From Mycetocola spongiae (lineage in GTDB: Bacteria; Actinomycetota; Actinomycetes; Actinomycetales; Microbacteriaceae): a stretch of DNA of 64,000 bases. This document shows, piece by piece, positions 1 through 64,000 of the stretch. The translations under genes were made by a program, and so were the position numbers. Each line of letters opens with the position of its first letter. Positions within the stretch are counted from its first letter, which is position 1. The stretch lies in NCBI RefSeq assembly GCF_020424085.1, contig NZ_CP080203.1, positions 372,001-436,000 on the forward strand. Reading direction: 5' to 3'. Under the pieces are notes generated by a model. That model was given only the letters and a program-made list of their open reading frames with translations. It had not been told where the DNA came from and ran no database searches.

Positions 1-1167
1 ATTGGCCCCGTCGCTGAGCTCCACGAGTCCCGAGCTGAGCGAGTTTGCCCCGCCGCGCAGCTGATCGGAGGCGGCATGGGCGGCGGCCAGATCCTGGACC
101 ACCTTGCCGTCCTCGACCGCGCGCATCACCACGTTGATCTGGCTGCTGGGATCGCCCAGCTGGGCGGCGAGCAGCGAGGAATCGGTGCGCACGGCATCCA
201 GCACACCGTTGATCTGCACGATCGCGGGGGTCGAGGCGATGTCATCGCGGATCTTCTGGATGCGGTCGGCCATCGCGCCGTCGCCGGCCTGGCGGATATC
301 GGCGATCACGGCGTCCAGCGCGGCGGCATTGCGGGCCTGGGCGGCGGCGATGTCATTGGAGAGTGTTGCCACCTGATCCACATTGGCCTCGATGCGCTGC
401 GCGGCGGCACGCACCTCGGCCCCGGTGATGCCGGAGCCGGCGATGAGCTTATCGGCATCGCCGATCACGGAGTCCAGACGGGTCGTGATCTCGTTGATTC
501 CCCCGGCGAGGGTGGCAGCGCCGTCCTTTGCGGTCACCAGGTTGGTGGCCAGCAGCTGTGCGCCCTCATCGGCCTGCTGCATACCGGTATTCAGCTGTTC
601 CACTCCCGCAGCGGCGGTCTTGAGCTTGGGGAGGGTGGAGTCGATTCCGGTGATGACGGCCTGGAAGACCTGCTCCCCGACCTGCGCACTCACCTGGTTG
701 ATGACCTCCTCGGCGGCGTCCTGACCGATCACGGTGGAAAGGTAGTTATTGGACTCGTCATACGTGAAGATCAGTTCCGCGGAGTGCGGGTTTCCCGTGG
801 CCGCGGAGACCACGGAATCGGAGAAGTTTTTGGGAATGGTGATGGTGAAATCGTATTTTCCATGCGAAAGCCCGGCCGCGGCGTCCTCCTCGGAGGCCTT
901 AATCAGGTTGAGCTGCTTGGACTCGATCAGCCCGCTGACCACCTGATCGCCTGCGTGGAAGTCCTTGCCGTGCATCGAGGCGCCGGTATCCAGGTTCACG
1001 ATGGCCACGGGAACCTTATCCACATTGCCAAACGGGTTCCAGAATGCCCAGAGATACAGTGCGCCATACATCAGCGGCATCAGCAGGATCACCACAAACG
1101 CGAGGCGCGGCATCTTGCCGCGGTAATATCTCTTAAAATCGCTCCCGGGGGAGAATGCGGCAATCAC
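1..1167 (-). CDS. YhgE/Pip-type membrane protein (3' end outside window)
   Basis: The first 389 codons lie in the window and the gene runs off its left edge. The start is a GTG at 1167 that overlaps the TGA stop of the upstream ATPase-like gene (GTGA), so translation is probably coupled. A basic N-terminus is followed by one strong membrane segment at about residues 19-42. A conserved-looking segment (VPVAIVNLDTGAS) follows at about 52-64. Beyond this lies a long alanine-rich helical region with repeated GA..L..G patterns. This architecture is that of YhgE/Pip proteins, which usually have one N-terminal and several C-terminal membrane helices around a large extracytoplasmic helical domain. 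Members include the Pip phage-infection protein and ABC-2-like permeases. Which substrate, if any, is transported is unknown. Pairing with an ATPase-like gene suggests an ABC-2-like system. Confidence 0.85.
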   Translation of the reverse strand, partial: MIAAFSPGSDFKRYYRGKMPRLAFVVILLMPLMYGALYLWAFWNPFGNVDKVPVAIVNLDTGASMHGKDFHAGDQVVSGLIESKQLNLIKASEEDAAAGLSHGKYDFTITIPKNFSDSVVSAATGNPHSAELIFTYDESNNYLSTVIGQDAAEEVINQVSAQVGEQVFQAVITGIDSTLPKLKTAAAGVEQLNTGMQQADEGAQLLATNLVTAKDGAATLAGGINEITTRLDSVIGDADKLIAGSGITGAEVRAAAQRIEANVDQVATLSNDIAAAQARNAAALDAVIADIRQAGDGAMADRIQKIRDDIASTPAIVQINGVLDAVRTDSSLLAAQLGDPSSQINVVMRAVEDGKVVQDLAAAHAASDQLRGGANSLSSGLVELSDGAN

Positions 1168-2036
1168 CGATCGGTCCTTCCTGATACCAGCTGCGTGTCG
1201 ACAAATTCCCGGTTGGTGAGGTTGGGCACATCGATGTACTCGCGCACATCGAGATCGTTCTGCCTTCCGTTCACATCCGCGGTGATGATGGTTTGCTCCC
1301 GGCCGAGCACCACGAGGCGTTCAAGAAGCTTCGCGGAGGCCCGAACGCTGGTGAGGTTATCGATCCCGCCCACCACGAGGATCTCGGGGCGGCGGGCATT
1401 GGCCGCGGCAATCCGAAATAGGGCCGCGGTCAGCTCGGGCAGTTCCTCCACCATCGAGTTCAGCTCGGGCAGCTCCAGGTCACCAAATACGGGGCGGCAG
1501 AGCTCCTCGAGGTGCTCCTGGCGCGCGGGGGCAACCCAGCGATACCAGCGGTCCTGCCAGCGCAGCTGCTCGGTGACGATATCGCGCACCCGGATGGCCT
1601 GCGGGATCTCGTCCACCTCGTTGATAAAGCACACATTGGAGCGCTTAAATAGCTCGTGTGGTGCGTTCAGTTCGCCAAATGAAGTCACGCTGCCGGTGGA
1701 GGGTTTCATTCTTCCGGCGAGGGTCAGGAGCAGTGCCGTGCGGCCGCGCCCACCCTCGCCCACGAGGACGGTCACGCCGCCGCGCTGCACGGTGAGACTC
1801 ACGGGGCCATAAATATGACCCCAGGATGCCTCAACATTCACCTCGTCCAGGGCCAGGATGACCTCGTTGCCGTGCTGGATGGGAGGGGAGAGCTCCGCGG
1901 TCACGGTATCGGCGGTGGGCTCGGAGGGGGTGTGTTCCGTGCCGGGTGCGGCGATCGGGCTGGTGGTGGCCTCGTGCCGGGGGACATGTGCGGCATGTGT
2001 TGTGCCATCCCGCGTTGCGTCGCCGTGCTTACTCAT
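1164..2036 (-). CDS. Degenerate ABC-type ATPase, partner of YhgE/Pip protein
   Basis: This 290-residue protein has a disordered N-terminus of about 55 residues and then an ABC-ATPase-like fold. The P-loop position reads GEGGRGRT (residues 93-100), with arginine instead of the invariant lysine. The Walker B position reads ILVVGGID (219-226), without the usual Asp-Glu pair. No LSGGQ signature is present; the corresponding stretch is around VEELPELTAALFRIA (196-210). It is therefore likely a pseudo-ATPase or binds nucleotide weakly. It overlaps the following YhgE/Pip gene by 4 bases, so the two products probably work together at the membrane. The fold call is solid; loss of catalysis is inferred from the missing residues. 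Confidence 0.75.
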   Translation of the reverse strand: MSKHGDATRDGTTHAAHVPRHEATTSPIAAPGTEHTPSEPTADTVTAELSPPIQHGNEVILALDEVNVEASWGHIYGPVSLTVQRGGVTVLVGEGGRGRTALLLTLAGRMKPSTGSVTSFGELNAPHELFKRSNVCFINEVDEIPQAIRVRDIVTEQLRWQDRWYRWVAPARQEHLEELCRPVFGDLELPELNSMVEELPELTAALFRIAAANARRPEILVVGGIDNLTSVRASAKLLERLVVLGREQTIITADVNGRQNDLDVREYIDVPNLTNREFVDTQLVSGRTDR

Positions 2037-2687
2037 ATCGGGTCACTTCCTGCGTTAATCGCGAGAGGGGTCCGGGGATCCGGAGTGGTATGTGATGGTG
2101 TGGTTCCGGGGTCGCGCGCGGGCGCGAGCGAGGGGCGGTGACGATCGTGCGTGCGCGGTCACGGCGGGCCGGCTAGGGGCGAGGGGCGGAAAGGGTCAGA
2201 GATTCCTGCGCCGGTATCCGGCGCAGGAGGGAAGACCCCATCGGCCACGATGTGCCTGCTGCGTGCATATTTCCCCCCGGGTGTGCACGGGCTATCCCGC
2301 TCGTGAAAAACGGGGCGCGCGTGCGTCTTGGTCTCATCATTACGTAATGTCCGGTCAAAAAACAGGCTTGTAAAAATCCCCAATTGGGTCTATATAGCGA
2401 TAGTTATGTAAGTACCGCCTTTGGGGGGTGGCGGATTGGTGGGCTCGCGTGCAAGCCCGCGATTCCGCGGCCATTTGGGGGGTCCGGTGAATATTTGGCG
2501 CCGATATGTGAACAAAACGACTGCTTTGTAAGTAGCTCTAGACCTGGCCGTCGCCGAGCGGTTAGGCTCGGTCTCAACCTCGCCGCGGAGGGGTCGCGGA
2601 ATTCCGCACGACCGGCGGGGGAGACGATGAATTCTGGGACGGGGCCCGAGAAACGGCCCGTCCGAACAACCAAACGAAGGGGTCAAC
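2037..2687. promoter_or_regulatory. Palindrome-rich intergenic region between divergent genes
   Basis: This 650-bp gap separates the ATPase-like gene from oleate hydratase, and I find no convincing gene in it. It contains several perfect inverted repeats: a 10-bp stem with a TAT loop at 2205-2227, CATTACGTAATG at 2338-2349, CCCAATTGGG at 2379-2388, GCGGAATTCCGC at 2596-2607, and a hairpin at 2637-2663 just before the ohyA ribosome-binding site. A promoter-like pair lies at 2368-2396. Operator sites or a structured leader are plausible; which protein binds is unknown. Confidence 0.5.
2368..2396 (+). promoter_or_regulatory. Candidate sigma-A promoter with palindromic spacer
   Basis: TTGTAA (2368-2373) and TATATA (2391-2396) are separated by exactly 17 bp. 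The spacer contains the perfect palindrome CCCAATTGGG (2379-2388), a natural repressor-site position. If it drives oleate hydratase, the 5' leader is about 285 nt. Confidence 0.5.
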
Positions 2688-4463
2688 GTGCGGTATACCA
2701 GCGGAAATTATGAGGCATTTGCTCGGCCAAGAAAGCCCGCGGGGGTGGACTCCAAGCGCGCCTGGTTTGTGGGTTCCGGCCTCGCCGCGCTGGCCGGTGC
2801 GGCGTTTCTGATTCGTGACGGACATATGGAGGGCTCAAAGATCACGATCTTTGAGCAGCAGGGGCTCCCCGGCGGCGCCCTCGACGGATTGGACATCCCC
2901 GAAAAGGGCTTTGTTATCCGCGGCGGCCGCGAAATGGAGAGCAATTTTGAGTGTCTCTGGGACCTCTATCGCTCGATTCCCTCGCTCGAAGAAAAGGGCG
3001 CCAGCGTCCTCGATGAGTTCTTCTGGCTTAACCGCGATGACCCCAACTCCACGCTGCGTCGCACCACCAAAAACCAGGGCGAGGACGGCGAAACCAATTT
3101 TAAATTTGACCTGAGCAAAAAGGCTCAGCAGGAAATCTCCAATATCTTCACGGCCCTGCCGGAGGATATGGAGGATAAGCGCATCAACGAGGTCTTCTCC
3201 AGCGCATTCCTGGACAGCAATTTCTGGCTGTACTGGCGCACCATGTTTGCGTTTGAGGAGTGGCACTCCGCGCTGGAAATGAAGCTCTATCTGCACCGCT
3301 TTATCCACCAGATCAAGGGCCTGCCCGATTTCTCCACGCTGAAGTTCACGCGATTTAACCAGTATGAATCGCTGGTCCTGCCGATCGTGACCTGGCTCAA
3401 CGAACAGGGTGTGAACTTCCAGTACAGCACCGTGGTCACCGATGTGGACTTTGATATCGCTCCGGATGGATCGCGCAAGCAGGCCACCCGCATCCACCTC
3501 ACCGAAAAGGGCGAGGAGAAGCAGATCGACCTGGACGCGGATGACCTGCTGTTTATGACCATCGGCTCGCTCACCGAGAACTCCAACGACGGCGACCACC
3601 ACACCCCGGCCACGCTGAATACCGGTCCCGCCCCCGCCTGGGACCTCTGGCGCCGGATCGCCGCCAAGGATGCGTCCTTTGGTAAGCCCGAGGTATTTGG
3701 TGGACATATCCCGGAGACCAAATGGGAATCGGCCACCGTCACCACGCTGGATACTCGGATCCCGGAATATATCCAGAAGATCTCGGAGCGCGACCCCTTC
3801 AGCGGCAAGATCGTGACCGGTGGAATCGTCACCGTCACGGATTCCAGCTGGCTGATGTCCTGGACGGTGAACCGCCAGCCGCACTTTAAAAAGCAGCCCA
3901 AGGACCAGATCGTGGTGTGGGTCTACGGCCTGTTCCCGGAGGCCATCGGCGATTATGTGAAGAAGCCGATGCAGGACTGCACCGGCGAGGAGATCACCCA
4001 GGAGTGGCTCTACCACCTCGGTGTTCCCGTGGATCAGATCGCCGATATGGCCGCGACCGGCGCCAAAACGGTGCCCGTGATGATGCCCTATGTCACCGCG
4101 TTTTTCATGCCGCGTAAGCATAGCGACCGTCCCGCTGTTGTCCCCGAGGGCTCCGTGAACTTCGCGTTTATCGGCCAGTTCTCGCAGTCGCAGGAGCGCG
4201 ATTGCATCTTCACCACCGAGTATTCGGTGCGCACCCCGATGGAGGCCGTTTATACCCTCCTTGACGTGGAGCGCGGCGTTCCCGAGGTCTTTAACTCCAC
4301 CTATGACGTGCGCGCGCTCTTCCACGCGGTCACGGCCATGCGTGACGGCGAGGAATATAAGATCCCGGGCGGCCCGCTCGCGCGTAAATTTGCGCATCAC
4401 CACATCGAAAATAACGTGGTCGGGCAGCTCATGGAGCACTACGGGCTGGTCGATAAGGGCTAG
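2688..4463 (+). CDS. ohyA: Oleate hydratase
   Basis: Oleate hydratase uses FAD as a structural cofactor to add water to the cis-9 double bond of oleate, giving 10-hydroxystearate. It detoxifies or remodels host and environmental unsaturated fatty acids. The 591-residue length matches the family. The N-terminal dinucleotide-binding motif VGSGLAALAGA lies at about 28-38, followed by EQQGLPGGALDG and the RGGREM loop (about 78-83) next to the cofactor. The start is a GTG preceded by GAAGGGG at good spacing. The gene appears monocistronic, with a long palindrome-rich upstream region and a strong inverted repeat directly after it. It is the clearest lipid-stress gene in the window. Confidence 0.95.
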   Translation: MRYTSGNYEAFARPRKPAGVDSKRAWFVGSGLAALAGAAFLIRDGHMEGSKITIFEQQGLPGGALDGLDIPEKGFVIRGGREMESNFECLWDLYRSIPSLEEKGASVLDEFFWLNRDDPNSTLRRTTKNQGEDGETNFKFDLSKKAQQEISNIFTALPEDMEDKRINEVFSSAFLDSNFWLYWRTMFAFEEWHSALEMKLYLHRFIHQIKGLPDFSTLKFTRFNQYESLVLPIVTWLNEQGVNFQYSTVVTDVDFDIAPDGSRKQATRIHLTEKGEEKQIDLDADDLLFMTIGSLTENSNDGDHHTPATLNTGPAPAWDLWRRIAAKDASFGKPEVFGGHIPETKWESATVTTLDTRIPEYIQKISERDPFSGKIVTGGIVTVTDSSWLMSWTVNRQPHFKKQPKDQIVVWVYGLFPEAIGDYVKKPMQDCTGEEITQEWLYHLGVPVDQIADMAATGAKTVPVMMPYVTAFFMPRKHSDRPAVVPEGSVNFAFIGQFSQSQERDCIFTTEYSVRTPMEAVYTLLDVERGVPEVFNSTYDVRALFHAVTAMRDGEEYKIPGGPLARKFAHHHIENNVVGQLMEHYGLVDKG

Positions 4464-4471
4464 CCGCCGCG

Positions 4472-4519
4472 GCACATACCCCGGGCCCCCGCTCGTCACG
4501 CGGGGCCCGGGGTATGTGC
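4472..4519. terminator. Perfect 18-bp stem terminator-like repeat
   Basis: The arms 4472-4489 and 4502-4519 are perfectly complementary, with a 12-nt loop, immediately after the ohyA stop. There is no T-tract, as is common for actinobacterial terminators. Confidence 0.75.
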
Positions 4520-4605
4520 GTTTGGGGCCGCGCGGGCCGGCGGGATCGATAGACTGGAGACCGGCCGCGGGGCGCAACGATCCGCGGGCCCGAGAGGAAC
4601 CCGTC

Positions 4606-4734
4606 TTGAGTGATTATGAAAAGGAACGCACCCGGCGCGCAGCCCGGGTGGCGCGTAAGGCCGTGCGTTATACGCTGATCGGCCTGATCCTGATCGTGGC
4701 CGTGGCCACGCTCATCACGCAGCTCAACGGATAG
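4606..4734 (+). CDS. Small single-pass membrane protein, unknown function
   Basis: This is a 42-residue protein from a TTG start preceded by GAGAGG. The N-terminal half is highly charged and basic (KERTRRAARVARKAVR), and the C-terminal half is one hydrophobic helix (YTLIGLILIVAVATLI). The predicted topology is cytoplasmic N-terminus with one membrane span. I do not recognise a family. The longer upstream-extended frame runs through the ohyA terminator and is unlikely. Codon positions are GC-rich as in neighbouring genes, which supports coding. Confidence 0.55.
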   Translation: MSDYEKERTRRAARVARKAVRYTLIGLILIVAVATLITQLNG

Positions 4735-4785
4735 GGGCGCGCCCCCTCGGCCGCGGGGCGGGCGAGGAGGCGCGGGAGCGGAAGC

Positions 4786-5352
4786 CTAGGCGTCGATATC
4801 GTCCACGCCGGGAGTCCAGCTCAGGCCCGGGACACCCCAGCGATATTTTTTGGTCAGGCGTTCGGCTGTTTTCCAATCGCCCGAACCCAGGCGATCCAGG
4901 TAGAGGTAGCCGTCGAGGTGGTCGTATTCGTGCTGCAGGATGCGCGCGCGCCATCCCGATACATCCAGCGTGAACGGCTCATTATTCAGGTCCACCGCGC
5001 TGAGTACCGCGCGCTCCCCGCGCCGCAGCGGGAAACGCTCACCCGGGAACGATAGGCAACCCTCGGACTCCAGGTCCTCATCGGGTTCACCGGGCTCGGT
5101 GGGGGTGATCAGCAGCGTGGGGTTAATGGCCACCCCGCGCCACGGCCCGGTGGCCTCGGAATCATAGCTATAAACAAATAGGCGCAGCCCCACGCCCACC
5201 TGCGGTGCGGCCAGGCCCACGCCCGGGGCCGCGTCCATCGTCTCGAACATATCGGCGACGAGGGTGCGCAGGGAGTCATCAAATTCGGTAACCGGGGCCG
5301 CGACGGTGTGCAACACCGGCTCGCCCTTAATGCAAATGGGAAGAATAGCCAT
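4786..5352 (-). CDS. def: Peptide deformylase
   Basis: This metalloenzyme removes the formyl group from the initiator methionine of nascent proteins. All three signature motifs are present in the 188 residues: GVGLAAPQ (44-51), EGCLS (97-101, metal-binding Cys) and HEYDH (141-145, two metal-binding His plus the catalytic Glu). The ATG is preceded by AAGGTAAGGGA. The gene is divergent from the DMT transporter with only 43 bp between starts, so the promoters must overlap. Methionine aminopeptidase, which acts next in the pathway, is encoded elsewhere in the window (29.6 kb). Confidence 0.97.
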   Translation of the reverse strand: MAILPICIKGEPVLHTVAAPVTEFDDSLRTLVADMFETMDAAPGVGLAAPQVGVGLRLFVYSYDSEATGPWRGVAINPTLLITPTEPGEPDEDLESEGCLSFPGERFPLRRGERAVLSAVDLNNEPFTLDVSGWRARILQHEYDHLDGYLYLDRLGSGDWKTAERLTKKYRWGVPGLSWTPGVDDIDA

Positions 5353-5395
5353 TCCCTTACCTTATCTTTTCGCGGCACACGGTAGGCTCGTTTCC

Positions 5396-6313
5396 GTGAG
5401 CTATGTCCTCGAAGGTATCCCTGATTTTGTGCAGAACCCCCGGCACCTCATTGGTGTACCCATCGCGATTGTGGGTGCTGTATTCCTCTCGCTGGGGGCG
5501 CAGCTTCAGCATCGCGGGGTAAATAAGGTTGAACATAATACGCAGGGGGATGCCGCCAAGCAGGGCCTGAACATGGGCCAGCTGCGGGCGCTGCTGGCCC
5601 GCCCCTCCTGGGTGGCCGGTACCCTCATGCTGGGCCTGGCCATCGTGCTCCAGCTGGGTGCGCTCACGTTCTCCCCGCTGATCCTGGTGCAGCCGCTCGG
5701 GGCAATCGCGCTTGTGGTCACCGCGATTGTGAACTCGCGCGTGTCCGGCGTGCGGCTCAATCGCGCGGCAATCACCGCGATTATCGCCTGTGTGGTGGGC
5801 ATCGGCCTCTTTGTGGGCATCGCCGCCCAGGTGGGTGGGGAAAAACCGATCACCAACGATAAACTCATCACCATCCTGATCCTGCTGGGCGTGGTCCTTG
5901 TGGTGCTCGGCGCGATGTTCCTCTTCTTCCGCAAGCGCGCCCGCGCGCTGTTTTATATCATCTCCGCGGGCATGGTTTATGGCTTTGTGGCCACGCTCGC
6001 CAAGGTTGTCATCAGCCGGGTTCAGGCCGGAGATTTTGATCCGCTCACGTTTATCTGCGTACTCGGTCTGCTCCTGGGTACCGGCCTCGGCGCGTATTTT
6101 GTGCAAAACGCCTATGCGTCCGGCCCGCCCGACCTCGTGATCGCGGGTCTCACCGTGGTGGATCCGATGGTGGCCGTGGCGATCGGTATCCTCGTGCTGG
6201 GCGAGGCCAGCGGGGCCCCGATGATCGCGATCCTTGGGTTTATTGTGGCCGGCGCGATCGCCGTCTGGGGAGTATTCCATCTTGCGCGGCATCATCCGCA
6301 GGTCGCGGAATAG
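5396..6313 (+). CDS. DMT-superfamily transporter (NIPA/EamA-like)
   Basis: This is a 305-residue polytopic membrane protein with roughly nine or ten hydrophobic segments. It carries the internal pattern typical of DMT proteins, for example the conserved loop FSPLILVQPLGA and a later helix pair around GPPDLVIAGLTVVDPMVAV. Overall it resembles actinobacterial DMT proteins related to NIPA magnesium transporters, but the substrate cannot be read from sequence. The GTG at 5396 was chosen because a TAGGCT box ends 7 nt upstream, the leaderless pattern seen at many genes here. An in-frame extension upstream would run antisense into def and is rejected. Confidence 0.8.
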   Translation: MSYVLEGIPDFVQNPRHLIGVPIAIVGAVFLSLGAQLQHRGVNKVEHNTQGDAAKQGLNMGQLRALLARPSWVAGTLMLGLAIVLQLGALTFSPLILVQPLGAIALVVTAIVNSRVSGVRLNRAAITAIIACVVGIGLFVGIAAQVGGEKPITNDKLITILILLGVVLVVLGAMFLFFRKRARALFYIISAGMVYGFVATLAKVVISRVQAGDFDPLTFICVLGLLLGTGLGAYFVQNAYASGPPDLVIAGLTVVDPMVAVAIGILVLGEASGAPMIAILGFIVAGAIAVWGVFHLARHHPQVAE

Positions 6314-6391
6314 CGCGCCCACCCTCATCCGCACGGACGATGCTGCACGCGTTTTCCGTGCGGCGCACGCCGTGACGCGGTATGGCCCCGG

Positions 6392-6454
6392 TAGAATGGG
6401 CTGACCGCACCCGCTCGGACGCCCCCAGGTTTTTGGGGCGTCATCAACGGAGGA
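6392..6454 (+). promoter_or_regulatory. Promoter and leader hairpin of the glycosyltransferase gene
   Basis: A -10-like TAGAAT lies at 6392-6397. The short leader contains a hairpin at 6418-6442 (GACGCCCC paired with GGGGCGTC) and then a strong Shine-Dalgarno GGAGGA at 6449-6454, before the TTG start at 6465. The -35 element is not obvious. Confidence 0.5.
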
Positions 6455-6464
6455 ATTTTTAATC

Positions 6465-7721
6465 TTGTCCGATGCACCCGCACCACTTTCCGACGCCGCT
6501 CACGAGGCGACTCCGGCATCCTCCGCAGCCCGACCGCTGCGCATTGTGATCGGCACCGATACCTTTGCCCCCGATGTGAACGGCGCAGCCCGGTTCACCG
6601 AGCGCCTCGCGGCCGGGCTGGTGGCCCGCGGCCACGACGTGCACGTTGTGGCCCCCGCCGCCTCGCGCCGCCACGGCACCTGGACCGAGCCGCATGAGGG
6701 CGAGCGGATGACCGTGCACCGCCTCTATAGCTGGCGCTGGTATCCGCATGACTGGCTGCGCTTTGCGCTGCCCTGGACGATCAACCGCAATTCCGCGCGC
6801 ATCCTCGATGAGCTTGCGCCCGATGTGGTGCACTCGCAGTCGTTTTTTGTGATCGGTCGGGGCCTCTCGGTGCAGGCGCAGAAGCGCGGCATCCGGGTCG
6901 TGGCCACCAATCACGTGATGCCCGAAAATATGCTGGAGTTCACGCTGATTCCGAAGTGGCTTCAGGATAAGGCCACGGCCTGGTCCTGGCGGCTGGCCCA
7001 GCGTGCGCTTGCGCGCGCCGAATCGGTGACCACCCCCACCCGTCGCGCGGCCGATTTCCTCGAGCGCTATACCAATATTCGCGATGTCCACGCGATCTCC
7101 TGCGGCATCGACTCCAGCCGCTATACCCCCGATTTTGAGCCGCGCACCGGCAATAAGATCCTGTTTGTGGGCCGCGTTACCGGCGAGAAGCAGATCGACG
7201 TGCTGATCCGCGCCGTCGCCCAGCTGGACGCCGATCTGCACGCCACACTCACCATCATCGGCGGCGGCGATCAGCTGAAGGAACTGCAAAAGCTTGTGGC
7301 GAGCCTCGGGCTCGAGGACCGTGTGCACTTCGCCGGTTATGTCTCGGATGAGGAGCTGATCCGCGCCTATACGGAGGCCACCGTTTTTGCGATGCCCTCG
7401 ATTGCCGAGCTGCAGTCAATTGCCACGATGGAGGCCATGTCCTCGGGGCTGCCGGTGGTGGCCGCCGATGCGATGGCGCTCCCGCACCTCGTGCACGACG
7501 GCGAAAACGGCTATCTTTTTGAGCCGGGCAATGTGGAGGACCTCACGGGCAAGCTCAACACCGTGCTCACGGCCGCCCCCGAGGAGCTGGACCGGATGAA
7601 AAACGCCTCCCTGGACCTCATCGTCGCCCACGATATTCAGCGCACCCTCGCGACGTTTGAGGCACTCTATCGCGGAGAAACGGTGGCCGATCCGGTCACC
7701 GAAACCCCTGCGATCGAATAG
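6465..7721 (+). CDS. GT4-family glycosyltransferase
   Basis: This 418-residue GT-B fold enzyme probably transfers a sugar, often mannose or glucose, from a nucleotide donor to a lipid or glycan acceptor at the inner face of the membrane. The N-terminal domain begins after a 24-residue tail with RIVIGTDTFAPDVNGAARF, the acceptor-side Rossmann start. The donor-binding domain begins near residue 226 (ILFVGRVTGEKQID). It contains the EX7E-type motif near 311-320 (E..QSIATME) and the following GLPVVA strand. It resembles the PimB/MgtA group of actinobacterial mannosyltransferases, but acceptor assignment is uncertain. The start is TTG with GGAGGA at ideal spacing. Confidence 0.88.
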   Translation: MSDAPAPLSDAAHEATPASSAARPLRIVIGTDTFAPDVNGAARFTERLAAGLVARGHDVHVVAPAASRRHGTWTEPHEGERMTVHRLYSWRWYPHDWLRFALPWTINRNSARILDELAPDVVHSQSFFVIGRGLSVQAQKRGIRVVATNHVMPENMLEFTLIPKWLQDKATAWSWRLAQRALARAESVTTPTRRAADFLERYTNIRDVHAISCGIDSSRYTPDFEPRTGNKILFVGRVTGEKQIDVLIRAVAQLDADLHATLTIIGGGDQLKELQKLVASLGLEDRVHFAGYVSDEELIRAYTEATVFAMPSIAELQSIATMEAMSSGLPVVAADAMALPHLVHDGENGYLFEPGNVEDLTGKLNTVLTAAPEELDRMKNASLDLIVAHDIQRTLATFEALYRGETVADPVTETPAIE

Positions 7722-7756
7722 TATGGTTTCGGGCCGCGCACTCCGCGGCCCGCTGC

Positions 7757-7831
7757 GGGGCGGTAGCCAAGCTGGTTAAGGCATTCGGCTCATAACCGAA
7801 CGATGCGCGGGTTCAAGTCCCGCCCGCCCTA
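7757..7831 (+). tRNA. tRNA-Met (CAT anticodon, elongator type)
   Basis: A full cloverleaf folds: acceptor GGGGCGG paired with CCGCCCT, anticodon stem TTCGG/CCGAA around loop CTCATAA, and T-arm GCGGG-TTCAAGT-CCCGC, with discriminator A. The anticodon stem lacks the three G-C pairs of the initiator, so this is an elongator tRNA. A lysidine-modified tRNA-Ile(CAU) cannot be fully excluded. CCA is not encoded. Confidence 0.92.
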
Positions 7832-7839
7832 CCGCAGAA

Positions 7840-7880
7840 ACGGGTCGCGCGATTCCCTCCGGAATCGCCGGCCCGTTTTT
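7840..7880 (+). terminator. Rho-independent terminator of tRNA-Met
   Basis: A near-perfect stem (7840-7856 with 7861-7876, one bulge) is followed by TTTTT. Confidence 0.8.
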
Positions 7881-8430
7881 AGTCCCGTCCGCGGCGTCCG
7901 CGCCGCGGGCGTTCGGGCCTGGGTGCGCGCTCCACGGCGCGACCCGAGGCCAGCTCGGGTCCCGCGGATTCCAGCCACTCGCGGGCCGAGGCGGCACGCA
8001 GCCGCCGGGCCTCGCGCAGGAATGCGGCGGCGAGCCCCTCGGGTTCGGCGGGCGCGGGGGAGTCCCAGGCCCGGCGATAGGAGTCCAGCAGATCGCGCAC
8101 ATCCGGGGCGGAGCCCGGCAGGGATGCCGTGACGAGGAGCTGATCGAGCATATCCGGCCAATCGGGCGCGCCCGGCTCCTCGGCCCGGGTGCGCCAGAGA
8201 TGCGCCGCCTCGAGGCCGCCGGTGGTGAGCTCATAGAGCGGGAGGCCGTCCTCGGTGAGCCCCGCGGAGCGCACCAGGCCGGCGGCTCCGAGACGATCCA
8301 GGGTGCCGTAGATCTGACCCACGTTGATCGTGTGGCGATGCGGCGCGCGCGCGATCAGTTCATCCCGCACCTGGAGGCCATAGGCGGGGCCCAGAGTGAG
8401 GATCGCAAGAAGTGCACCCCTGACCGACAT
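7879..8430 (-). CDS. PadR-family transcriptional regulator
   Basis: This 183-residue protein opens with the PadR winged-helix pattern. MSVRGALLAILTLGPAYGLQ is followed by the recognition helix and wing around INVGQIYGTLDRLGAAGLV (about residues 35-53). The C-terminal half is helical and serves dimerisation, and the last 20 residues are very Arg/Pro-rich. PadR proteins repress nearby genes and respond to small ligands. Here the gene is divergent from the DUF3145 gene and no transporter target lies next to it, so its regulon is unknown. A TAA stop ends the frame inside the tRNA terminator region. Confidence 0.88.
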   Translation of the reverse strand: MSVRGALLAILTLGPAYGLQVRDELIARAPHRHTINVGQIYGTLDRLGAAGLVRSAGLTEDGLPLYELTTGGLEAAHLWRTRAEEPGAPDWPDMLDQLLVTASLPGSAPDVRDLLDSYRRAWDSPAPAEPEGLAAAFLREARRLRAASAREWLESAGPELASGRAVERAPRPERPRRGRRGRD

Positions 8431-8512
8431 AACATCCCTCCCCGATACCAGCTGACACTACCGAGTATAGGGTTTATGGGGCGGGCATGGGCCCCCGGAT
8501 CGCGACGCGCGC

Positions 8513-8542
8513 TTGCATGCGGCGCGTGAATCTGGGCATAAT
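8513..8542 (+). promoter_or_regulatory. Promoter of the DUF3145 gene
   Basis: TTGCAT (8513-8518) and CATAAT (8537-8542) are spaced by 18 bp, about 65 nt before the ATG at 8608. Confidence 0.55.
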
Positions 8543-8607
8543 GGCCACACCTGTCGGTCGCGGTGCGTTGGGGAAGACGTATCACGGTGATCGAGAGGAG
8601 CAGTGCC

Positions 8608-9108
8608 ATGCAGAAACCCGTACGGGGAATGATCTTTATTCATTCGGCCCCTCGGGCCCTCCGCGCGCATATTGACTGGGCCGTGGGCGGGGTGCTTGAG
8701 TGCGCCCTCAACCTGCCCTGGATCGCACAGCCGATCCTGCCCCATGCCGTGCGCGCCGAATACGCGTGGGAGGGCCCCGCGGGCACCGGTGCGCGGCTGG
8801 CCTCAGCGCTCCACGAGTGGCCGCAGGCCCGCTTCGAGGTGGTGGAGGAGTCCTCGCCGTGGCAGGACGGCGGGCGCTGGATGTTCACCCCGAGCCGGGG
8901 CATGCACGCCGCACAGACCAATCGCGCCGGCGATATCGTGCTGGACGAAAACCTGCTGCGCCTCGCCCTCGCCGAGTCCCAGTCGGCGCCCGCCGGGCTC
9001 GCCGAGCGGCTGCGCGGGCTGCTGGGGGCGGGCTGGGACGAGGAGTTGGAGGTCTTCCGCAGTGCGGGTGACCTCGGCAACCTCGCCTGGCTGCACGGCG
9101 TGGGTTAA
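8608..9108 (+). CDS. DUF3145 family protein
   Basis: This 166-residue soluble protein starts MQKPVRGMIFIHSAPRALR, the characteristic opening of the actinobacterial DUF3145 family. No catalytic motif is apparent and the function is unknown. The ATG has GAGAGGAG at good spacing and a convincing promoter upstream; a longer in-frame start at 8563 lacks a ribosome-binding site. It faces the fatty-acid synthase operon convergently and shares a bidirectional terminator with fabF. From memory, the same neighbourhood recurs in related genomes, but conservation alone does not reveal a role. Confidence 0.85.
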   Translation: MQKPVRGMIFIHSAPRALRAHIDWAVGGVLECALNLPWIAQPILPHAVRAEYAWEGPAGTGARLASALHEWPQARFEVVEESSPWQDGGRWMFTPSRGMHAAQTNRAGDIVLDENLLRLALAESQSAPAGLAERLRGLLGAGWDEELEVFRSAGDLGNLAWLHGVG

Positions 9109-9113
9109 CGCAA

Positions 9114-9149
9114 AAAACCGGCCCCGGAATAGTCTCCGGGGCCGGTTTT
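9114..9149. terminator. Bidirectional terminator between DUF3145 and fabF
   Basis: AAAACCGGCCCCGGA pairs with TCCGGGGCCGGTTTT, giving a T-tract on both strands. Confidence 0.9.
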
Positions 9150-9160
9150 CTCCGCTGCGC

Positions 9161-10402
9161 CTATTCGCTGAACGTGCGCATCGCGATCACGGCGTTATGT
9201 CCGCCGAAACCAAAGGAGTTGCTGATCGCCAGCACCGGCTCGCTGCCCAGCTCGCGCGGGGAGGTCACCACATCCAGGGGGATATCCGGGTCCTGGTTAT
9301 CGAGGTTAATCGTGGGCGGGATCACGCGGTTATGCAGGGCAAGCGCGGTGAAGGCCGCCTCGATTGCCCCCGCGCCACCGAGCAGGTGACCGGTGGCGCC
9401 CTTGGTGGCGGTCACGGGGATCTCGTGGACACGATCACCAAATACGGCCTTGAGCGCGTTGTACTCGGCGATGTCTCCCACGGGCGTGGACGTGGCGTGG
9501 GCATTAATATGGCTCACATCGTCCAGCGTATAGCCGCCATTTTCCACGGCGGCGCGCATCGCGCGGGCCGCGGCGGTACCCTCGGGGTCCGGCGCGGTGA
9601 TGTGATACGCGTCCGAGGTCACGGCGCCGCCGATCACCTCGGCATAGATGCGTGCGCCGCGCGCCTGGGCGTGCTCCAGCGTCTCGATGATGAGTGCCGC
9701 GGCACCCTCGCCGAGCACAAACCCATCGCGGTCGCGGTCATAGGGCCGCGAGGCGATTGTGGGCTCGTCATTGCGCTTGGACAGCGCCTGCATGGCGGCG
9801 AAGGAGGCGATGGGCAGCGGGTGGATCGCGGCCTCGGAGCCTCCGGCGACCACCACATCGGCCAGGCCGGCCTGCAGGTGGTCATAGGCGTTTGCGATGG
9901 ACTCGGTGCTGGAGGCACACGCGGAAACCACGGTGCGCTCGCCTCCGCGGGCGCCGAGATCCATGCCGATGGCCGCGGCGGGGCCGTTGGGCATCAGCAT
10001 GGGAACGGTCATGGGGAGCACGCGGCGCGGGCCCTTTTCACGCAGGGTGTCCCACGCGTCCAGGAGCGTCCACACGCCGCCGATTCCGGTGGCCCAGTCC
10101 ACGAGCAGGCGCTCGGGGTCCACCTCGGGGGTGCCGGCGTCCAGCCAGGCCTCGCGCGCGGCGATCAGCGCAAACTGGCTTGAGGGGTCAAGACGCTTGG
10201 TCTCAAAACGCTCAAGTACGTCGGTGGCCTTCACGGCCGCCTGTGCGGCAAAGGTTACGGGGATGCCGAGCTCGGAAACCCACTCCTGCTCGAGGGGGGA
10301 GGCTCCGGACTTGCCGGCGAGGAGGTTCGCCCAGGTGTCCTCGGTGTTGCCGCCCAGGGGGCTGGTCATTCCGATACCGGTGACGACGATTCTCTTGGTC
10401 AT
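9161..10402 (-). CDS. fabF: Beta-ketoacyl-ACP synthase II
   Basis: This condensing enzyme elongates acyl-ACP with malonyl-ACP in type II fatty-acid synthesis. The 413 residues contain the Cys-His-His triad: Cys162 in VSACASS, His302 in NAHATSTPVGD and His339 in KGATGHLLGGAG. The ATG at 10402 (MTKRIVVTGIGMTSPLGG) is preceded by a GAAAGAG ribosome-binding site; the 13-codon upstream extension is unlikely. It is the last gene of the aceE-fasR / fabD-fabH-acpP-fabF series. It is separated from acpP by 83 bp that hold a very stable hairpin. Confidence 0.96.
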   Translation of the reverse strand: MTKRIVVTGIGMTSPLGGNTEDTWANLLAGKSGASPLEQEWVSELGIPVTFAAQAAVKATDVLERFETKRLDPSSQFALIAAREAWLDAGTPEVDPERLLVDWATGIGGVWTLLDAWDTLREKGPRRVLPMTVPMLMPNGPAAAIGMDLGARGGERTVVSACASSTESIANAYDHLQAGLADVVVAGGSEAAIHPLPIASFAAMQALSKRNDEPTIASRPYDRDRDGFVLGEGAAALIIETLEHAQARGARIYAEVIGGAVTSDAYHITAPDPEGTAAARAMRAAVENGGYTLDDVSHINAHATSTPVGDIAEYNALKAVFGDRVHEIPVTATKGATGHLLGGAGAIEAAFTALALHNRVIPPTINLDNQDPDIPLDVVTSPRELGSEPVLAISNSFGFGGHNAVIAMRTFSE

Positions 10403-10441
10403 TCGATGAACTCTTTCGTCTGTAAAAGGAGGGTGAAGCAT

Positions 10442-10473
10442 CCCCGGGCCCGGCCAAAGGGCCGGGCCCGGGG
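10442..10473 (-). promoter_or_regulatory. Very stable hairpin between acpP and fabF
   Basis: A 14-bp all-G/C perfect stem (10442-10455 with 10460-10473) and a 4-nt loop sit between the two genes. It has no T-tract, so it may be a partial terminator or an RNA stabiliser that raises acpP relative to fabF. Confidence 0.65.
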
Positions 10474-10485
10474 CAACGGTAATGC

Positions 10486-10728
10486 CTAGGCGTTAACGAT
10501 GAAGCTGACGGCGTCGCCGACGGTCTTCAGGTTCTTAACCTCTTCGTCCGGAATCTTCACGTCGAACTTCTCCTCGGCGTTGACCACGATGGTCATCATC
10601 GAGATGGAGTCGATGTCGAGGTCGTCGGTGAACGACTTCTCGAGCTCAACCTGATCGGCGGCGATACCGGTCTCGTCGTTAACCAGCTCGGCCAGGCCGG
10701 CGAGTACTTCTTCGGTGGACAGTGCCAT
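10486..10728 (-). CDS. acpP: Acyl carrier protein
   Basis: This 80-residue acidic four-helix protein carries growing acyl chains on a phosphopantetheine arm. The attachment serine is Ser41 in DLDIDSIS, a slight variant of the usual DSL motif. Shine-Dalgarno AAGGAGAAA precedes the ATG. It lies between fabH (80 bp upstream) and fabF. Codon use is strongly C-ending (AAC, GAC, TTC), as expected for one of the most abundant proteins in the cell. Confidence 0.97.
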   Translation of the reverse strand: MALSTEEVLAGLAELVNDETGIAADQVELEKSFTDDLDIDSISMMTIVVNAEEKFDVKIPDEEVKNLKTVGDAVSFIVNA

Positions 10729-10808
10729 GATGTTTCTCCTTGAATATCGAGTGACCGTCGAACAGTTTATGGCAGTCACGAGTGTTTCGGGCAATTGGGT
10801 GCCGAAAT

Positions 10809-11813
10809 TTAGGGCAGAACGACGACCTGGGCGCCAAATACGAGGCCGGCGCCGAAGCCGATCTGCAGGGCGAGGCCGCCGCTGAGCTCGGGGTTTTCCC
10901 GGAGCAGGCGGTGCGTGGCGAGGGGGATCGAGGCCGCGGAGGTATTGCCGGTATCGGCGATATCGCGGGCGATCACCACGGACTCGGGCAGCTTCAGCTG
11001 CTTCGCGAACTCGTCCACGATGCGCATATTTGCCTGGTGCGGGATAAATGCCGCCAGGTCGCTTGCCTCGATGCCCGCGGCGTCCAGGGCCTGTCGGGCC
11101 ACCTTGGCCATGTCCCAGACGGCCCAGCGGAAGACCGAGGGGCCCTCCTGGCGCAGCGTGGGCCACGGGGCCTCGCCATCGCGGAACTGGGTCAGGGTGG
11201 CGTTCATGCCGACCTTATCGGCGCTGGAACCATCCGAGCCCCAGATGGTCTCGGAGATGCCGGGGAACTCGGAGGGGCCCACGACGGCGGCGCCGGCGCC
11301 ATCGCCGAGCAGGAAGGAGATGCTGCGGTCGGTGGGGTCGATCACATCGGAGAGCTTCTCCGCACCGATGACCACGGCATAGTGGGCGGCCCCGGCGCGA
11401 ATCAGCGCGTCCGCCTGAGCGATGGCATAGGCATAACCCGCACATGCGGCGTTGAGGTCATAGGCCGCGGCGGGGTTGGCGCCGATGCGGTCGGCCACCA
11501 CGGCGGCCATCGACGGGGTCTGCTGCACATTGGAGATGGTGGCTACCAGCACCAGGTCCACGAGCGCGGGGTCGATTCCGGCGGCCGCGATGGCCTCGGT
11601 GGCGGCCTCGGTGGCGAGGTCAATCGCGCTGATGTCGTGGGACGCGCGGGTGCGGGTGATCACACCGGTGCGCTGCTGGATCCACTCATCGGAGGAATTA
11701 ATGGGTTCGATAATCTCCGAATTGGGGACCACGAGGTCGCCGCGCGCGGCGCCCATTCCGAGGATGCGGGTGAACGCGGGGCCGGTGGCCTGCTTCAGGG
11801 TGGGGCGTGACAT
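10809..11813 (-). CDS. fabH: Beta-ketoacyl-ACP synthase III
   Basis: FabH starts each fatty acid by condensing a primer acyl-CoA with malonyl-ACP. In this group the primers are often branched acyl-CoAs, giving iso/anteiso fatty acids. The 334 residues contain Cys124 (NAACAGYAY), His259 (IPHQANMRI) and Asn290 (DTGNTSAAS). Its ATG directly abuts the TAG of fabD (no gap), so translation is probably coupled. Branched-primer preference is inferred from the lineage, not visible here. Confidence 0.96.
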   Translation of the reverse strand: MSRPTLKQATGPAFTRILGMGAARGDLVVPNSEIIEPINSSDEWIQQRTGVITRTRASHDISAIDLATEAATEAIAAAGIDPALVDLVLVATISNVQQTPSMAAVVADRIGANPAAAYDLNAACAGYAYAIAQADALIRAGAAHYAVVIGAEKLSDVIDPTDRSISFLLGDGAGAAVVGPSEFPGISETIWGSDGSSADKVGMNATLTQFRDGEAPWPTLRQEGPSVFRWAVWDMAKVARQALDAAGIEASDLAAFIPHQANMRIVDEFAKQLKLPESVVIARDIADTGNTSAASIPLATHRLLRENPELSGGLALQIGFGAGLVFGAQVVVLP

Positions 11814-12743
11814 CTAGTTTCCTTCGGGCTGCGAGGTGAGGAGGGCTACGGCGGCGGGAATATCCGCGGGGGTTTTAATGGCCACGGTGGGCACGCCCTT
11901 AAGGCCGCGGCGGGCCAGGCCGGTGAGTGCGCCGGCGGGGGCGAGCTCGATCATTCCGGTGATGCCTGCCTCGGCGAAGGACTCCATGCAGAGGTCCCAG
12001 CGCACGGGGGAGGCCACCTGGGTTACCAGCAGGCCCAGGAACTCGGCCCCATCGGTGATCTGGTGGCCGTTGTTATTGGTCCACAGGGGAAGCTGCGGAT
12101 CGCGGGTCTCCACGTCCTGCGCGATCCCGGCCAGCACGGTGCGGGCGGACTCCATATAGCGGGTGTGGAAGGCGCCGGCCACCTGCAGGGGGATCACGCG
12201 GGCCCCGGCGGGCGGGGTGGCCTTAAGGGCCTCCAGGCCGTCAAACTCGCCGGCGACCACGATCTGGCCGCCGCCGTTGTAATTGGCGGGGGACAGGCCC
12301 ACGGCCGCGGCGGCCTCCTCGACCACGGCGTCGCCGCCGCCGAGCACGGCGCTCATGCCGGTGGGAACCAGGGCGGCGGCCTCGGCCATCGCGGTGGCGC
12401 GGGCGGCCACAAAGCGCAGGGCCACGTCCTCCTCGAGCACGCCGGCACCGGCGGCCGCGGCGATCTCGCCCACGGAATGTCCGGCGATGCCGCCGATCTG
12501 CGCCCCGGGGGCCGCGGCACGCAGCGCGTGCAGGGCGAGCAGGCTCGCCGCCACGATCAGGGGCTGGGCCACCGCGGTATCGCGGATCGTATCGGCATCG
12601 GAGACCGTGCCGTGGGTGATGAGATCCACCCCGGAGGCAACCGAATAGCGTTCAAGAAGCTCGCGCGCCTCGGGGCTGTCGAGCCACGGGGTGAGGAAGC
12701 CGGGGGTCTGGGAGCCCTGTCCGGGGCAAACAATCACAATCAC
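11814..12743 (-). CDS. fabD: Malonyl-CoA:ACP transacylase
   Basis: FabD loads malonyl groups onto ACP. The 309 residues show the GQGSQ opening (about residues 8-12), the nucleophile elbow GHSVG (88-92, Ser90) and the catalytic His193 in AFHTRYME. The start is a GTG at 12743 with GGAGGG almost touching it; a second GTG two codons later (12737) would have better spacing and is an alternative. It is the first gene of fabD-fabH-acpP-fabF, and the preceding 127 bp carry a candidate operator. Confidence 0.95.
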   Translation of the reverse strand: MIVIVCPGQGSQTPGFLTPWLDSPEARELLERYSVASGVDLITHGTVSDADTIRDTAVAQPLIVAASLLALHALRAAAPGAQIGGIAGHSVGEIAAAAGAGVLEEDVALRFVAARATAMAEAAALVPTGMSAVLGGGDAVVEEAAAAVGLSPANYNGGGQIVVAGEFDGLEALKATPPAGARVIPLQVAGAFHTRYMESARTVLAGIAQDVETRDPQLPLWTNNNGHQITDGAEFLGLLVTQVASPVRWDLCMESFAEAGITGMIELAPAGALTGLARRGLKGVPTVAIKTPADIPAAVALLTSQPEGN

Positions 12744-12787
12744 CCCTCCATCTTGCCAAGGTGTGGGCTCGATTGAGTGTTGACTCT

Positions 12788-12816
12788 CTCACAAGAATGA
12801 GAAAAATCTTTGTGAG
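12788..12816 (-). promoter_or_regulatory. Candidate FasR operator upstream of fabD
   Basis: An inverted repeat has half-sites CTCACAA (12788-12794) and TTGTGAG (12810-12816) around an A/T-rich centre, with partial symmetry continuing inward. It lies 45-75 bp upstream of fabD. In Streptomyces coelicolor, FasR binds and activates the same promoter region, so this is the natural binding site. A match to the known FasR site was not tested. Confidence 0.5.
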
Positions 12817-12870
12817 TAATCAATAACGGGTGCGGCGGGGATGGCCTCCCCGGCGCCTGCGGCGCGGCCG

Positions 12871-14070
12871 CTAGCGCTTCTTGCGCTGCTCGGGCTCGGC
12901 GATGGATCCGAGGATCAGGGCCGATTGCAGGATGAGCGCCTCTCGTGCCCCGGTGGCATCCCAGCCGATCACCTCGGAGACGCGCTTCAGGCGGTAGCGC
13001 ACGGTATTGGGGTGCACAAAGAGTTCGCGGGCCGTGGCCTCCAGCGAACGGCCGTTATCGAGATAGCACCAGAGCGTGGCCACCAGCTCGGTGGAATGTG
13101 CCTGGAGCGGGCGGTAGACCTTCTCGATGAGGGTGGACCGGGCGATGGGATCACCCGCGAGGGCGCGCTCGGGCAGCAGGTCATCGGCGGCCACGGGACG
13201 CGGCGCATTGCGCCAGGAGCGGGCCACGGCAAAACCGGCGAGGGCGGCGCGGGCGCTCTTGGAGGCCTCCACGAGCGTGCCCATCTCGGGGCCCAGCACG
13301 AGGTGGCCGGGGCCAAAGAGGGGCTCGAGGTGGGCGGCGATTTCAAAAAATGACAGGGCGGAGGCGGTGCCGATCGTATCGTCCTCTACAACCTGATCGC
13401 GCGGGGTGGCCCGGCCGATCACCAGGACCAGGCGGCCTCCCTGCACCCCGATCAGGACATCGGCTGCCATATGGCGGGCCGCGCGGCGCAGCTGATCCAC
13501 GTCCAGCTGCGCGGGCGTGGTGCCCACCAGGACCGCAACCTCGCCGTGGCCGTGCCAGCCGAGGGCGGCAATGCGGCTGGGCAGCTCGTCATCGGCCTCG
13601 CCCGAGAGGATCGAGTCCACCACGAGCGCCTCCAGGCGGGCATCCCAGAGTCCGCGCGCCTCGGCGGCGCGCGCATAAACATCCGCGGAGGCAAAGGCGA
13701 TCTCCCGCGAATAGAGCAGGATGGCCTCACGCAGGCCCTGACCGCCGTCCTTCACGCGGTCCTCCACCACCTCAACGGTGATGCGAATAAGTTGCAGGGT
13801 TTGCTGCAGGCTCACCGAGCGCAGCAGCTCCCGCGGGGCAGCACCAAAAACATCGGCGGCGATCCACGGGGTGGAACGGGGGTCGTCGTACCAGGAAATG
13901 AAGGAGGTGATGCCCGCCTGGGCGACGAGGCCTACGGCCGAGCGTCGCCCAGGGGGCATCTCCGCGTACCAGGGAAGATCGTCCTCGAGTTTACCGAGGG
14001 TAACGGTCGCCAGCTCTCCGGAAATCCGGCGGAGCCAGGCGAGCGTTTCTTCCTTGGAACGTTCCTTCAT
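12871..14070 (-). CDS. fasR: FasR-type PucR-family regulator of fatty-acid synthesis
   Basis: This 399-residue regulator has a large N-terminal sensory region and a C-terminal PucR-type helix-turn-helix (about residues 340-368: RSLEATARELFVHPNTVRYR). In Streptomyces coelicolor the orthologously placed FasR activates the fabD-fabH-acpP-fabF operon. The position directly before fabD and behind aceE supports the same role here. It is 14 bp downstream of aceE, so it is probably cotranscribed with pyruvate dehydrogenase. This would link acetyl-CoA supply to fatty-acid synthesis. Confidence 0.88.
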   Translation of the reverse strand: MKERSKEETLAWLRRISGELATVTLGKLEDDLPWYAEMPPGRRSAVGLVAQAGITSFISWYDDPRSTPWIAADVFGAAPRELLRSVSLQQTLQLIRITVEVVEDRVKDGGQGLREAILLYSREIAFASADVYARAAEARGLWDARLEALVVDSILSGEADDELPSRIAALGWHGHGEVAVLVGTTPAQLDVDQLRRAARHMAADVLIGVQGGRLVLVIGRATPRDQVVEDDTIGTASALSFFEIAAHLEPLFGPGHLVLGPEMGTLVEASKSARAALAGFAVARSWRNAPRPVAADDLLPERALAGDPIARSTLIEKVYRPLQAHSTELVATLWCYLDNGRSLEATARELFVHPNTVRYRLKRVSEVIGWDATGAREALILQSALILGSIAEPEQRKKR

Positions 14071-14084
14071 TGGTTATCGAATGC

Positions 14085-16811
14085 CTAGGCGTCGCCGCCG
14101 GCGTTGCCGGTGGTTCCCGCGTTGACATCGTGCAGGCTATAGCGCTCGATCGCCTGGCCCACGAGGGCGCGGTCGATCTTGCCCTGGCGGGCCAGGAGCT
14201 CCAGCGTGCGCACAACCATCGAGTGGCTATCGATCTTGAAATAGCGACGCGCGGCGGCACGGGTATCCGAGAAACCAAAGTCATCGGCGCCCAGGGTGGC
14301 ATAGTCACCCGGGACAAACTGACGAATCTGGTCGGGCACGGCGTGCATATAGTCGGTGGTCGCGATGAACGGACCCTCGGCTCCGGCGAGCTTCTTCGTG
14401 ACGTAGGCCTCCTCGGGGGTCTGGTCGGGGTGCAGGAAGTTATGCTCCTCAACCTTCAGGCCCTCGCGGCGCAGCTCCGACCAGGAGGTGACCGACCAGA
14501 CATCGGCGCTTACGCCCCAGTCCTCGGCCAGGATCTCCTGGGCCTCCAGTGCCCACGGCACCGAGACACCCGATCCCAGGAGCTGGGCCTTGGGGCCCGA
14601 GACCTCGGAATCGCGCAGCTTATAAATACCCTTCAGCAGACCCTCGACGTCCAGGTTCTCCGGCTCGGCCGGGTGAACGATGGGCTCGTTATAAACCGTC
14701 AGGTAGTACATGACGTTGGGGTCGTTATGCGTGCCGCCGTACATGCGGTCGAGGCCGGCGCGCACGATGTGCCCGATCTCGTAGCCATAGGCGGGGTCAT
14801 AGCTGATCACGGCCGGGTTGGTGGACGCGAGCAGGGGCGAGTGGCCGTCGGCGTGCTGGAGGCCCTCACCCGTGAGGGTGGTGCGTCCGGCGGTCGCGGC
14901 GACCATAAAGCCGCGGGCCATCGCATCGCCGGCGGCCCAGATGGCATCGGCGGTGCGCTGGAATCCAAACATCGAGTAGAACACGTAGAACGGGATCAGG
15001 GGCTCACCCTGGACCGAATACGTGGTGCCGAGGGCGCTAAACGCGGCCAGTGCCCCGGCCTCGTTGATACCCACGTGCACGATCTGACCCTGCGGGGACT
15101 CCTTATAGGCCAGGAGCAGGTCGCGGTCCACCGAGGTGTAGTGCTGACCGTTGGGGTTATAGATCTTCGCGGAGGGGAAGAAGGCGTCCATACCAAAGGT
15201 ACGGGCCTCATCCGGGATGATCGGCACGATGCGGTTGCCGAAGTCCTTGGAACGCAGGAGGTCCTTGAGCAGGCGGACAAACGCCATGGTGGTGGCGATC
15301 TGCTGCTTTCCGGAGCCCTTCTTCGCCATCTTATAGGCGTCGTCCTGGGGCAGGTTCAGCTGCGTGTACTTGCTGCGACGCTCGGGCAGGTAGCCGCCGA
15401 GCGCGCGGCGACGCTCGTGCAGATACTGGATCGCCTCATCGTCGTTGCCGGGGTGGTAATACGGCGGCTGATAGGGGTTTTCCTCCAGCTGCGCGTCGGT
15501 CACCGGAATGTGCATGGCATCGCGGAAGCTCTTGAGGTCCTCCACGGTCATCTTCTTCATCTGGTGCGTGGCGTTGCGGGCCTCGAAGCTCGGGCCGAGG
15601 CCGTAGCCCTTGACCGTCTTGGTGAGGATCACGGTGGGCTGACCCTTATGCTCACTCGCCGCCTTAAACGCCGCATAAACCTTGCGGTAGTCGTGGCCGC
15701 CGCGCTTGAGGCCCCAGATCTGGTCGTCGGAATAGTCCTCAACCATCTTGGCGGTGCGCGGGTCGCGACCGAAGAAGTGGTCGCGCACAAACGCGCCCGA
15801 CTCGGCCTTATAGGTCTGGTAGTCGCCATCGGGGGTTTCGTTCATGAGGTTCACGAGCGCACCCTCGGTGTCCTGGGCGAGCAGCGGATCCCACTCGCGA
15901 CCCCAGACAACCTTGATTACGTTCCAGCCGGCGCCACGGAAGTAGCTCTCCAGCTCCTGCATGATCTTGCCGTTTCCGCGCACGGGCCCGTCGAGGCGCT
16001 GCAGGTTACAGTTGATCACAAAATTGAGGTTATCCAGACCCTCATTGGCGGCCACCTGAAGCTGGCCGCGGCTCTCGACCTCGTCCATCTCGCCATCGCC
16101 GAGGAACGCCCAGACCTGCTGGTCGCTGGCATCCTTGATGCCGCGGTTGGTGAGGTACTTATTGGCCTGTGCCTGATAGATCGCGTTGATCGGGCCAAGA
16201 CCCATCGACACGGTGGGGAACTGCCAGAACTCCGGCATCAGGCGCGGGTGCGGATAGGAGCTGAGCCCGCCACCGGCGTGCGACTTCTCCTGACGGAATC
16301 CGTCCAGCTGATCGGTGCTCAGGCGGCCCTCGAGGAACGCGCGGGCATAGGTGCCGGGGGAGGCGTGACCCTGGATGAAGACCTGGTCTCCACCGCCCGG
16401 GTGATCCTGGCCGCGGAAGAAGTGGTTAAAGCCCACCTCGTAGAGCGCGGCGGAGGAGGCATAGGTGGCGATATGGCCACCGACGCCGATTCCGGGACGC
16501 TGCGCGCGGTGCACCGTGATGGCCGCGTTCCAGCGGATCCAGGCGCGGTAACGACGCTCGATTTCCTCGTTGCCGGGGAACTCGGGCTCCATGTCCGTGG
16601 CGATCGTATTGATGTAGTCGGTGGTGGGAACCATCGGAACACCCAGCTGCAGCTCACGCGAACGCTTGAGCAGGCTCAGCATCATGTCGCGGCCGCGGCC
16701 ATGGCCCTGGGTCGCGACGAGCTGGTCGAGCGACTCCTGCCATTCGGCTGTTTCTTCCGGATCGACGTCAAAGTTGTTGACGGAGTACGGGTCCTGGTCG
16801 TTTACAGTCAC
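14085..16811 (-). CDS. aceE: Pyruvate dehydrogenase E1, homodimeric type
   Basis: E1 decarboxylates pyruvate with thiamine diphosphate and passes the acetyl group to the lipoyl domain of E2. Its 908 residues match the homodimeric AceE type. The ThDP-binding motif runs from GDGEMDE (238-244) to NCN (about 267-269). The start is GTG at 16811 with GAGAAAGG 9 nt upstream. The lpd (E3) and a lipoyl E2 gene lie 30 kb away. In Corynebacterium the pyruvate and 2-oxoglutarate complexes share components, so E1 may use that E2. Codon use is strongly C-ending, indicating high expression. Confidence 0.96.
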
Positions 16812-17007
16812 CGTCGACCTTTCTCTCAGTGGCAGATCGTGCCGAATAAAATTTTGGGCAAAACGCGCACGCCGCTTGGGTTACAAAAGTTGTGTGCGTT
16901 TCTCCCAGCCTACCGACCCCGGGGCTATTTGCGTGATTCCTGGCACGCATTTGTCCGTGCCGATTAGGGTGGGATCTAGCTCATCGCGAAGGGAAAATGG
17001 CGAAAAT

Positions 17008-17481
17008 ATGCTGAACATCACGGAACAGGCCCCCGACTTTACGCTTCTGAATCAATTTGGTGAAAGTGTCACACTGTCCGAATTTGCCGGGCGCAAGGCC
17101 GTAGCGCTGGTATTTATTCCGCTGGCTTTTTCCGGAATCTGCACGGGAGAGTTGTGCGAATTGCGCGATAACCTCACCGAGTTAACCTCCGCCGATGTGG
17201 AACTGCTTGTGGTCTCGGTGGACTCCAAATGGGCGCTGCGGATCTGGGGTGAGCGCGAGGGTTATGACTTCACGCTGCTCGCCGATTTCTGGCCGCACGG
17301 GGCAGTGGCCCAAAAATACGGTGTTTATGATGAGGGTCGCGGGGTCGCCCAGCGCGCCACGTTCCTGATCGATATCCATGGCGTGATTCGGGATGCGTTT
17401 ATGACCGAGCCGGGGCAGCCGCGGGCGATCGCGCGCTACCGGGATGCGGTCGCGGCACTCGCGGCGCCCGGCCTCTCCTAG
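17008..17481 (+). CDS. ahpE: AhpE-type peroxiredoxin with extra Bcp-like cysteine
   Basis: This thiol peroxidase reduces hydroperoxides. The 157-residue protein opens MLNITEQAPDFTLLNQFG and contains FWPHGAVAQKYGV, both close to mycobacterial AhpE. The peroxidatic cysteine is Cys45 in FSGICTGELCELRD. A second cysteine, Cys50, stands five residues later, the spacing of the resolving cysteine of Escherichia coli Bcp. Mycobacterial AhpE is a 1-Cys enzyme at this position. A five-codon reading frame (ATG 16997) ends with a TGA overlapping the start codon region, possibly by chance. The gene is divergent from aceE. Confidence 0.9.
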   Translation: MLNITEQAPDFTLLNQFGESVTLSEFAGRKAVALVFIPLAFSGICTGELCELRDNLTELTSADVELLVVSVDSKWALRIWGEREGYDFTLLADFWPHGAVAQKYGVYDEGRGVAQRATFLIDIHGVIRDAFMTEPGQPRAIARYRDAVAALAAPGLS

Positions 17482-17483
17482 GC

Positions 17484-17579
17484 GGCGTCTCCTAGGTGGC
17501 GTATTCGGCGGGCTGCACGATCACCCGACCCGGCGTCTCCTAGGCGGCGTATTCCGCGGGCTGCACGATCACCCAGCCC
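17484..17579. repeat. Tandem 48-bp duplication of the AIM24 gene's 3' end
   Basis: Units 17484-17531 and 17532-17579 match at 44 of 48 positions. The second unit holds the last codons and stop of the AIM24 gene; the first is a non-coding copy that would encode nearly the same tail (VIVQPAEYA). A shorter similar stretch overlaps the ahpE stop at about 17470-17490. Confidence 0.9.
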
Positions 17580-18199
17580 GGGCCGTGGAAGACATACTGG
17601 AAGGCCTCTCCCGAACCGCGCCCGATCAGCGCGCCCGCGGACATCGAGGATTTCACCTGCGGCTGGAGCGAGGCCGACCAGGCCACGGTCGCGTGCATAT
17701 CGGTAAACAGCGGCTGCTGGGAGCAGTCAAAGATGATCGGCTCGCCGTGCGCGGCAATCGCGAGGCTGCCATACCCGGAGACGGTGGTGTTCCACATTCC
17801 GCTCAGCAGCATGCTTGACCCCTTGACCCGGGTGAGGTCATAGGTCAGCGAGTCCTGGAAGGCAAGCAGATTGGTGCCGCTTACGGTCACGGCCTCGTGC
17901 TCCAGCTGTAGCAGGTGGATGCGCGCCTTATTCTGGGCAAAATACGCCTCGCCGTTGCCGCTCACGCGCATCAGGGGCTGATCCTCATTGGATACCATTT
18001 TGCGCATGAACTGCGCGGCATCGCGCGCACCCTGGTGCTTAAACTCCAGGTTGCCCTGATAGGCGATCATCGCTCCCTTGCGGGTGATCAGGTCATTTCC
18101 CGGCGTGATCCGGGACTGCAACGTGTAGTCGTTATGCAGGCGCATCGGGTCCTGGGTATGAGAAGTGTTATTGCCTTTATCAAATAGCGTGGAGCGCAT
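17540..18199 (-). CDS. AIM24 family protein
   Basis: This 219-residue beta-rich protein belongs to the AIM24/DUF124 family. Family features include the glycine-patterned strands around MIAYQGNLEF and the late GRGSGEAFQYVFHGPGWVIVQ segment. AIM24 was first named in mitochondria; bacterial members are often encoded near stress or membrane genes and have no assigned biochemical activity. There is no signal peptide. The ATG at 18199 has a modest AGAGAAAG ribosome-binding site. Its 3' end has been duplicated in tandem into the ahpE intergenic gap. Confidence 0.85.
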   Translation of the reverse strand: MRSTLFDKGNNTSHTQDPMRLHNDYTLQSRITPGNDLITRKGAMIAYQGNLEFKHQGARDAAQFMRKMVSNEDQPLMRVSGNGEAYFAQNKARIHLLQLEHEAVTVSGTNLLAFQDSLTYDLTRVKGSSMLLSGMWNTTVSGYGSLAIAAHGEPIIFDCSQQPLFTDMHATVAWSASLQPQVKSSMSAGALIGRGSGEAFQYVFHGPGWVIVQPAEYAA

Positions 18200-18312
18200 A
18201 TGGTGCTTTCTCTGAGTTCTGATGCGGTTGCTCCCCGGCGTTCCGCGGGGGACAGCCTACTGATTTCGATCGGCGGGCGTGCGGCACGGTCCGCGGAGGC
18301 ACCCCGTGTCGT

Positions 18313-18342
18313 TTGCTATCCGCGGGGATTTCTCGATACGAT
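18313..18342 (+). promoter_or_regulatory. Promoter of first tRNA-Val
   Basis: TTGCTA (18313-18318) and TACGAT (18337-18342) are spaced 18 bp, ending 23 nt before the tRNA. Confidence 0.6.
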
Positions 18343-18365
18343 TACCGCGTCGCTTCGGCGCAGGA

Positions 18366-18441
18366 GGGCCTTTAGCTCAGCTGGTAGAGCGCCACGTTTA
18401 CACCGTGGATGTCATCGGTTCGATCCCGGTAGGGCCCACCA
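18366..18441 (+). tRNA. tRNA-Val (TAC anticodon), copy 1
   Basis: A complete cloverleaf folds: acceptor GGGCCTT/AGGGCCC, anticodon loop TTTACAC with stem CCACG/CGTGG, T-arm ATCGG-TTCGATC-CCGGT, and encoded CCA. UAC reads GUA/GUG and GUU wobble codons. Confidence 0.97.
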
Positions 18442-18443
18442 TA

Positions 18444-18478
18444 AAACACCCCAACGTTCCGGTAGGGGTGTTTTTTTA
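18444..18478 (+). terminator. Rho-independent terminator after tRNA-Val copy 1
   Basis: AACACCCC pairs with GGGGTGTT and is followed by a run of T. Confidence 0.9.
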
Positions 18479-18576
18479 TTTCCTATCCGGGGCCAACACG
18501 CCCGGCCTGCGCGGTGAATCCGTGCCCCGCGGCGGTGTTCTGCTAGAGTCATCTACGTTGCAAAACATCGCAATGA

Positions 18577-18652
18577 GGGCCTTTAGCTCAGCTGGTAGAG
18601 CGCCACGTTTACACCGTGGATGTCATCGGTTCGATCCCGGTAGGGCCCACCA
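18577..18652 (+). tRNA. tRNA-Val (TAC anticodon), copy 2
   Basis: Its 76 bases, including CCA, are identical to copy 1. It has its own upstream -10-like TAGAGT (18544-18549) and its own terminator, so it is a separately transcribed duplicate. The identical sequence continues only a few bases on each side. Confidence 0.97.
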
Positions 18653-18654
18653 TA

Positions 18655-18690
18655 AAACCCGCCCCGTGTTTATCACGGGGCGGGTTTTTT
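18655..18690 (+). terminator. Rho-independent terminator after tRNA-Val copy 2
   Basis: AAACCCGCCCCGTG pairs with CACGGGGCGGGTTT, then T-rich. It also lies just downstream of the convergent VOC gene. Confidence 0.9.
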
Positions 18691-18696
18691 ATTTGG

Positions 18697-19149
18697 CTAG
18701 GCCGCGGCCGCCACATCCAGCACCCAGGTCACGCCGAAGCGATCGGTGAGCATCCCAAAGCCCGCGCTCCACGCCGAGGCCGCGAGCGGCTCCACGATGC
18801 TGCCGCCTTCCGCGAGGCCCTCCCAATAGCCAGCGATGGCGGCGAGGGAATCGCCCCGCACGGAGATAAAACAGGGCTCGGTGGTGAGCGTCATCCCGTT
18901 CTCGCGCCGGGTCGGGAGGGCGGCGCCGGGGGCGGCGTCTCCCGGGCTGTCATAGGCCATCAGGTGCAGGCCGTCCGCGCTATCCACGCGGCCAAATACG
19001 ATGTGTGCGGAGCCCGGCAGCCCGGCGGGCATGCCCAGCTGCGCGTAGGTGGTCAGGGCGATATCGCCGCCAAATACGGAGTGATAAAACCCCAGCGCGG
19101 CACGGGCCTCGCCGTGGAAATTGAGGTGGGTGGTGGTGATGATGGTCAT
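18697..19149 (-). CDS. PhnB-like VOC family protein
   Basis: This 150-residue protein has the paired beta-alpha-beta-beta-beta modules of the vicinal oxygen chelate superfamily. It has the PhnB-like opening HLNFHGEARAALGFYHSVFGG and the closing FGMLTDRFGVTWVLD. Members include glyoxalase-like, resistance and unknown proteins; this subgroup usually lacks a proven substrate. The ATG at 19149 has GGGAGGAATC upstream. It is divergent from a WYL regulator across 99 bp, a common actinobacterial arrangement, and is probably its target. Confidence 0.85.
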   Translation of the reverse strand: MTIITTTHLNFHGEARAALGFYHSVFGGDIALTTYAQLGMPAGLPGSAHIVFGRVDSADGLHLMAYDSPGDAAPGAALPTRRENGMTLTTEPCFISVRGDSLAAIAGYWEGLAEGGSIVEPLAASAWSAGFGMLTDRFGVTWVLDVAAAA

Positions 19150-19248
19150 GATTCCTCCCGGATACGGGGCCGCGGCGTTTCCGGGCCGGGCCCACCGTGT
19201 CACGGGTAGAGGTCAGAATTGGTCCTCCACTTCGCCTAGCATGAAGCC

Positions 19249-20235
19249 ATGACCGCGACGACCCGGCTGCTGCGCCTCCTCTCCCTGCTGCACGCGCGCC
19301 GGGACTGGCCCGGGGCCGTGCTCGCGGAGCGGTTGGAGATCAGCCCGCGCACCGTGCGTCGGGATATCGAGCGTCTGCGCGATATGGGATATCACATCCT
19401 GAGCACGATGGGCCCGGACGGTGGCTACCGGCTTGCGGCCGGAAACGAATTGCCCCCGCTGCTCTTTGACGATGAGCAGGTGCTGGCCCTGGCCTTTGCC
19501 CTGCGCTCGGCGGAGATTACCGCGCCGGGGCTCGGGGAGGCCGCCGCGCGCGCCCTGGATACCGTGCGCCAGGTCATGCCGCCGCGCCTGCGCTACCGGC
19601 TGGATGCGGCCGAGTTTTTGACTCTCGCGCGCGGCCCCGGGGAGGCCCCCGTGCCCGAGGTGGACCCCGGCCTGCTGCTGGAACTCTCCGCGGCGGTGCG
19701 CGCCCGCGAGGTATTGCGCTGTGACTATGCCGGGGGAACGCCGCGGGCCGCGGGGGAGGGGCCGCGCGAGGTGGAGCCACGGAACCTGGTCTCCCACCGC
19801 GGGCGCTGGTATCTGCTGGCCTGGGATCGCGAGCGCGCGCAGTGGCGGGTATTGCGGGCCGATCGCATCACGCCGCGTACCCCGCGCGGCCCGCGCTTCG
19901 AGCCGCGGGAGCTCCCGGGCAACGACGTGGCGGAGTTTATGGCCGGCCACTTCCGCGGATCCGCCGCCGGGGGCGACTGGCCGTGCCGCGGCACAGCGAT
20001 CCTGGAGTTGCCGGCCGAGGCCGTGCTTCCCTTCGCGGGGGATGGCACGGTGGAGCCCCTCGGGCCGCGGCGCTGCTCCCTGACCCTGGGCTCCTGGTCC
20101 TGGGTGGGCCTCGCGGCGGCCTATAACCGATTTGATACCCGGATCGAGGTGGTTCATCCGGCCGAGCTGAGCGCGGCCTTTGGTGTGCTCGCTACCCGCA
20201 ATGCCCTGACCGCCCGCACCGGCCCTCGGGGGTAG
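19249..20235 (+). CDS. HTH and WYL-domain transcriptional regulator (YafY-like)
   Basis: This 328-residue regulator has an N-terminal winged helix (residues 1-60: VLAERLEISPRTVRRDIERL). Its WYL ligand-sensing domain is centred on RWYLLAWDRE (Trp187-Tyr188-Leu189) and includes the conserved RADRI. WYL domains bind small effectors or nucleic-acid ligands. It is divergent from the VOC gene and likely controls it. The ATG lies 6 nt after a TAGCAT box, so the mRNA is probably leaderless. The C-terminal WCX extension ends at GPRG. Confidence 0.9.
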   Translation: MTATTRLLRLLSLLHARRDWPGAVLAERLEISPRTVRRDIERLRDMGYHILSTMGPDGGYRLAAGNELPPLLFDDEQVLALAFALRSAEITAPGLGEAAARALDTVRQVMPPRLRYRLDAAEFLTLARGPGEAPVPEVDPGLLLELSAAVRAREVLRCDYAGGTPRAAGEGPREVEPRNLVSHRGRWYLLAWDRERAQWRVLRADRITPRTPRGPRFEPRELPGNDVAEFMAGHFRGSAAGGDWPCRGTAILELPAEAVLPFAGDGTVEPLGPRRCSLTLGSWSWVGLAAAYNRFDTRIEVVHPAELSAAFGVLATRNALTARTGPRG

Positions 20236-20610
20236 CGCCAGGCCTAGCGTGAGGCTCCCGCATTGGGGGCCGGCCGGGTCCATCCCACGGAAATAGCGCG
20301 CGGGTTTTTGCCCCGCGGGAGCCACCACACGAAACGTGTTATCCGAGTGCTCCCGGGGCGGGAATACCGCGAATATCTGTCGTTTTACCTTGGTTTTCCG
20401 GGGTTTTTTGCATGCGCAGAAAAGCCATCCCGTTTCCGACAGCCTCGACCCGGCGCCCATACCCGGTGTAATACTCACCCGATAGGTGCCCCCTTATCGG
20501 GGGGGCTTCTCTCGATAAGCGAATCGGGACGCCGGGCGAGGCGATTTTCCGCCCGGAGGAGGCAGCCGCCCTCCCATGGATCGCAAGCCTAAATCTCTTT
20601 GGGGGATATT
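20236..20610 (+). promoter_or_regulatory. Structured leader with alternative hairpins before a surface-protein gene
   Basis: No gene is supported in these 375 bp. At 20478-20519 three mutually exclusive stems can form: CCCGATA (20478-20484) with TATCGGG (20495-20501); GCCCCC (20488-20493) with the G-run and C at 20500-20506; and CTTATCG (20493-20499) with CGATAAG (20513-20519). Two more hairpins follow: CCGGGCG (20532-20538)/CGCCCGG (20550-20556), and GGAGG (20555-20559)/CCTCC (20570-20574). This looks like a regulatory leader, but I could not match it to a known riboswitch class. Confidence 0.4.
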
Positions 20611-22695
20611 TTGAAACACTCACGACGCATGCGCGGCGTATTAGCGCTGGGCCTCACGGTGGGGCTCATCGGCACCGGGGCCCTGTCCAGCCAGGCCGCC
20701 CCCGCCAATTACACCGAGGCCTACCGCTTTGACTCCACCGGGGGTGCCTCCACCGGTTATTCCTCGCATATGTCCGGGGACTACGCGATCTTCACGTATC
20801 AGCGCAACCTCAGCGTGAAGATCATGCACCAGCTGGGTGCCGACGCCACGCAGTGGGAGGAGCAGGTCATCGAGCTGCCCGCCTCCGTGCGTGGCTTTGG
20901 TGATACCGTGCGCCTGAATGCCGCCGGGGACACCGCCTATATCGCCTCGCCCCGCGAGAATAAGATCTACGTCTGGAACCGCACGGGAGCCAATACCTGG
21001 AACGAGGGCACCGCGATCGAGGCGGGCACCCTTGACCCCCGGATTCGCAGCCACGATAACTCCTTCGGTGAGGCGCTGGTGATCGACGGCGATAACCTCG
21101 TGGTGGGTGCGCCGATGGCCCGCGTGGACGGCCTTCAGTACTCGGGTGTGGCCTATGTGATCAATACGGTCACCGGCGAGCGCACCATGCTGCTCCCGGA
21201 GACCCCGCGCGCCTTTATGATCTTTGGCCAGTCCCTCGCGGTCTCGGGCAACCGGGTCGCGGTGAGCATGGTCCAGAATAAGGATGCCCAGAACCAGCAC
21301 ATCGGCGGTGTTCACCTCTTTGACCTGAACACCCCCACCGCCGCGCCCCTGTTCCGCTCGCAGCCCATGGAAGACCCGCGGATGTGCCTGAATAACGTCG
21401 GCAGTGGCCCGGCCTTTGGGATGTCGCTGGAATTCTCGGATGACTCGCTGTACGTGGGTTCGCCGCAGGAGACCAACTACACCGCCGATGACCGCGATGA
21501 CCCGCTGGGCGGCTGCAACCTCTCCTCGCTCACGGATGGCACCACCACGCAGGGTGCGATCTATCGCCTGGACTATAACCTCAACCAGATCGGCGCGAAG
21601 ATTGTGCCGCCCGCGGGCGAGCGCTCGTTTGGCTATACCATCGCCGCCGTGGGGGATGCCATCCTCGCCAACGGAAGCCACGGACCCGATAACACCGGTG
21701 AGGTCTTTGTTTATACCCGCGCCTCGCTGGATGCCGGTATTGCCGATGAAAACGGTCGCCAGCACCCCGAGCCCGTGCAGATCATGACCGGCTCCGATTC
21801 GCAGCCCAATGACGAATTTGGTACCGATATGTACGGCTCGGCGATTAACGTCAGCGGCGACCGCGCCCTGATCGCCGCCCCCGCCGCCAATGGTCGCCAG
21901 GGTGCCGTTTATCTCTTTGACCCGATCATCCCGGCCGTGAACCCGAGCCTCGCGCTGACCGATACCGCCGTGATCTACGGCGATACCGGAACGCTCACCG
22001 CCACGGCCGAGCAGGCCCCCGCGGATGCCACCGTGGTCTTCACGATTGACGGCGCGGAACAGCCCGCCGCGACCCCCGCCGCAGGAGTGGCAACCCTGAC
22101 CCTGGACCCGACCGCGCTTGGGGTGGGAGACTATGCGATCTCCGCGGAACTGCGCTCCGCCGCGGGTGCCGCGCTGGTTCCGGCCGTCACCGCGCACCTG
22201 ACGATCACCCCCGCGGCCACCACGACCACCGTGGTGGTGGACCCCGAGACGGTAATCGTGGGTGACCCCGTGACCGTGACCGGCTCCGTGGCCGGCGAGT
22301 TTGGCACGATCCCCACCGGCCCCGTGGTCCTGGTTCAGGGCGGCAACGAGCTGGAAACCGTGGAGCTTGAGGCCGATGGCTCATTTACTATCCAGGGCGA
22401 GGTGGCCGAGGTCCCCGCGACCGCACGCACGCTCCAGGACATGGGCATCGAGGTGCGCTATGCCGGTGACGCGAACCACGCTGCCTCCTCCGGGCAGGCC
22501 ACGCTTCAGGTTGAGGGTACCCCCGGGGTGCCGGCCCCGCTCCCCGAGGAAACCGATTCCAAGACCGATGCCGAGGGCAAACTGGTGAATACCGGTGCCG
22601 ACGGAGTGATGCTTGGTGTCATGATCGCGTTTGGTGCGGTACTCGCGGGTGGCGTCACCCTCGTCACGCGCCGCCGCAACCCCGCTCGCCTCTAG
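20611..22695 (+). CDS. Secreted beta-propeller/Ig-like protein with sortase-type C-terminus
   Basis: This 694-residue protein has a signal peptide (residues 1 to about 30, basic start then LALGLTVGLIGTGALSSQAA). A repetitive beta-propeller region spans about 35-440 with recurring F.FG..L...GD.LVVGAP-like blades, as in FG-GAP/integrin-type propellers. Two Ig-like beta domains follow (about 445-645). The C-terminus has LVNTG (658-662), one hydrophobic helix and RRR, which is a sortase-anchor layout. It is probably displayed on the wall; its ligand is unknown. The start chosen is TTG at 20611 with GGGGGA upstream; an ATG seven codons into the signal peptide (20629) is an alternative. Confidence 0.78.
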   Translation: MKHSRRMRGVLALGLTVGLIGTGALSSQAAPANYTEAYRFDSTGGASTGYSSHMSGDYAIFTYQRNLSVKIMHQLGADATQWEEQVIELPASVRGFGDTVRLNAAGDTAYIASPRENKIYVWNRTGANTWNEGTAIEAGTLDPRIRSHDNSFGEALVIDGDNLVVGAPMARVDGLQYSGVAYVINTVTGERTMLLPETPRAFMIFGQSLAVSGNRVAVSMVQNKDAQNQHIGGVHLFDLNTPTAAPLFRSQPMEDPRMCLNNVGSGPAFGMSLEFSDDSLYVGSPQETNYTADDRDDPLGGCNLSSLTDGTTTQGAIYRLDYNLNQIGAKIVPPAGERSFGYTIAAVGDAILANGSHGPDNTGEVFVYTRASLDAGIADENGRQHPEPVQIMTGSDSQPNDEFGTDMYGSAINVSGDRALIAAPAANGRQGAVYLFDPIIPAVNPSLALTDTAVIYGDTGTLTATAEQAPADATVVFTIDGAEQPAATPAAGVATLTLDPTALGVGDYAISAELRSAAGAALVPAVTAHLTITPAATTTTVVVDPETVIVGDPVTVTGSVAGEFGTIPTGPVVLVQGGNELETVELEADGSFTIQGEVAEVPATARTLQDMGIEVRYAGDANHAASSGQATLQVEGTPGVPAPLPEETDSKTDAEGKLVNTGADGVMLGVMIAFGAVLAGGVTLVTRRRNPARL

Positions 22696-22707
22696 CGTCG
22701 CGGGCCC

Positions 22708-22750
22708 GGGCCCGGTGTGATCGCGGAATCTCCGCGACCACACCGGGCCC
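22708..22750 (+). terminator. Strong terminator after the propeller protein
   Basis: GGGCCCGGTGTG (22708-22719) pairs with CACACCGGGCCC (22739-22750), with an inner CGCGGA/TCCGCG stem. A T-poor tail follows. Confidence 0.85.
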
Positions 22751-22792
22751 CGTCATTTAACTTGTTGGGTAAACTATCAGGCTCGCGCGCGG

Positions 22793-23500
22793 GTGGCCGG
22801 GCACAATAAAGGGGTGCAGAAAAAAACAGGAATTATTCTGGGGGCCTCGGCCGCCGCGCTGATTATCCTCGGGGCCACCCTCGGTCCCGTAATCTATCGT
22901 GATGTCTTCGCCGCCCCCGCCGCCGATGCCCCGACCACCGCACTCGAAAACGCCGCCGCCCCGGAGCTGGGCGCCGATGAGCTCGCGGGCGAGTGGACCG
23001 TGGGGTCGGGTTCCACCGCGGGCTACCGGGTGGACGAGGTCCTGAACGGAACCGATGTCACCGTGACCGGCCGCACCGAGCAGGTCTCGGGCAGCGTGAC
23101 CGCAAGCGCCACGGGCATCGAGGCCGCCGTCATCAGCGTGGATACCGCGAGCATCGCAACCGATAACGGCACCCGGGATAATTATTTCCGCGGCACCGTG
23201 GCCCGCTCGGCTCAGTTCCCGCAGGCCACCTTCACGCTGACGGCTCCGATAGCCTTCCCCGCCGATCCCACCGCCGCGGGACCCCATACCGCCACCGCGA
23301 CCGGCACGCTGTCCTTCGCGGGCGTGGAGCGCAGCGTGAGCGCCGAGATCTCCGCGGTCATCGACGGCACCACCGTGCGCCTGGCCGGTTCGGTCCCGCT
23401 GGTTTTCGCCGATTATGGCGTGAGTGCCCCCGACCTGGGTTTTGTGAAGGTCGAGGACCACGGCAGCGTGGAGTTCATCCTAAACCTGGAGCGCGCCTAG
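22793..23500 (+). CDS. YceI-family lipid-binding protein, membrane anchored
   Basis: This 235-residue protein has one N-terminal membrane helix (about 12-35). The YceI beta-barrel domain runs from about residue 60 (GEWTVGSGSTAGYRVDEV) to the end, with the TDNGTRDNYFRGTVA signature. YceI proteins bind isoprenoid or long-chain lipids in their barrel outside the cytoplasm. A GTG at 22814 (next to AAAGGGG) is an alternative start. Its TAG overlaps the stop of the convergent surface-protein gene by four bases (CTAG). Confidence 0.88.
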   Translation: MAGHNKGVQKKTGIILGASAAALIILGATLGPVIYRDVFAAPAADAPTTALENAAAPELGADELAGEWTVGSGSTAGYRVDEVLNGTDVTVTGRTEQVSGSVTASATGIEAAVISVDTASIATDNGTRDNYFRGTVARSAQFPQATFTLTAPIAFPADPTAAGPHTATATGTLSFAGVERSVSAEISAVIDGTTVRLAGSVPLVFADYGVSAPDLGFVKVEDHGSVEFILNLERA

Positions 23501-25122
23501 GCACTGCGTCGGCGCCGCAGCAGGAGCAGCGCGCCGGCCGCGGCCAGCAGCACCGAGACCAGGACCGGTACCGTCGGGTTGAGTCCCGTGCCCGCGAGCC
23601 GCGGGGCATCGGCGGCCGGGGGAGTTGAGCCACCCGGAGTCGTGGCCGGGTCCGGGTCGGTACTGCCCGGCAGCGGGGTTATCGCGCCCGCGATGAGCAG
23701 CTCATCCGCGGCCACGGCCGCCTCGCGGCGCGATCCCGAGGGCGACTCGGCCCCGACCGCCGCGCTGAAGTGCACCCGCCCGGGGGCGCTCCCGCGCGGG
23801 CGGGTATCCACCCGATAGCGGATGAGTGCGGAGGCGCCGGGTTCCAGCGTATCCACCCAGGTCAGGCCGGAGGCGGTGCGCGTCAGCGTGCCCCGTTCCG
23901 CGGTAAAAGACCCCAGGGTCAGGTCCACCCCCTCGCCGCCGATCTCCTCGGTGAGCGTGGCGAACATCCGAACATTGCCCCGATTGGTCACCGTGAGGGT
24001 GGCCTCGGCCCCCGCGCGATCCTCGGCCACGTCCCGGTCGGCAAAGATCTCCGCGACCGCGGCGGTCGCGGAGCCCTCGGCCCCCGCGCTGCCCAGATAC
24101 ATCGGCGAGGTGAGCGTGGAATAGCCGCCCCCGGGCACGCCGGGGGAGTCATGCCACAGTACCGAACCGTTGCCGGTGGCGGTGCCGGGGGCGAAGATGC
24201 TCGCGGAGGCAGCGGGCAGCCGTGGATGCGGGAGATCCCCGAGGGATACCCGCTCGGTGAAGGCAAAGCGGGTGCTGATCACATAGGTGCCCGCAACCGG
24301 TTGGGGCAGCGAGACCGAGGTGGCGGGCCGACCCAGGACGCTATCGGCGGGGTTGATGCTAAAGTCCCTGCCCTCGCGCAATTCGGCCGCGGGTGCGGTG
24401 AGATCGGCGATCCCCAGCGGCTCGGAATCCAGCGCAAATACGCGGGTGCTTTCGGGTATCGCCGTGACATCCCCGGGGAGATCATGCGCGGTGCCCACCG
24501 CTACCCACTGGCCGCCATAGCGGGCGAGCTCGGGATCGCCGGCAACCAGCGAGAGGACGGTGACCTCGGGAATGGCCGGATCCACGCCCTGCTCCCAGAG
24601 CGCCACGCGCCCGGTCAGGCCCCACTCGAGCCCGTTATAGTTCGCGGAGACGGGGAAGACGCGCCCCCCGGCGGTCACCTCCGCGCGATAGGTTCCCCCG
24701 GCGCGGGTGAGGTCCGTGGCGGTCACCGGCACCGCGATGACCGCGTGCAGGTCGCGCAGGTCGCGCACCGCCGGGGCGAAGGTCACGGTGAGGCTTTTGC
24801 CGCCGCGATCCGGCGCATAATCGGCGATCCGCGTTCCATCGGCCAGCTCCACGCCGCCGGGGGCTGCCAGCGCGCGCAGGCCCGCGGGCAGCGTCAGCGT
24901 GGTGGAATCGCCAGGGCGGGCATATTCGCTGTCCAGCTGCACGCGCAGCGCAAACGAGGGAAAGAGGTTTGAGGGCCAGTAGAGATCGCCCTCCACATAG
25001 GGCATCAGCTCCACGGAGGTCACCGCGGAGGGTGCGGGTGTGGCGGCGGCGGGCGCGGCGGGGAGAAGGGCCGAGGCGATCGCGATCAGCGCGAGCACCC
25101 CGATGCGGCGGGGAGGGCGCAC
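23497..25122 (-). CDS. Cell-wall-anchored surface protein (LAGTG sortase signal)
   Basis: This 541-residue exported protein has a signal peptide (residues 1 to about 28, ending APAAAA). Extended beta-rich domains follow; the first (about 38-165) resembles adhesive Ig-like domains, with repeated PAGLRALAAPGG-type strands. A Pro/Thr-rich stalk (about 480-507) precedes LAGTG (509-513), one hydrophobic helix and RRRR. LAXTG fits the class E sortases of high-GC actinobacteria. No enzymatic motif is seen, so adhesion or structural roles are likeliest. It is convergent with yceI, sharing a CTAG at the stops. Confidence 0.8.
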   Translation of the reverse strand: MRPPRRIGVLALIAIASALLPAAPAAATPAPSAVTSVELMPYVEGDLYWPSNLFPSFALRVQLDSEYARPGDSTTLTLPAGLRALAAPGGVELADGTRIADYAPDRGGKSLTVTFAPAVRDLRDLHAVIAVPVTATDLTRAGGTYRAEVTAGGRVFPVSANYNGLEWGLTGRVALWEQGVDPAIPEVTVLSLVAGDPELARYGGQWVAVGTAHDLPGDVTAIPESTRVFALDSEPLGIADLTAPAAELREGRDFSINPADSVLGRPATSVSLPQPVAGTYVISTRFAFTERVSLGDLPHPRLPAASASIFAPGTATGNGSVLWHDSPGVPGGGYSTLTSPMYLGSAGAEGSATAAVAEIFADRDVAEDRAGAEATLTVTNRGNVRMFATLTEEIGGEGVDLTLGSFTAERGTLTRTASGLTWVDTLEPGASALIRYRVDTRPRGSAPGRVHFSAAVGAESPSGSRREAAVAADELLIAGAITPLPGSTDPDPATTPGGSTPPAADAPRLAGTGLNPTVPVLVSVLLAAAGALLLLRRRRSA

Positions 25123-25241
25123 GGTTCTACTTTCTGGGGGAGCGGGGAGGATTCTTTCGAAGACTACCCGCTAGCGCGCGGGAATGCCGAGCCCGCGACT
25201 CTCGTTATAAAAAACAGTATTCGTGAATTAAGGGGATCAAA

Positions 25242-25838
25242 ATGACCGTATTGGTGATCGGGGCCTCGGGCCTGGTGGGGGCGGCAGCCGCCGCGGAGCT
25301 TGGGCGGCACTATCGGGTGGTGGGCGCCTCGCGTGCGGGGGAGCAGCGGGTGGATCTGGACGATCCCGCGTCCATCACGGCACTCTTTGAGCGGCTTGGC
25401 CCGCTCGAGGCCGTGGTGAGTGCCGCGGGAGTGGTGCCCTTCGCCCCGGCCACCGAGCTGAACCGGGAGGATTTTCTCGCGGGACTGGGCAATAAGTTTC
25501 TGGGCCAGGTGGAGCTGGTGCGCCGCGGGCTGGAACACGTGGTGGACGGGGGTTCGTTCACGCTGATCAGCGGGATCCTCTCGGCCGAAACGATCCCGGG
25601 CAGCGCGGCGGCCGCGGCCAGCAATGCCGCCGTGGACGCCTATGTGCGCGCGGCGGCGCCGGAGCTTCCGCGCGGCATTCGGCTGAACGCGGTGAGCCCC
25701 ACCGTGCTCACGGAGGCCACCGGATATCACGAGGCCTTTAGCGGTTTTGAGACCGTGGATGCCGCGGTGGTGGGGCGCGCCTATCTGCGCTCGGTCGCGG
25801 GAAACGCCACGGGACGCGTATTCACGGTGGGCTATTAG
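25242..25838 (+). CDS. Short-chain dehydrogenase-like protein lacking the catalytic YxxxK
   Basis: This 198-residue Rossmann protein has the N-terminal glycine motif GASGLVG (7-13) and the NAG-equivalent SAAG strand. Where classical SDR enzymes have YxxxK, this protein reads AAAAASNAAVDA, so neither the tyrosine nor the lysine is present. Similar short SDR-like proteins exist in many bacteria and are usually annotated as dehydrogenases without proof. It may bind NAD(P)(H) without classical catalysis. Ribosome-binding site AAGGGGA precedes the ATG. It is divergent from the LAGTG surface protein. Confidence 0.8.
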   Translation: MTVLVIGASGLVGAAAAAELGRHYRVVGASRAGEQRVDLDDPASITALFERLGPLEAVVSAAGVVPFAPATELNREDFLAGLGNKFLGQVELVRRGLEHVVDGGSFTLISGILSAETIPGSAAAAASNAAVDAYVRAAAPELPRGIRLNAVSPTVLTEATGYHEAFSGFETVDAAVVGRAYLRSVAGNATGRVFTVGY

Positions 25839-25922
25839 CCCCAAATCGCAATTGTTATCCGTTGGGGGTTCGGGACGGGACAGCGGCCCCCCGCGGCGGG
25901 GCGCGCTCGCGTAGCGTGGGAG

Positions 25923-25956
25923 TGTTACGCCGCGGTGTAGGGATCGCGGCGTAACA
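25923..25956. terminator. Perfect 12-bp stem terminator between convergent genes
   Basis: TGTTACGCCGCG (25923-25934) pairs with CGCGGCGTAACA (25945-25956). Confidence 0.85.
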
Positions 25957-25980
25957 TCCCTCCCGGGCAGTGCCGGGGCC

Positions 25981-26424
25981 CTAGGCGCGCGCCGAATCCT
26001 CGGGGGCGATCACCACGCCGCGCGGCAGCCGGTCGCGGCTGAAGGTGATATCGGTATAGCCGTGCGGGGTGGGCTCACCCTCCTCATTAAGATTCACAAA
26101 CACGATCTTCTCGATGGTCAGGATCGACTTCCGCGTGAACATATTGCGCACCTCGGCACGCATCGTGAGCGAGGTGCGGCCAAACGCGGTGGCCCGCAGC
26201 CCCATCTCGATGATGTCTCCCTGGAGCGCGGAGCTGACAAAGTTAATCTCCGAGATCAGCTTGGTGACCACGTTAATATTGCCGAGCTGAAGAATCGCAT
26301 AAATCGCCGCCTCCTCGTCGATCCAGCGCAGGAGACTGCCGCCAAAGAGCGTGCCATTTGCGTTCAGATCCTCGGGGCGCACCCATTTACGCGTGCGGAA
26401 ATTAATGTCTTCGGTGCCGTGCAT
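25981..26424 (-). CDS. Acyl-CoA thioesterase (hotdog fold)
   Basis: This 147-residue YciA/BACH-type hotdog protein hydrolyses acyl-CoA thioesters. The family's N-terminal pattern is visible: NANGTLFGGSLLRWIDEEAA (about 22-41), with the active-site Asn/Asp helix, followed by the beta-strand region INFVSSALQGDIIEM. Chain-length preference cannot be inferred. The ATG at 26424 has AGGAAGCAGG upstream. Its neighbour across a divergent promoter is the Nif3-like gene. Confidence 0.9.
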   Translation of the reverse strand: MHGTEDINFRTRKWVRPEDLNANGTLFGGSLLRWIDEEAAIYAILQLGNINVVTKLISEINFVSSALQGDIIEMGLRATAFGRTSLTMRAEVRNMFTRKSILTIEKIVFVNLNEEGEPTPHGYTDITFSRDRLPRGVVIAPEDSARA

Positions 26425-26525
26425 GATGGTGTTGCCTGCTTCCTATGCCGTGATGAAGCCGTCGTGAATCCCAGTGTACGGTCCGGCGCGAGCCACGCGG
26501 GCGCGAACCAAGTACGCTAGGGAGT

Positions 26526-27344
26526 GTGAAACCTACGTTGCGCGACCTCTGTGAGGCGATCGAGAACCCGTGGCCGGCCTCCGGCGCCGAGTCCTGGGAC
26601 GCCTCGGGTCCCGTATCGGGAGATTTTGATGCGCCGATCGAGCGGGTGCTGCTGGCAGTGGATCCCGTGGCCGAGACCGTGGCCGAGGCGGTGGAATCCG
26701 GGGCCGATGTGCTCCTGACCCATCACCCGCTGCTGCTGCGCGGCGTCACGAGCGTGGCCGAGGACCGCTATAAGGGCAGCCTGATCGCCCGCCTGATTCG
26801 CGCCGACTGCGCCCTGATTGCCGCTCATACCAATGCCGATGTGGTGGAGGATGGCACCTCCGCCGTGCTCGCCCACGCCCTCGGCCTCCGCCAGATCACC
26901 CCGCTCACCGCGGGGGAAACCCCCACCCGCGGGATCGGCCGGGTGGGCACGCTCGCCGAGCCGCGCACCCTGGGACAGATCGCCCGCGAACTGGCCGTGA
27001 TTCTCCCCGCCACCGCGAGCGGCGTGCGGGGCTCGGGGGATTATGATCGCCCGATCTCGCGCGTGGCGCTGTGCGCCGGCGCGGGGGACTCCCTGCTCTC
27101 GCATCCCGAGGTGGCCTCCGCCGATCTGTATATCACCAGCGATCTGCGCCACCATCCCGCATCCGAGTTCCGTGAGCAGGCGCTGCTGGGTTCCGGCCCG
27201 GCACTGCTGGATGTCTCGCACTGGGCCAGCGAGTGGCTCTGGCTGGATACCGCCGCCGAAAACCTTCGCCGTGCACTTCCCGGAGTCTCGTTCTCCGTGA
27301 GTGACCTGCGCACCGACCCGTGGGATTTTGTCGTCACCCAGTGA
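26526..27344 (+). CDS. Nif3-like dinuclear metal-centre protein
   Basis: This 272-residue protein of the Nif3/YbgI/DUF34 family forms hexamers with a two-metal site. Ligands are His66-His67 in LLTHHPLLL and His101/Asp105 in AAHTNADV, with matching late motifs (LDVSHWASE). The biochemical role is unresolved; GTP cyclohydrolase-like and metal-insertion functions have been proposed. The start is GTG, 7 nt after a TACGCT box (leaderless type). It precedes the zinc-ribbon gene by 45 bp; the two are commonly adjacent in actinobacteria. Confidence 0.93.
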   Translation: MKPTLRDLCEAIENPWPASGAESWDASGPVSGDFDAPIERVLLAVDPVAETVAEAVESGADVLLTHHPLLLRGVTSVAEDRYKGSLIARLIRADCALIAAHTNADVVEDGTSAVLAHALGLRQITPLTAGETPTRGIGRVGTLAEPRTLGQIARELAVILPATASGVRGSGDYDRPISRVALCAGAGDSLLSHPEVASADLYITSDLRHHPASEFREQALLGSGPALLDVSHWASEWLWLDTAAENLRRALPGVSFSVSDLRTDPWDFVVTQ

Positions 27345-27389
27345 CCACAACACACCCAACGCAAAATACAACATCGTGAAAGAGAAACC

Positions 27390-28127
27390 GTGAAATCCAC
27401 CTCCGCCGCCCAGAAGAAGCTTCTCGACGCGCAGCGCATCGATAATGCCATCACCCGTGCCGTGCATCGCCGCGGAACCCTCCCGGAGATCGCGGCGCTC
27501 GCCTCGCTGACCACCGACCGCGATGCCGTGCGCGGCGGGCTCGCCCGCGACCTCGGCGTTTTTGAGGATGCCAAGACCGAGCTGGGTCGCCTGGAATCCG
27601 ATGTGCAGGTGGTTGAGGCGCGCATCGCCCGGGATAACGCCCTTATCGCCCAGAGCCAGAGCCCCGTGGCCGTGGCCGGGCTGCAGTCCGAGCTGGAATC
27701 GCTCACCCTGCGCCGCGGCATCCTGGAGGATGCCCAGCTCGAGGCCATGCAGGTCGTGGAGACCGCCGAGACCGCGCTGCGCGCGAGCCAGCAGGCCGAG
27801 GCCGAGCTCAGCTCGCAGATCAACACTGTAAACGCCAGCCGCGAGGAATCGCTGGAGGTCATCGCCGAGGAGGTATCCGCGCTGGAAAACGAGCGCGCCA
27901 ACCTCCTGATTGGCGCCGAGGAGCCCCTCATCGCCCTCTATGAGCGCATCCGCGCCAAGAACATCGTGGGTGCCGCCCTGTTCCGCGCCGGCACCTGCGG
28001 GGCCTGTAATATCGCGCTGACCGGCAATGAGCTTGCCCTCGTGCGCTCCGCCGAACTGGACGAGGTGCTGCAGTGCCCCGAGTGCACCGCGATCATGGTG
28101 CGCACCGAGGAATCCGGCCTCTGGTAG
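27390..28127 (+). CDS. Coiled-coil zinc-ribbon protein
   Basis: This 245-residue protein has a long antiparallel coiled coil (about residues 5-175). A C-terminal four-cysteine zinc ribbon uses Cys203, Cys206, Cys229 and Cys232 (TCGAC...QCPEC). This layout matches CT398/FlgZ-like zinc-ribbon proteins that may act as nucleic-acid or complex-assembly chaperones; no function is proven. It follows the Nif3-like gene and precedes RNase P RNA, an order I recall as common in related bacteria. The GTG at 27390 has GAGAAA upstream. Confidence 0.9.
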   Translation: MKSTSAAQKKLLDAQRIDNAITRAVHRRGTLPEIAALASLTTDRDAVRGGLARDLGVFEDAKTELGRLESDVQVVEARIARDNALIAQSQSPVAVAGLQSELESLTLRRGILEDAQLEAMQVVETAETALRASQQAEAELSSQINTVNASREESLEVIAEEVSALENERANLLIGAEEPLIALYERIRAKNIVGAALFRAGTCGACNIALTGNELALVRSAELDEVLQCPECTAIMVRTEESGLW

Positions 28128-28175
28128 GTCCCGCGTGGTCTCGCGGGGTCCCCAACTCAGGCTAAACTGAACGTT

Positions 28176-28547
28176 GTGAATGGGTCGGCAAGACGACCGC
28201 GGCGCCGGTAACGGCGGCGAGGAACGTCCGGGCTCCGCAGAGCAGGGCGGTGGGTAACGCCCACCCGGGGTAACCCGCGAGACAGTGCAACAGAAAATAG
28301 ACCGCCACGCGCCCCCGGGCGCGGGGTAAGGGTGAAAAGGTGGTGTAAGAGACCACCAGCGGCCGGGGTGACCCGGTCGGATCGGTAAACCTCGCCCGGA
28401 GCAAGATCAGACAGAAAACCATGGGGCTGCTCGTCCCGTTTTCGGGTAGATCGCTTGAGCCCGTCGGCAACGGCGGGCCTAGATAGATGGTCGTCCAGGA
28501 TGAGAGATCATCCCAACAGAACCCGGCGTATCAGCCGGCCCATTCAC
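28176..28547 (+). ncRNA. rnpB: RNase P RNA (class A)
   Basis: This is the catalytic RNA that matures tRNA 5' ends. Hallmarks include GAGGAACGTCCGGGCTCC, GGTAACGCCCA, ACAGTGCAACAGAAA, AGGGTGAAAAGGTGGTGTAA and GATAGATGGTCGTCC. The P1 helix pairs GTGAATGGGTCGG (28176-28188) with CCGGCCCATTCAC (28535-28547) and fixes both ends. A TAAACT box at 28163-28168 ends 7 nt before the 5' end. A decayed tandem repeat begins exactly where the RNA ends. Confidence 0.95.
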
Positions 28548-28825
28548 CTCAACCGGCCTCCGCGGACTCCGGCCAGGCCACTGCGTCATAGGCTCGGGCC
28601 ACCTCAACCGGCCTCCGCGGTCCCGGTCAGGTCACCGTGCCGCAGGCCCGGGTCACCTCAACCCGCCTCCGCGGTCCCCGGTCAGAGCACTGTGCCGTAG
28701 GCCCGGGTCACCTCAGCCGGTTCGCCTGAGCTGCCGTGATCCGATGGGATCGCCGTTCCGTAGGCCCGGGCACCCCGAACCGGGCGGCCTATCCAACCGG
28801 CGGCCCGGCCCGAAGCGTTCGGACC
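28545..28825. repeat. Decayed tandem repeat, about 55 bp unit, downstream of rnpB
   Basis: Units begin CACCTCA at 28545, 28600, 28654 and 28709, with lengths 55, 54, 55 and 62 bp; a degraded fifth starts near 28771. Each unit ends with a GGCYCGGG-like motif and holds the self-complementary core GGCCTCCGCGG. I see no reading frame conserved across the units. The rest of the gap up to ppgK is also GC-rich and non-coding. It may act as a terminator array or be a remnant element. Confidence 0.85.
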
Positions 28826-28839
28826 GTTGTTGAGTTTGC

Positions 28840-29604
28840 CTAGGCCCCCGCGGCAAATGCGGCGGCCCCGAGGATTCCCGCATTATTGCGGTGCACCGCG
28901 GGAACAATCGGCGTATCCAGCCGCAGCAGCGGCAGGAAGTGCTCGTGGCTCTTGGATACCCCGCCGCCCACGATCAGTAGATCGGGCGAGAAGAGGAATT
29001 CCAGCACCTCATAAAAACGCTGCAGGCGCGCCGCCCACTCCTCCCAGCCCAGACCCTCGCGCTCCTTCGCGGAGAAGGCCGCGCGGCTCTCGGCATCGTG
29101 GCCGTCGATCTCCAGGTGGCCCAGCTCAAAATTGGGGATGAGTACGCCGTTATAGATCGCGCCCGCGCCGATTCCCGTGCCCAGCGTGGTGACTAGGCTC
29201 AGGCCGTTGCGGCCCTTCGCCGCGCCAAACTCGGATTCGGCAAAGCCCGCGGCATCGGCATCGTTCACAAACGTGATCTCGCGGCCCAGGGCGCGGCCAA
29301 AGAGTGAGCGGGCGTCGAGCCCGATCCATTCCCGGGACACATTCGCGGCGGACATGGTGTGGCCGTCGCGGATGATCGCGGGGAACGTGACGCCGAGCGG
29401 CGCGGAATCCGCGCCGGGCCCGCCAATGCGGGACACGATTTCGGCAACCACCTCGATGATGGCATCGGGATGCCCGCCCTCGGGGGTGGCGATCTTGATT
29501 CGCTCGCTGATCAGCTCCCCGCTGTCGAGGTCCACCGAGGCACCCTTAATGCCGGTGCCGCCGATATCGATTCCAATGGCAATCCTGTGTGACGAGTGAC
29601 CCAT
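28840..29604 (-). CDS. ppgK: Polyphosphate glucokinase
   Basis: This 254-residue ROK-family enzyme phosphorylates glucose with polyphosphate (and usually ATP). The phosphate-binding motif DIGGTGIKGA lies at residues 13-22, and the second phosphate loop TTLGTGIGAGAI about 140-151. Length and motifs match PpgK of Mycobacterium and Arthrobacter rather than longer hexokinases. Its start lies 4 bp downstream of the map stop, so the two genes are cotranscribed. The gene codes for entry of glucose into glycolysis and the pentose phosphate pathway. Confidence 0.94.
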   Translation of the reverse strand: MGHSSHRIAIGIDIGGTGIKGASVDLDSGELISERIKIATPEGGHPDAIIEVVAEIVSRIGGPGADSAPLGVTFPAIIRDGHTMSAANVSREWIGLDARSLFGRALGREITFVNDADAAGFAESEFGAAKGRNGLSLVTTLGTGIGAGAIYNGVLIPNFELGHLEIDGHDAESRAAFSAKEREGLGWEEWAARLQRFYEVLEFLFSPDLLIVGGGVSKSHEHFLPLLRLDTPIVPAVHRNNAGILGAAAFAAGA

Positions 29605-29608
29605 GGCG

Positions 29609-30484
29609 CTATTTTACCGAGGGCAGCGTGAGAATATCGGCCCCACGCTCGGTGACCACCAGGGTGTGTTCAAACTGGGCCGTGAGGCTGCGATCGCGTG
29701 TGGTCACGGTCCAGTCGTCCTCCCACAGGTCCCACTCGGTGCCGCCGAGCGTCAGCATCGGCTCGATCGTGAAGACCATGCCGGGCACCATCACATCGGA
29801 ATACTGGGGAGCGGAGTCATAGTGCGGGATGATCAGGCCCGAGTGGAACGCGGCGCCCACCCCGTGCCCCGTGTAATCGCGCACCACGCCATAGCCAAAA
29901 CGCTTGGCATAGGCCTCGATTGTGCGGCCAATCACGTTCACCTCGCGGCCCGGGGCCACCGCGCGAATGCCGCGGCGCAGGGCCTCCTCGGTGCGCTCCA
30001 CGAGCAGCCGGGCCTCCTCGGAGACCGAGCCGATCAGCAGGGTGCGGTTGGTATCGCCGTGGAAGCCGTTCAGATAGGCGGTGATATCGATGTTGAGGAT
30101 ATCGCCGTCCTCAAGCACCGTGTCATCCGGGATGCCGTGGCAGATCACCTCGTTCAGCGAGCTGCACAGCGATTTGGGAAAGCCGCGATAGCCCAGGGTG
30201 GAGGGATAGGCGCCGTGCCCGATCAGGAACTCATGGGCGAGGCGATCGAGTTCATCCGTGGTCACGCCGGGCACCGCATGCTCCTCGACCAGTGCGATGG
30301 CATCGGCCGCGAGTGTGCCCGAGGCCCGGATTTTTTCCACGTCCTCGGGGCCATAAATATCGGAGCCGTTAAAGGGGGCCGGGGCCACCTTGCCCACGTA
30401 TTCGGGGCGGGCGATGGTGCGGGGGACGGCGCGCTGCGCAGAAACCGAACCGGGAATGAGGTGACCGTGAGAATCCTTAGGCAT
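29609..30484 (-). CDS. map: Methionine aminopeptidase type I
   Basis: This dimetal peptidase removes the N-terminal methionine after deformylation. The metal ligands are Asp133, Asp144, His207, Glu241 and Glu272, and His116 lies in the substrate site ([10 protein letters not shown]). The N-terminal extension of about 40 residues carries a Pro-rich PFNGSDIY-type segment typical of actinobacterial MetAPs. The ATG is 6 nt after a TAAACT box on the minus strand, so the mRNA is probably leaderless. It is cotranscribed with ppgK. Confidence 0.96.
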
Positions 30485-30518
30485 AGGATCAGTTTAGGCC
30501 CACACGAAAGGACGCAGC

Positions 30519-30704
30519 ATGGAAAAGGATCCCGCAACCCAGTACTGGTACAACATTCACACCGGCGACGTGGAAAAGGGGTATGTTTCCCCCGCCCAGG
30601 ATCGCGTCGGCCCGTTTGATACTCCCGAGGAGGCCGCACGCGCCCTCGAAAAGCTGCGCGAAAACAGCGAGCGCTGGGCGCGCGAGGAGGCAGCGGAAGA
30701 CTAG
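30519..30704 (+). CDS. Small acidic protein resembling SPOR-like methionine-aminopeptidase-adjacent proteins
   Basis: This 61-residue protein begins MEKDPATQYWYNIHTGDVEKG and has a hydrophobic core around GPFDTPEEAARALEKL. Actinobacterial relatives are often labelled SPOR-domain-like because of the DTPEEA..AL helix. No enzymatic role is known. Ribosome-binding site GAAAGGA lies 6 nt before the ATG. It is divergent from map across 34 bp and precedes glnA2 by 69 bp, so cotranscription with glnA2 is possible. Confidence 0.8.
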   Translation: MEKDPATQYWYNIHTGDVEKGYVSPAQDRVGPFDTPEEAARALEKLRENSERWAREEAAED

Positions 30705-30773
30705 GTGTGTGGCGCGGGGAATTCCACCCCGCGCACCCACTACCCTAGGAGAGAACGCAAGAAAGAGGAGCCC

Positions 30774-32129
30774 ATGGATAAGCAACGTGACTTCGTACTG
30801 CGCACCATCGAGGAGCGCGGCGTAAAATTTGTGCGCCTGTGGTTTACCGATGTTGTGGGCACGCTAAAATCCGTGGCCATCGCCCCCGCCGAGGTGGAGG
30901 GTGCGTTCACCGAGGGCCTGGGTTTTGACGGCTCCGCGATCGAGGGTATGTCGCGCCGCTATGAGTCGGATCTGCTGGCCCACCCCGATCCCTCCACGTT
31001 CCAGATTCTTCCGTGGCGCGGCGAGATTGATCCCACCGCCCGGATGTTCTGCGATATCACCACTCCCGATGGCCAGGCCGCGGGAGCCGATCCGCGCAAC
31101 GTATTAAAGCGTGCGCTCGCGCAGGCCTCGGACCGCGGCTTCACGTTTTATACCCACCCGGAAATCGAGTTCTATCTGCTGAAGTCCGCGCAGATCGGCC
31201 CCGAGGGCCCGATCCCCGTGGACTCCGCCGGCTATTTTGATAATGTCCCTGGCGGCACCGCTCATGATTTCCGTCGCCGCAGCGTGCGCATGCTGGAGGA
31301 CCTCGGCATCTCCGTGGAGTTCAGCCACCACGAGGCGGGCCCGGGGCAGAACGAGATCGATCTGCGCTATGCCGATGCCCTCGCCACCGCCGATAACATC
31401 ATGACCTTCCGCACGGTGGTGAAGGAGGTAGCGATCGAGCAGGGGGTATATGCCACGTTTATGCCCAAGCCGATGTCGCATCAGCCGGGCTCGGGCATGC
31501 ATACCCATATGTCGCTCTTCGAGGGGGATACCAACGCCTTCTATGAGGCCGGTGCGCAGTATCAGCTCTCCAAGGTGGGTCGCCAGTTTATCGCCGGCCT
31601 GCTCATGCACGCCCCCGAGATCACGGCCGTAACCAATCAGTTTGTGAACTCCTATAAGCGGCTCTGGGGTGGCGTGGCGGGCAATAATCTCTCCGAGGCC
31701 CCGAGCTATGCCTGCTGGGGTCATAACAACCGTTCCGCGCTGGTTCGGGTGCCGCTCTATAAGCCCAATAAGGGGCAGAGCGCGCGCGTGGAATACCGCG
31801 CAATCGATTCCGCGGCCAACCCCTATCTGGCCTATTCGCTGCTGCTCGCGGCGGGCCTGAAGGGTATCGAAAACGAATATGAGCTGCCGCCCGAGGCCGA
31901 GGACGATGTCTGGAGCCTGACCGATGCCGAGCGTCGCGCGCTGGGCTATGCGCCGCTCCCCGCGAGCCTGGATCACGCGATCAGCCTGATGGAGAAATCC
32001 GAGCTGGTGGCCGAGACGCTGGGTGAGCAGGTCTTTAACTACGTCCTGGCCAATAAGCGCCAGGAATGGGACGAATATCGCTCGCAGGTCACGCCCTATG
32101 AGCTGGCCAAGAATATCGAGATTCTCTAG
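30774..32129 (+). CDS. glnA2: Glutamine synthetase, GlnA2 type
   Basis: This 451-residue type I glutamine synthetase makes glutamine from glutamate and ammonia with ATP. The start MDKQRDFVLRTIEERGVKF is close to mycobacterial GlnA2. Key motifs include GFDGSAIEG, the metal-binding HPEIEFYLLK strand and GSGMHTHMS. Near residue 400 the region homologous to the adenylylation loop reads NEYELPPEAEDDV. The start ATG at 30774 has GAAAGAGGAG upstream. It is followed by glnE after 3 bp. In Mycobacterium the same glnA2-glnE pair occurs; GlnA2-type enzymes are often dispensable while GlnA1 carries most activity. Confidence 0.95.
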   Translation: MDKQRDFVLRTIEERGVKFVRLWFTDVVGTLKSVAIAPAEVEGAFTEGLGFDGSAIEGMSRRYESDLLAHPDPSTFQILPWRGEIDPTARMFCDITTPDGQAAGADPRNVLKRALAQASDRGFTFYTHPEIEFYLLKSAQIGPEGPIPVDSAGYFDNVPGGTAHDFRRRSVRMLEDLGISVEFSHHEAGPGQNEIDLRYADALATADNIMTFRTVVKEVAIEQGVYATFMPKPMSHQPGSGMHTHMSLFEGDTNAFYEAGAQYQLSKVGRQFIAGLLMHAPEITAVTNQFVNSYKRLWGGVAGNNLSEAPSYACWGHNNRSALVRVPLYKPNKGQSARVEYRAIDSAANPYLAYSLLLAAGLKGIENEYELPPEAEDDVWSLTDAERRALGYAPLPASLDHAISLMEKSELVAETLGEQVFNYVLANKRQEWDEYRSQVTPYELAKNIEIL

Positions 32130-32132
32130 CGG

Positions 32133-35100
32133 ATGGCGCGCGCGACCACCGGGCTGAGCCTCCTGGCCCGGCTCGGATTTGATGAGCTCACTCCCGCGCG
32201 CGAGGCCGTCGGCCGGCTGGCCGAGTTTGGCTGGGGCATCACGCCCGAGGACCTGGCCGGCTTTGCCGGTGCCGCCGAACCCGATTTTGCGCTCCAGACG
32301 CTGCTGCGCCTGGGGGAGGATAACCCCGAGCTGCTGGCCTCGATCGGGGCCGATCCGGTGCAGCGCGATGCCGTGATTCGGGTCTTTGGGATCTCCCGCG
32401 GGCTTGCCGAGTTCCTCCTGCGCCACCCCGATTTTTTGGAGATCCTGGCCACCCCGGTCTCGGTGCTGCCCACCGCGGGGGCGCTGCGCGATACCCTGCT
32501 GGGCGCCGTGCGGGCCAGCGCCGGTTTTTCCGCGCTGGACGAGGCCGAGGCCACCCGCGCACTGCGCGTGGCATATCGCGGCGAGGTGGTGCGAATCGTG
32601 GCCTATGACACCGCGGCGCAGGATCCGCGCGAGGTGCTGGACGCCGTGGCGTCCGCGCTCTCGGATGCCGCCGCGGCCGCCCTGGAGGCCGCCCTCGCGG
32701 TGGCCCGGACGGTGGCCTCCGATCCCCGCGGCGAGCTGCCGCGCTTCCCGCGCGAGGAGGTGGCCGCAACCCGCCTCGCGGTGATCGGCATGGGGAAAGC
32801 CGGCGCCGGTGAGCTGAATTATGTGAGCGATGTGGACGTCATCTTTGTGGCCGAGGGTCAGGAGGATCTGGGGTTGGATACCGGTCGCGCCGTGGATATC
32901 GCCACGCGCCTCGCGGTGGTTCTGATGCGCGTGATCGCCGCCACCGGAGTAGAGCCTCCGCTGTGGGAGGTGGACCCCAATCTGCGGCCCGAGGGCAAGC
33001 AGGGGGCGCTTGTGCGCAGCCTCGATTCTCACCTCGCCTATTATGAGCGCTGGGCCAAGAGCTGGGAGTTCCAGGCCCTGCTGAAAAACCGGCCGCTCGC
33101 GGGGGATGCCGAGCTCGGTGCGCGCTATCACGCCGCGATCTCCCCGCTGGTATGGGCGAGTTCCTCGCGCGATAATTTTGTGGAATCCGTGCAGCTCATG
33201 CGCGAGCGCGTGACCCAGAATATCCCCGTGGCCGATCTGCACTATCAGCTGAAGCTGGGCCCCGGGGGCCTGCGCGATATCGAGTTCACGGTTCAGCTCC
33301 TGCAGCTTGTCCACGGCTCAAGCGATGCCTCGGTCCGCCAGGGGGGAACGGTGGCAGCGCTCACCGCCCTGGCCGCCGCGGGCTATATCGGCCGCGAGGA
33401 GGCTGCCGAGTTCACCGCCGATTATCGCCTCCTGCGGGTATTGGAGCATCGCCTCCAGCTGCATCAGATGCGGCGCACCCACCTCATGCCGCGCGATGAG
33501 CAGGGCCTGCGGGTGCTGGCCCGCGGCTCGACCCTCGCGGCCACCGGAACCGATCTGGTGCAGCGCTGGGAGGCCACCAAAAACACCGTGCGGATGCTGC
33601 ACGAGCGGCTGTTTTATCGGCCACTGCTCTCGGCCGTGGCGGCACTCTCCCAGGAGGAGGTGCGGCTGAGCCCGGCCCAGGCCGAGGCGCGGCTCGCGGC
33701 AATTGGCTTCCGCGATCCCGCGGGAGCACTCGCCCATATCGCGGCCCTCACCACGGGCATCTCGCGCAGCGCCGCGATTCAGCGCCACCTGCTTCCCGTG
33801 CTGCTGCGCTGGCTCGCCGATGGGGCCGATCCCGATTATGGCCTGATTGCGTTCCGGAGGCTGAGCGAGTCCCTGGGCAATACCCACTGGTTCCTGCGCA
33901 TGGTGCGCGATTCCTCGGGCGTGGCCGAACGCCTGACCCGGGTGCTCAGTGGTTCGCGCTTTATTGGCGAACTGCTCGGGCGGATCCCGGAGGCGGCGGC
34001 CTGGCTGGAATCCGATGAGCTGTTGCGCGGACGCGGAACCGCCGCGCTCGGCGAGGAGGTGCAGGCAGTCCTGCGTCGTCACGCGCGCGCCGAGGATGCC
34101 GCCACCGCGATCCTGCGCATCCGCCGCCGCGAGGTGCTGCGCCTCGCGATGGCCTCGGTGCTCGGCATCAGCGATGTCCGCGAGATCGCCGCGGGCCTGA
34201 GCGCGATCACCGAGGTGAGTATCGGCGGCCTGCTCGCCGCCGTGCGCGCCCAGCCCGGGCTGGGCACCGCGGAGCTGGAATTTGGTGTGATTGGCATGGG
34301 CCGACTCGGGGGCGCCGAACTGGGCTTTGGCTCGGACGCGGATATCCTCTACGTCTACCGGCCGGGCACGCTGGCCCCCGCGGAGGCCGCGCGCGCCGCC
34401 GCCCGGATCGCGGCGGAGGTAAAACGCCTCGCGGTGGACCCGCGCCTCCCGCTGGATCTTGACCTGGACCTGCGCCCCGAGGGACGCAATGGCCCGGTTG
34501 TGCGCACCCTGGATTCCTATCGCGCCTATTATGCGCGCTGGTCGCTCACCTGGGAGGCCCAGGCGCTGCTGCGCGCCCGCCCGATCGCCGGGGATCTGGC
34601 GCTGTGTGAGGACTTCGCCGATCTCGCCAATCAGACCCGCTATCCGGCCGGCATCGACCGAGCGGCGCTGCGCGAGGTGCGCCGGATTAAGGCCCGCGTG
34701 GAGGGTGAACGGCTCCCCAAGGGTGCCGATCCCACCCGGCATGTGAAGCTGGGTCGCGGCTCGCTCAGCGATGTGGAGTGGCTGGTGCAGGTACTGCAGC
34801 TGGAACACGGACACGCGCTTCCAGCACTGCGCACCACGAGCACCCTGGACGCCCTCCTGGCCGCGCGCGATCACGGCTTTATGGACTCCGAGGACGAGGA
34901 GGTGCTCCGCGAGGCGTGGATCCTGTCCTCGCGTGTGCGCTCCGCGATGACGCTGTGGCTAAACCGCACCACCGATGTGCTGCCCGTGGACCGCGGCCAG
35001 TTGGAGGGCATCGCGCGCATCCTGGAATATCCCGCGGGATCGGCCACTGAGCTGGAACAGGACTATCTGCGCACCACCCGCCGCGCCCGCGCCGTATTTG

Positions 35101-35135
35101 AGCGCCTGTTTTATGACGCCCCGGGCGAGGCCTAG
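32133..35135 (+). CDS. glnE: Glutamine synthetase adenylyltransferase/adenylyl-removing enzyme
   Basis: This bifunctional 1000-residue protein adds AMP to and removes AMP from a tyrosine of glutamine synthetase, tuning it to nitrogen supply. It has two nucleotidyltransferase domains. The first (about 217-239) has GAGELNYVSDVDVIFV, and the second (about 719-739) GGAELGFGSDADILYV; both keep the GxxxLxxxSDxD core. It starts 3 bp after glnA2, so the two are translationally coupled. Its likely target is GlnA1, whose adenylylation loop has a tyrosine (see 42.4-43.8 kb). A PII protein is not in the window. Confidence 0.96.
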   Translation: MARATTGLSLLARLGFDELTPAREAVGRLAEFGWGITPEDLAGFAGAAEPDFALQTLLRLGEDNPELLASIGADPVQRDAVIRVFGISRGLAEFLLRHPDFLEILATPVSVLPTAGALRDTLLGAVRASAGFSALDEAEATRALRVAYRGEVVRIVAYDTAAQDPREVLDAVASALSDAAAAALEAALAVARTVASDPRGELPRFPREEVAATRLAVIGMGKAGAGELNYVSDVDVIFVAEGQEDLGLDTGRAVDIATRLAVVLMRVIAATGVEPPLWEVDPNLRPEGKQGALVRSLDSHLAYYERWAKSWEFQALLKNRPLAGDAELGARYHAAISPLVWASSSRDNFVESVQLMRERVTQNIPVADLHYQLKLGPGGLRDIEFTVQLLQLVHGSSDASVRQGGTVAALTALAAAGYIGREEAAEFTADYRLLRVLEHRLQLHQMRRTHLMPRDEQGLRVLARGSTLAATGTDLVQRWEATKNTVRMLHERLFYRPLLSAVAALSQEEVRLSPAQAEARLAAIGFRDPAGALAHIAALTTGISRSAAIQRHLLPVLLRWLADGADPDYGLIAFRRLSESLGNTHWFLRMVRDSSGVAERLTRVLSGSRFIGELLGRIPEAAAWLESDELLRGRGTAALGEEVQAVLRRHARAEDAATAILRIRRREVLRLAMASVLGISDVREIAAGLSAITEVSIGGLLAAVRAQPGLGTAELEFGVIGMGRLGGAELGFGSDADILYVYRPGTLAPAEAARAAARIAAEVKRLAVDPRLPLDLDLDLRPEGRNGPVVRTLDSYRAYYARWSLTWEAQALLRARPIAGDLALCEDFADLANQTRYPAGIDRAALREVRRIKARVEGERLPKGADPTRHVKLGRGSLSDVEWLVQVLQLEHGHALPALRTTSTLDALLAARDHGFMDSEDEEVLREAWILSSRVRSAMTLWLNRTTDVLPVDRGQLEGIARILEYPAGSATELEQDYLRTTRRARAVFERLFYDAPGEA

Positions 35136-35243
35136 CCCGGGGGTGCGTATTCCCCGCCGCTCCGGGCCTGCCCGGCCGCGGATTCACCCCGCTGCGCGGC
35201 CCCGTCGGCGCGGCGCGCCCCGCGATAATGGGAGAATGGAGCC

Positions 35244-37811
35244 ATGTCCGGTACCGCAGAAACCTCCAGCCCGAGCCTGAACGAGCGCATCACCCGGCTC
35301 CACGATTCCCGGGCCTCGGCCGATGAGGTATTTAGCGAGTTTGAGGACTGGGCCACGGCCACGGGCCTGCGCCTCTATCCGGCGCAGGAGGAGGCCCTGA
35401 TGGAGCTGGTCTCCGGGTCAAACGTGATCCTGTCCACGCCCACCGGCACCGGCAAATCCCTCGTGGCAATGGGCGCGCATTTTGCGGCGCTGGCGGCGGG
35501 GGAGCGCACGTATTACACAGCGCCGATTAAGGCGCTTGTGAGCGAGAAGTTTTTTGCGCTGGTTGCCGCGTTTGGTGCCGAGAACGTGGGCATGGTCACC
35601 GGCGACTCCTCGGTGAACGCCGATGCGCCCATCATCTGCTGTACCGCCGAGATCCTCGCCAATGAGGCGCTGCGCTATGGCGAGGAGGCCGATATCGGCC
35701 AGGTGGTCATGGATGAGTTCCACTATTACGGCGATCGTGATCGCGGCTGGGCCTGGCAGGTGCCGCTGCTCACGATGCCGCATACCCAGTTCCTGCTGAT
35801 GTCAGCGACCCTCGGTGATGTCACCGAACTCTCCGCCGATCTCAGCCGGCGCACGGGTCGCGAGACCGCCGAGGTCACCGGCACCGAACGCCCGGTTCCC
35901 CTGAGCTACCACTACGTGCAGACCCCCGTGCAGGAAACCATCGAGGAGCTCCTGCACACCAATCGCGCGCCCGTCTATGTGGTGCATTTTGCGCAGGCCG
36001 CCGCCGCCGAGCGGGCCCAGGCCCTCACCAGCGTTAAAATTGTCACCCGCGAGCAGCGCGATGAGATTGCCGAGGCCATCGGCGAGTTTAAATTCACCAC
36101 TGGCTTCGGAAAAACCCTGTCCCGGCTGGTGCGCGCGGGAATTGGGGTGCACCATGCGGGCATGCTGCCGCGCTATCGCCGGCTCGTGGAGCAGCTCGCC
36201 CAGCGCGGGCTGCTGCGCGTCATCTGCGGCACCGATACGCTCGGCGTGGGCATTAACGTGCCGATCCGCACGGTCCTGCTCTCGGGGCTGACCAAATACG
36301 ATGGCGTGAAGATGCGGCAGCTGAACGCGCGCGAGTTCCATCAGATCGCGGGCCGCGCGGGCCGCGCCGGCTATGACACCGCGGGAGATGTGGTGTTGGA
36401 GGCCCCCGAGCACGAGATTGAAAACCTCAAGCTCATCCAGAAGGCCGGGGACGACCCCAAAAAGAAGCGCAAGATCATCCGTAAAAAGGCCCCGCAGGGC
36501 TTTGTCTCCTGGGGCGAGGCCAGCTTCGAACGCATCATCGAGGCGCGCCCCGAGACCCTCACCAGCCATATGACGATCACGCACTCGATGATCCTCAACG
36601 TGGTGGCCCATGGCCGCGATGCCTTTGCGCGCGTGCGCGCCCTGATCTTTGATAATCACGAGCCGCGCGAGCGCCAATACGAACTGGCCCGGCGCGCCCT
36701 CGCCATCTATCGCACGCTGCGCGCCGCCGGCATTATCGAGCAGTATCAGGACGAGGACGGCGTGACCCAGTTCCGCCTGACCGTGGACCTGCAGGCCAAT
36801 TTTGCGCTGAACCAGCCGCTGTCCCCGTTTGCGATTGCCGCGCTGGAGCTCCTGGACGCCGAGGCTCCCACCCACGCCCTGGACGTGATCTCCGTGATCG
36901 AATCCACGCTGGAGGACCCGCGCCCGATCATCAACGCCCAGCAGTTCCTGGCCCGCGGCGAGGCCGTGAACTCGATGAAGGCCGAGGGCATCGAATACGA
37001 CGAGCGGATGGAGCTGCTGGAGCAGGTCACCCATCCCAAGCCCCTTGAGGAACTGCTCTCGGCGGCCTTTGAACTCTATGCCACCGAGCGGCCGTGGGCG
37101 CGCGATTTTGAGCTGCGCCCGAAGTCCGTGGTGCGCGATCTCTATGAGCGCGCGATGACGTTCACCGAATACGTGGGCTTTTATAAAATTGCGCGCTCCG
37201 AGGGCCTGGTGCTGCGCTATCTCTCCGATGCCTATCGCGCGATCAGCCAGAGCGTCCCGGATGAATCCAAGAGCGAGGAGCTGCGGGATATCATCGAGTG
37301 GCTCGGCGAGCTGGTGCGCCAGGTGGACTCCAGCCTGCTCGACGAGTGGGAGGAACTTGCGCATCCGGACCCCGAGAAGCATGCCGAACAGGCGGCGGCC
37401 CTGCCGCCCGCACCGCGCAATATCCTCTCCAATCCGCGGGCGTTCCTGGTGTTGATCCGCAACGAGATGTTCCGCCGGGTGCAGCTCGCTGCCCGCGATC
37501 GCTATCAGGAGCTGGGCGAGCTGGATGCCAAATCCGGCTTTGACGCCGATGCCTGGGGCGAGGCCATGGACGCCTATTATGAGGACTATCCGAGCCTGGG
37601 CTTTGGCCCCTCGGCGCGCGGACCGCAGCTGCTCACGGTGGATCAGTCTCCCGCCGAGGAGGAGGGCATCTGGCGTGTGCGGCAGATTTTTGAGGACCCC
37701 GAGGGTGATGGCGACTGGGGGATCTCCGCGGAGGTGGATCTTGCGGAGTCGGTGGAGGCCGGCGAGGCCGTGATCCGGGTGACCGCGGTGGGCCCGCTCA
37801 CCGGGGCATAG
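35244..37811 (+). CDS. DEAD/DEAH-box helicase with DUF3516 domain
   Basis: This 855-residue Ski2/Mtr4-like RNA helicase is probably an RNA-processing ATPase of actinobacteria. Walker A TPTGTGKS lies at 65-72. The DEAH-position box is DEFH (157-160), followed by SAT (MSATLGD) and the RecA2 motif QIAGRAGR (about 368-375). The C-terminal half is the DUF3516 region with coiled segments and a charged tail. The ATG has GGGAG upstream, and a GATAAT box lies 14 nt before the start. It is separated from glnE by 108 bp and ends at a strong terminator. Confidence 0.93.
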   Translation: MSGTAETSSPSLNERITRLHDSRASADEVFSEFEDWATATGLRLYPAQEEALMELVSGSNVILSTPTGTGKSLVAMGAHFAALAAGERTYYTAPIKALVSEKFFALVAAFGAENVGMVTGDSSVNADAPIICCTAEILANEALRYGEEADIGQVVMDEFHYYGDRDRGWAWQVPLLTMPHTQFLLMSATLGDVTELSADLSRRTGRETAEVTGTERPVPLSYHYVQTPVQETIEELLHTNRAPVYVVHFAQAAAAERAQALTSVKIVTREQRDEIAEAIGEFKFTTGFGKTLSRLVRAGIGVHHAGMLPRYRRLVEQLAQRGLLRVICGTDTLGVGINVPIRTVLLSGLTKYDGVKMRQLNAREFHQIAGRAGRAGYDTAGDVVLEAPEHEIENLKLIQKAGDDPKKKRKIIRKKAPQGFVSWGEASFERIIEARPETLTSHMTITHSMILNVVAHGRDAFARVRALIFDNHEPRERQYELARRALAIYRTLRAAGIIEQYQDEDGVTQFRLTVDLQANFALNQPLSPFAIAALELLDAEAPTHALDVISVIESTLEDPRPIINAQQFLARGEAVNSMKAEGIEYDERMELLEQVTHPKPLEELLSAAFELYATERPWARDFELRPKSVVRDLYERAMTFTEYVGFYKIARSEGLVLRYLSDAYRAISQSVPDESKSEELRDIIEWLGELVRQVDSSLLDEWEELAHPDPEKHAEQAAALPPAPRNILSNPRAFLVLIRNEMFRRVQLAARDRYQELGELDAKSGFDADAWGEAMDAYYEDYPSLGFGPSARGPQLLTVDQSPAEEEGIWRVRQIFEDPEGDGDWGISAEVDLAESVEAGEAVIRVTAVGPLTGA

Positions 37812-37830
37812 GCCACGGGCGGAGATAAAA

Positions 37831-37870
37831 GACCCCCGGGTCGCGGGCAGCTGGCCGCGACCCGGGGGTC
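37831..37870. terminator. Perfect 16-bp stem terminator
   Basis: Arms 37831-37846 and 37855-37870 are fully complementary, between the helicase and the convergent TIGR00645 gene. Confidence 0.9.
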
Positions 37871-37885
37871 TATGCGTGGTGATAT

Positions 37886-38536
37886 TTAGTGGGCGGATAC
37901 CGGCTGATCGCTCGGTTCCTCGGCGGGACGCAGCATGGCCTGATAGGAGTGCTGCATCTTATCAATCACGGCGAGGGCGATCGCGGAGACGATAAACGCG
38001 AGGTGGATCAGCACCTGCCACATGATCGCATCCCAGGTCACGCCGAGACCCTTGCCATCGGTAGAGAGCTTGCCGATCTCGATAAACGTCTTCAGCAGGT
38101 GAATCGAGGAGATGCTGATGATGGCCACGGCCAGCTTGAGCTTGAGCATATTGGCGTTGACATGCGAGAGCCAGTCGGGCTCATCATGATGCCCGTCCAG
38201 GCGCATCCGCGAGACAAAGATCTCATAACCGCCGATGATCACCATGATCAGCAGGTTCGCGATCATCACCACATCGATGAGCCCCAGCACGCTGAGCATG
38301 ATGGCATTGGAATCCAGCGCCGTGGGATGCTCCACGATATGCGTGATCATATGCCAGAGCTCCACCATGAATACCCAGACATATAGGGCCTGGGCCACGA
38401 TCAGTCCCAGATAGAGCGGGGCCTGGATCCAGCGGCTCGCGAAGATCATATACGCCATGGTGCGGGACGCGGGACCCGGGCCGCGCTGGCCGCGCGGAAT
38501 ATACGGGGTGGGGGTAGGGGGCGGCGAAGCGCTCAC
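37886..38536 (-). CDS. TIGR00645 family (YqhA) inner-membrane protein
   Basis: This 216-residue membrane protein has three or four hydrophobic helices and the TIGR00645/YqhA pattern (RWIQAPLYLGLIVAQALYV near the start; WQVLIHLAFIVSAIALA near the end). Its function is unknown. GTG at 38536 was chosen because AAAGGAGATC lies just upstream; an ATG 13 codons earlier lacks a ribosome-binding site. It is convergent with the helicase and divergent from the subtilase. Confidence 0.88.
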   Translation of the reverse strand: MSASPPPTPTPYIPRGQRGPGPASRTMAYMIFASRWIQAPLYLGLIVAQALYVWVFMVELWHMITHIVEHPTALDSNAIMLSVLGLIDVVMIANLLIMVIIGGYEIFVSRMRLDGHHDEPDWLSHVNANMLKLKLAVAIISISSIHLLKTFIEIGKLSTDGKGLGVTWDAIMWQVLIHLAFIVSAIALAVIDKMQHSYQAMLRPAEEPSDQPVSAH

Positions 38537-38746
38537 TCGATCTCCTTTGGGGCGGGCTCGACGGTCGAAACCCACACCCCTTTATTTTATGGTGATTCCG
38601 CGGAGCCCGAGGAACGGGCCCGGGTCGCACACCCCGGGCGGCGTGACGGCGTATTGCACGATCCTCCCGGACTCGGAGCTACCTGCCAGGGGGCGATCCT
38701 AGCCTGGTGCCGTTCATGACCCATCGTGGGGCGAGGGAGGCCCGAA

Positions 38747-41700
38747 ATGAAAAAGAGGCTCGTGGCGGCGGCGGTTATTCTTGCGCTGGGTATTGGGGCG
38801 GGAGGCGCCCCGGCGCTCGCCCAACCGGGGGCGGACAGCGACGCGGTCGAAGAGGCGCTGGCCGGGGCGCAGCACGGATCGGTGGGTATCGAACAAAAAC
38901 TGCGTGTGCCGGATACCGCGCAGCCGGATACCGCCCTCCCCGTGTTTGTTCAGTTTCGGGGGCCGGGGGCGTTTGAGGCCGCGCGGGGCACACGGGATGC
39001 CCGCGCCCAGACCCGCCGGCTAAAAACCAATATTGAGGCCGCGGCCCGCGATGTCTCCCGGGCCGCGGGCACCCGGCCGCTATTTATCACCACCAATACC
39101 GTGCCCGGAGTGGCGCTACTGGCCACCCCCGACACCCTGCAGGGCCTGGCTGCGCGCGAGGACGTGAAAAAGATCACCCCGATTATGCCCAAGCATGTGC
39201 CGGAAAACGCCGGTTCCGATCTTGATACCGGAGTGCTGGATACCTGGGTTCACACCCATGCCACCGGCGCCGGAATAAAAATTGCGGTGATCGATACCGG
39301 GCTCGACTATACCCACGCCGATTTTGGCGGCCCCGGCACGGCCGAGGCCTATGCGCGGGCGCAGAGTGCCACCGAGCCGCCCGCGGGGCTCTTTGATCCG
39401 CGCAAATTTGCCGGCGGTTATGACCTCGCGGGAGATTCCTATAACCCCGATCCGGAGAGCCCCGGCTATCAGCCCATCCCCGAACCCGATAATAATCCGC
39501 TGGACTGCGCGGCGGCCGGGCACGGCACCCATGTGGCGGGCACCGCCGCGGGCTATGGCATTGCTGCCGATGGCACGGCCCTCAATGCGGAGACCGATTA
39601 TGGCGGCCTGAGTGCGGAGGATGTCTCCACCATGGCGATCGGGCCCGGGTCGGCCCCGGGTGCCACGCTCCTGAGCCTGCGGGTTTTTGGCTGCGCGGGC
39701 TCCACCAACCTGGTATTGCAGGCGCTGGATCGGGTGCTTGATCCCAATGGTGACGGCAATTTTGACGATCGTGCGGATATCGTGAATCTCTCGCTGGGCA
39801 GCGATTATTCACCCGCGGACGATCCGGAAAACGACGTGATTAATAAGCTCCTGGAGCTCGGGGTGCTGCCGGTGATCGCGGCGGGCAACGCCGGGGATCG
39901 CTACGATGTGGGCGGCTCGCCCGGCAACGCCGTGGGCTCCCTGAGCGTGGCCAATGCCTACGGGTCCACCGTGCTCCGCGATCGGATCGACGTCCTCGCG
40001 CCGAAGGTGAGCACCGAGTTTGGTCAGTATTCCGCGGCGTTTAACTATGATGAGGCGCCCGCCTCCGTGCTGCGCAATACGGTGGTTGCCGGGCCCGAGG
40101 GGGCCAATGCCGAGGGCTGCGCGGCGTTTTCGGCGGCGGACGCCGAGCGTGTGCGCGGACACTGGGTCTGGCTGCACTGGGAGGAAAACGACGCCATACG
40201 CGCCTGCGGCTCCACCGCCCGGTTTGAGCGCGCCGCCGAGGCCGGGGCCACCGGTGTGGTCCTGGACTCGGGGCGGGATCTCTTCTCGGCGGGAATCGCC
40301 GGGAGCGCGGCCATCCCCGGGGTGCAGCTCACGCGCGAGGCCTCCGAACACCTGCGTCCCCTGCTGGGGTCGCTGGAGTTGGCGCTTGCGCCCGATTATC
40401 GCGGGGCCGGCCGCTCGCCCTCCGGGGCCGCCAATACGCTGGCCCCCAGCTCCTCGCGCGGCGTACACGGCTCGTTTGGGGTGGTGAAGCCCGATGTGGC
40501 CGCGCCCGGCTCCCTGATCGGTTCGGCGCGGGCCGGGGGCGGAAAGGCCGCGGCCGTGATGAGTGGCACCTCGATGGCGTCCCCGCATGTGGCGGGGATC
40601 GCCGCGCTGATAGCCGAACGTGCGGGACTGCGTGGTGCCGACCTGAAAACCGCGGTGATTAATACCGCCGGCACCGATATCACCCGCGGGGACACCCCCT
40701 ATGCGCCGGGCCGGGTGGGCACCGGACGCGTGGACGCGCTGGCCGCCACCCGCGCGGTCGCGGGCGCGGCGGCCACGGCCGATCCCGCGGCCACCACGGT
40801 GGAGTTTGGCGTGCTTGAGGTGGGGGAGGGAGGCCTCACCGAGGAGCGGCTGATCACGATCAAAAATCGCGATAGCCGCACCCACGAATATCGGGTGTCC
40901 TATCGCGCGGCCGCCGCGGTTCCCGGGGTTGAGGTGAGTGTACCCGAATCGGTGCGGGTTGCCGCGGGTGCCGAGGCCACGGTGCCGGTGCGGCTGAGAA
41001 TCGCCGATCCCGCGGCGCTGAGAAAAACGGCCGATCCCACCCTGGATCGCACCCAGGCCGGTCACGCCCGCCAGTTTTTGGCCGAGGAATCGGGGCGCGT
41101 GATCCTGCGGGCGGAGGGGCAACCCGAGCTGCGGGTGGCCGTGCACGCGGCACCCAAGCCCGTCTCCGCGCTGACGGGTGGGGCCGTGAGCTTTGCCGCG
41201 GGTGCCGAGAGTGCCGTGCTTGCCACCTCCGGGCGCGCGCTTGCGCAGGGGGAACCCGGAGTGGACGGCTATCACTCCCTGGTCGCGCCATTTCTGCTGG
41301 GCGAGGAGAGCCCCCGGATACCCGATCTCTCCCTGGCCGAGGGGGGAGCGGATAGCCCCTCGGTGCGGGCCCTGGACCTGCGGGCGGTGGGGGTGTCCTC
41401 GACCCTCCCTGCGCTGGCCGCTGCCGGAGGCGACCCCGCGGATGCCGATACCGCCTTCGGGATCGCCACGTGGGGCAACTGGGCGGCCCTGACACCCGCC
41501 GCGAATATCCGGATACTCATCGATACCAACCAAGATGGCGTGGATGACTTTGCGCTGCACCTGGGATTCAGCGAGGCATCGGGGCTGGATCTTCCCCTCG
41601 CGGTGCTGTCTCGGCTCGGCGCGGATGGCGCGGGCACCGTGCTGGATGCCCGGCCCGTCAACCTGGTGGAGGGCAATATCGACGGCAATACGCTGGATAA

Positions 41701-42352
41701 TAATGTGGCCATCTTGGCCGCGCGGGCAGGCCTGCTGGGGTTGGATGCCGCGTCGCTGGGAAGCGTGAACTATCGCGTGGAGACCGAATCGGCGCTCTGG
41801 GCGCCCGCGGGCCAGCCCGCCGCGGTGGACCGCAGCTCCACGCTGTCCTTTTCCCCGGCCAGCCCGGCGTTATGGTTTGAGCGCGCGGAGGGCCCCGCGG
41901 CCGCCCGGCCGGGCCCGCTGTTCCTGGATGCCCCGGGCTCCGACCTGCGGGTGCACCGGGTGGTGGTCGATACCGGGGAGGAGACACTGCCGCGGATTTT
42001 GCTTCTGCACCTGCATAATGCCTCGGGTGCCGACGCCGGGGGAGACCCGGCGGCCCCGGCACGCGTGCAGGTGGTCCCGGTCTCCGGGTCCGGTTCTTCC
42101 GCGGGCCCGGGTACGCCTCCGCCGGGAACGCCTCCCGGCACCGATACCGGTGGCGGTAGTGGTGGCGAGGGTGAGGGTGCCGGGCCAGCCGAGGGACGGG
42201 ACCGCACCGGCGGGACACTCGCCCGCTCGGGACTGAACGAGCAGATCGTGGCGGGCATGACGCTTCTGGCGGTGCTGGCGTTGACCGGCGGCGCGATTCT
42301 GGTTTTGGGTAGCGGCAGGCGCGAGCCCCGTACCGGTCGGCGATCGGCCTAG
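38747..42352 (+). CDS. Secreted S8 subtilisin-like protease with atypical sortase signal
   Basis: This 1201-residue exported protease has a signal peptide (residues 1-25), an I9-like propeptide (about 45-150) and an S8 domain. The triad is Asp183 (AVIDTGLDYTH), His262 (GHGTHVAGT) and Ser609 (GTSMASPH). A PA-type insertion occupies about 440-545. Beta-rich C-terminal domains follow, then a Gly/Pro-rich stalk, LARSG (1158-1162), one helix and an Arg-rich tail. The LARSG departs from LAXTG by Ser for Thr; whether it is anchored is uncertain. The ATG has GAGGGAGG upstream. It is probably involved in extracellular protein breakdown or processing of surface proteins. Confidence 0.9.
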   Translation: MKKRLVAAAVILALGIGAGGAPALAQPGADSDAVEEALAGAQHGSVGIEQKLRVPDTAQPDTALPVFVQFRGPGAFEAARGTRDARAQTRRLKTNIEAAARDVSRAAGTRPLFITTNTVPGVALLATPDTLQGLAAREDVKKITPIMPKHVPENAGSDLDTGVLDTWVHTHATGAGIKIAVIDTGLDYTHADFGGPGTAEAYARAQSATEPPAGLFDPRKFAGGYDLAGDSYNPDPESPGYQPIPEPDNNPLDCAAAGHGTHVAGTAAGYGIAADGTALNAETDYGGLSAEDVSTMAIGPGSAPGATLLSLRVFGCAGSTNLVLQALDRVLDPNGDGNFDDRADIVNLSLGSDYSPADDPENDVINKLLELGVLPVIAAGNAGDRYDVGGSPGNAVGSLSVANAYGSTVLRDRIDVLAPKVSTEFGQYSAAFNYDEAPASVLRNTVVAGPEGANAEGCAAFSAADAERVRGHWVWLHWEENDAIRACGSTARFERAAEAGATGVVLDSGRDLFSAGIAGSAAIPGVQLTREASEHLRPLLGSLELALAPDYRGAGRSPSGAANTLAPSSSRGVHGSFGVVKPDVAAPGSLIGSARAGGGKAAAVMSGTSMASPHVAGIAALIAERAGLRGADLKTAVINTAGTDITRGDTPYAPGRVGTGRVDALAATRAVAGAAATADPAATTVEFGVLEVGEGGLTEERLITIKNRDSRTHEYRVSYRAAAAVPGVEVSVPESVRVAAGAEATVPVRLRIADPAALRKTADPTLDRTQAGHARQFLAEESGRVILRAEGQPELRVAVHAAPKPVSALTGGAVSFAAGAESAVLATSGRALAQGEPGVDGYHSLVAPFLLGEESPRIPDLSLAEGGADSPSVRALDLRAVGVSSTLPALAAAGGDPADADTAFGIATWGNWAALTPAANIRILIDTNQDGVDDFALHLGFSEASGLDLPLAVLSRLGADGAGTVLDARPVNLVEGNIDGNTLDNNVAILAARAGLLGLDAASLGSVNYRVETESALWAPAGQPAAVDRSSTLSFSPASPALWFERAEGPAAARPGPLFLDAPGSDLRVHRVVVDTGEETLPRILLLHLHNASGADAGGDPAAPARVQVVPVSGSGSSAGPGTPPPGTPPGTDTGGGSGGEGEGAGPAEGRDRTGGTLARSGLNEQIVAGMTLLAVLALTGGAILVLGSGRREPRTGRRSA

Positions 42353-42373
42353 CCGGCACCCCCGAACGCAAAA

Positions 42374-42397
42374 TACCCCCGGCCGTGGCCGGGGGTA
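42374..42397. terminator. Terminator between subtilase and glnA1
   Basis: TACCCCCGGCC pairs with GGCCGGGGGTA; flanking AACGC/GCGTT extends the symmetry for both directions. Confidence 0.9.
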
Positions 42398-42412
42398 CTT
42401 CGCGTTTTGAGA

Positions 42413-43837
42413 CTAAACGCCGTAGTACATTTCGAACTCATACGGGTGGACGCGCACGTTCAGCGGCTCCAGCTCGTATTCGCGCTTATAGGAGATCCAG
42501 GTGTCGATGAGCTCCTGGGTGAACACGCCGCCCTCCAGCAGGAAGTCGTGGTCGGCCTCCAGGGCCGCGAGTGCCTCGTTGAGCGATGCGGGCACAACCT
42601 GCAGGCCCTCGGCCTCCTCGGGGGGCAGCTCGTAGAGGTCCTTATCGATCGGGTCGTGCGGCTCGATGCGGTTCTTGATGCCGTCCAGGCCGGCCATGAG
42701 CTGCGCGGCGAACGCGAGATAGGGGTTGGAGCTGGCATCGGGGGCGCGGAACTCGATGCGCTTGGCCTTCGGGTTGGTGCCGGTGATCGGGATACGCACG
42801 GCGGCCGAGCGGTTTCCGGCCGAGTACACCAGGGTCACGGGGGCCTCATAGCCGGGCACGAGGCGGCGGTAGGAGTTCACGGTGGGGTTGGTGAATGCGA
42901 GCACGGCGGGGGCGTGCTTCAGCAGGCCACCGATATACCAGCGGGCGGTATCGCTCAGGCCGGCATAGCCGTTCTCGTCGTAGAACAGCGGCTCGCCGTT
43001 CTTCCACAGCGACTGGTGGGTGTGCATACCCGAACCGGCCTCGCCATAAACGGGCTTGGGCATAAACGTGGCGGTCTTGCCCCACTGGTCGGCGGTGTTT
43101 TTGACGATGTACTTAAAGAGCAGGAGATCGTCGGCCGAGTGCACCATGGTATCAAAGCGGTAGTTGATCTCGGCCTGGCCGGGGGCTCCCACCTCGTGGT
43201 GCGAGCGCTCCAGGATGAGGCCGGCTTCGGCAAGCTTAAGGCAGATGTCATCGCGCAGATCGGCCTGCTTATCGGTGGGGCTCACGGGGAAATAGCCGCT
43301 GTTGTGGCGGGTCTTATTGGCGAGGTTTCCGCCCTCCTCCTTGCGGCCGGTGTTCCAGCTGGCCTCAACCGAGTCCACGGCATAGAAGCTGCCCTCGGGC
43401 TTATTTTCGTAGCGCACGTCGTCAAAGACATAAAACTCGGCCTCGGGGGCGAAAAACGCGGTATCGGCGATGCCGGTGGAGGCGAGGTAATCCTCGGCCT
43501 TGCGGGCCACCTGGCGGGGGTCCTTCGAATAACGCTCGCCGTTACGCGGGTTGAAGATATCGAAGATCATGACCAGGGTGCGCTGGATGCGGAAGGGGTC
43601 GATATACGCGGTGGTGACATCGGGGATGAGCTGCATATCGGACTCGTGGATATTGGCAAATCCGCGAATCGAGGAGCCGTCGAAGAGCTGGCCAACGGCA
43701 AAGAACTCTTCATCCACGGAGGCTGCGGGGACGTTGAAGTGCTGCTGGACACCGGGCAGATCGGTGAAACGAACATCAACGAACTTAACGTCGGTGTCCT
43801 TAATAAAGGCGAGCACCTCGGCAGAATCACTAAACAT
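42413..43837 (-). CDS. glnA1: Glutamine synthetase, GlnA1 type
   Basis: This is the main type I glutamine synthetase: 474 residues, opening [19 protein letters not shown]. Catalytic and metal motifs include [11 protein letters not shown], the [13 protein letters not shown] metal strand and [11 protein letters not shown]. The likely adenylylation site is Tyr402 in [11 protein letters not shown], the target of GlnE. The ATG at 43837 has TTTGGAG upstream; a TTG start five codons earlier is less likely. Codon use is strongly C-ending, indicating high expression. Its promoter faces the RDD gene. Confidence 0.97.
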
Positions 43838-43978
43838 GTACTTAGGCTCCAAATAATTGGTACTGAGTGGGATGTAGAGGGTTGGTCATCCACTACCGAG
43901 AGTAGGCAACCGGCGTTTCTCGGCGGTGTCGCCCGTGTTTCGGGCATGTTACGAGTGTAACGGCCGTAGACTACAGGG

Positions 43979-44407
43979 GTGTCTCAGGAGAAAAAACCCA
44001 CAACATTTGGTGACCTTGCCCCCAGTAAATACCCGGGTGAGCGCCTTGGCCTCCCCAAAGAGGGGCACCGCAGCATGGCCCGGGCGGGTCGTCGCTTCGC
44101 GGCGCTCTGCATCGACTGGGCACTAGCGTGGGGGATAGCGACGCTTATTTCCCAGCCGCTCGGGGACTTTACCCCCATCGTGATCTTCGCGGTTTTGCAG
44201 ATCCTGTTGATCCCCACGATCGGTGGTGGGATCGGCCATCGACTGCTGGGAATGCGGGTGCTGCCGCTGGGCGCCGGGCATATCGGCTTCTGGAAGCCCA
44301 TCGTGCGCACCGTCCTGCTGGTGCTGGTGGTTCCGGCGCTGGTCTGGGACTCGGATCAGCGCGGCTTCCACGATAAGATCGCCGGCACGGCGCTCATTCG
44401 CTCCTAA
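43979..44407 (+). CDS. RDD family membrane protein
   Basis: This 142-residue protein has a hydrophilic N-terminus (about 35 residues) and an RDD domain with three hydrophobic helices; the domain's conserved Arg and Asp are present (ARAGRRFAALCIDW at its start, DSDQRGFHDKIAGT near the end). RDD proteins are proposed ion antiporters or membrane stabilisers, unproven. The start is GTG at 43979, 6 nt after TAGACT (leaderless type). It is divergent from glnA1 and convergent with DUF4191, with a perfect terminator between. Confidence 0.9.
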   Translation: MSQEKKPTTFGDLAPSKYPGERLGLPKEGHRSMARAGRRFAALCIDWALAWGIATLISQPLGDFTPIVIFAVLQILLIPTIGGGIGHRLLGMRVLPLGAGHIGFWKPIVRTVLLVLVVPALVWDSDQRGFHDKIAGTALIRS

Positions 44408-44409
44408 AT

Positions 44410-44455
44410 AAAACGCCGCGGCCGGTGAGGAAATCCTCACCGGCCGCGGCGTTTT
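44410..44455. terminator. Bidirectional terminator between RDD and DUF4191
   Basis: AAAACGCCGCGGCCGGTGAGG pairs perfectly with its complement, with T-tracts on both strands. Confidence 0.92.
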
Positions 44456-44465
44456 GTTAATGGCG

Positions 44466-45197
44466 TTAGCGTGCGCGCTGCGGGCGAACCTTGAAGGGGT
44501 CAACACCCTTGGGGATCGGCAGGCTGTTGCCGAGCGAGGACAGGCGGTTGCTCACGGCAAGAACCTCGGGCTTGGTGAGGTTCTTCTTGACCTTGCGGAG
44601 GGTCTTGGGGAGACGGTGCAGCGGCACCGAGTCCTCATCCGGACCCACATAGAACGTGGTGATCGGGACGTTGGGAAGGATGCGGGCGACCTTGCGGCGC
44701 TCATCGTCCAGCAGGCGCTTGGTGCGCGACTGCGGACCCTCGGCCACGAGGGCTACGCCGCCGCGACCGACGGCGCGGTATACGGCGTCCTGGGTGCGCG
44801 GGTTAACGTGCACGGGCATTTCCTCGCCGCGCCAGCCGCGGGGCAGGGAACTGCGGAAGATGGCACCGACGGCGCCGGGCTGCCCCTCGATCTGCGAGTA
44901 GGCGGCGCGCTCGGCGCGGCGGCCGAGGATGATCATGGCGCCGAGGATACCGGCGAAGAAGCCGGCGATGATCCACATGACGGTGCCAAATACGTTACCG
45001 CTGCTCAGCCACAGGGCGAGCGCAAGACCCAAAACCAGGCCGCCCACGAGGGACAGGGCCATGTACCAGACCACGCTTGAGTCATGCTTGCGGGTCATCT
45101 GGAAGACCTGCCACATTTGCTTAAAGCGGCCGGGTTCCTTATTGGCCTTCTTCAGGGCCTTCTTCTGAGCCTTTTCGGCCTTATCCATACGTGCCAT
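44466..45197 (-). CDS. DUF4191 family membrane protein
   Basis: This 243-residue actinobacterial protein has a very basic N-terminus (MARMDKAEKAQKKALKKANK), then two adjacent membrane helices (about 45-90) and a soluble C-terminal half. The function is unknown, though the family is well conserved. The ATG is 7 nt after TATCCT on the minus strand, the leaderless pattern. Its position beside RDD and glnA1, and near sucB-lpd, recurs in relatives as I recall. Confidence 0.88.
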   Translation of the reverse strand: MARMDKAEKAQKKALKKANKEPGRFKQMWQVFQMTRKHDSSVVWYMALSLVGGLVLGLALALWLSSGNVFGTVMWIIAGFFAGILGAMIILGRRAERAAYSQIEGQPGAVGAIFRSSLPRGWRGEEMPVHVNPRTQDAVYRAVGRGGVALVAEGPQSRTKRLLDDERRKVARILPNVPITTFYVGPDEDSVPLHRLPKTLRKVKKNLTKPEVLAVSNRLSSLGNSLPIPKGVDPFKVRPQRAR

Positions 45198-45324
45198 GAC
45201 ACCAAGGATACCGGCAATCGGTCTCCGCCGAGTACCGCTATCCACCGATTTTCGCGGAGGGCTGGTTTTCCACAAATTATGGAGGGCCGCGGCCGCCGCA
45301 GGGGGGATCGGATTTACTGGGTAA

Positions 45325-47853
45325 ATGAGACGAGAACGCGGCGGCCCGGGTGTCCTGGGCGAGAGAAATAGGGATCCGGAGGGTGCCGTTTGGGTCCGGA
45401 GCCCGGGTGCCTTTTCCGTGTCAAGCGGAGAGGGGGCCGGCGAGGGTGAGGGGGAGCGCGGCGGAGGTTATGGAGGTCGTGGCGGTGACAGGGGCAGTGG
45501 CGGTGAGAGAGGCAGTGGATGCGACCGAGGCAGTGGATGCGCCAGGGGTATGGGTAGTGGCGTGAGCTGTGGCGGCGGGGCAGCGGCCATGAGCGGTGGG
45601 GGCGCCCGGGCGTGCGCCGGAACGGCGTCGGATCTGTCCGAGCCGGGTCTTTGCGAAACGGCTGTTTCCGAACCTGGTCATTCCGAACCTGGTCATTCCG
45701 AACCAGGTCATTCCGAACCAGGTCATTCCGAACCCGGTCATTCCGAACCAGGTCATTCCGAACCAGGTCTTTTTGAACCGGGTCTTTCCAGGGTGTTCCC
45801 TGCCGACGCGGAGCGCGCCGCCGTGGCGGCTCGTTATGCGCCGGGCCCGGGCCTGCCCCTGGCCGAGGCCCTGCGCGTCCTCGCCGATCACCCGCGCGGG
45901 GTGGTCCTCAATCTGCTCCTCCCCGTGCCCGGGCTCCTGGCCCGGCGTGCGGACGCCGCCCATTCCTTGCGGCGGTTGGGCGGCCCCGTGGTCTCCGGGA
46001 GCTTTCCTCCGGGCGAGGCCGAGGGCCTCCCCGCCGCGGCTTCACAAGAGTCCTCCCCGCCTGCCCGCTGGCGTCGGGGCGGCCTGCCCGGGCGAGGCCC
46101 GGGCAGCGGGCGGCGGGGGTGCGGCGCGAGGGCCACCCTGGGGTGGCGGGGCCGGCTATCTGCGGGCAATACACCCGTTGAGGAGGGGGTATGGGGTGAG
46201 CGGTGTCGTCCAAAACGCGGGAGGCCGTCGTCCCCGTGGGCGCCCCTGCCGCCGGGGCCTCCTCCGGGAAAGTGGGAGCCCGGGCGAACGCGGGCATCCG
46301 GGTACATGCGGGTGGCGGGGTACATATGTGATGCAGGGCCCACGCGGGAGGCTGGGTCCACATGGGAGGTGGGGGAGCGGCACGGCGACCCTCGCGCCGA
46401 TGGCTCGGCGGCGGAGGTGGGGACACGGGCGTCGGGGCGGGGAGACAAGCGTGGGGCGGTCGTGGCCGTGGCCGCAGCGCCCGAGTGGCCGCGGCCGGTA
46501 TCCTTAGCCGATCTGAGTGTTGATGGTCGTGGTCGCGCGCGGTTGAGGGCGGGGTTTTTCCCGTGTCCCGCCGATCCCCTGTGTGGTTTTGCCGATCTGG
46601 TGCGGGAAATCGCGCAATTACGCTCGGATCCCGAACTCGGGGCCTGCGCGGAGGAACTCAACGAGGCGCGGGTGGCCTTACCCCGAGGCGATACAGTCGC
46701 CGTCGCCGGTGACGGTGCAGGTGCAAATGCACGTTCCGGTGGATGTGCGGGTGGAGATGGTGATGGCGATGGAGGATCCAGTACCTGTGGAGGCGCCAGT
46801 GCCAGTGCCCGTGCCCGTGCCAGTGCAGGTGGAGGGGCCCGTGCCGGTGGCGATGGAGGTGGAGATGCAAGTACAGGTACATGTGCTGGTGCTGGTGCTG
46901 GTGGAGGCGCCGGTGGAGATGCCGTGCAGATAACCAAGGAGGCGATGGCAGGGGGCAGCCCGCCCGGCGGCACGGCGCGGGCTCCATTGGACGATACTGC
47001 CGGGGGCGCGCGCGGCGCGGGGGCTCGACCCCTGCGGTCGTGGGTCGCGCTCGGCGGCGGGGAAGAACGCGAGGAGGGGCCGAGGCCGCGGGTGGCGCTC
47101 CGGCGCGGGGTACTGGAGCGGCACTACGCCCGCGCGCGGGTGGGTACGGCGACGGGTGTGGGGGTGCCCGGTCCGCAGCCGGCGGAATCGCGGTGCCTGA
47201 ACACGGCGGTCCCGGAAGGAGCGCCTGGCGCCGCGGAGGATTCCGCACCCCCTGCCCCGGTTTGGGCTGGTGTGGGCGCCCCGCCCGGATGCCCCGCGGG
47301 AGCGTTCAGTCCGGTGGCATGCGCACCGCCCGCGGGAGACTCCCGATCCCGACCGCAGCGGCGGCCACGGCGCACGCACATGCCGGCGGAACCGGCCTCC
47401 GAAGGCCCTCCCGATCCGCGAGACCGCACGGCGCCGCGGTGTATCGAATCCGCGCCCGGCACCCGCGGCGGTGCACGGCGCGGGCACGACACGCCCGCGC
47501 CTCGCGCGCGCGGCGGTGAGCGGTGCGGGCGGGACACGTCCGTTCCCCTCGGGGCTCCAGAATCGCCCCGGCCCGCGCCCACCCGAGGCTGCGCGCGCTG
47601 CGAGACCCGGGGTCCGCCCGCCGCGGCGGACGCGTGGAACCGGGCCCGACTCGTCGAGCATCGGCTGCGCGCCCTCGGCCCGCCGCTGCCCGTATTGCTT
47701 CCGGCCGCGCTCCTCGCGCCGCAGGATGCGCCCCCGGAAACGCCGAAGGCCGGCACCCTCCCGCGAGGGAAAGGTACCGGCCCTGGACGATGGCTCGTAT
47801 GGCTTAGAGGCCGAGCGAACCCTCGAAGTTCCCGGCCTCAAGGCGAGCCTTGA
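45325..47853 (+). CDS. Low-complexity Gly/Ala/Arg-rich ORF of unknown function, possibly kinase-like
   Basis: This 842-residue ORF is dominated by Gly/Ala/Pro/Arg. It carries a GHSEP pentapeptide array (45666-45780), Gly-rich segments, and a (GTGCCN)n-like stretch (46690-46930). Two stretches look like true protein and keep GC-rich third codon positions. One is around residues 174-222 ([20 protein letters not shown]). The other is around 393-440 ([14 protein letters not shown]...[16 protein letters not shown]), which vaguely resembles kinase-like lobes; that resemblance is a guess. The start is uncertain (ATG 45325 or a later one). It overlaps the sucB 3' end by 50 bp. Long opposite-strand frames are considered shadows. 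Confidence 0.4.
45637..45792. repeat. 15-bp tandem repeat (GGTCATTCCGAACCA)
   Basis: About eight near-identical 15-mers run from 45666 with two or three diverged edge copies; the plus frame reads GHSEP, the minus frame FGMT(W/R). The period is a multiple of three, so the reading frame is kept. Confidence 0.95.
46690..46930. repeat. Low-complexity GTG/GGTGC-rich tract
   Basis: This is a run of hexanucleotide-like units (GTGCCN, GGTGGN) with alternating purine/pyrimidine stretches. All plus frames are repetitive (Gly/Ala/Ser or Val/Pro). It could adopt unusual DNA structure; that is inference. Confidence 0.85.
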
Positions 47854-49192
47854 TGGTGGTGAGGAACTTGGCGGCATCCGCGCCGTCCACGATGCGGTGA
47901 TCATAGGACAGGGCCAGGAAGACCATCGAGCGGATAGCAATCGAGTCCACGCCGCCATTGGAGATCACGGCGGGCTTCTTCGCGACGATTCCGGTACCCA
48001 GGATGGCGCTCTGGGGCAGGAATACCAGCGGGGTGTCAAACAGCGCGCCACGCGAACCGGTGTTGGTCAGCGTGAACGTGCCGCCCGACAGCTCATCCGG
48101 GGTGAGCTTATTATCGCGGGTACGCGCAGCCAGATCGGCGATCTCGGTGGCGAGGTCGGCAATGGACAGCTCGCCCGCGTCGCGCACGACGGGGGTCAGC
48201 AGGCCACGCTCGGTCTCCACGGCAATCGAGATGTTCTCGGTGGCCGGGTACACGATGTCGGTGCCATCAACGGTGGCGTTGATGATCGGCACCTGACGCA
48301 GGGCCTCGGCCGCGGCCAGGGCGAAGAACGGCAGGAACGACAGCTTGGTGCCGGTCTTCTCCAGGAACTCGGCCTTGACCTTATCGCGGAAGAGGGCCAC
48401 GTTGGTGACGTCAACCTCAACCATGGTGGTCAGCTGAGCGGTCTGCTGCATCGAGGCCACGGCACGCTCGGCCACAACCTTACGCAGGCGGCTCATCTTG
48501 GCGGTGGTGCCACGCAGCGGCGAAATCTCCACGGGTGCGGCGGCCGCGGGGGCCGATGCGCCGGGGGTTGCTGCCGCGGCGGCGGCGAGAACGTCCTCCT
48601 TGCGGATGCGTCCTCCCACTCCGGTGCCCACGACGGTGTCGAGGTTTACACCCTCCTGCTGAGCCAGGCGGCGCACCAGGGGGGTGACATAGCCGGTGCC
48701 ACCGGCTGCTGCGGCGGCCGGCGCGGCGGGTGCCGCTACCGGTGCGGTGGGGGCTGCTACCGGTGCGGTGGGTGCCGCCACGGGGGCGGTGGGAGCGGCG
48801 ACCGGTGCGGTCGGGGCTGCCACGGGAGCCACGGGAGCAACCGGTGCCACGGGGGCGGCCGGTGCCGGTGTGGCGGGTGCCGGTGTGGCGGGTGCCGGAG
48901 CCGCGGCGGGCTCGGCGGCGGCGGGTGCCGCGGGAGCTGCTGCGCCCGCGCCGGAACCGTCACCAATCTTCACGAGAACGGCGCCAACCTCGACGGTCTC
49001 GTCCTCTTCCACGAGGATCTCCTCGATTACGCCGGCAATCGGCGAGGGGATCTCGGTGTCGACCTTATCGGTGGAGACCTCGAGCAGCGGCTCGTCTACC
49101 TCAACATGGTCGCCAACATTTTTTAGCCAACGGGTTACCGTACCCTCGGTGACGCTTTCACCGAGTGCAGGAAGGACCACGGATTCGCTCAT
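47804..49192 (-). CDS. sucB: Lipoyl E2 acyltransferase (dihydrolipoamide succinyl/acetyltransferase)
   Basis: E2 of a 2-oxoacid dehydrogenase complex, 462 residues. It has one lipoyl domain (Lys43 in STDKVDTE) and a long Ala/Pro linker (about 85-165) built on APTAPVA-type heptads. An E3-binding domain follows (around [14 protein letters not shown]). The catalytic domain holds DHRIVDG (His432, Asp436). Actinobacterial E2 can serve both the pyruvate and 2-oxoglutarate complexes; assignment between SucB and AceF is therefore open. It is the last gene of pepA-lpd-sucB. The heptad linker expands at the DNA level as 21-bp units at about 48700-48800. Confidence 0.93.
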
Positions 49193-49253
49193 GACCTTTT
49201 CTCCTTTTGAAACTTAATAAGTATGTGCTGTGGGGTGATGCAGGGGATAGTGC

Positions 49254-50627
49254 TTAGAGCGTGTGCAGCGGCTTGCCGGCCAGGGCGAGGAACGCCTCGC
49301 CGAGGGCCTCGTTCTGCGTGGGGTGCGCGTGAATGAGAGGAGCGATGTCCTCGGGGTGCGCCTCCCAGTTAACAACCAGCTGGGCCTCACCGATCAGCTC
49401 GCCCACGCGGGCGCCAATCATGTGAACGCCCACCACGGGACCATCGTTTACGCGAACAACCTTCACGTTTCCGGCGGTGCCGATGATCTCGCTCTTGCCG
49501 TTTCCGGCGAGGTTATAGTCGTAGCTCGTGATCTTATCGGCGCCGTAGGTTTCCTTGGCCTTGGCCTCGCTGAGGCCAACCGAGGCAACCTCGGGGTCAC
49601 AATAGGTGACCTTGGGGATGTTGATGTCCTCGATGATCACGGGGTTCAGTCCGGCGATCTCCTCGGCCACAAAGATTCCCTGCTGGAAACCGCGGTGTGC
49701 CAGCTGCAGGCCCGGGACGATATCGCCCACGGCCCAGACGCCCGGAACATTGGTGCGCAGGCGGTCATCGGTGAGGACAAATCCACGATCCATGTTCACG
49801 CCGACCTCCTCATAGCCAAGACCGGCGGTCGAGGGGCCACGGCCCACGGCGACAAGAAGAATCTCTGCCTCCACGGTATCGCCGCTTTCCAGCGTGACAA
49901 CCACGCCGTTCTCGTGCTGCGTGACGTTCTGGAAGCGAACGCCGAGCTTATAGTCGATGCCGCGCTTGCGGAACGCGCGCTCCAGACCCTTGGAGATGGT
50001 CTCGTCCTCATTGGGGACCAGGTGCGGGAGACCCTCGATGATGGTCACCTCGGCGCCCAGGGACTTCCAGACGCTGGCAAACTCCACACCGATGACGCCG
50101 CCGCCGAGCACGGCAACCTTGCCCGGAACAAACGGCAGCTCAAGCGCCTGCTCGGAGGTCATTACGCGACCGCCGATCTCCAGACCCGGCAGCGAGCGGC
50201 TGTAGGAGCCGGTGGCGAGGATGATGTTTTTACCCGTGATGGTCTGGTCGCCCACCTGCACGGTGTTCGGGGACGTGAGCTTACCCTCGCCCTCGATGGT
50301 GACAACCTTGCGGGCCTTCACCAGGCCAACCAGGCCCTTATACTTCTTCGCCACGATACCCTCGCGGTAGGCGGTAACGCCCGCCATGTCCACGCCGTTC
50401 AGCGTGGCCTGGATACCGTATTTGGCGGATTCCCGCGTAACATCGGCCACCTCTGCTGCGTGCAGCAGTGCCTTGGTAGGGATGCAGCCACGGTGGAGGC
50501 AGGTGCCTCCGACCTTGTCCTTCTCTACCAGTGCCACGGAGAAGCCGAGCTCGCTCGCGCGCAATGCCGCGGCGTATCCTCCACTTCCACCACCAAGCAC
50601 AACGATGTCAAAATTCTGCTCCGTCAC
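49254..50627 (-). CDS. lpdA: Dihydrolipoyl dehydrogenase
   Basis: E3 reoxidises the lipoyl arm with FAD and NAD+. Its 457 residues have the FAD fingerprint LGGGSGGYAAA (about 11-21), the redox pair Cys43/Cys48 in GGTCLHRGCIP, a second NAD-binding motif (VLGGGVIGVEFAS) and the catalytic pair His435/Glu440 in HAHPTQNEALGEAF. It serves both pyruvate and 2-oxoglutarate complexes. It sits 61 bp upstream of sucB and 99 bp downstream of pepA on the same strand. Confidence 0.97.
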   Translation of the reverse strand: MTEQNFDIVVLGGGSGGYAAALRASELGFSVALVEKDKVGGTCLHRGCIPTKALLHAAEVADVTRESAKYGIQATLNGVDMAGVTAYREGIVAKKYKGLVGLVKARKVVTIEGEGKLTSPNTVQVGDQTITGKNIILATGSYSRSLPGLEIGGRVMTSEQALELPFVPGKVAVLGGGVIGVEFASVWKSLGAEVTIIEGLPHLVPNEDETISKGLERAFRKRGIDYKLGVRFQNVTQHENGVVVTLESGDTVEAEILLVAVGRGPSTAGLGYEEVGVNMDRGFVLTDDRLRTNVPGVWAVGDIVPGLQLAHRGFQQGIFVAEEIAGLNPVIIEDINIPKVTYCDPEVASVGLSEAKAKETYGADKITSYDYNLAGNGKSEIIGTAGNVKVVRVNDGPVVGVHMIGARVGELIGEAQLVVNWEAHPEDIAPLIHAHPTQNEALGEAFLALAGKPLHTL

Positions 50628-50726
50628 TGAGCTACTCCCTCATGCGTCTTTGTTTCGGCTTGAAAAACCGCGAAACCCTTTTGTGGCATCGCCGCGGGGC
50701 GGTCATAGGCCACCCCTAGAACCTTA

Positions 50727-52223
50727 CTACTTACGCGAATATTCTTCGGCAAGTCCGAGCAGGACACGCACACCGGAACCGGTTGCGCCCGTACCCGTGA
50801 AGCCATACGGAGCCCCACCGTTATCCGAGGGGCCCGCGATATCGAGGTGTGCCCACGGAATGGTCTCGCCCGAGCCATCGGCGCGCGGCGTGGCAAATTC
50901 CTTCAGGAACAGGCCCGCGACCAGCATTCCGGCCTGGCGATCGTTCACATTGGAGTTCATCATATCGGCCACCGAGGAGTTCAGGACCTTGCGCAGCTCG
51001 GCGGGCAGCGGCATCGGCCAGACGGGCTCGCCTGCGTCCTTGGCGCTGGACACAATCTGCTCCACGAGCGCCTCATCACCCATCAGGCCGGTATAGCGGT
51101 TGCCCAGGGCCACGATGGCGGCACCGGTGAGGGTGGCGATATCCACGATCGCATCGGGCTGTTCCTCGCCCGCGGCCACGAGGCCATCGGCAAGAACCAG
51201 GCGGCCCTCGGCGTCGGTATTGGTGACCTCGATGGTGCGACCCCCACGAATGGTGAGGATATCGCCGGGACGGATGGCCTTACCCGAGGGCATGTTCTCG
51301 GCGAGGCAGAGCCAGCCGGTCAGGCGCACGGGCAGGGCCAGCTCGGCGGCGGCGATCAGCACGGCGAGCACCGAGGCGGCACCGGCCATATCAAATTTCA
51401 TGCCGAGCATGGAGTTGGCGGGCTTGAGCGAGAGGCCACCCGTGTCAAACGTGATGCCCTTACCCACGAGAGCGAGGTGCTGCGAGGCGCCGCTGGGGGT
51501 ATAGCTGATCTTCACGAGGCGGGGTCCGCGCTCGGAACCCTGGCCCACGCCGGCGATCCCGCCGAAGCCGTCCACGGCGAGGGCCTCCTCGTCCCAGACG
51601 GTGAACTCCAGCGGCAGGCCCTCGGCCGCCTGGGCGGCGGCGAGCACGAGGCTCTCGGGATACATGTCATTGGCGGGGGTGTTTACGAGGTCCTTGACCA
51701 GGGCCATGGCCTCGGCCACCGCGGCGGCGCGGGTGACGGCCTGCTCGCGAGATTCCTCGGTACCCACGGTGGAGTGGAAGCTGACAGTGGCCACCTGGCT
51801 CTTCTGCTCGGGCAGCGAGGCCCCGCGATAATCGGTGAACGCGTAGCTTCCGAAGGCGGCACCCTCCACCACGGCGTCGAGCTCGGCGGCGGTATCCACC
51901 GGGAAGCCGATTGCAACATGGGCCACACCGGCGAGCTGGCGCACGGCGGAACCTGCGGCATCGCGCAGCGAGTCCACGGTGCGCTTGGCACCGAGCCCGA
52001 TGACCGCAATTGCGCCGGCGGCTCCCACCACGGAGGGAACACGCACCAGCTGATCGGCGGCACCGCTGATCGCGAGCGGGGCCAGCAGGTCGGCGACGGC
52101 CTCATAGCCGGCCGGGGCCAGCAGGGTCAGGTTCTCGCCCGAGCCATAGGCTGCGAGGACAAGAACATCTGCGGTGGATTCAAGAGCGGACGCGGAAGAA
52201 ATACTTAATACTGGAACGGTCAT
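50727..52223 (-). CDS. pepA: Leucyl aminopeptidase (M17)
   Basis: This 498-residue dizinc aminopeptidase releases N-terminal residues from peptides. The M17 signature NTDAEGRLVLADG lies near 331-343, with further ligands in VGKGITFDTGG (about 252-262). Some M17 proteins also act as DNA-binding regulators. The ATG follows TACCAT by 6 nt and also has GGAGG almost touching it, so both leaderless and Shine-Dalgarno initiation are possible. It leads the pepA-lpd-sucB run. Confidence 0.95.
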   Translation of the reverse strand: MTVPVLSISSASALESTADVLVLAAYGSGENLTLLAPAGYEAVADLLAPLAISGAADQLVRVPSVVGAAGAIAVIGLGAKRTVDSLRDAAGSAVRQLAGVAHVAIGFPVDTAAELDAVVEGAAFGSYAFTDYRGASLPEQKSQVATVSFHSTVGTEESREQAVTRAAAVAEAMALVKDLVNTPANDMYPESLVLAAAQAAEGLPLEFTVWDEEALAVDGFGGIAGVGQGSERGPRLVKISYTPSGASQHLALVGKGITFDTGGLSLKPANSMLGMKFDMAGAASVLAVLIAAAELALPVRLTGWLCLAENMPSGKAIRPGDILTIRGGRTIEVTNTDAEGRLVLADGLVAAGEEQPDAIVDIATLTGAAIVALGNRYTGLMGDEALVEQIVSSAKDAGEPVWPMPLPAELRKVLNSSVADMMNSNVNDRQAGMLVAGLFLKEFATPRADGSGETIPWAHLDIAGPSDNGGAPYGFTGTGATGSGVRVLLGLAEEYSRK

Positions 52224-52320
52224 GCCTCCATGGTAGGCGCTTTAAGTGTGTTCGCTACCGGCAGAGGCGGAGTGCCGCTATCCGGGCCCGGCTTTTGCCC
52301 GCGCCGCCTAGAGTGAATAT

Positions 52321-53337
52321 ATGTCTGATTCCGACCGTCTTTACCGCTTCCTCCTTGACCCCGAGGAGGTTCCGCGCGGCCTCGATCTGGTCGTTGCGCT
52401 GACCGGTTATTCCGATGCCGGGGGAGCGTCCGGCCAGTTCCTCGATTATGCCCGCGAGCAGATCGATAGCGAACCCCTCGCCATTTTTGAAAACGATCGA
52501 CTGCTGGACTATCGTGCGCGCCGCCCCGTTGTCACCTTTGACGAGGACCACCTGACCGATTACACCCCCGCGCGGCTGCAGCTCTCGCTCGCGGCGGATG
52601 ATCTCTCCCAGCCCTTCCTTCTCCTGACCGGTTATGAGCCCGATTTCCGCTGGGAGGAGTTCATCGAGTCGGTGCTCACGCTGATTGATCGCCTGGGCGT
52701 GGCGCGCACCACCTGGGTGCATGCCATCCCGATGCCCGTTCCGCATACCCGCCCGCTGGGGGTGACCGTGAGCGGTAACCGTGCCGAGCTGATCGAGTCG
52801 CTGAGCGTCTGGCGTCCGCGCACCCAACTGCCCGCCAACGTGCTGCACCTGCTGGAGTATCGCCTCGCCGAGCGCGGAGACGAGGTGGCCGGGCTCGCCC
52901 TGCTCACCCCGCACTATCTGGCGGATACCCAGTATCCCGATGTGGTGGTGACCGCGATTGATTCGATTGCCGCCGCCACGGGCCTGATCCTGCCCACAGA
53001 TGAGCTGCGTGCCGCGGGCCGCGAGTTCCTGGTGCGCATTAACGAGCAGATCGGCGGCAATGACGAACTGGGGCGGCTCGTGAGCACGCTTGAGGAGCGC
53101 TACGACACCTATATGGAGGAGAACTCCCCGCGGATGCCGTTCACCGATGCCGATGGTGAGCTGCCCTCCGCCGATGAGATCGCCGCCGAGCTGGAGTCCT
53201 TCCTGGCCGGACAGCCCGAGGTGACCGGCCTGGGGAGCGGGGGAGAGCCGGAATATCGCCGCCCCGAGTTCCCGCCGGCCGAGGATACCCTGCCGGAAAC
53301 GCCGCGCCCGGATACCCCCACCGATCCCGCACCCTAG
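52321..53337 (+). CDS. PAC2 family protein (proteasome-assembly-chaperone-like)
   Basis: This 338-residue protein has the PAC2 fold, with the LALTGYSDAGG-like opening (VVALTGYSDAGGASG, about 24-38) and the TWVHAIPMPVPHTRP segment. In actinobacteria PAC2 proteins occur widely, even in genera without a proteasome; function is unproven. The C-terminal tail is Pro/Glu-rich. The ATG is 6 nt after TAGAGT (leaderless type). It is divergent from pepA. Confidence 0.9.
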   Translation: MSDSDRLYRFLLDPEEVPRGLDLVVALTGYSDAGGASGQFLDYAREQIDSEPLAIFENDRLLDYRARRPVVTFDEDHLTDYTPARLQLSLAADDLSQPFLLLTGYEPDFRWEEFIESVLTLIDRLGVARTTWVHAIPMPVPHTRPLGVTVSGNRAELIESLSVWRPRTQLPANVLHLLEYRLAERGDEVAGLALLTPHYLADTQYPDVVVTAIDSIAAATGLILPTDELRAAGREFLVRINEQIGGNDELGRLVSTLEERYDTYMEENSPRMPFTDADGELPSADEIAAELESFLAGQPEVTGLGSGGEPEYRRPEFPPAEDTLPETPRPDTPTDPAP

Positions 53338-53437
53338 TACCCCCACGGGTCCCTCCCGGGGGTGCAAAGATAACAATATGTAGTACGTATCGGTGATCCG
53401 CGCCCGAGCTGTCAGACAAGTGGTTAGAGTGGGAAGC

Positions 53438-54754
53438 GTGAATTCGCGCAGATCCTGGATAGTATTTTGGGTCGGTGTCCTCGCCTACATGATCGCCGTG
53501 CTTCAGCGCGCATCACTGGGGGTGGCCGGGGTTGCCGCCGTCGACCGATTTGACGCCGCCGGTGCGGCCCTGTCGAGTATGGCGGTGATGCAGCTTGTGG
53601 TTTATGCCCTGATGCAGATCCCCGTGGGTGTGCTCATCGACCGCCTCGGGCCGCGCGTGCTGATGCTCTCCGGCCTGGCCCTGATGGCCGGCGGACAGTT
53701 TGTTCTTGCGGTGGCCCCCAACCTCGGCATTGCCGTGCTGGGCCGTGTGCTGGTGGGAGCGGGTGACGCGGCCCTGTTTGTCTCGGTCCTGCGCCTCGTG
53801 ACCTCGTGGTTTAGTGGTGCCCGCGTGCCCACCCTGTCGCAGTGGGTGGGTAATATCGGCCAGCTTGGCCAGGTGCTCTCGGCCGTGCCCTTCGCCTGGG
53901 TGCTGCATACCTTTGGCTGGAGCCCGGCATTTATCAGCGCCGGCGCCCTGTGTGTTCTGGCGCTGGTCGCGACGCTCGCGCTGGTGCGCGATCGCCCGGC
54001 GGATTCCGATGAGCGCCCGCGCGTGGCCAGCTGGGGGGAGGCAATTGCCGAGCTGCGGTTGGCCCTGCGCCGCCCCGGTACCCAGCTTGGGTTCTGGTCG
54101 CATTTTGTGACCCAGTCCTCGGGTACCGTGTTTAGCCTGCTCTGGGGCTATCCGTTTATGGTCTATGGGCTTGGATTCTCCGAGTCGATGGCCGCGCTGC
54201 TACTCCTGGTGGTGGTGGCCTCGGGCATGGTCGCCGGCCCGATCCTCGGGCTGCTGAGCGCGCGCTTCCCGTATCGCCGCAGCAATATCGTGCTGGGCCT
54301 GGTTTTTGTGATGGGGCTGCTGTGGACCGCCGTGCTGGCCTGGCCCGAGCAGCCGCCGCTGTGGCTTCTGATTCTTCTCCTGGTCTCGCTCGGCGCGGGC
54401 GGCCCCGGTTCGCTGATCGGCTTTGACTTTGCGCGCACCTATAACCCCTCCCGGGTGCTGGGTGCCGCCAATGGTGTGGTGAACGTGGGTGGCTTCAGCG
54501 CGAGCTTTGTCATCATGTTCCTGATGGGTCTCGTGATCGATGGCATGTCTCCCTCCGGTGCGGCCACCGAGACGCTGTACAGTATGGAGGCGTTCCGACT
54601 GGCCTTCCTCGTGCAGTATTTTGTGGTGGGATTTGGCGTGTTTATGCTGTTCCGTGCGCGCCGCCGCACCCGCCGCTATCTGGCCGAGGATGGCATCGAG
54701 GTGGGCCCGGTCTGGGTGGCCCTCGTGGCAAAAATGCGCCGCGGCCGCGCCTAA
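53438..54754 (+). CDS. Major facilitator superfamily transporter
   Basis: This 438-residue, 12-helix MFS protein has the loop 2-3 motif GVLIDRLGPRVLMLSG. It resembles NarK/ACS-type or sugar-acid transporters; the substrate is unknown. A GTG at 53438 was chosen because TAGAGT ends 7 nt upstream; the longer in-frame extension adds an odd Arg-rich N-terminus. It is a single gene between PAC2 and sigA. Confidence 0.88.
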   Translation: MNSRRSWIVFWVGVLAYMIAVLQRASLGVAGVAAVDRFDAAGAALSSMAVMQLVVYALMQIPVGVLIDRLGPRVLMLSGLALMAGGQFVLAVAPNLGIAVLGRVLVGAGDAALFVSVLRLVTSWFSGARVPTLSQWVGNIGQLGQVLSAVPFAWVLHTFGWSPAFISAGALCVLALVATLALVRDRPADSDERPRVASWGEAIAELRLALRRPGTQLGFWSHFVTQSSGTVFSLLWGYPFMVYGLGFSESMAALLLLVVVASGMVAGPILGLLSARFPYRRSNIVLGLVFVMGLLWTAVLAWPEQPPLWLLILLLVSLGAGGPGSLIGFDFARTYNPSRVLGAANGVVNVGGFSASFVIMFLMGLVIDGMSPSGAATETLYSMEAFRLAFLVQYFVVGFGVFMLFRARRRTRRYLAEDGIEVGPVWVALVAKMRRGRA

Positions 54755-55008
54755 CCCCGGGGAATACCCGGCGTCCCCCGCGCGTTTAGTCGATATGCGG
54801 GGCGACGCGCAAGCCTTTTGGCGCGAACGACTCAAAAAGCATGGCATAATGGTCTTAAGGACCCGTTCTTGACCTTTTGGGCCGGTAGTTTATTTTGCCG
54901 CGCTTCCCGTTTGGACTTGACATGGGTCCTAGTAATGTCCGAAATCTAATGGGGCTCGCGAGTGGGGCAGGGGTAAATATCCCACTCAAGAGACTGAAAG
55001 GTGCCTAC

Positions 55009-56346
55009 ATGGCAACCAAAAATACGCAGGCTTCGGAAGTGACCGAGGAGAAAACCGCGGCACCCGCGGCGGCAACTCGGAAAACCACAACCACGAAGTC
55101 GGCAGCGGCAAAATCCGCTGCCACCAAGACCGTGGTGGCCGAGGCGGACTCCGCCGAGGCTCCCGCGGTAAAAAAGGCCGCCGCGAAGGCGCCCGCAAAA
55201 AAGGCGCCCGCCACCAAGGCGACTGCACCGGCAAAGAAGCCGGCGACAAAGCGCGCCACCAAGAAGGACGCCGTAGACGAGGCCCTGGAAGCGGCCGATG
55301 TTGAGGATGTTAACGAGGAGGAGGAGTCCAAGAAGAAATCGGATATCCCCGAGAACCTGCCGAAGGACGCGCTGGTTCTCTCCTCTCAGGACGACGAGGA
55401 TGAGGTCCCCGTCTACTCCGCGGCCATCACCGGCGCCACCGCCGACCCGGTCAAGGACTACCTGAAGCAGATCGGTAAGGTCGCGCTGCTTAACGCCGCC
55501 GAGGAGGTTGAGCTCGCGATGCGTATCGAGGCCGGCCTCTTCGCCGAGGATAAGCTCGCAAACGAGGGCGAGGGCATGAAGCCCCAGCTGCGTCGCGAGC
55601 TCACCTGGGTGGCTAAGGACGGCCAGCGCGCCAAGAGCCACCTGCTGGGTGCGAACCTGCGCCTCGTGGTCTCGCTGGCGAAGCGTTATACCGGCCGCGG
55701 AATGCAGTTCCTGGACCTGATCCAGGAGGGAAACCTGGGCCTGATCCGTGCGGTCGAGAAATTCGACTACACCAAGGGCTTTAAGTTCTCCACGTATGCC
55801 ACCTGGTGGATCCGTCAGGCCATCACCCGCGCCATGGCCGACCAGGCCCGCACCATCCGTATCCCGGTGCACATGGTTGAGGTTATTAATAAGCTCGCCC
55901 GCGTGCAGCGCCAGATGCTCCAGGACCTGGGCCGCGAGCCCACCCCCGAGGAGCTCAGCCGCGAGCTGGACATGACGCCCGAAAAGGTCGTTGAGGTGCA
56001 GAAATACGGCCGCGAGCCCATCTCGCTGCACACGCCCCTGGGCGAGGACGGCGATAGCGAGTTTGGTGACCTCATCGAGGATACCGAGGCCGTGGTCCCC
56101 GCCGATGCCGTGGGCTTCACGATGCTGCAGAAGCAGCTCGAGTCGCTCCTGGACTCCCTGTCCGAGCGCGAGGCCGGAGTCATCCGGATGCGCTTTGGCC
56201 TGGGCGATGGCATGCCGAAGACGCTGGATCAGATCGGCGATACCTTCGGTGTGACCCGCGAGCGGATCCGTCAGATCGAGTCGAAGACGATGGCCAAGCT
56301 GCGCCACCCGTCCCGCTCGCAGTCGCTGCGTGACTACCTTGAGTAG
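55009..56346 (+). CDS. sigA: Primary sigma factor SigA
   Basis: The housekeeping sigma-70 factor, 445 residues. The N-terminal region 1.1 equivalent is Ala/Lys-rich (about 1-100, KKAPA repeats). Region 1.2 begins [12 protein letters not shown]. Region 2 has [20 protein letters not shown] and the -10-binding [10 protein letters not shown]. Region 4 has the [19 protein letters not shown] helix-turn-helix. The ATG has GAAAGGTG upstream. The 250-bp upstream region has TTGACA at 54917 and other box-like pairs, but no single clear promoter. It overlaps murT by 17 nt (8 if murT uses the TTG start). Confidence 0.97.
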
Positions 56347-57637
56347 GCCCGGCGGCGCAAAATACGTTCTTCCGATCCTCGCCGGGCGGGCGGCACGCTT
56401 TGCCACCCGCCTGCGCGGCGGCGGAAGCGCGCTGCCCGGCCTGGTTGTGCAGAAGCTGGCCCCCAACGTCCTGCGGGATGTTGCGGCCGGCCTGCCCCAC
56501 GGCGTGGTGTTTATTCTTGGCTCTAACGGCAAGTCCACCACCACCAATATCATGACGGATATCGTGCGTGCGCACGGTCTGCGGGTATTCACCAACCCCA
56601 GCGGCGCCAATATGCCGCAGGGTATCGCCTCGGCGCTGCTCGCGGAGACCTCCCTGACCGGGCGGCTTGATGCGGATATCGCGATCCTCGAGATCGACGA
56701 GGGCTATGGTGTGGTGATTGCGGAACAGCTGCGTCCGCGCAGTGCCGTGATCCTCAACCTGCTTGTGGACCAGATCTATCGCTTTGGCGAGCCCGATCGG
56801 GTGGCCGAGATGTTCCGCAATATCGCCAATGCGATCGACGGCTATGTGGCCCTGAATCGCGACGATAACTTCCTCGGCAAGCTGGGTACCGAGCTGGAGG
56901 CCGGCGGCAAGCACACCGTGGAGTATTTTGGTGCCAGCGCCGAGGCCCTCGCCTCGGCCCCGCACGGCCAGGCATCCGCCCGGGACTACTCCGATACCGT
57001 GGCCTCCGCGCGCGGGGAGCACCCCGTGGCCGAGGTGGTCTCGGCCGAGGGTAATAACGCGGTGATCCGCTTCGGCGGGGTGGACTATCCCATCGTGATG
57101 CCCAGCCGCGGACTGCACTATGCGGTGGATGTGGCGGCGTCGTTTACGCTGGCCGCCCATAACCTCGGCGAGAAATTTGATATCCGCACGGCCATTGGCG
57201 CGGTCCAGAGCGGTAAAACCGTATATGGCCGCGGCGAGATCATGCAGATCGGCGACCGCGAGGTTGAGATCCTGATGCTCAAAAACCTCGCGAGCCTCCA
57301 GCTCAACCTGGACTCGCTGAGCTACGAGCCCGATTCGGTGCTTTTTGCCTATGACGAATCCTCCTATGACCCCTCCTGGCTCTATAACGCCGATCTGTCG
57401 AAGATCTCGCATGTGGACGTCATCTCGGGCCCCAAGGGAGCGTTTGTTGCCACCCGCCTGGCCTATGAGGGTAAAACCTTTGATCAGATCGAGCCCGATG
57501 TGACCAAGGCCGTGCAGATTATGCTTGACGGTCCGCGGCCCGCGAGTGGGCGGCATACCTTCTTCCTGGACTACGACCAGATGATGGCCACCCGCAAATA
57601 CCTGGGCTATAAGGATCTGGAGGCGGGAGCCGCATGA
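56330..57637 (+). CDS. murT: MurT-like Mur ligase (lipid II amidation subunit homologue)
   Basis: MurT with GatD amidates the alpha-carboxyl of D-Glu in lipid II. This 435-residue homologue has the Mur ATP loop GSNGKSTT (64-71) and the C-terminal DUF1727 region. It contains no cysteine at all, so the zinc ribbon of staphylococcal MurT is absent. The late motif that aids the glutaminase triad in MurT is divergent here ([16 protein letters not shown]). It starts within sigA (GTG 56330; TTG 56339 is an alternative) and its stop overlaps gatD (ATGA). It is probably a coupled sigA-murT-gatD operon. Confidence 0.9.
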
Positions 57638-58353
57638 GTGTAGCAATCCTGGAACTCTATTCGGCCGATCTGGCGCTCAACGGCGATACCGGCAACCGCC
57701 GGGCGCTCGCCCGTCGCCTGGAACTGGCCGGTATCGAGGTGGAGCAGCGGGTCTATAACCGCGGCGAAAAGCTCGGAATCATGCCCGATATTGTGGTGAT
57801 CGGTACCGGAACCTCCAGTGCGCAGCGCGCGCTGGCCGAGGATCTGGCCGCGATCTCGCCGCAGCTCGTGGAATGGGCCAAGGCCGGCGTGGTATTCCTC
57901 GCCGCCGGCGCCGGTTTTCATCTGCTGGGGCGCGAGATTCGCCTCGATGACAGCACCGTTTTGAGCGGCGCGGGCATCTTTGATATCACGGTGGACGCCA
58001 ACGCGGCGCGCGTGGTCACCGAGGCCTTTGGCATCGACGGCCAGTTTGGCCTGCTGATCGGCACCGAAAACCACTCGGCACTCACGACCCTCGCGGCCGG
58101 TGTGGCCCCGATCGGTGCGGTGCGTAACGGCGTGGGCAACGGCGATGGCCTGGAGGGTGCGGTGGTGGGCAATAGCTATGGCACGCACCTGCACGGTCCC
58201 GCGCTGGTGCTGAACCCGGTTTTTGCCGATCACCTGATCGGGCTGGCCGTGGCGCGCACGGGGGATACCTACGTGAAGAATGAAAAGCATGACGAACTCG
58301 ATGCCACGGTTGCGCTGGCACGCGAGATTCTGATTAATAAGCTGCCGCGCTAG
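57634..58353 (+). CDS. gatD: GatD-like glutamine amidotransferase fold, nucleophile missing
   Basis: GatD normally provides ammonia from glutamine to MurT. The 239-residue fold is class I amidotransferase-like (IVVIGTGTSSAQ, ENHSALT, LHGPALVLNP). The nucleophile elbow, which is A-x-C-G-G-x-Q in GatD proteins, reads LAAGAGFHLLG (89-99): Gly92 replaces the cysteine and His96 the glutamine. The histidine partner (His187 in THLHGP) is kept. Nucleotides 57892-57933 were read codon by codon and show no frameshift. Glutaminase activity is therefore unlikely; it may act as a non-hydrolytic partner of MurT. Confidence 0.9.
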   Translation: MSVAILELYSADLALNGDTGNRRALARRLELAGIEVEQRVYNRGEKLGIMPDIVVIGTGTSSAQRALAEDLAAISPQLVEWAKAGVVFLAAGAGFHLLGREIRLDDSTVLSGAGIFDITVDANAARVVTEAFGIDGQFGLLIGTENHSALTTLAAGVAPIGAVRNGVGNGDGLEGAVVGNSYGTHLHGPALVLNPVFADHLIGLAVARTGDTYVKNEKHDELDATVALAREILINKLPR

Positions 58354-58419
58354 CGGGCAGCGGTATCGGCGGGGCGGGTGGGTATTTATCCACCCGTCCC
58401 GACCTGTACGCTCGTACCT

Positions 58420-59643
58420 ATGAGCTTTTCCCCCACCGCGGCGCTGCCCGGATCGATTAAACGCTGGCGCCTCGCGATCTTCCTGTTTAGTGGGGTTGTG
58501 GGGGTGAGTATGGCCTCCTGGATCGTGCGGATCCCGGCCGTGCGCGACACGATTAACGTCTCGATTGCCGAGATGGGCCTGGTGCTGTTTGGCCTCTCCG
58601 TGGGGTCGATGGCGGGGATCCTCGGTTCGGCGGCCCTGGTGCGTGCCCGCGGCGGCCGACAGACCATCGCCCTGGGCGGCGTGCTCGCGATGGCCGGCAT
58701 GTTTACCCTCGCTCTGGGCGTGGGGAGCGCACAGGCCGTGGTGGTCGCGCTGGGGCTGGCGCTGATCGGGGGCGGAACCGGGGTGGCCGAGATCGCCCTG
58801 AATATCGAGGGTGCCGAGCTGGAGCGGCTCACCGGGCGCTCGGTGCTCCCCGCGCTACACGGATCCTATTCCGGCGGCACCGTGGTGGGCTCGCTGCTGG
58901 GTATCCTGCTCACCTGGCTCCAGTTTCCCGTGGCGTGGCACCTGGCCGTGGTGGGTATCGCCGGGGTCGGCGTGATGGCCTGGATTGTGAGCGTGATTCC
59001 GTCGGGAACCGGGCGCGAGAGCGGCGCTGCCCGGGAGGCCGGGGCGGCGCGCGAATCGCGCCTCGCGATCTGGCGCGACCGCCGCGTAATCGCGCTGGGC
59101 CTGATCGTGTTGGCGCTCGCGCTGGCCGAGGGTTCCGCAAATGACTGGCTGCCCCTGCTGATGGTGGATGAACACCACGTGAGCGAGCTCGCGGGCACGG
59201 TGGTCTATACGCTATTTGCCGTGGCGATGACCATCGGTCGTTTCTCCGGGGCCGCGCTGCTCAACCGCTTCGGTGCGGCCACCGTGCTGCGCGGCAGTGC
59301 GCTGGTATCCGCCGCGGGAATCGCGCTTGTAATCTTCTCCCCGAACGCGCTGATTGCGGGCGCCGCGGTCTTGCTCTGGGGGTTGGGTGCCGCACTGGGC
59401 TTCCCGGTCACGATCTCGGCCGCGGGCCAGTCCCGCAACGCGGTTGCGGCCGTTGCGGCGGTGGCCACCGCGGGCTATCTGGCATTCCTGGCCGGACCGC
59501 CGATCCTCGGCTTTATCGGCGAGCACGTGGGGCTGCGCGGGGCGATGGTGGTTGTGCTGGTGCTGGTGGCCGCCGTGGCGCTGCTCGCGGGCGCCGCGCG
59601 CAGCCCGCGCGAGGACCCGGCGGGGGAGCACCCCGCCGGATAG
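58420..59643 (+). CDS. MFS transporter (YbjJ/fucose-permease-like)
   Basis: This 407-residue 12-helix MFS protein has MASWIVRIPAVRD and LFGLSVGSMAGILGSAAL at its N-terminal half, and ANDWLPLLMVDEH at the centre, matching the YbjJ/FucP-like branch. The substrate is unknown. The ATG is 7 nt after TACGCT (leaderless type). The centre contains a repetitive basic loop (RESGAAREAGAARESR). It stands between gatD and a convergent deaminase. Confidence 0.88.
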   Translation: MSFSPTAALPGSIKRWRLAIFLFSGVVGVSMASWIVRIPAVRDTINVSIAEMGLVLFGLSVGSMAGILGSAALVRARGGRQTIALGGVLAMAGMFTLALGVGSAQAVVVALGLALIGGGTGVAEIALNIEGAELERLTGRSVLPALHGSYSGGTVVGSLLGILLTWLQFPVAWHLAVVGIAGVGVMAWIVSVIPSGTGRESGAAREAGAARESRLAIWRDRRVIALGLIVLALALAEGSANDWLPLLMVDEHHVSELAGTVVYTLFAVAMTIGRFSGAALLNRFGAATVLRGSALVSAAGIALVIFSPNALIAGAAVLLWGLGAALGFPVTISAAGQSRNAVAAVAAVATAGYLAFLAGPPILGFIGEHVGLRGAMVVVLVLVAAVALLAGAARSPREDPAGEHPAG

Positions 59644-59659
59644 GCCCGCCCGCTGTGGC

Positions 59660-60169
59660 CTAGCGGTCCCAGAACCCGAGGTGCACGGTGGCCGCCTCGT
59701 CCTCAAGCAGCGGGCCCAGCACCTCGATATCGCGCTGGCCGTGGGCGAGGACCTCGCGGCAGGGCAGCGAGAATGTGGGATTTTCGGGGTTATCGCCCGT
59801 GAGCTCCAGTAGCCGGGTCTCGGAGAGTGCATAAACGATGCGGCCGATGCCCGTCCAATAGACCGCACCCGTGCACATCACGCAGGGTTCGGCGCTGGTA
59901 TAGAGCGTGGCCAGGGCCAGCTGCTCGGGGCTCAGCACGCCGCAGGCCGCGGCGGCGGCCGTGAGCTCGGCGTGCTGCGTGGGATCACCCTCGGGAGGCA
60001 TCGAGTTATTGCCGCGTGCCGCGACGGGTTCACCCTCGGCACTCACCACAATGGCCGCAAACGGATGGCGTCCGCTTTCGCGCGCCCGCTCCGCGAGACT
60101 AATGGCGTCCCTTAAAAATGCCAGGTCCCGCTCGGACGGTGCGGCCTGCGTTTTATCGTGTTCAGACAT
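59660..60169 (-). CDS. Nucleoside deaminase (CDA fold)
   Basis: This 169-residue zinc deaminase has the HAE motif (His66-Ala-Glu68) and PCVMC (Cys96 and Cys99). Sequence around GDNPENPTFSLPCREVLA fits the guanine/nucleoside deaminase subgroup rather than TadA. Substrate is not certain (guanine or a modified base is likeliest). The ATG is 6 nt after TAGGCT on the minus strand (leaderless type). Confidence 0.9.
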   Translation of the reverse strand: MSEHDKTQAAPSERDLAFLRDAISLAERARESGRHPFAAIVVSAEGEPVAARGNNSMPPEGDPTQHAELTAAAAACGVLSPEQLALATLYTSAEPCVMCTGAVYWTGIGRIVYALSETRLLELTGDNPENPTFSLPCREVLAHGQRDIEVLGPLLEDEAATVHLGFWDR

Positions 60170-60198
60170 GCGTCCAGCCTACCCGGGGCAGAAAAAGA

Positions 60199-60232
60199 GC
60201 GCCGCCCAGCGGAATAATCCGGTGGGCGGCGC
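60199..60232 (-). terminator. Terminator of the DUF7455 gene
   Basis: GCGCCGCCCAGC pairs imperfectly with GGTGGGCGGCGC; on the minus strand it is followed by CTTTTTC. Confidence 0.85.
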
Positions 60233-60251
60233 CGTCGTATGGGTGCGGGGT

Positions 60252-60476
60252 TTAGGCGCGCGACTCCGTGAGTCGGGCCGATTCATCCTGCCAGTTGGAG
60301 GCCATGGCTGTGAGCTTCTCCTGGTACTTCTTGCCGTGGTGAGCGCAGAACATGAGTTCTCCGGTCGCCAGGGTGACCCGAATATAGGCCTGGGCTCCGC
60401 AGCTATCGCAGCGGTCGGCCGCGGTCAGCGTCGGCGCATCCACCACGTCGGTTGTGCTTCCGGTGATCTGTGACAT
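60252..60476 (-). CDS. DUF7455 small zinc-binding protein
   Basis: This 74-residue protein has Cys23-x-x-Cys26 (RCDSCGAQAY) and C44-A-H-H (FCAHHGKKY), a likely zinc site. This is the DUF7455 family common in actinobacteria next to the topoisomerase gene and of unknown function. The ATG has GGAGGATC upstream. It is divergent from parE. Confidence 0.88.
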   Translation of the reverse strand: MSQITGSTTDVVDAPTLTAADRCDSCGAQAYIRVTLATGELMFCAHHGKKYQEKLTAMASNWQDESARLTESRA

Positions 60477-60720
60477 GTGATCCTCCTGACCCGTCATGAG
60501 GCCCACGGTTCGGCGCCTCGTAGTCAATCCAACCACGAAGTTGCCAAAAATCTTCCACCGCGCAGGACATTTCGCTGTGCGCGTAGACCCAGTCCGGGGG
60601 AGGAGCGCAAGAGCGCGGGGTGCCGCGGCCGGGGCCCAACGATCCTCGCGGCGGACCCCGCGGGCGTCAAAACGTGTCGATGGCGCGCGGTGTCGCCGGT
60701 ATTGGCTAGAATTAGCCCCT

Positions 60721-62805
60721 GTGACCACCGAATATTCTGCCCGTAATCTCTCCGTTCTTGAAGGTCTTGAGGCGGTTCGCAAGCGTCCCGGAATGTATAT
60801 CGGTTCCACCGACTCCCGCGGCCTCATGCACTGCCTCTGGGAGATCATCGATAACTCCGTGGACGAGGCCCTCGCCGGCTTTGGTACCAAGATCGATATT
60901 CTGCTGCACGCCGATGGCTCGGTGGAGGTGCGCGATACCGCGCGCGGAATCCCCGTGGATATCGAACCCAAGACGGGCCTGTCCGGCGTGGAGGTGGTTT
61001 TCACCAAGCTGCACGCGGGTGGAAAATTCGGCTCGGGCTCCTATGCCGCCTCGGGTGGACTGCACGGCGTGGGCGCCTCGGTGGTGAACGCCCTGAGTGA
61101 GCGCCTCGATGTGGAGGTGGATCGCGGCGGGAAAACCTGGCTGATGTCCTTCCACCGCGGCGTGCCCGGTGTCTTTGACGATTCCGAGGGCGTGCGCCCC
61201 GGCAATCCGTTCACCCCGTTCACGGAGCTCACCGAGCCCGCGCTGCGCCCGATCAAAAAGGTGGCCAAGGCCAAGACCGGTTCGCGCGTACGCTATTGGG
61301 CCGATCCGCAGATCTTCACGCGCGGCGCCGATTTCCAGATGGACGATCTGATGGCCCGCGCCAGGCAGACGGCCTTCCTGATCCCGGGGCTGACTATCGT
61401 GGTTGAAAGCGACCGCAGCATCGCGCCTGTGCACCACGAGTTCCTCTTCGACGGGGGCATCTCCGCGTTTGTGGAGCACCTCGCACCCGATGCCGGCATC
61501 ACCGATGTCTGGCGCCTCACCGGCACCAGCACGTTCACCGAGACCGTGCCCGTGCTCACCGAGGGTGGCGCAATGGTGCCCACCGAGGTGGAGCGCGAGT
61601 GTGTTGTGGATATCGCCCTGCGCTGGGGGACCGGCTATGAGACGGTCATGCGCAGCTTTGTGAATATCATCGCCACCCCCAAGGGCGGCTCGCATCAGGC
61701 CGGGTTTGAGCAGGGGCTGCTGCGCTTCCTGCGGGCCCAGATCGAGGCGAACTCGCGCCGGCTCAAGGCGGGCAGCGATAAGCCCGATAAGGACGACGTG
61801 CTGGCGGGCCTCACCGCCGTGCTCACGGTGCGCCTCGCGGAGCCGCAGTTTGAGGGCCAGACCAAGGAAATCCTGGGCACCCCCGCGGTGCGTGCAATTG
61901 TCGCCAATGTGGTCTCGGGTGCCCTGAAGGAGCGCTTCGCCTCGACCAAGCGCGACGATAAGGCGCAGACCTCGCTGGTGCTGGAAAAGGTTGTCTCGGA
62001 GATGAAATCCCGCATCTCCGCGCGCACCCATAAGGAGACCCAGCGCCGCAAAAACGCGCTGGAATCCTCCTCGCTGCCCGCGAAGCTGGTGGACTGCCGC
62101 AGCAATGACGTGGAATCCAGCGAGCTGTTTATCGTGGAGGGCGACTCTGCCCTGGGTACCGCCAAAAATGCGCGCGATAGTGAGCATCAGGCGCTGCTGC
62201 CCATCCGCGGCAAGATCCTCAACGTCCAGAAGTCCTCGGTGGCCGATATGCTCTCCAATGCCGAGTGCGCCGCGATCATTCAGGTGATCGGCGCGGGTTC
62301 GGGTCGGACGTTTGATATCGAGCAGGCCCGCTATGGCAAGGTCATCATCATGAGCGATGCCGATGTGGACGGCGCGCATATCCGCACGCTGCTGCTCACG
62401 CTGTTTTTCCGCTATATGCGGCCGATGATCGATGCCGGCCGGGTTTTTGCCGCTGTTCCGCCGCTGCACCGCGTGGTGCAGATCAACGCCGGTTCCAAGC
62501 CCAACGAGACCATCTATACCTACTCGGAGGCCGAGCTGCAGGAGGTCCTGGCCTCGCTCAAGGCCAAGGGCAAGCGCTATCAGGAGCCGATTCAGCGCTA
62601 TAAGGGCCTGGGGGAGATGGACGCCGATCAGCTGGCCACCACCACGATGGAGCGCGGTCATCGCACCCTGCGCCGCGTGCGGATGGGCGATGCCGAAAAC
62701 GCCTCTCGCGTATTTGAGCTGCTGATGGGGAGCGAGGTTGCCCCGCGCAAGGACTTCATCGTGGAGCATTCGGCCGATCTCAGCCGCGAGCGCATCGACG
62801 TTTAA
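60721..62805 (+). CDS. parE: DNA gyrase B/topoisomerase IV ParE-type ATPase subunit
   Basis: This 694-residue type II topoisomerase subunit powers DNA strand passage. GHKL ATPase motifs include EIIDNSVDEA (about 41-50) and the ATP-lid glycine motif GGLHGVGASVVNAL. The Toprim domain has EGDSALG (about 473-479) and the metal pair in SDADVDGAH. The C-terminal YKGLGEMDADQL is kept. The protein follows the ParE-like pattern (second GyrB set) found near sigA in actinobacteria; a GyrA/ParC partner is not in the window. The start is GTG at 60721, 8 nt after TAGAAT (leaderless type). Confidence 0.93.
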   Translation: MTTEYSARNLSVLEGLEAVRKRPGMYIGSTDSRGLMHCLWEIIDNSVDEALAGFGTKIDILLHADGSVEVRDTARGIPVDIEPKTGLSGVEVVFTKLHAGGKFGSGSYAASGGLHGVGASVVNALSERLDVEVDRGGKTWLMSFHRGVPGVFDDSEGVRPGNPFTPFTELTEPALRPIKKVAKAKTGSRVRYWADPQIFTRGADFQMDDLMARARQTAFLIPGLTIVVESDRSIAPVHHEFLFDGGISAFVEHLAPDAGITDVWRLTGTSTFTETVPVLTEGGAMVPTEVERECVVDIALRWGTGYETVMRSFVNIIATPKGGSHQAGFEQGLLRFLRAQIEANSRRLKAGSDKPDKDDVLAGLTAVLTVRLAEPQFEGQTKEILGTPAVRAIVANVVSGALKERFASTKRDDKAQTSLVLEKVVSEMKSRISARTHKETQRRKNALESSSLPAKLVDCRSNDVESSELFIVEGDSALGTAKNARDSEHQALLPIRGKILNVQKSSVADMLSNAECAAIIQVIGAGSGRTFDIEQARYGKVIIMSDADVDGAHIRTLLLTLFFRYMRPMIDAGRVFAAVPPLHRVVQINAGSKPNETIYTYSEAELQEVLASLKAKGKRYQEPIQRYKGLGEMDADQLATTTMERGHRTLRRVRMGDAENASRVFELLMGSEVAPRKDFIVEHSADLSRERIDV

Positions 62806-62806
62806 C

Positions 62807-62848
62807 GCGATGGTGGGTGTGGGGCATGCGCCCCACACCCACCATCGC
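62807..62848. terminator. Perfect 19-bp stem terminator after parE
   Basis: Arms 62807-62825 and 62830-62848 are complementary with a 4-nt loop, and serve both parE and the convergent M23 gene. Confidence 0.92.
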
Positions 62849-62855
62849 TCGGAGA

Positions 62856-64000
62856 TTAGCCCAGCGTGCCCCACGGGCCAAATGAGCCACCCACGCTCGC
62901 CTGCGAGACCCCGCGGACAACACCGTCGGCCGTGGTGGAATAGATGGCGATTGTATTATTCGGGGCGATCAGCGCGAGCGGGTCGGTGACCAGCCGCGGG
63001 CTTCCCGTGCCCATGATGCCCCAGGCGGAGAACGAGCCGCCGGGGGTGCCCTGGCCGCTGCCGCGAATATTCCCGGCCTCATCGCGGGCATAGGCCACGA
63101 TGGAGCCGCTCGGGTGCAGGACAACCGAGGGATTGCCGCGGAGGGTGCCGATGGCATCGCCCAGCTGCGACCAGGCGCCAAATGCCCCGCCCGGGGTGGA
63201 CTCGGTGATTCCGGAGAAATTACCGTGGTCTGTAATCGCATATACGCTGATGCGGCCATCGGCGGTGGTGATCACCGCGGGGTTGCTGGCGATGCCGCCG
63301 CCCCCGGTGCCCACGATCTGCCACGGGCCAAAGGTGGCCCCCGGTGCGGTCTGCACGGAGCGTGCCATGCGGTTATCGGTGGTGTGAGCATAGAGCTCAA
63401 TCACACCGGACGGGCGCCGGATAGCGGCGGGGCGCCCCTGCAGGAAAAATCCGGAAAGCGCACCCAGCTGCTGCCAGCTGCCAAAGGGCGCACCGGCCGC
63501 GGGCTGGGTTACCCCGGCCAGGGTGCCGCTATCGGTGGTGACATAGAGGGAGACCACGTCCTGTGCGTCCACAAGCACGGCGGGCGGACCGGAGACACCG
63601 CTGCCGCCATCGCCAATCGTGGTCCAGGCCGAGAAGGCGGCTCCCGCGGTGGACTGGCCGCTGCCCAGAATCGTCCCGGCGGAGGACAGGCTGTACATCG
63701 TGAGCGCCCCGGTGGACATCTGGACCACGCTCGGGCGCGCGATCACGCCGGGCTGGGCGGAACCGATCAGGCTCCAGGGCTGGAAGGAGCCCCCGGGAGT
63801 GGCTTGATTGGTTCCGCGCAGGGAGCCATCTGCGGTGGTCTGATAGAGCGCAATCAGGCCCGAGGAGGTGACGATTGCCTCGGCAGAGGCGGGGGCGGTG
63901 GTGGGCTCCGTGGGCACAACCGTGCCGGCGTATTTGGACATAAAGACGCGCGGGTTGATCGGTACCCCGTTTTCCTCCGTCTGGAAGTGCAGGTGCGGAC
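62856..64000 (-). CDS. M23 metallopeptidase with seven-repeat propeller (5' end outside window)
   Basis: The gene enters from the right edge. In frame, the first visible residues (PHLHFQTEENGVPINPRVF) are the end of an M23 (LytM-type) peptidase domain with its HxH metal motif, so this is a peptidoglycan hydrolase relative. After a short linker there are seven repeats of about 48 residues, each with an F..W...G edge and an internal Y-x-T/S-x-x-D/A-G strand, as in PLL/tectonin-type seven-bladed propellers. The propeller probably binds a wall glycan. The gene ends with TAA. Confidence 0.85.
   Translation of the reverse strand, partial: PHLHFQTEENGVPINPRVFMSKYAGTVVPTEPTTAPASAEAIVTSSGLIALYQTTADGSLRGTNQATPGGSFQPWSLIGSAQPGVIARPSVVQMSTGALTMYSLSSAGTILGSGQSTAGAAFSAWTTIGDGGSGVSGPPAVLVDAQDVVSLYVTTDSGTLAGVTQPAAGAPFGSWQQLGALSGFFLQGRPAAIRRPSGVIELYAHTTDNRMARSVQTAPGATFGPWQIVGTGGGGIASNPAVITTADGRISVYAITDHGNFSGITESTPGGAFGAWSQLGDAIGTLRGNPSVVLHPSGSIVAYARDEAGNIRGSGQGTPGGSFSAWGIMGTGSPRLVTDPLALIAPNNTIAIYSTTADGVVRGVSQASVGGSFGPWGTLG

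Follow-up and report, generated by a model that had tools for sequence, protein, structure and literature searches.

A repeat-rich open frame beside sucB in Mycetocola spongiae as a candidate eroded antisense pseudokinase gene

An antisense pseudokinase family between sucB and DUF4191

PknB-type Ser/Thr kinases share their fold with a family of proteins encoded between sucB and a DUF4191 gene in Microbacteriaceae. We examined this slot in a 64,000-nucleotide stretch of the Mycetocola spongiae genome (contig NZ_CP080203.1, positions 372,001 to 436,000; referred to below as the window), where an unusual repeat-containing frame had been described from the sequence alone. The preliminary description proposed comparing the same interval in related genomes, and we ran this comparison on 11 stretches from other genomes and then on 80 loci of named genomes (L101-L180), using a family profile built from 29 slot proteins. 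A gene matching the profile, on the strand opposite DUF4191, was found in 74 of the 80 loci. It lay between sucB and DUF4191 in all 71 loci in which both the gene and sucB were in view, and lipB-lipA often follow it within the same slot. The six loci without the gene comprise three from Mycetocola, considered below, and L105, L155 and L156, whose contigs stop no more than 376 bp upstream of the DUF4191 match.

The relationship of the slot family to protein kinases was recognized in both profile and structure searches. The Pfam Pkinase profile (PF00069) matched 16 of 28 aligned slot proteins (alignment A1) at E ≤ 0.01. AlphaFold modeling of the slot protein from L130 with alignment A1 gave a kinase-like fold with a mean pLDDT of 79.4, a long helix at the hydrophobic stretch and a separate small helix-strand domain. 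The 50 Foldseek matches listed for this model were all protein kinases, PknB included. The HRD motif is missing from all 74 slot proteins, and DFG is missing by pattern from 73 (the exception is L135). In a 101-row alignment, the two cysteines of the outer domain are each present in 87 rows and the tryptophan of its EAGWRLR motif in 91. The W-R motif and the Cys pair are each found in 62 of the 74 slot proteins; some of the 12 proteins without the W-R motif lack it owing to a contig end. These features suggest that the family consists of membrane pseudokinases with a kinase fold that is probably dead for catalysis, one membrane helix and a Cys-pair outer domain, which may be NTF2-like in appearance. 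The slot pseudokinases of L104, L114, L116, L132 (Leifsonia) and L170 (Rathayibacter) end shortly past the membrane helix, without the W-R motif, and by eye the slot protein of genome G006 (locus L070) does the same. The family seems to have lost its outer domain on more than one occasion.

Of 59 genomes sampled from the wider order, 17 matched the family at E ≤ 1e-25. The match in G025 is no more than about 6 kb away from lipA and DUF4191. Of three further genomes sampled from Microbacteriaceae, one had no match at this threshold. A search of the open-access literature returned no paper joining Microbacteriaceae with pseudokinases, and related term combinations were likewise empty. The antisense pseudokinase family of Microbacteriaceae is apparently undescribed so far, and the comparison brings to light a widespread gene linked with the sucB/lip locus in these bacteria.

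The slot in Mycetocola and its open frame

The slot of the window extends from the DUF4191 start to the sucB stop (45195-47803). Its edges are the DUF4191 membrane protein gene (44466-45194, minus strand) and sucB (47804-49192, minus strand), which codes for a 2-oxoacid dehydrogenase acyltransferase. In three sister Mycetocola species the slot is empty (3 of 3 congeners), with about 0.11 kb separating sucB from DUF4191. The best DUF4191 protein matches in named genomes came from Mycetocola lacteus, M. tolaasinivorans and M. saprophilus, and a tree built from 988 columns of lpd, sucB and DUF4191 (18 rows) placed the window as sister to the three Mycetocola with a support of 1.000. Because the window groups with these congeners and the slot gene is present in other relatives, the gene is older than the genus. 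Elsewhere in the four Mycetocola genomes, no match to the family profile extended as far as its C-terminal domain. The loss of the pseudokinase gene in a single genus provides natural knock-outs for finding its role.

The preliminary description placed lip genes or a hypothetical gene at this position in relatives. This agrees with the 74 loci that carry the pseudokinase gene, often with lipB-lipA after it, and fails for the three congeners, which carry neither kind of gene here. It was also correct that lipA and lipB are absent from the locus: no LipA or LipB homology was found in the window, which rules them out as the content of the slot. Their absence is not special, because lipB and lipA lie next to each other elsewhere in all four Mycetocola genomes (at about 32-34 kb of contig G000:C1 in the genome of the window).

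The slot of the window contains an open frame of 842 codons with an ATG start (45325-47853, plus strand). Flanked by sucB and DUF4191 and antisense to both, it shares with the slot pseudokinase genes a similar start and end beside the same neighbors. In contrast to those genes, the frame is at least 1.5 times as long, is laden with repeats and runs into sucB. It overlaps the sucB end (47804) by 50 bp, compared with 17 bp or less for the slot genes of relatives (n = 71). In doing so it reads through a hairpin 3' of sucB (47746-47784, minus strand), which was identified by folding and is a probable terminator. This hairpin has a z of -3.1, and hairpins at the same place in two folded congener loci have z values of -4.1 and -6.8; a terminator pattern scan did not list the hairpin of the window. 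Inside sucB, the linker (48711-48933) is an Ala/Pro-rich repeat array. Arrays were found in sucB in 73 of 75 relatives' loci, so the linker array is usual.

Tandem arrays are spread along the frame, all on the plus strand. An 18-bp array of 3.2 copies (45479-45536) codes for a Gly/Ser/Arg-rich stretch and is followed by a 15-bp array of 8.3 copies (45666-45789) that encodes GHSEP pentapeptides, with six occurrences of GHSEP in the translation of the frame. Farther along are a weak 18-bp array of 3.6 copies (46310-46373), a cluster of 6-, 24- and 30-bp arrays (46795-46864) in which the 6-bp GTGCCN run occupies 46795-46826 and a further array 46807-46864, and a 45-bp array of 2.1 copies (47450-47542). 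Every repeat unit in the frame (15, 18, 6, 24, 30 and 45 bp) is a multiple of three. Tandem arrays make up 16.5% of the frame bases outside sucB, compared with 2.0% in the 74 slot genes of relatives, 27 of which also contain repeats. The corresponding share in the rest of the window, with sucB set aside, is 0.65%. These coordinates and counts bear out the preliminary description of an 842-codon frame with repeats and a 50-bp overlap with sucB.

We asked how readily such a frame would arise by chance in DNA with the composition of this interval (73.2% G+C). The 826 codons outside sucB contain no in-frame stop, compared with an expectation of 13.0-14.5 from local or dinucleotide shuffles, and none of 1600 shuffles gave a zero-stop outcome. 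The longest open stretch in the six frames is 826 codons; in the shuffles this length averaged 308-386 and never exceeded 825. Among order-3 Markov sequences (n = 1000), 0.5% reached an open stretch of 826 codons in any frame. Stops are also scarce in other frames of the interval, with 3 and 6 in two minus-strand frames and 8 in a plus-strand frame. The frame exceeds its chance length, though only moderately, given DNA of 73% G+C.

The codon usage of the frame does not resemble that of the relatives' genes. Its codon score was -24.1 per 30 codons, compared with +2.0 for the slot genes (sd 4.9, lowest -9.0; n = 59), a gap that is exaggerated and partly compositional, because the interval has a higher G+C content than the training genes, from which the control genes differ less. 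The best score of the six frames (-19.1) belonged to a minus-strand frame, compared with 45 of 59 relatives' genes in which the gene's own frame scored best. Outside the arrays, the G+C content by codon position is 0.79/0.71/0.72; five of six training genes have low second-position and high third-position G+C. The normal-looking, GC3-biased segments noted in the preliminary description are present mainly at about 45800-45990 and more weakly at about 47005-47125 and 47545-47665, but the codon usage of the frame as a whole is not coding-like. No ribosome-binding site was seen by eye upstream of the frame, and a scan for a sigma-70-like promoter gave no match at an expectation of merely 0.1. Searches of Pfam, NCBIfam and PHROG with the frame returned no match. 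The single Rfam match in the interval was below threshold (E = 0.79) and was judged to be chance, which disposed of an RNA gene as a candidate.

Family features in the open frame

We searched the frame for the features that define the slot family. With bias correction, the family profile gave the frame E = 1 and no match over the kinase-like domain. The frame also gave no kinase match in the domain searches. The uncorrected full-profile match (E = 5e-9) consisted of pieces on low-complexity stretches and was rejected. None of eight family patterns, including the hallmark motifs, was found in the ORF frame, and a lone Cys-pair pattern in a different frame was judged to be chance. The outer domain, with its Cys pair and E-A-G-W-R-[LI]-R end, is absent from the ORF frame. 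There is no clear membrane helix: the highest 19-residue hydropathy is 1.32 (aa 781-799), and the helix-block profile did not match (p = 0.46).

Tests for dispersed or degraded similarity gave values near the border of significance. With the most permissive gap cost, a chain test against the family gave p = 0.053. Two stricter costs gave 0.28 and 0.40, and a wrong-strand frame reached p = 0.047. A chain alignment at the DNA level, with its background taken from the plus frame, was discarded as the minus strand scored higher. Eight single-block profiles gave uncorrected p values of 0.010, 0.033 and 0.042 for three blocks, null results for four and no match for one. When three blocks picked by AlphaFold confidence were scored in order, p was 0.042 and the true order scored highest of the six orders. 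An ungapped block scan of the window, with log-odds that favor rare residues, gave no block a score above chance (best p per ORF 0.415), and profile-profile comparison gave P values of 0.07-0.23 per block. In pairwise tests of four segments against ten relatives, two comparisons stood at 0 of 200 shuffles (L130 with block D and L165 with block A); the remaining results were scattered and often not colinear.

The blocks themselves differ in character. Block A (aa 151-210, 45775-45954, plus strand) has the most coding-like composition, and its similarity to the pseudokinase family is weak and inconsistent. Block B (aa 381-460, 46465-46704, plus strand) has a low-confidence AlphaFold single-sequence model in which aa 394-407 form a helix-strand-5-strand arrangement as in the catalytic-loop region of L130 (residues 129-142), followed by two helices. 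The placement of blocks A and B within the family profile differs between methods. Local similarity is best in block D (aa 751-800, 47575-47724, plus strand), which resembles the end of the pseudokinase domain, at ESRLFELGPPAPV of L130. AlphaFold modeling of the frame without an alignment gave a mean pLDDT of 35.7, with 810 of 842 residues below 50, and the highest confidences fell in three blocks that also gave weak family matches.

Similarity was also sought at the level of whole genomes. When blastn was run without a low-complexity filter, the frame matched pseudokinase genes of relatives with E values down to 5e-8, on mixed strands and at unrelated positions, and we rejected these matches as G+C-rich chance. 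A match in G017 (E = 2.7e-6) was rejected as well, since it covers only aa 72-153, the low-complexity Gly-rich and GHSEP stretch. A search with aa 156-802 against 150 genomes of the family Microbacteriaceae found only the genome of the window, and copies elsewhere in this genome were limited to short weak matches.

Proposed erosion of the slot gene and competing explanations

The preliminary description left the choice between a rapidly expanding protein and a pseudogene in decay. Because 74 of 80 relatives' loci carry the slot gene and the three congeners do not, the comparison favors decay, but the homology is not significant and the frame is open beyond easy chance, so that an expanding protein stays in contention. 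We favor, with a probability of about 50%, that the frame is the pseudokinase gene of the slot at a late stage of erosion with repeat expansion, and that its product, if any, is probably non-functional. The slot with its usual content, the empty slot of the sisters, the repeats and the missing family features are observed directly. Descent from the pseudokinase gene, which the position of the frame favors and its sequence leaves unproven, and loss of function are inferred. Like bacterial pseudogenes in general, the frame has lost domains, has non-coding codon usage and corresponds to a gene absent from sister species. Unlike them, it has no stop and no visible frameshift. The open frame means that erosion is either recent or incomplete, and the loss of family likeness over 826 codons without a stop speaks against old decay, because a long-dead gene should have acquired stops.

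Under this model of erosion, the antisense pseudokinase gene would have lost constraint in the Mycetocola lineage. The three sister species would then have deleted it, with about 0.11 kb remaining, and the species of the window would have kept the DNA, in which short G+C-rich units slipped and were duplicated in place, reworking the frame. Growth of the repeats may have separated the old domains or taken their place, so that the membrane helix and outer domain are gone, and the frame may have been extended beyond its former end, across the sucB hairpin and into sucB. The locus would then represent a case of gene erosion with its state before (the 74 relatives), half-way (the window) and after (the three sisters). 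Erosion as a phenomenon is ordinary, and what this work yields beside it, a conserved family of antisense pseudokinases, is of greater value.

We weighed three other explanations. The frame might be a living gene that succeeded the pseudokinase and evolves fast, and in which the frame was kept while whole-codon insertions added low-complexity, probably disordered sequence, perhaps around fragments of the kinase C-lobe. The stop-free length (P of about 0.005 or less), the repeat units in multiples of three, the coincidence of the top AlphaFold confidences with the three weakly matching blocks and the repeats in relatives' genes all agree with this possibility. We nevertheless consider it unlikely, as the codon usage is not coding-like and is bettered on the minus strand, membrane helix and outer-domain motif are both missing, the frame passes through the sucB hairpin, the signals for translation and transcription sought upstream were not found, the model confidence is low and the sister species live without the gene. 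It is more doubtful still that the frame is translated and that, in one species, a membrane pseudokinase has become a soluble, mostly disordered repeat protein with shards of the kinase C-lobe left. If true, the frame would offer a snapshot of a folded signaling protein dissolving into a low-complexity one with its frame kept.

The slot might instead have been filled by unrelated DNA, as G+C-rich filler or an insertion that followed deletion of the gene, with the long frame a by-product of the few stops in its repeats. The absence of significant homology to the slot family or to the 150 genomes is what such an origin would give, as is the scarcity of stops in several frames. We judge it improbable given that the frame sits in the pseudokinase slot, that copies in the genome are limited to short weak matches with no phage family match, that the open length has a P of about 0.005 and that there are hints of colinear blocks. 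An assembly or sequencing error in the repeat-rich stretch is very improbable. Repeat arrays are error-prone and the species is represented by one genome, but this genome is a single contig of 3,196,754 bases rated 100% complete, and an error would not make 2.6 kb of non-homologous DNA where the sisters have 0.11 kb.

Pentapeptide arrays and long-unit arrays were also seen outside the frame. In locus L067 (genome G011), a 15-bp tandem repeat coding for GAGMT/GHACP pentapeptides adjoins lipA at about 11690-11780. Its unit length is similar to that of the GHSEP array, and its origin is probably independent. The window itself contains two more long-unit tandem arrays, at 17483-17581 and 28544-28720, with units of 48 and 55 bp.
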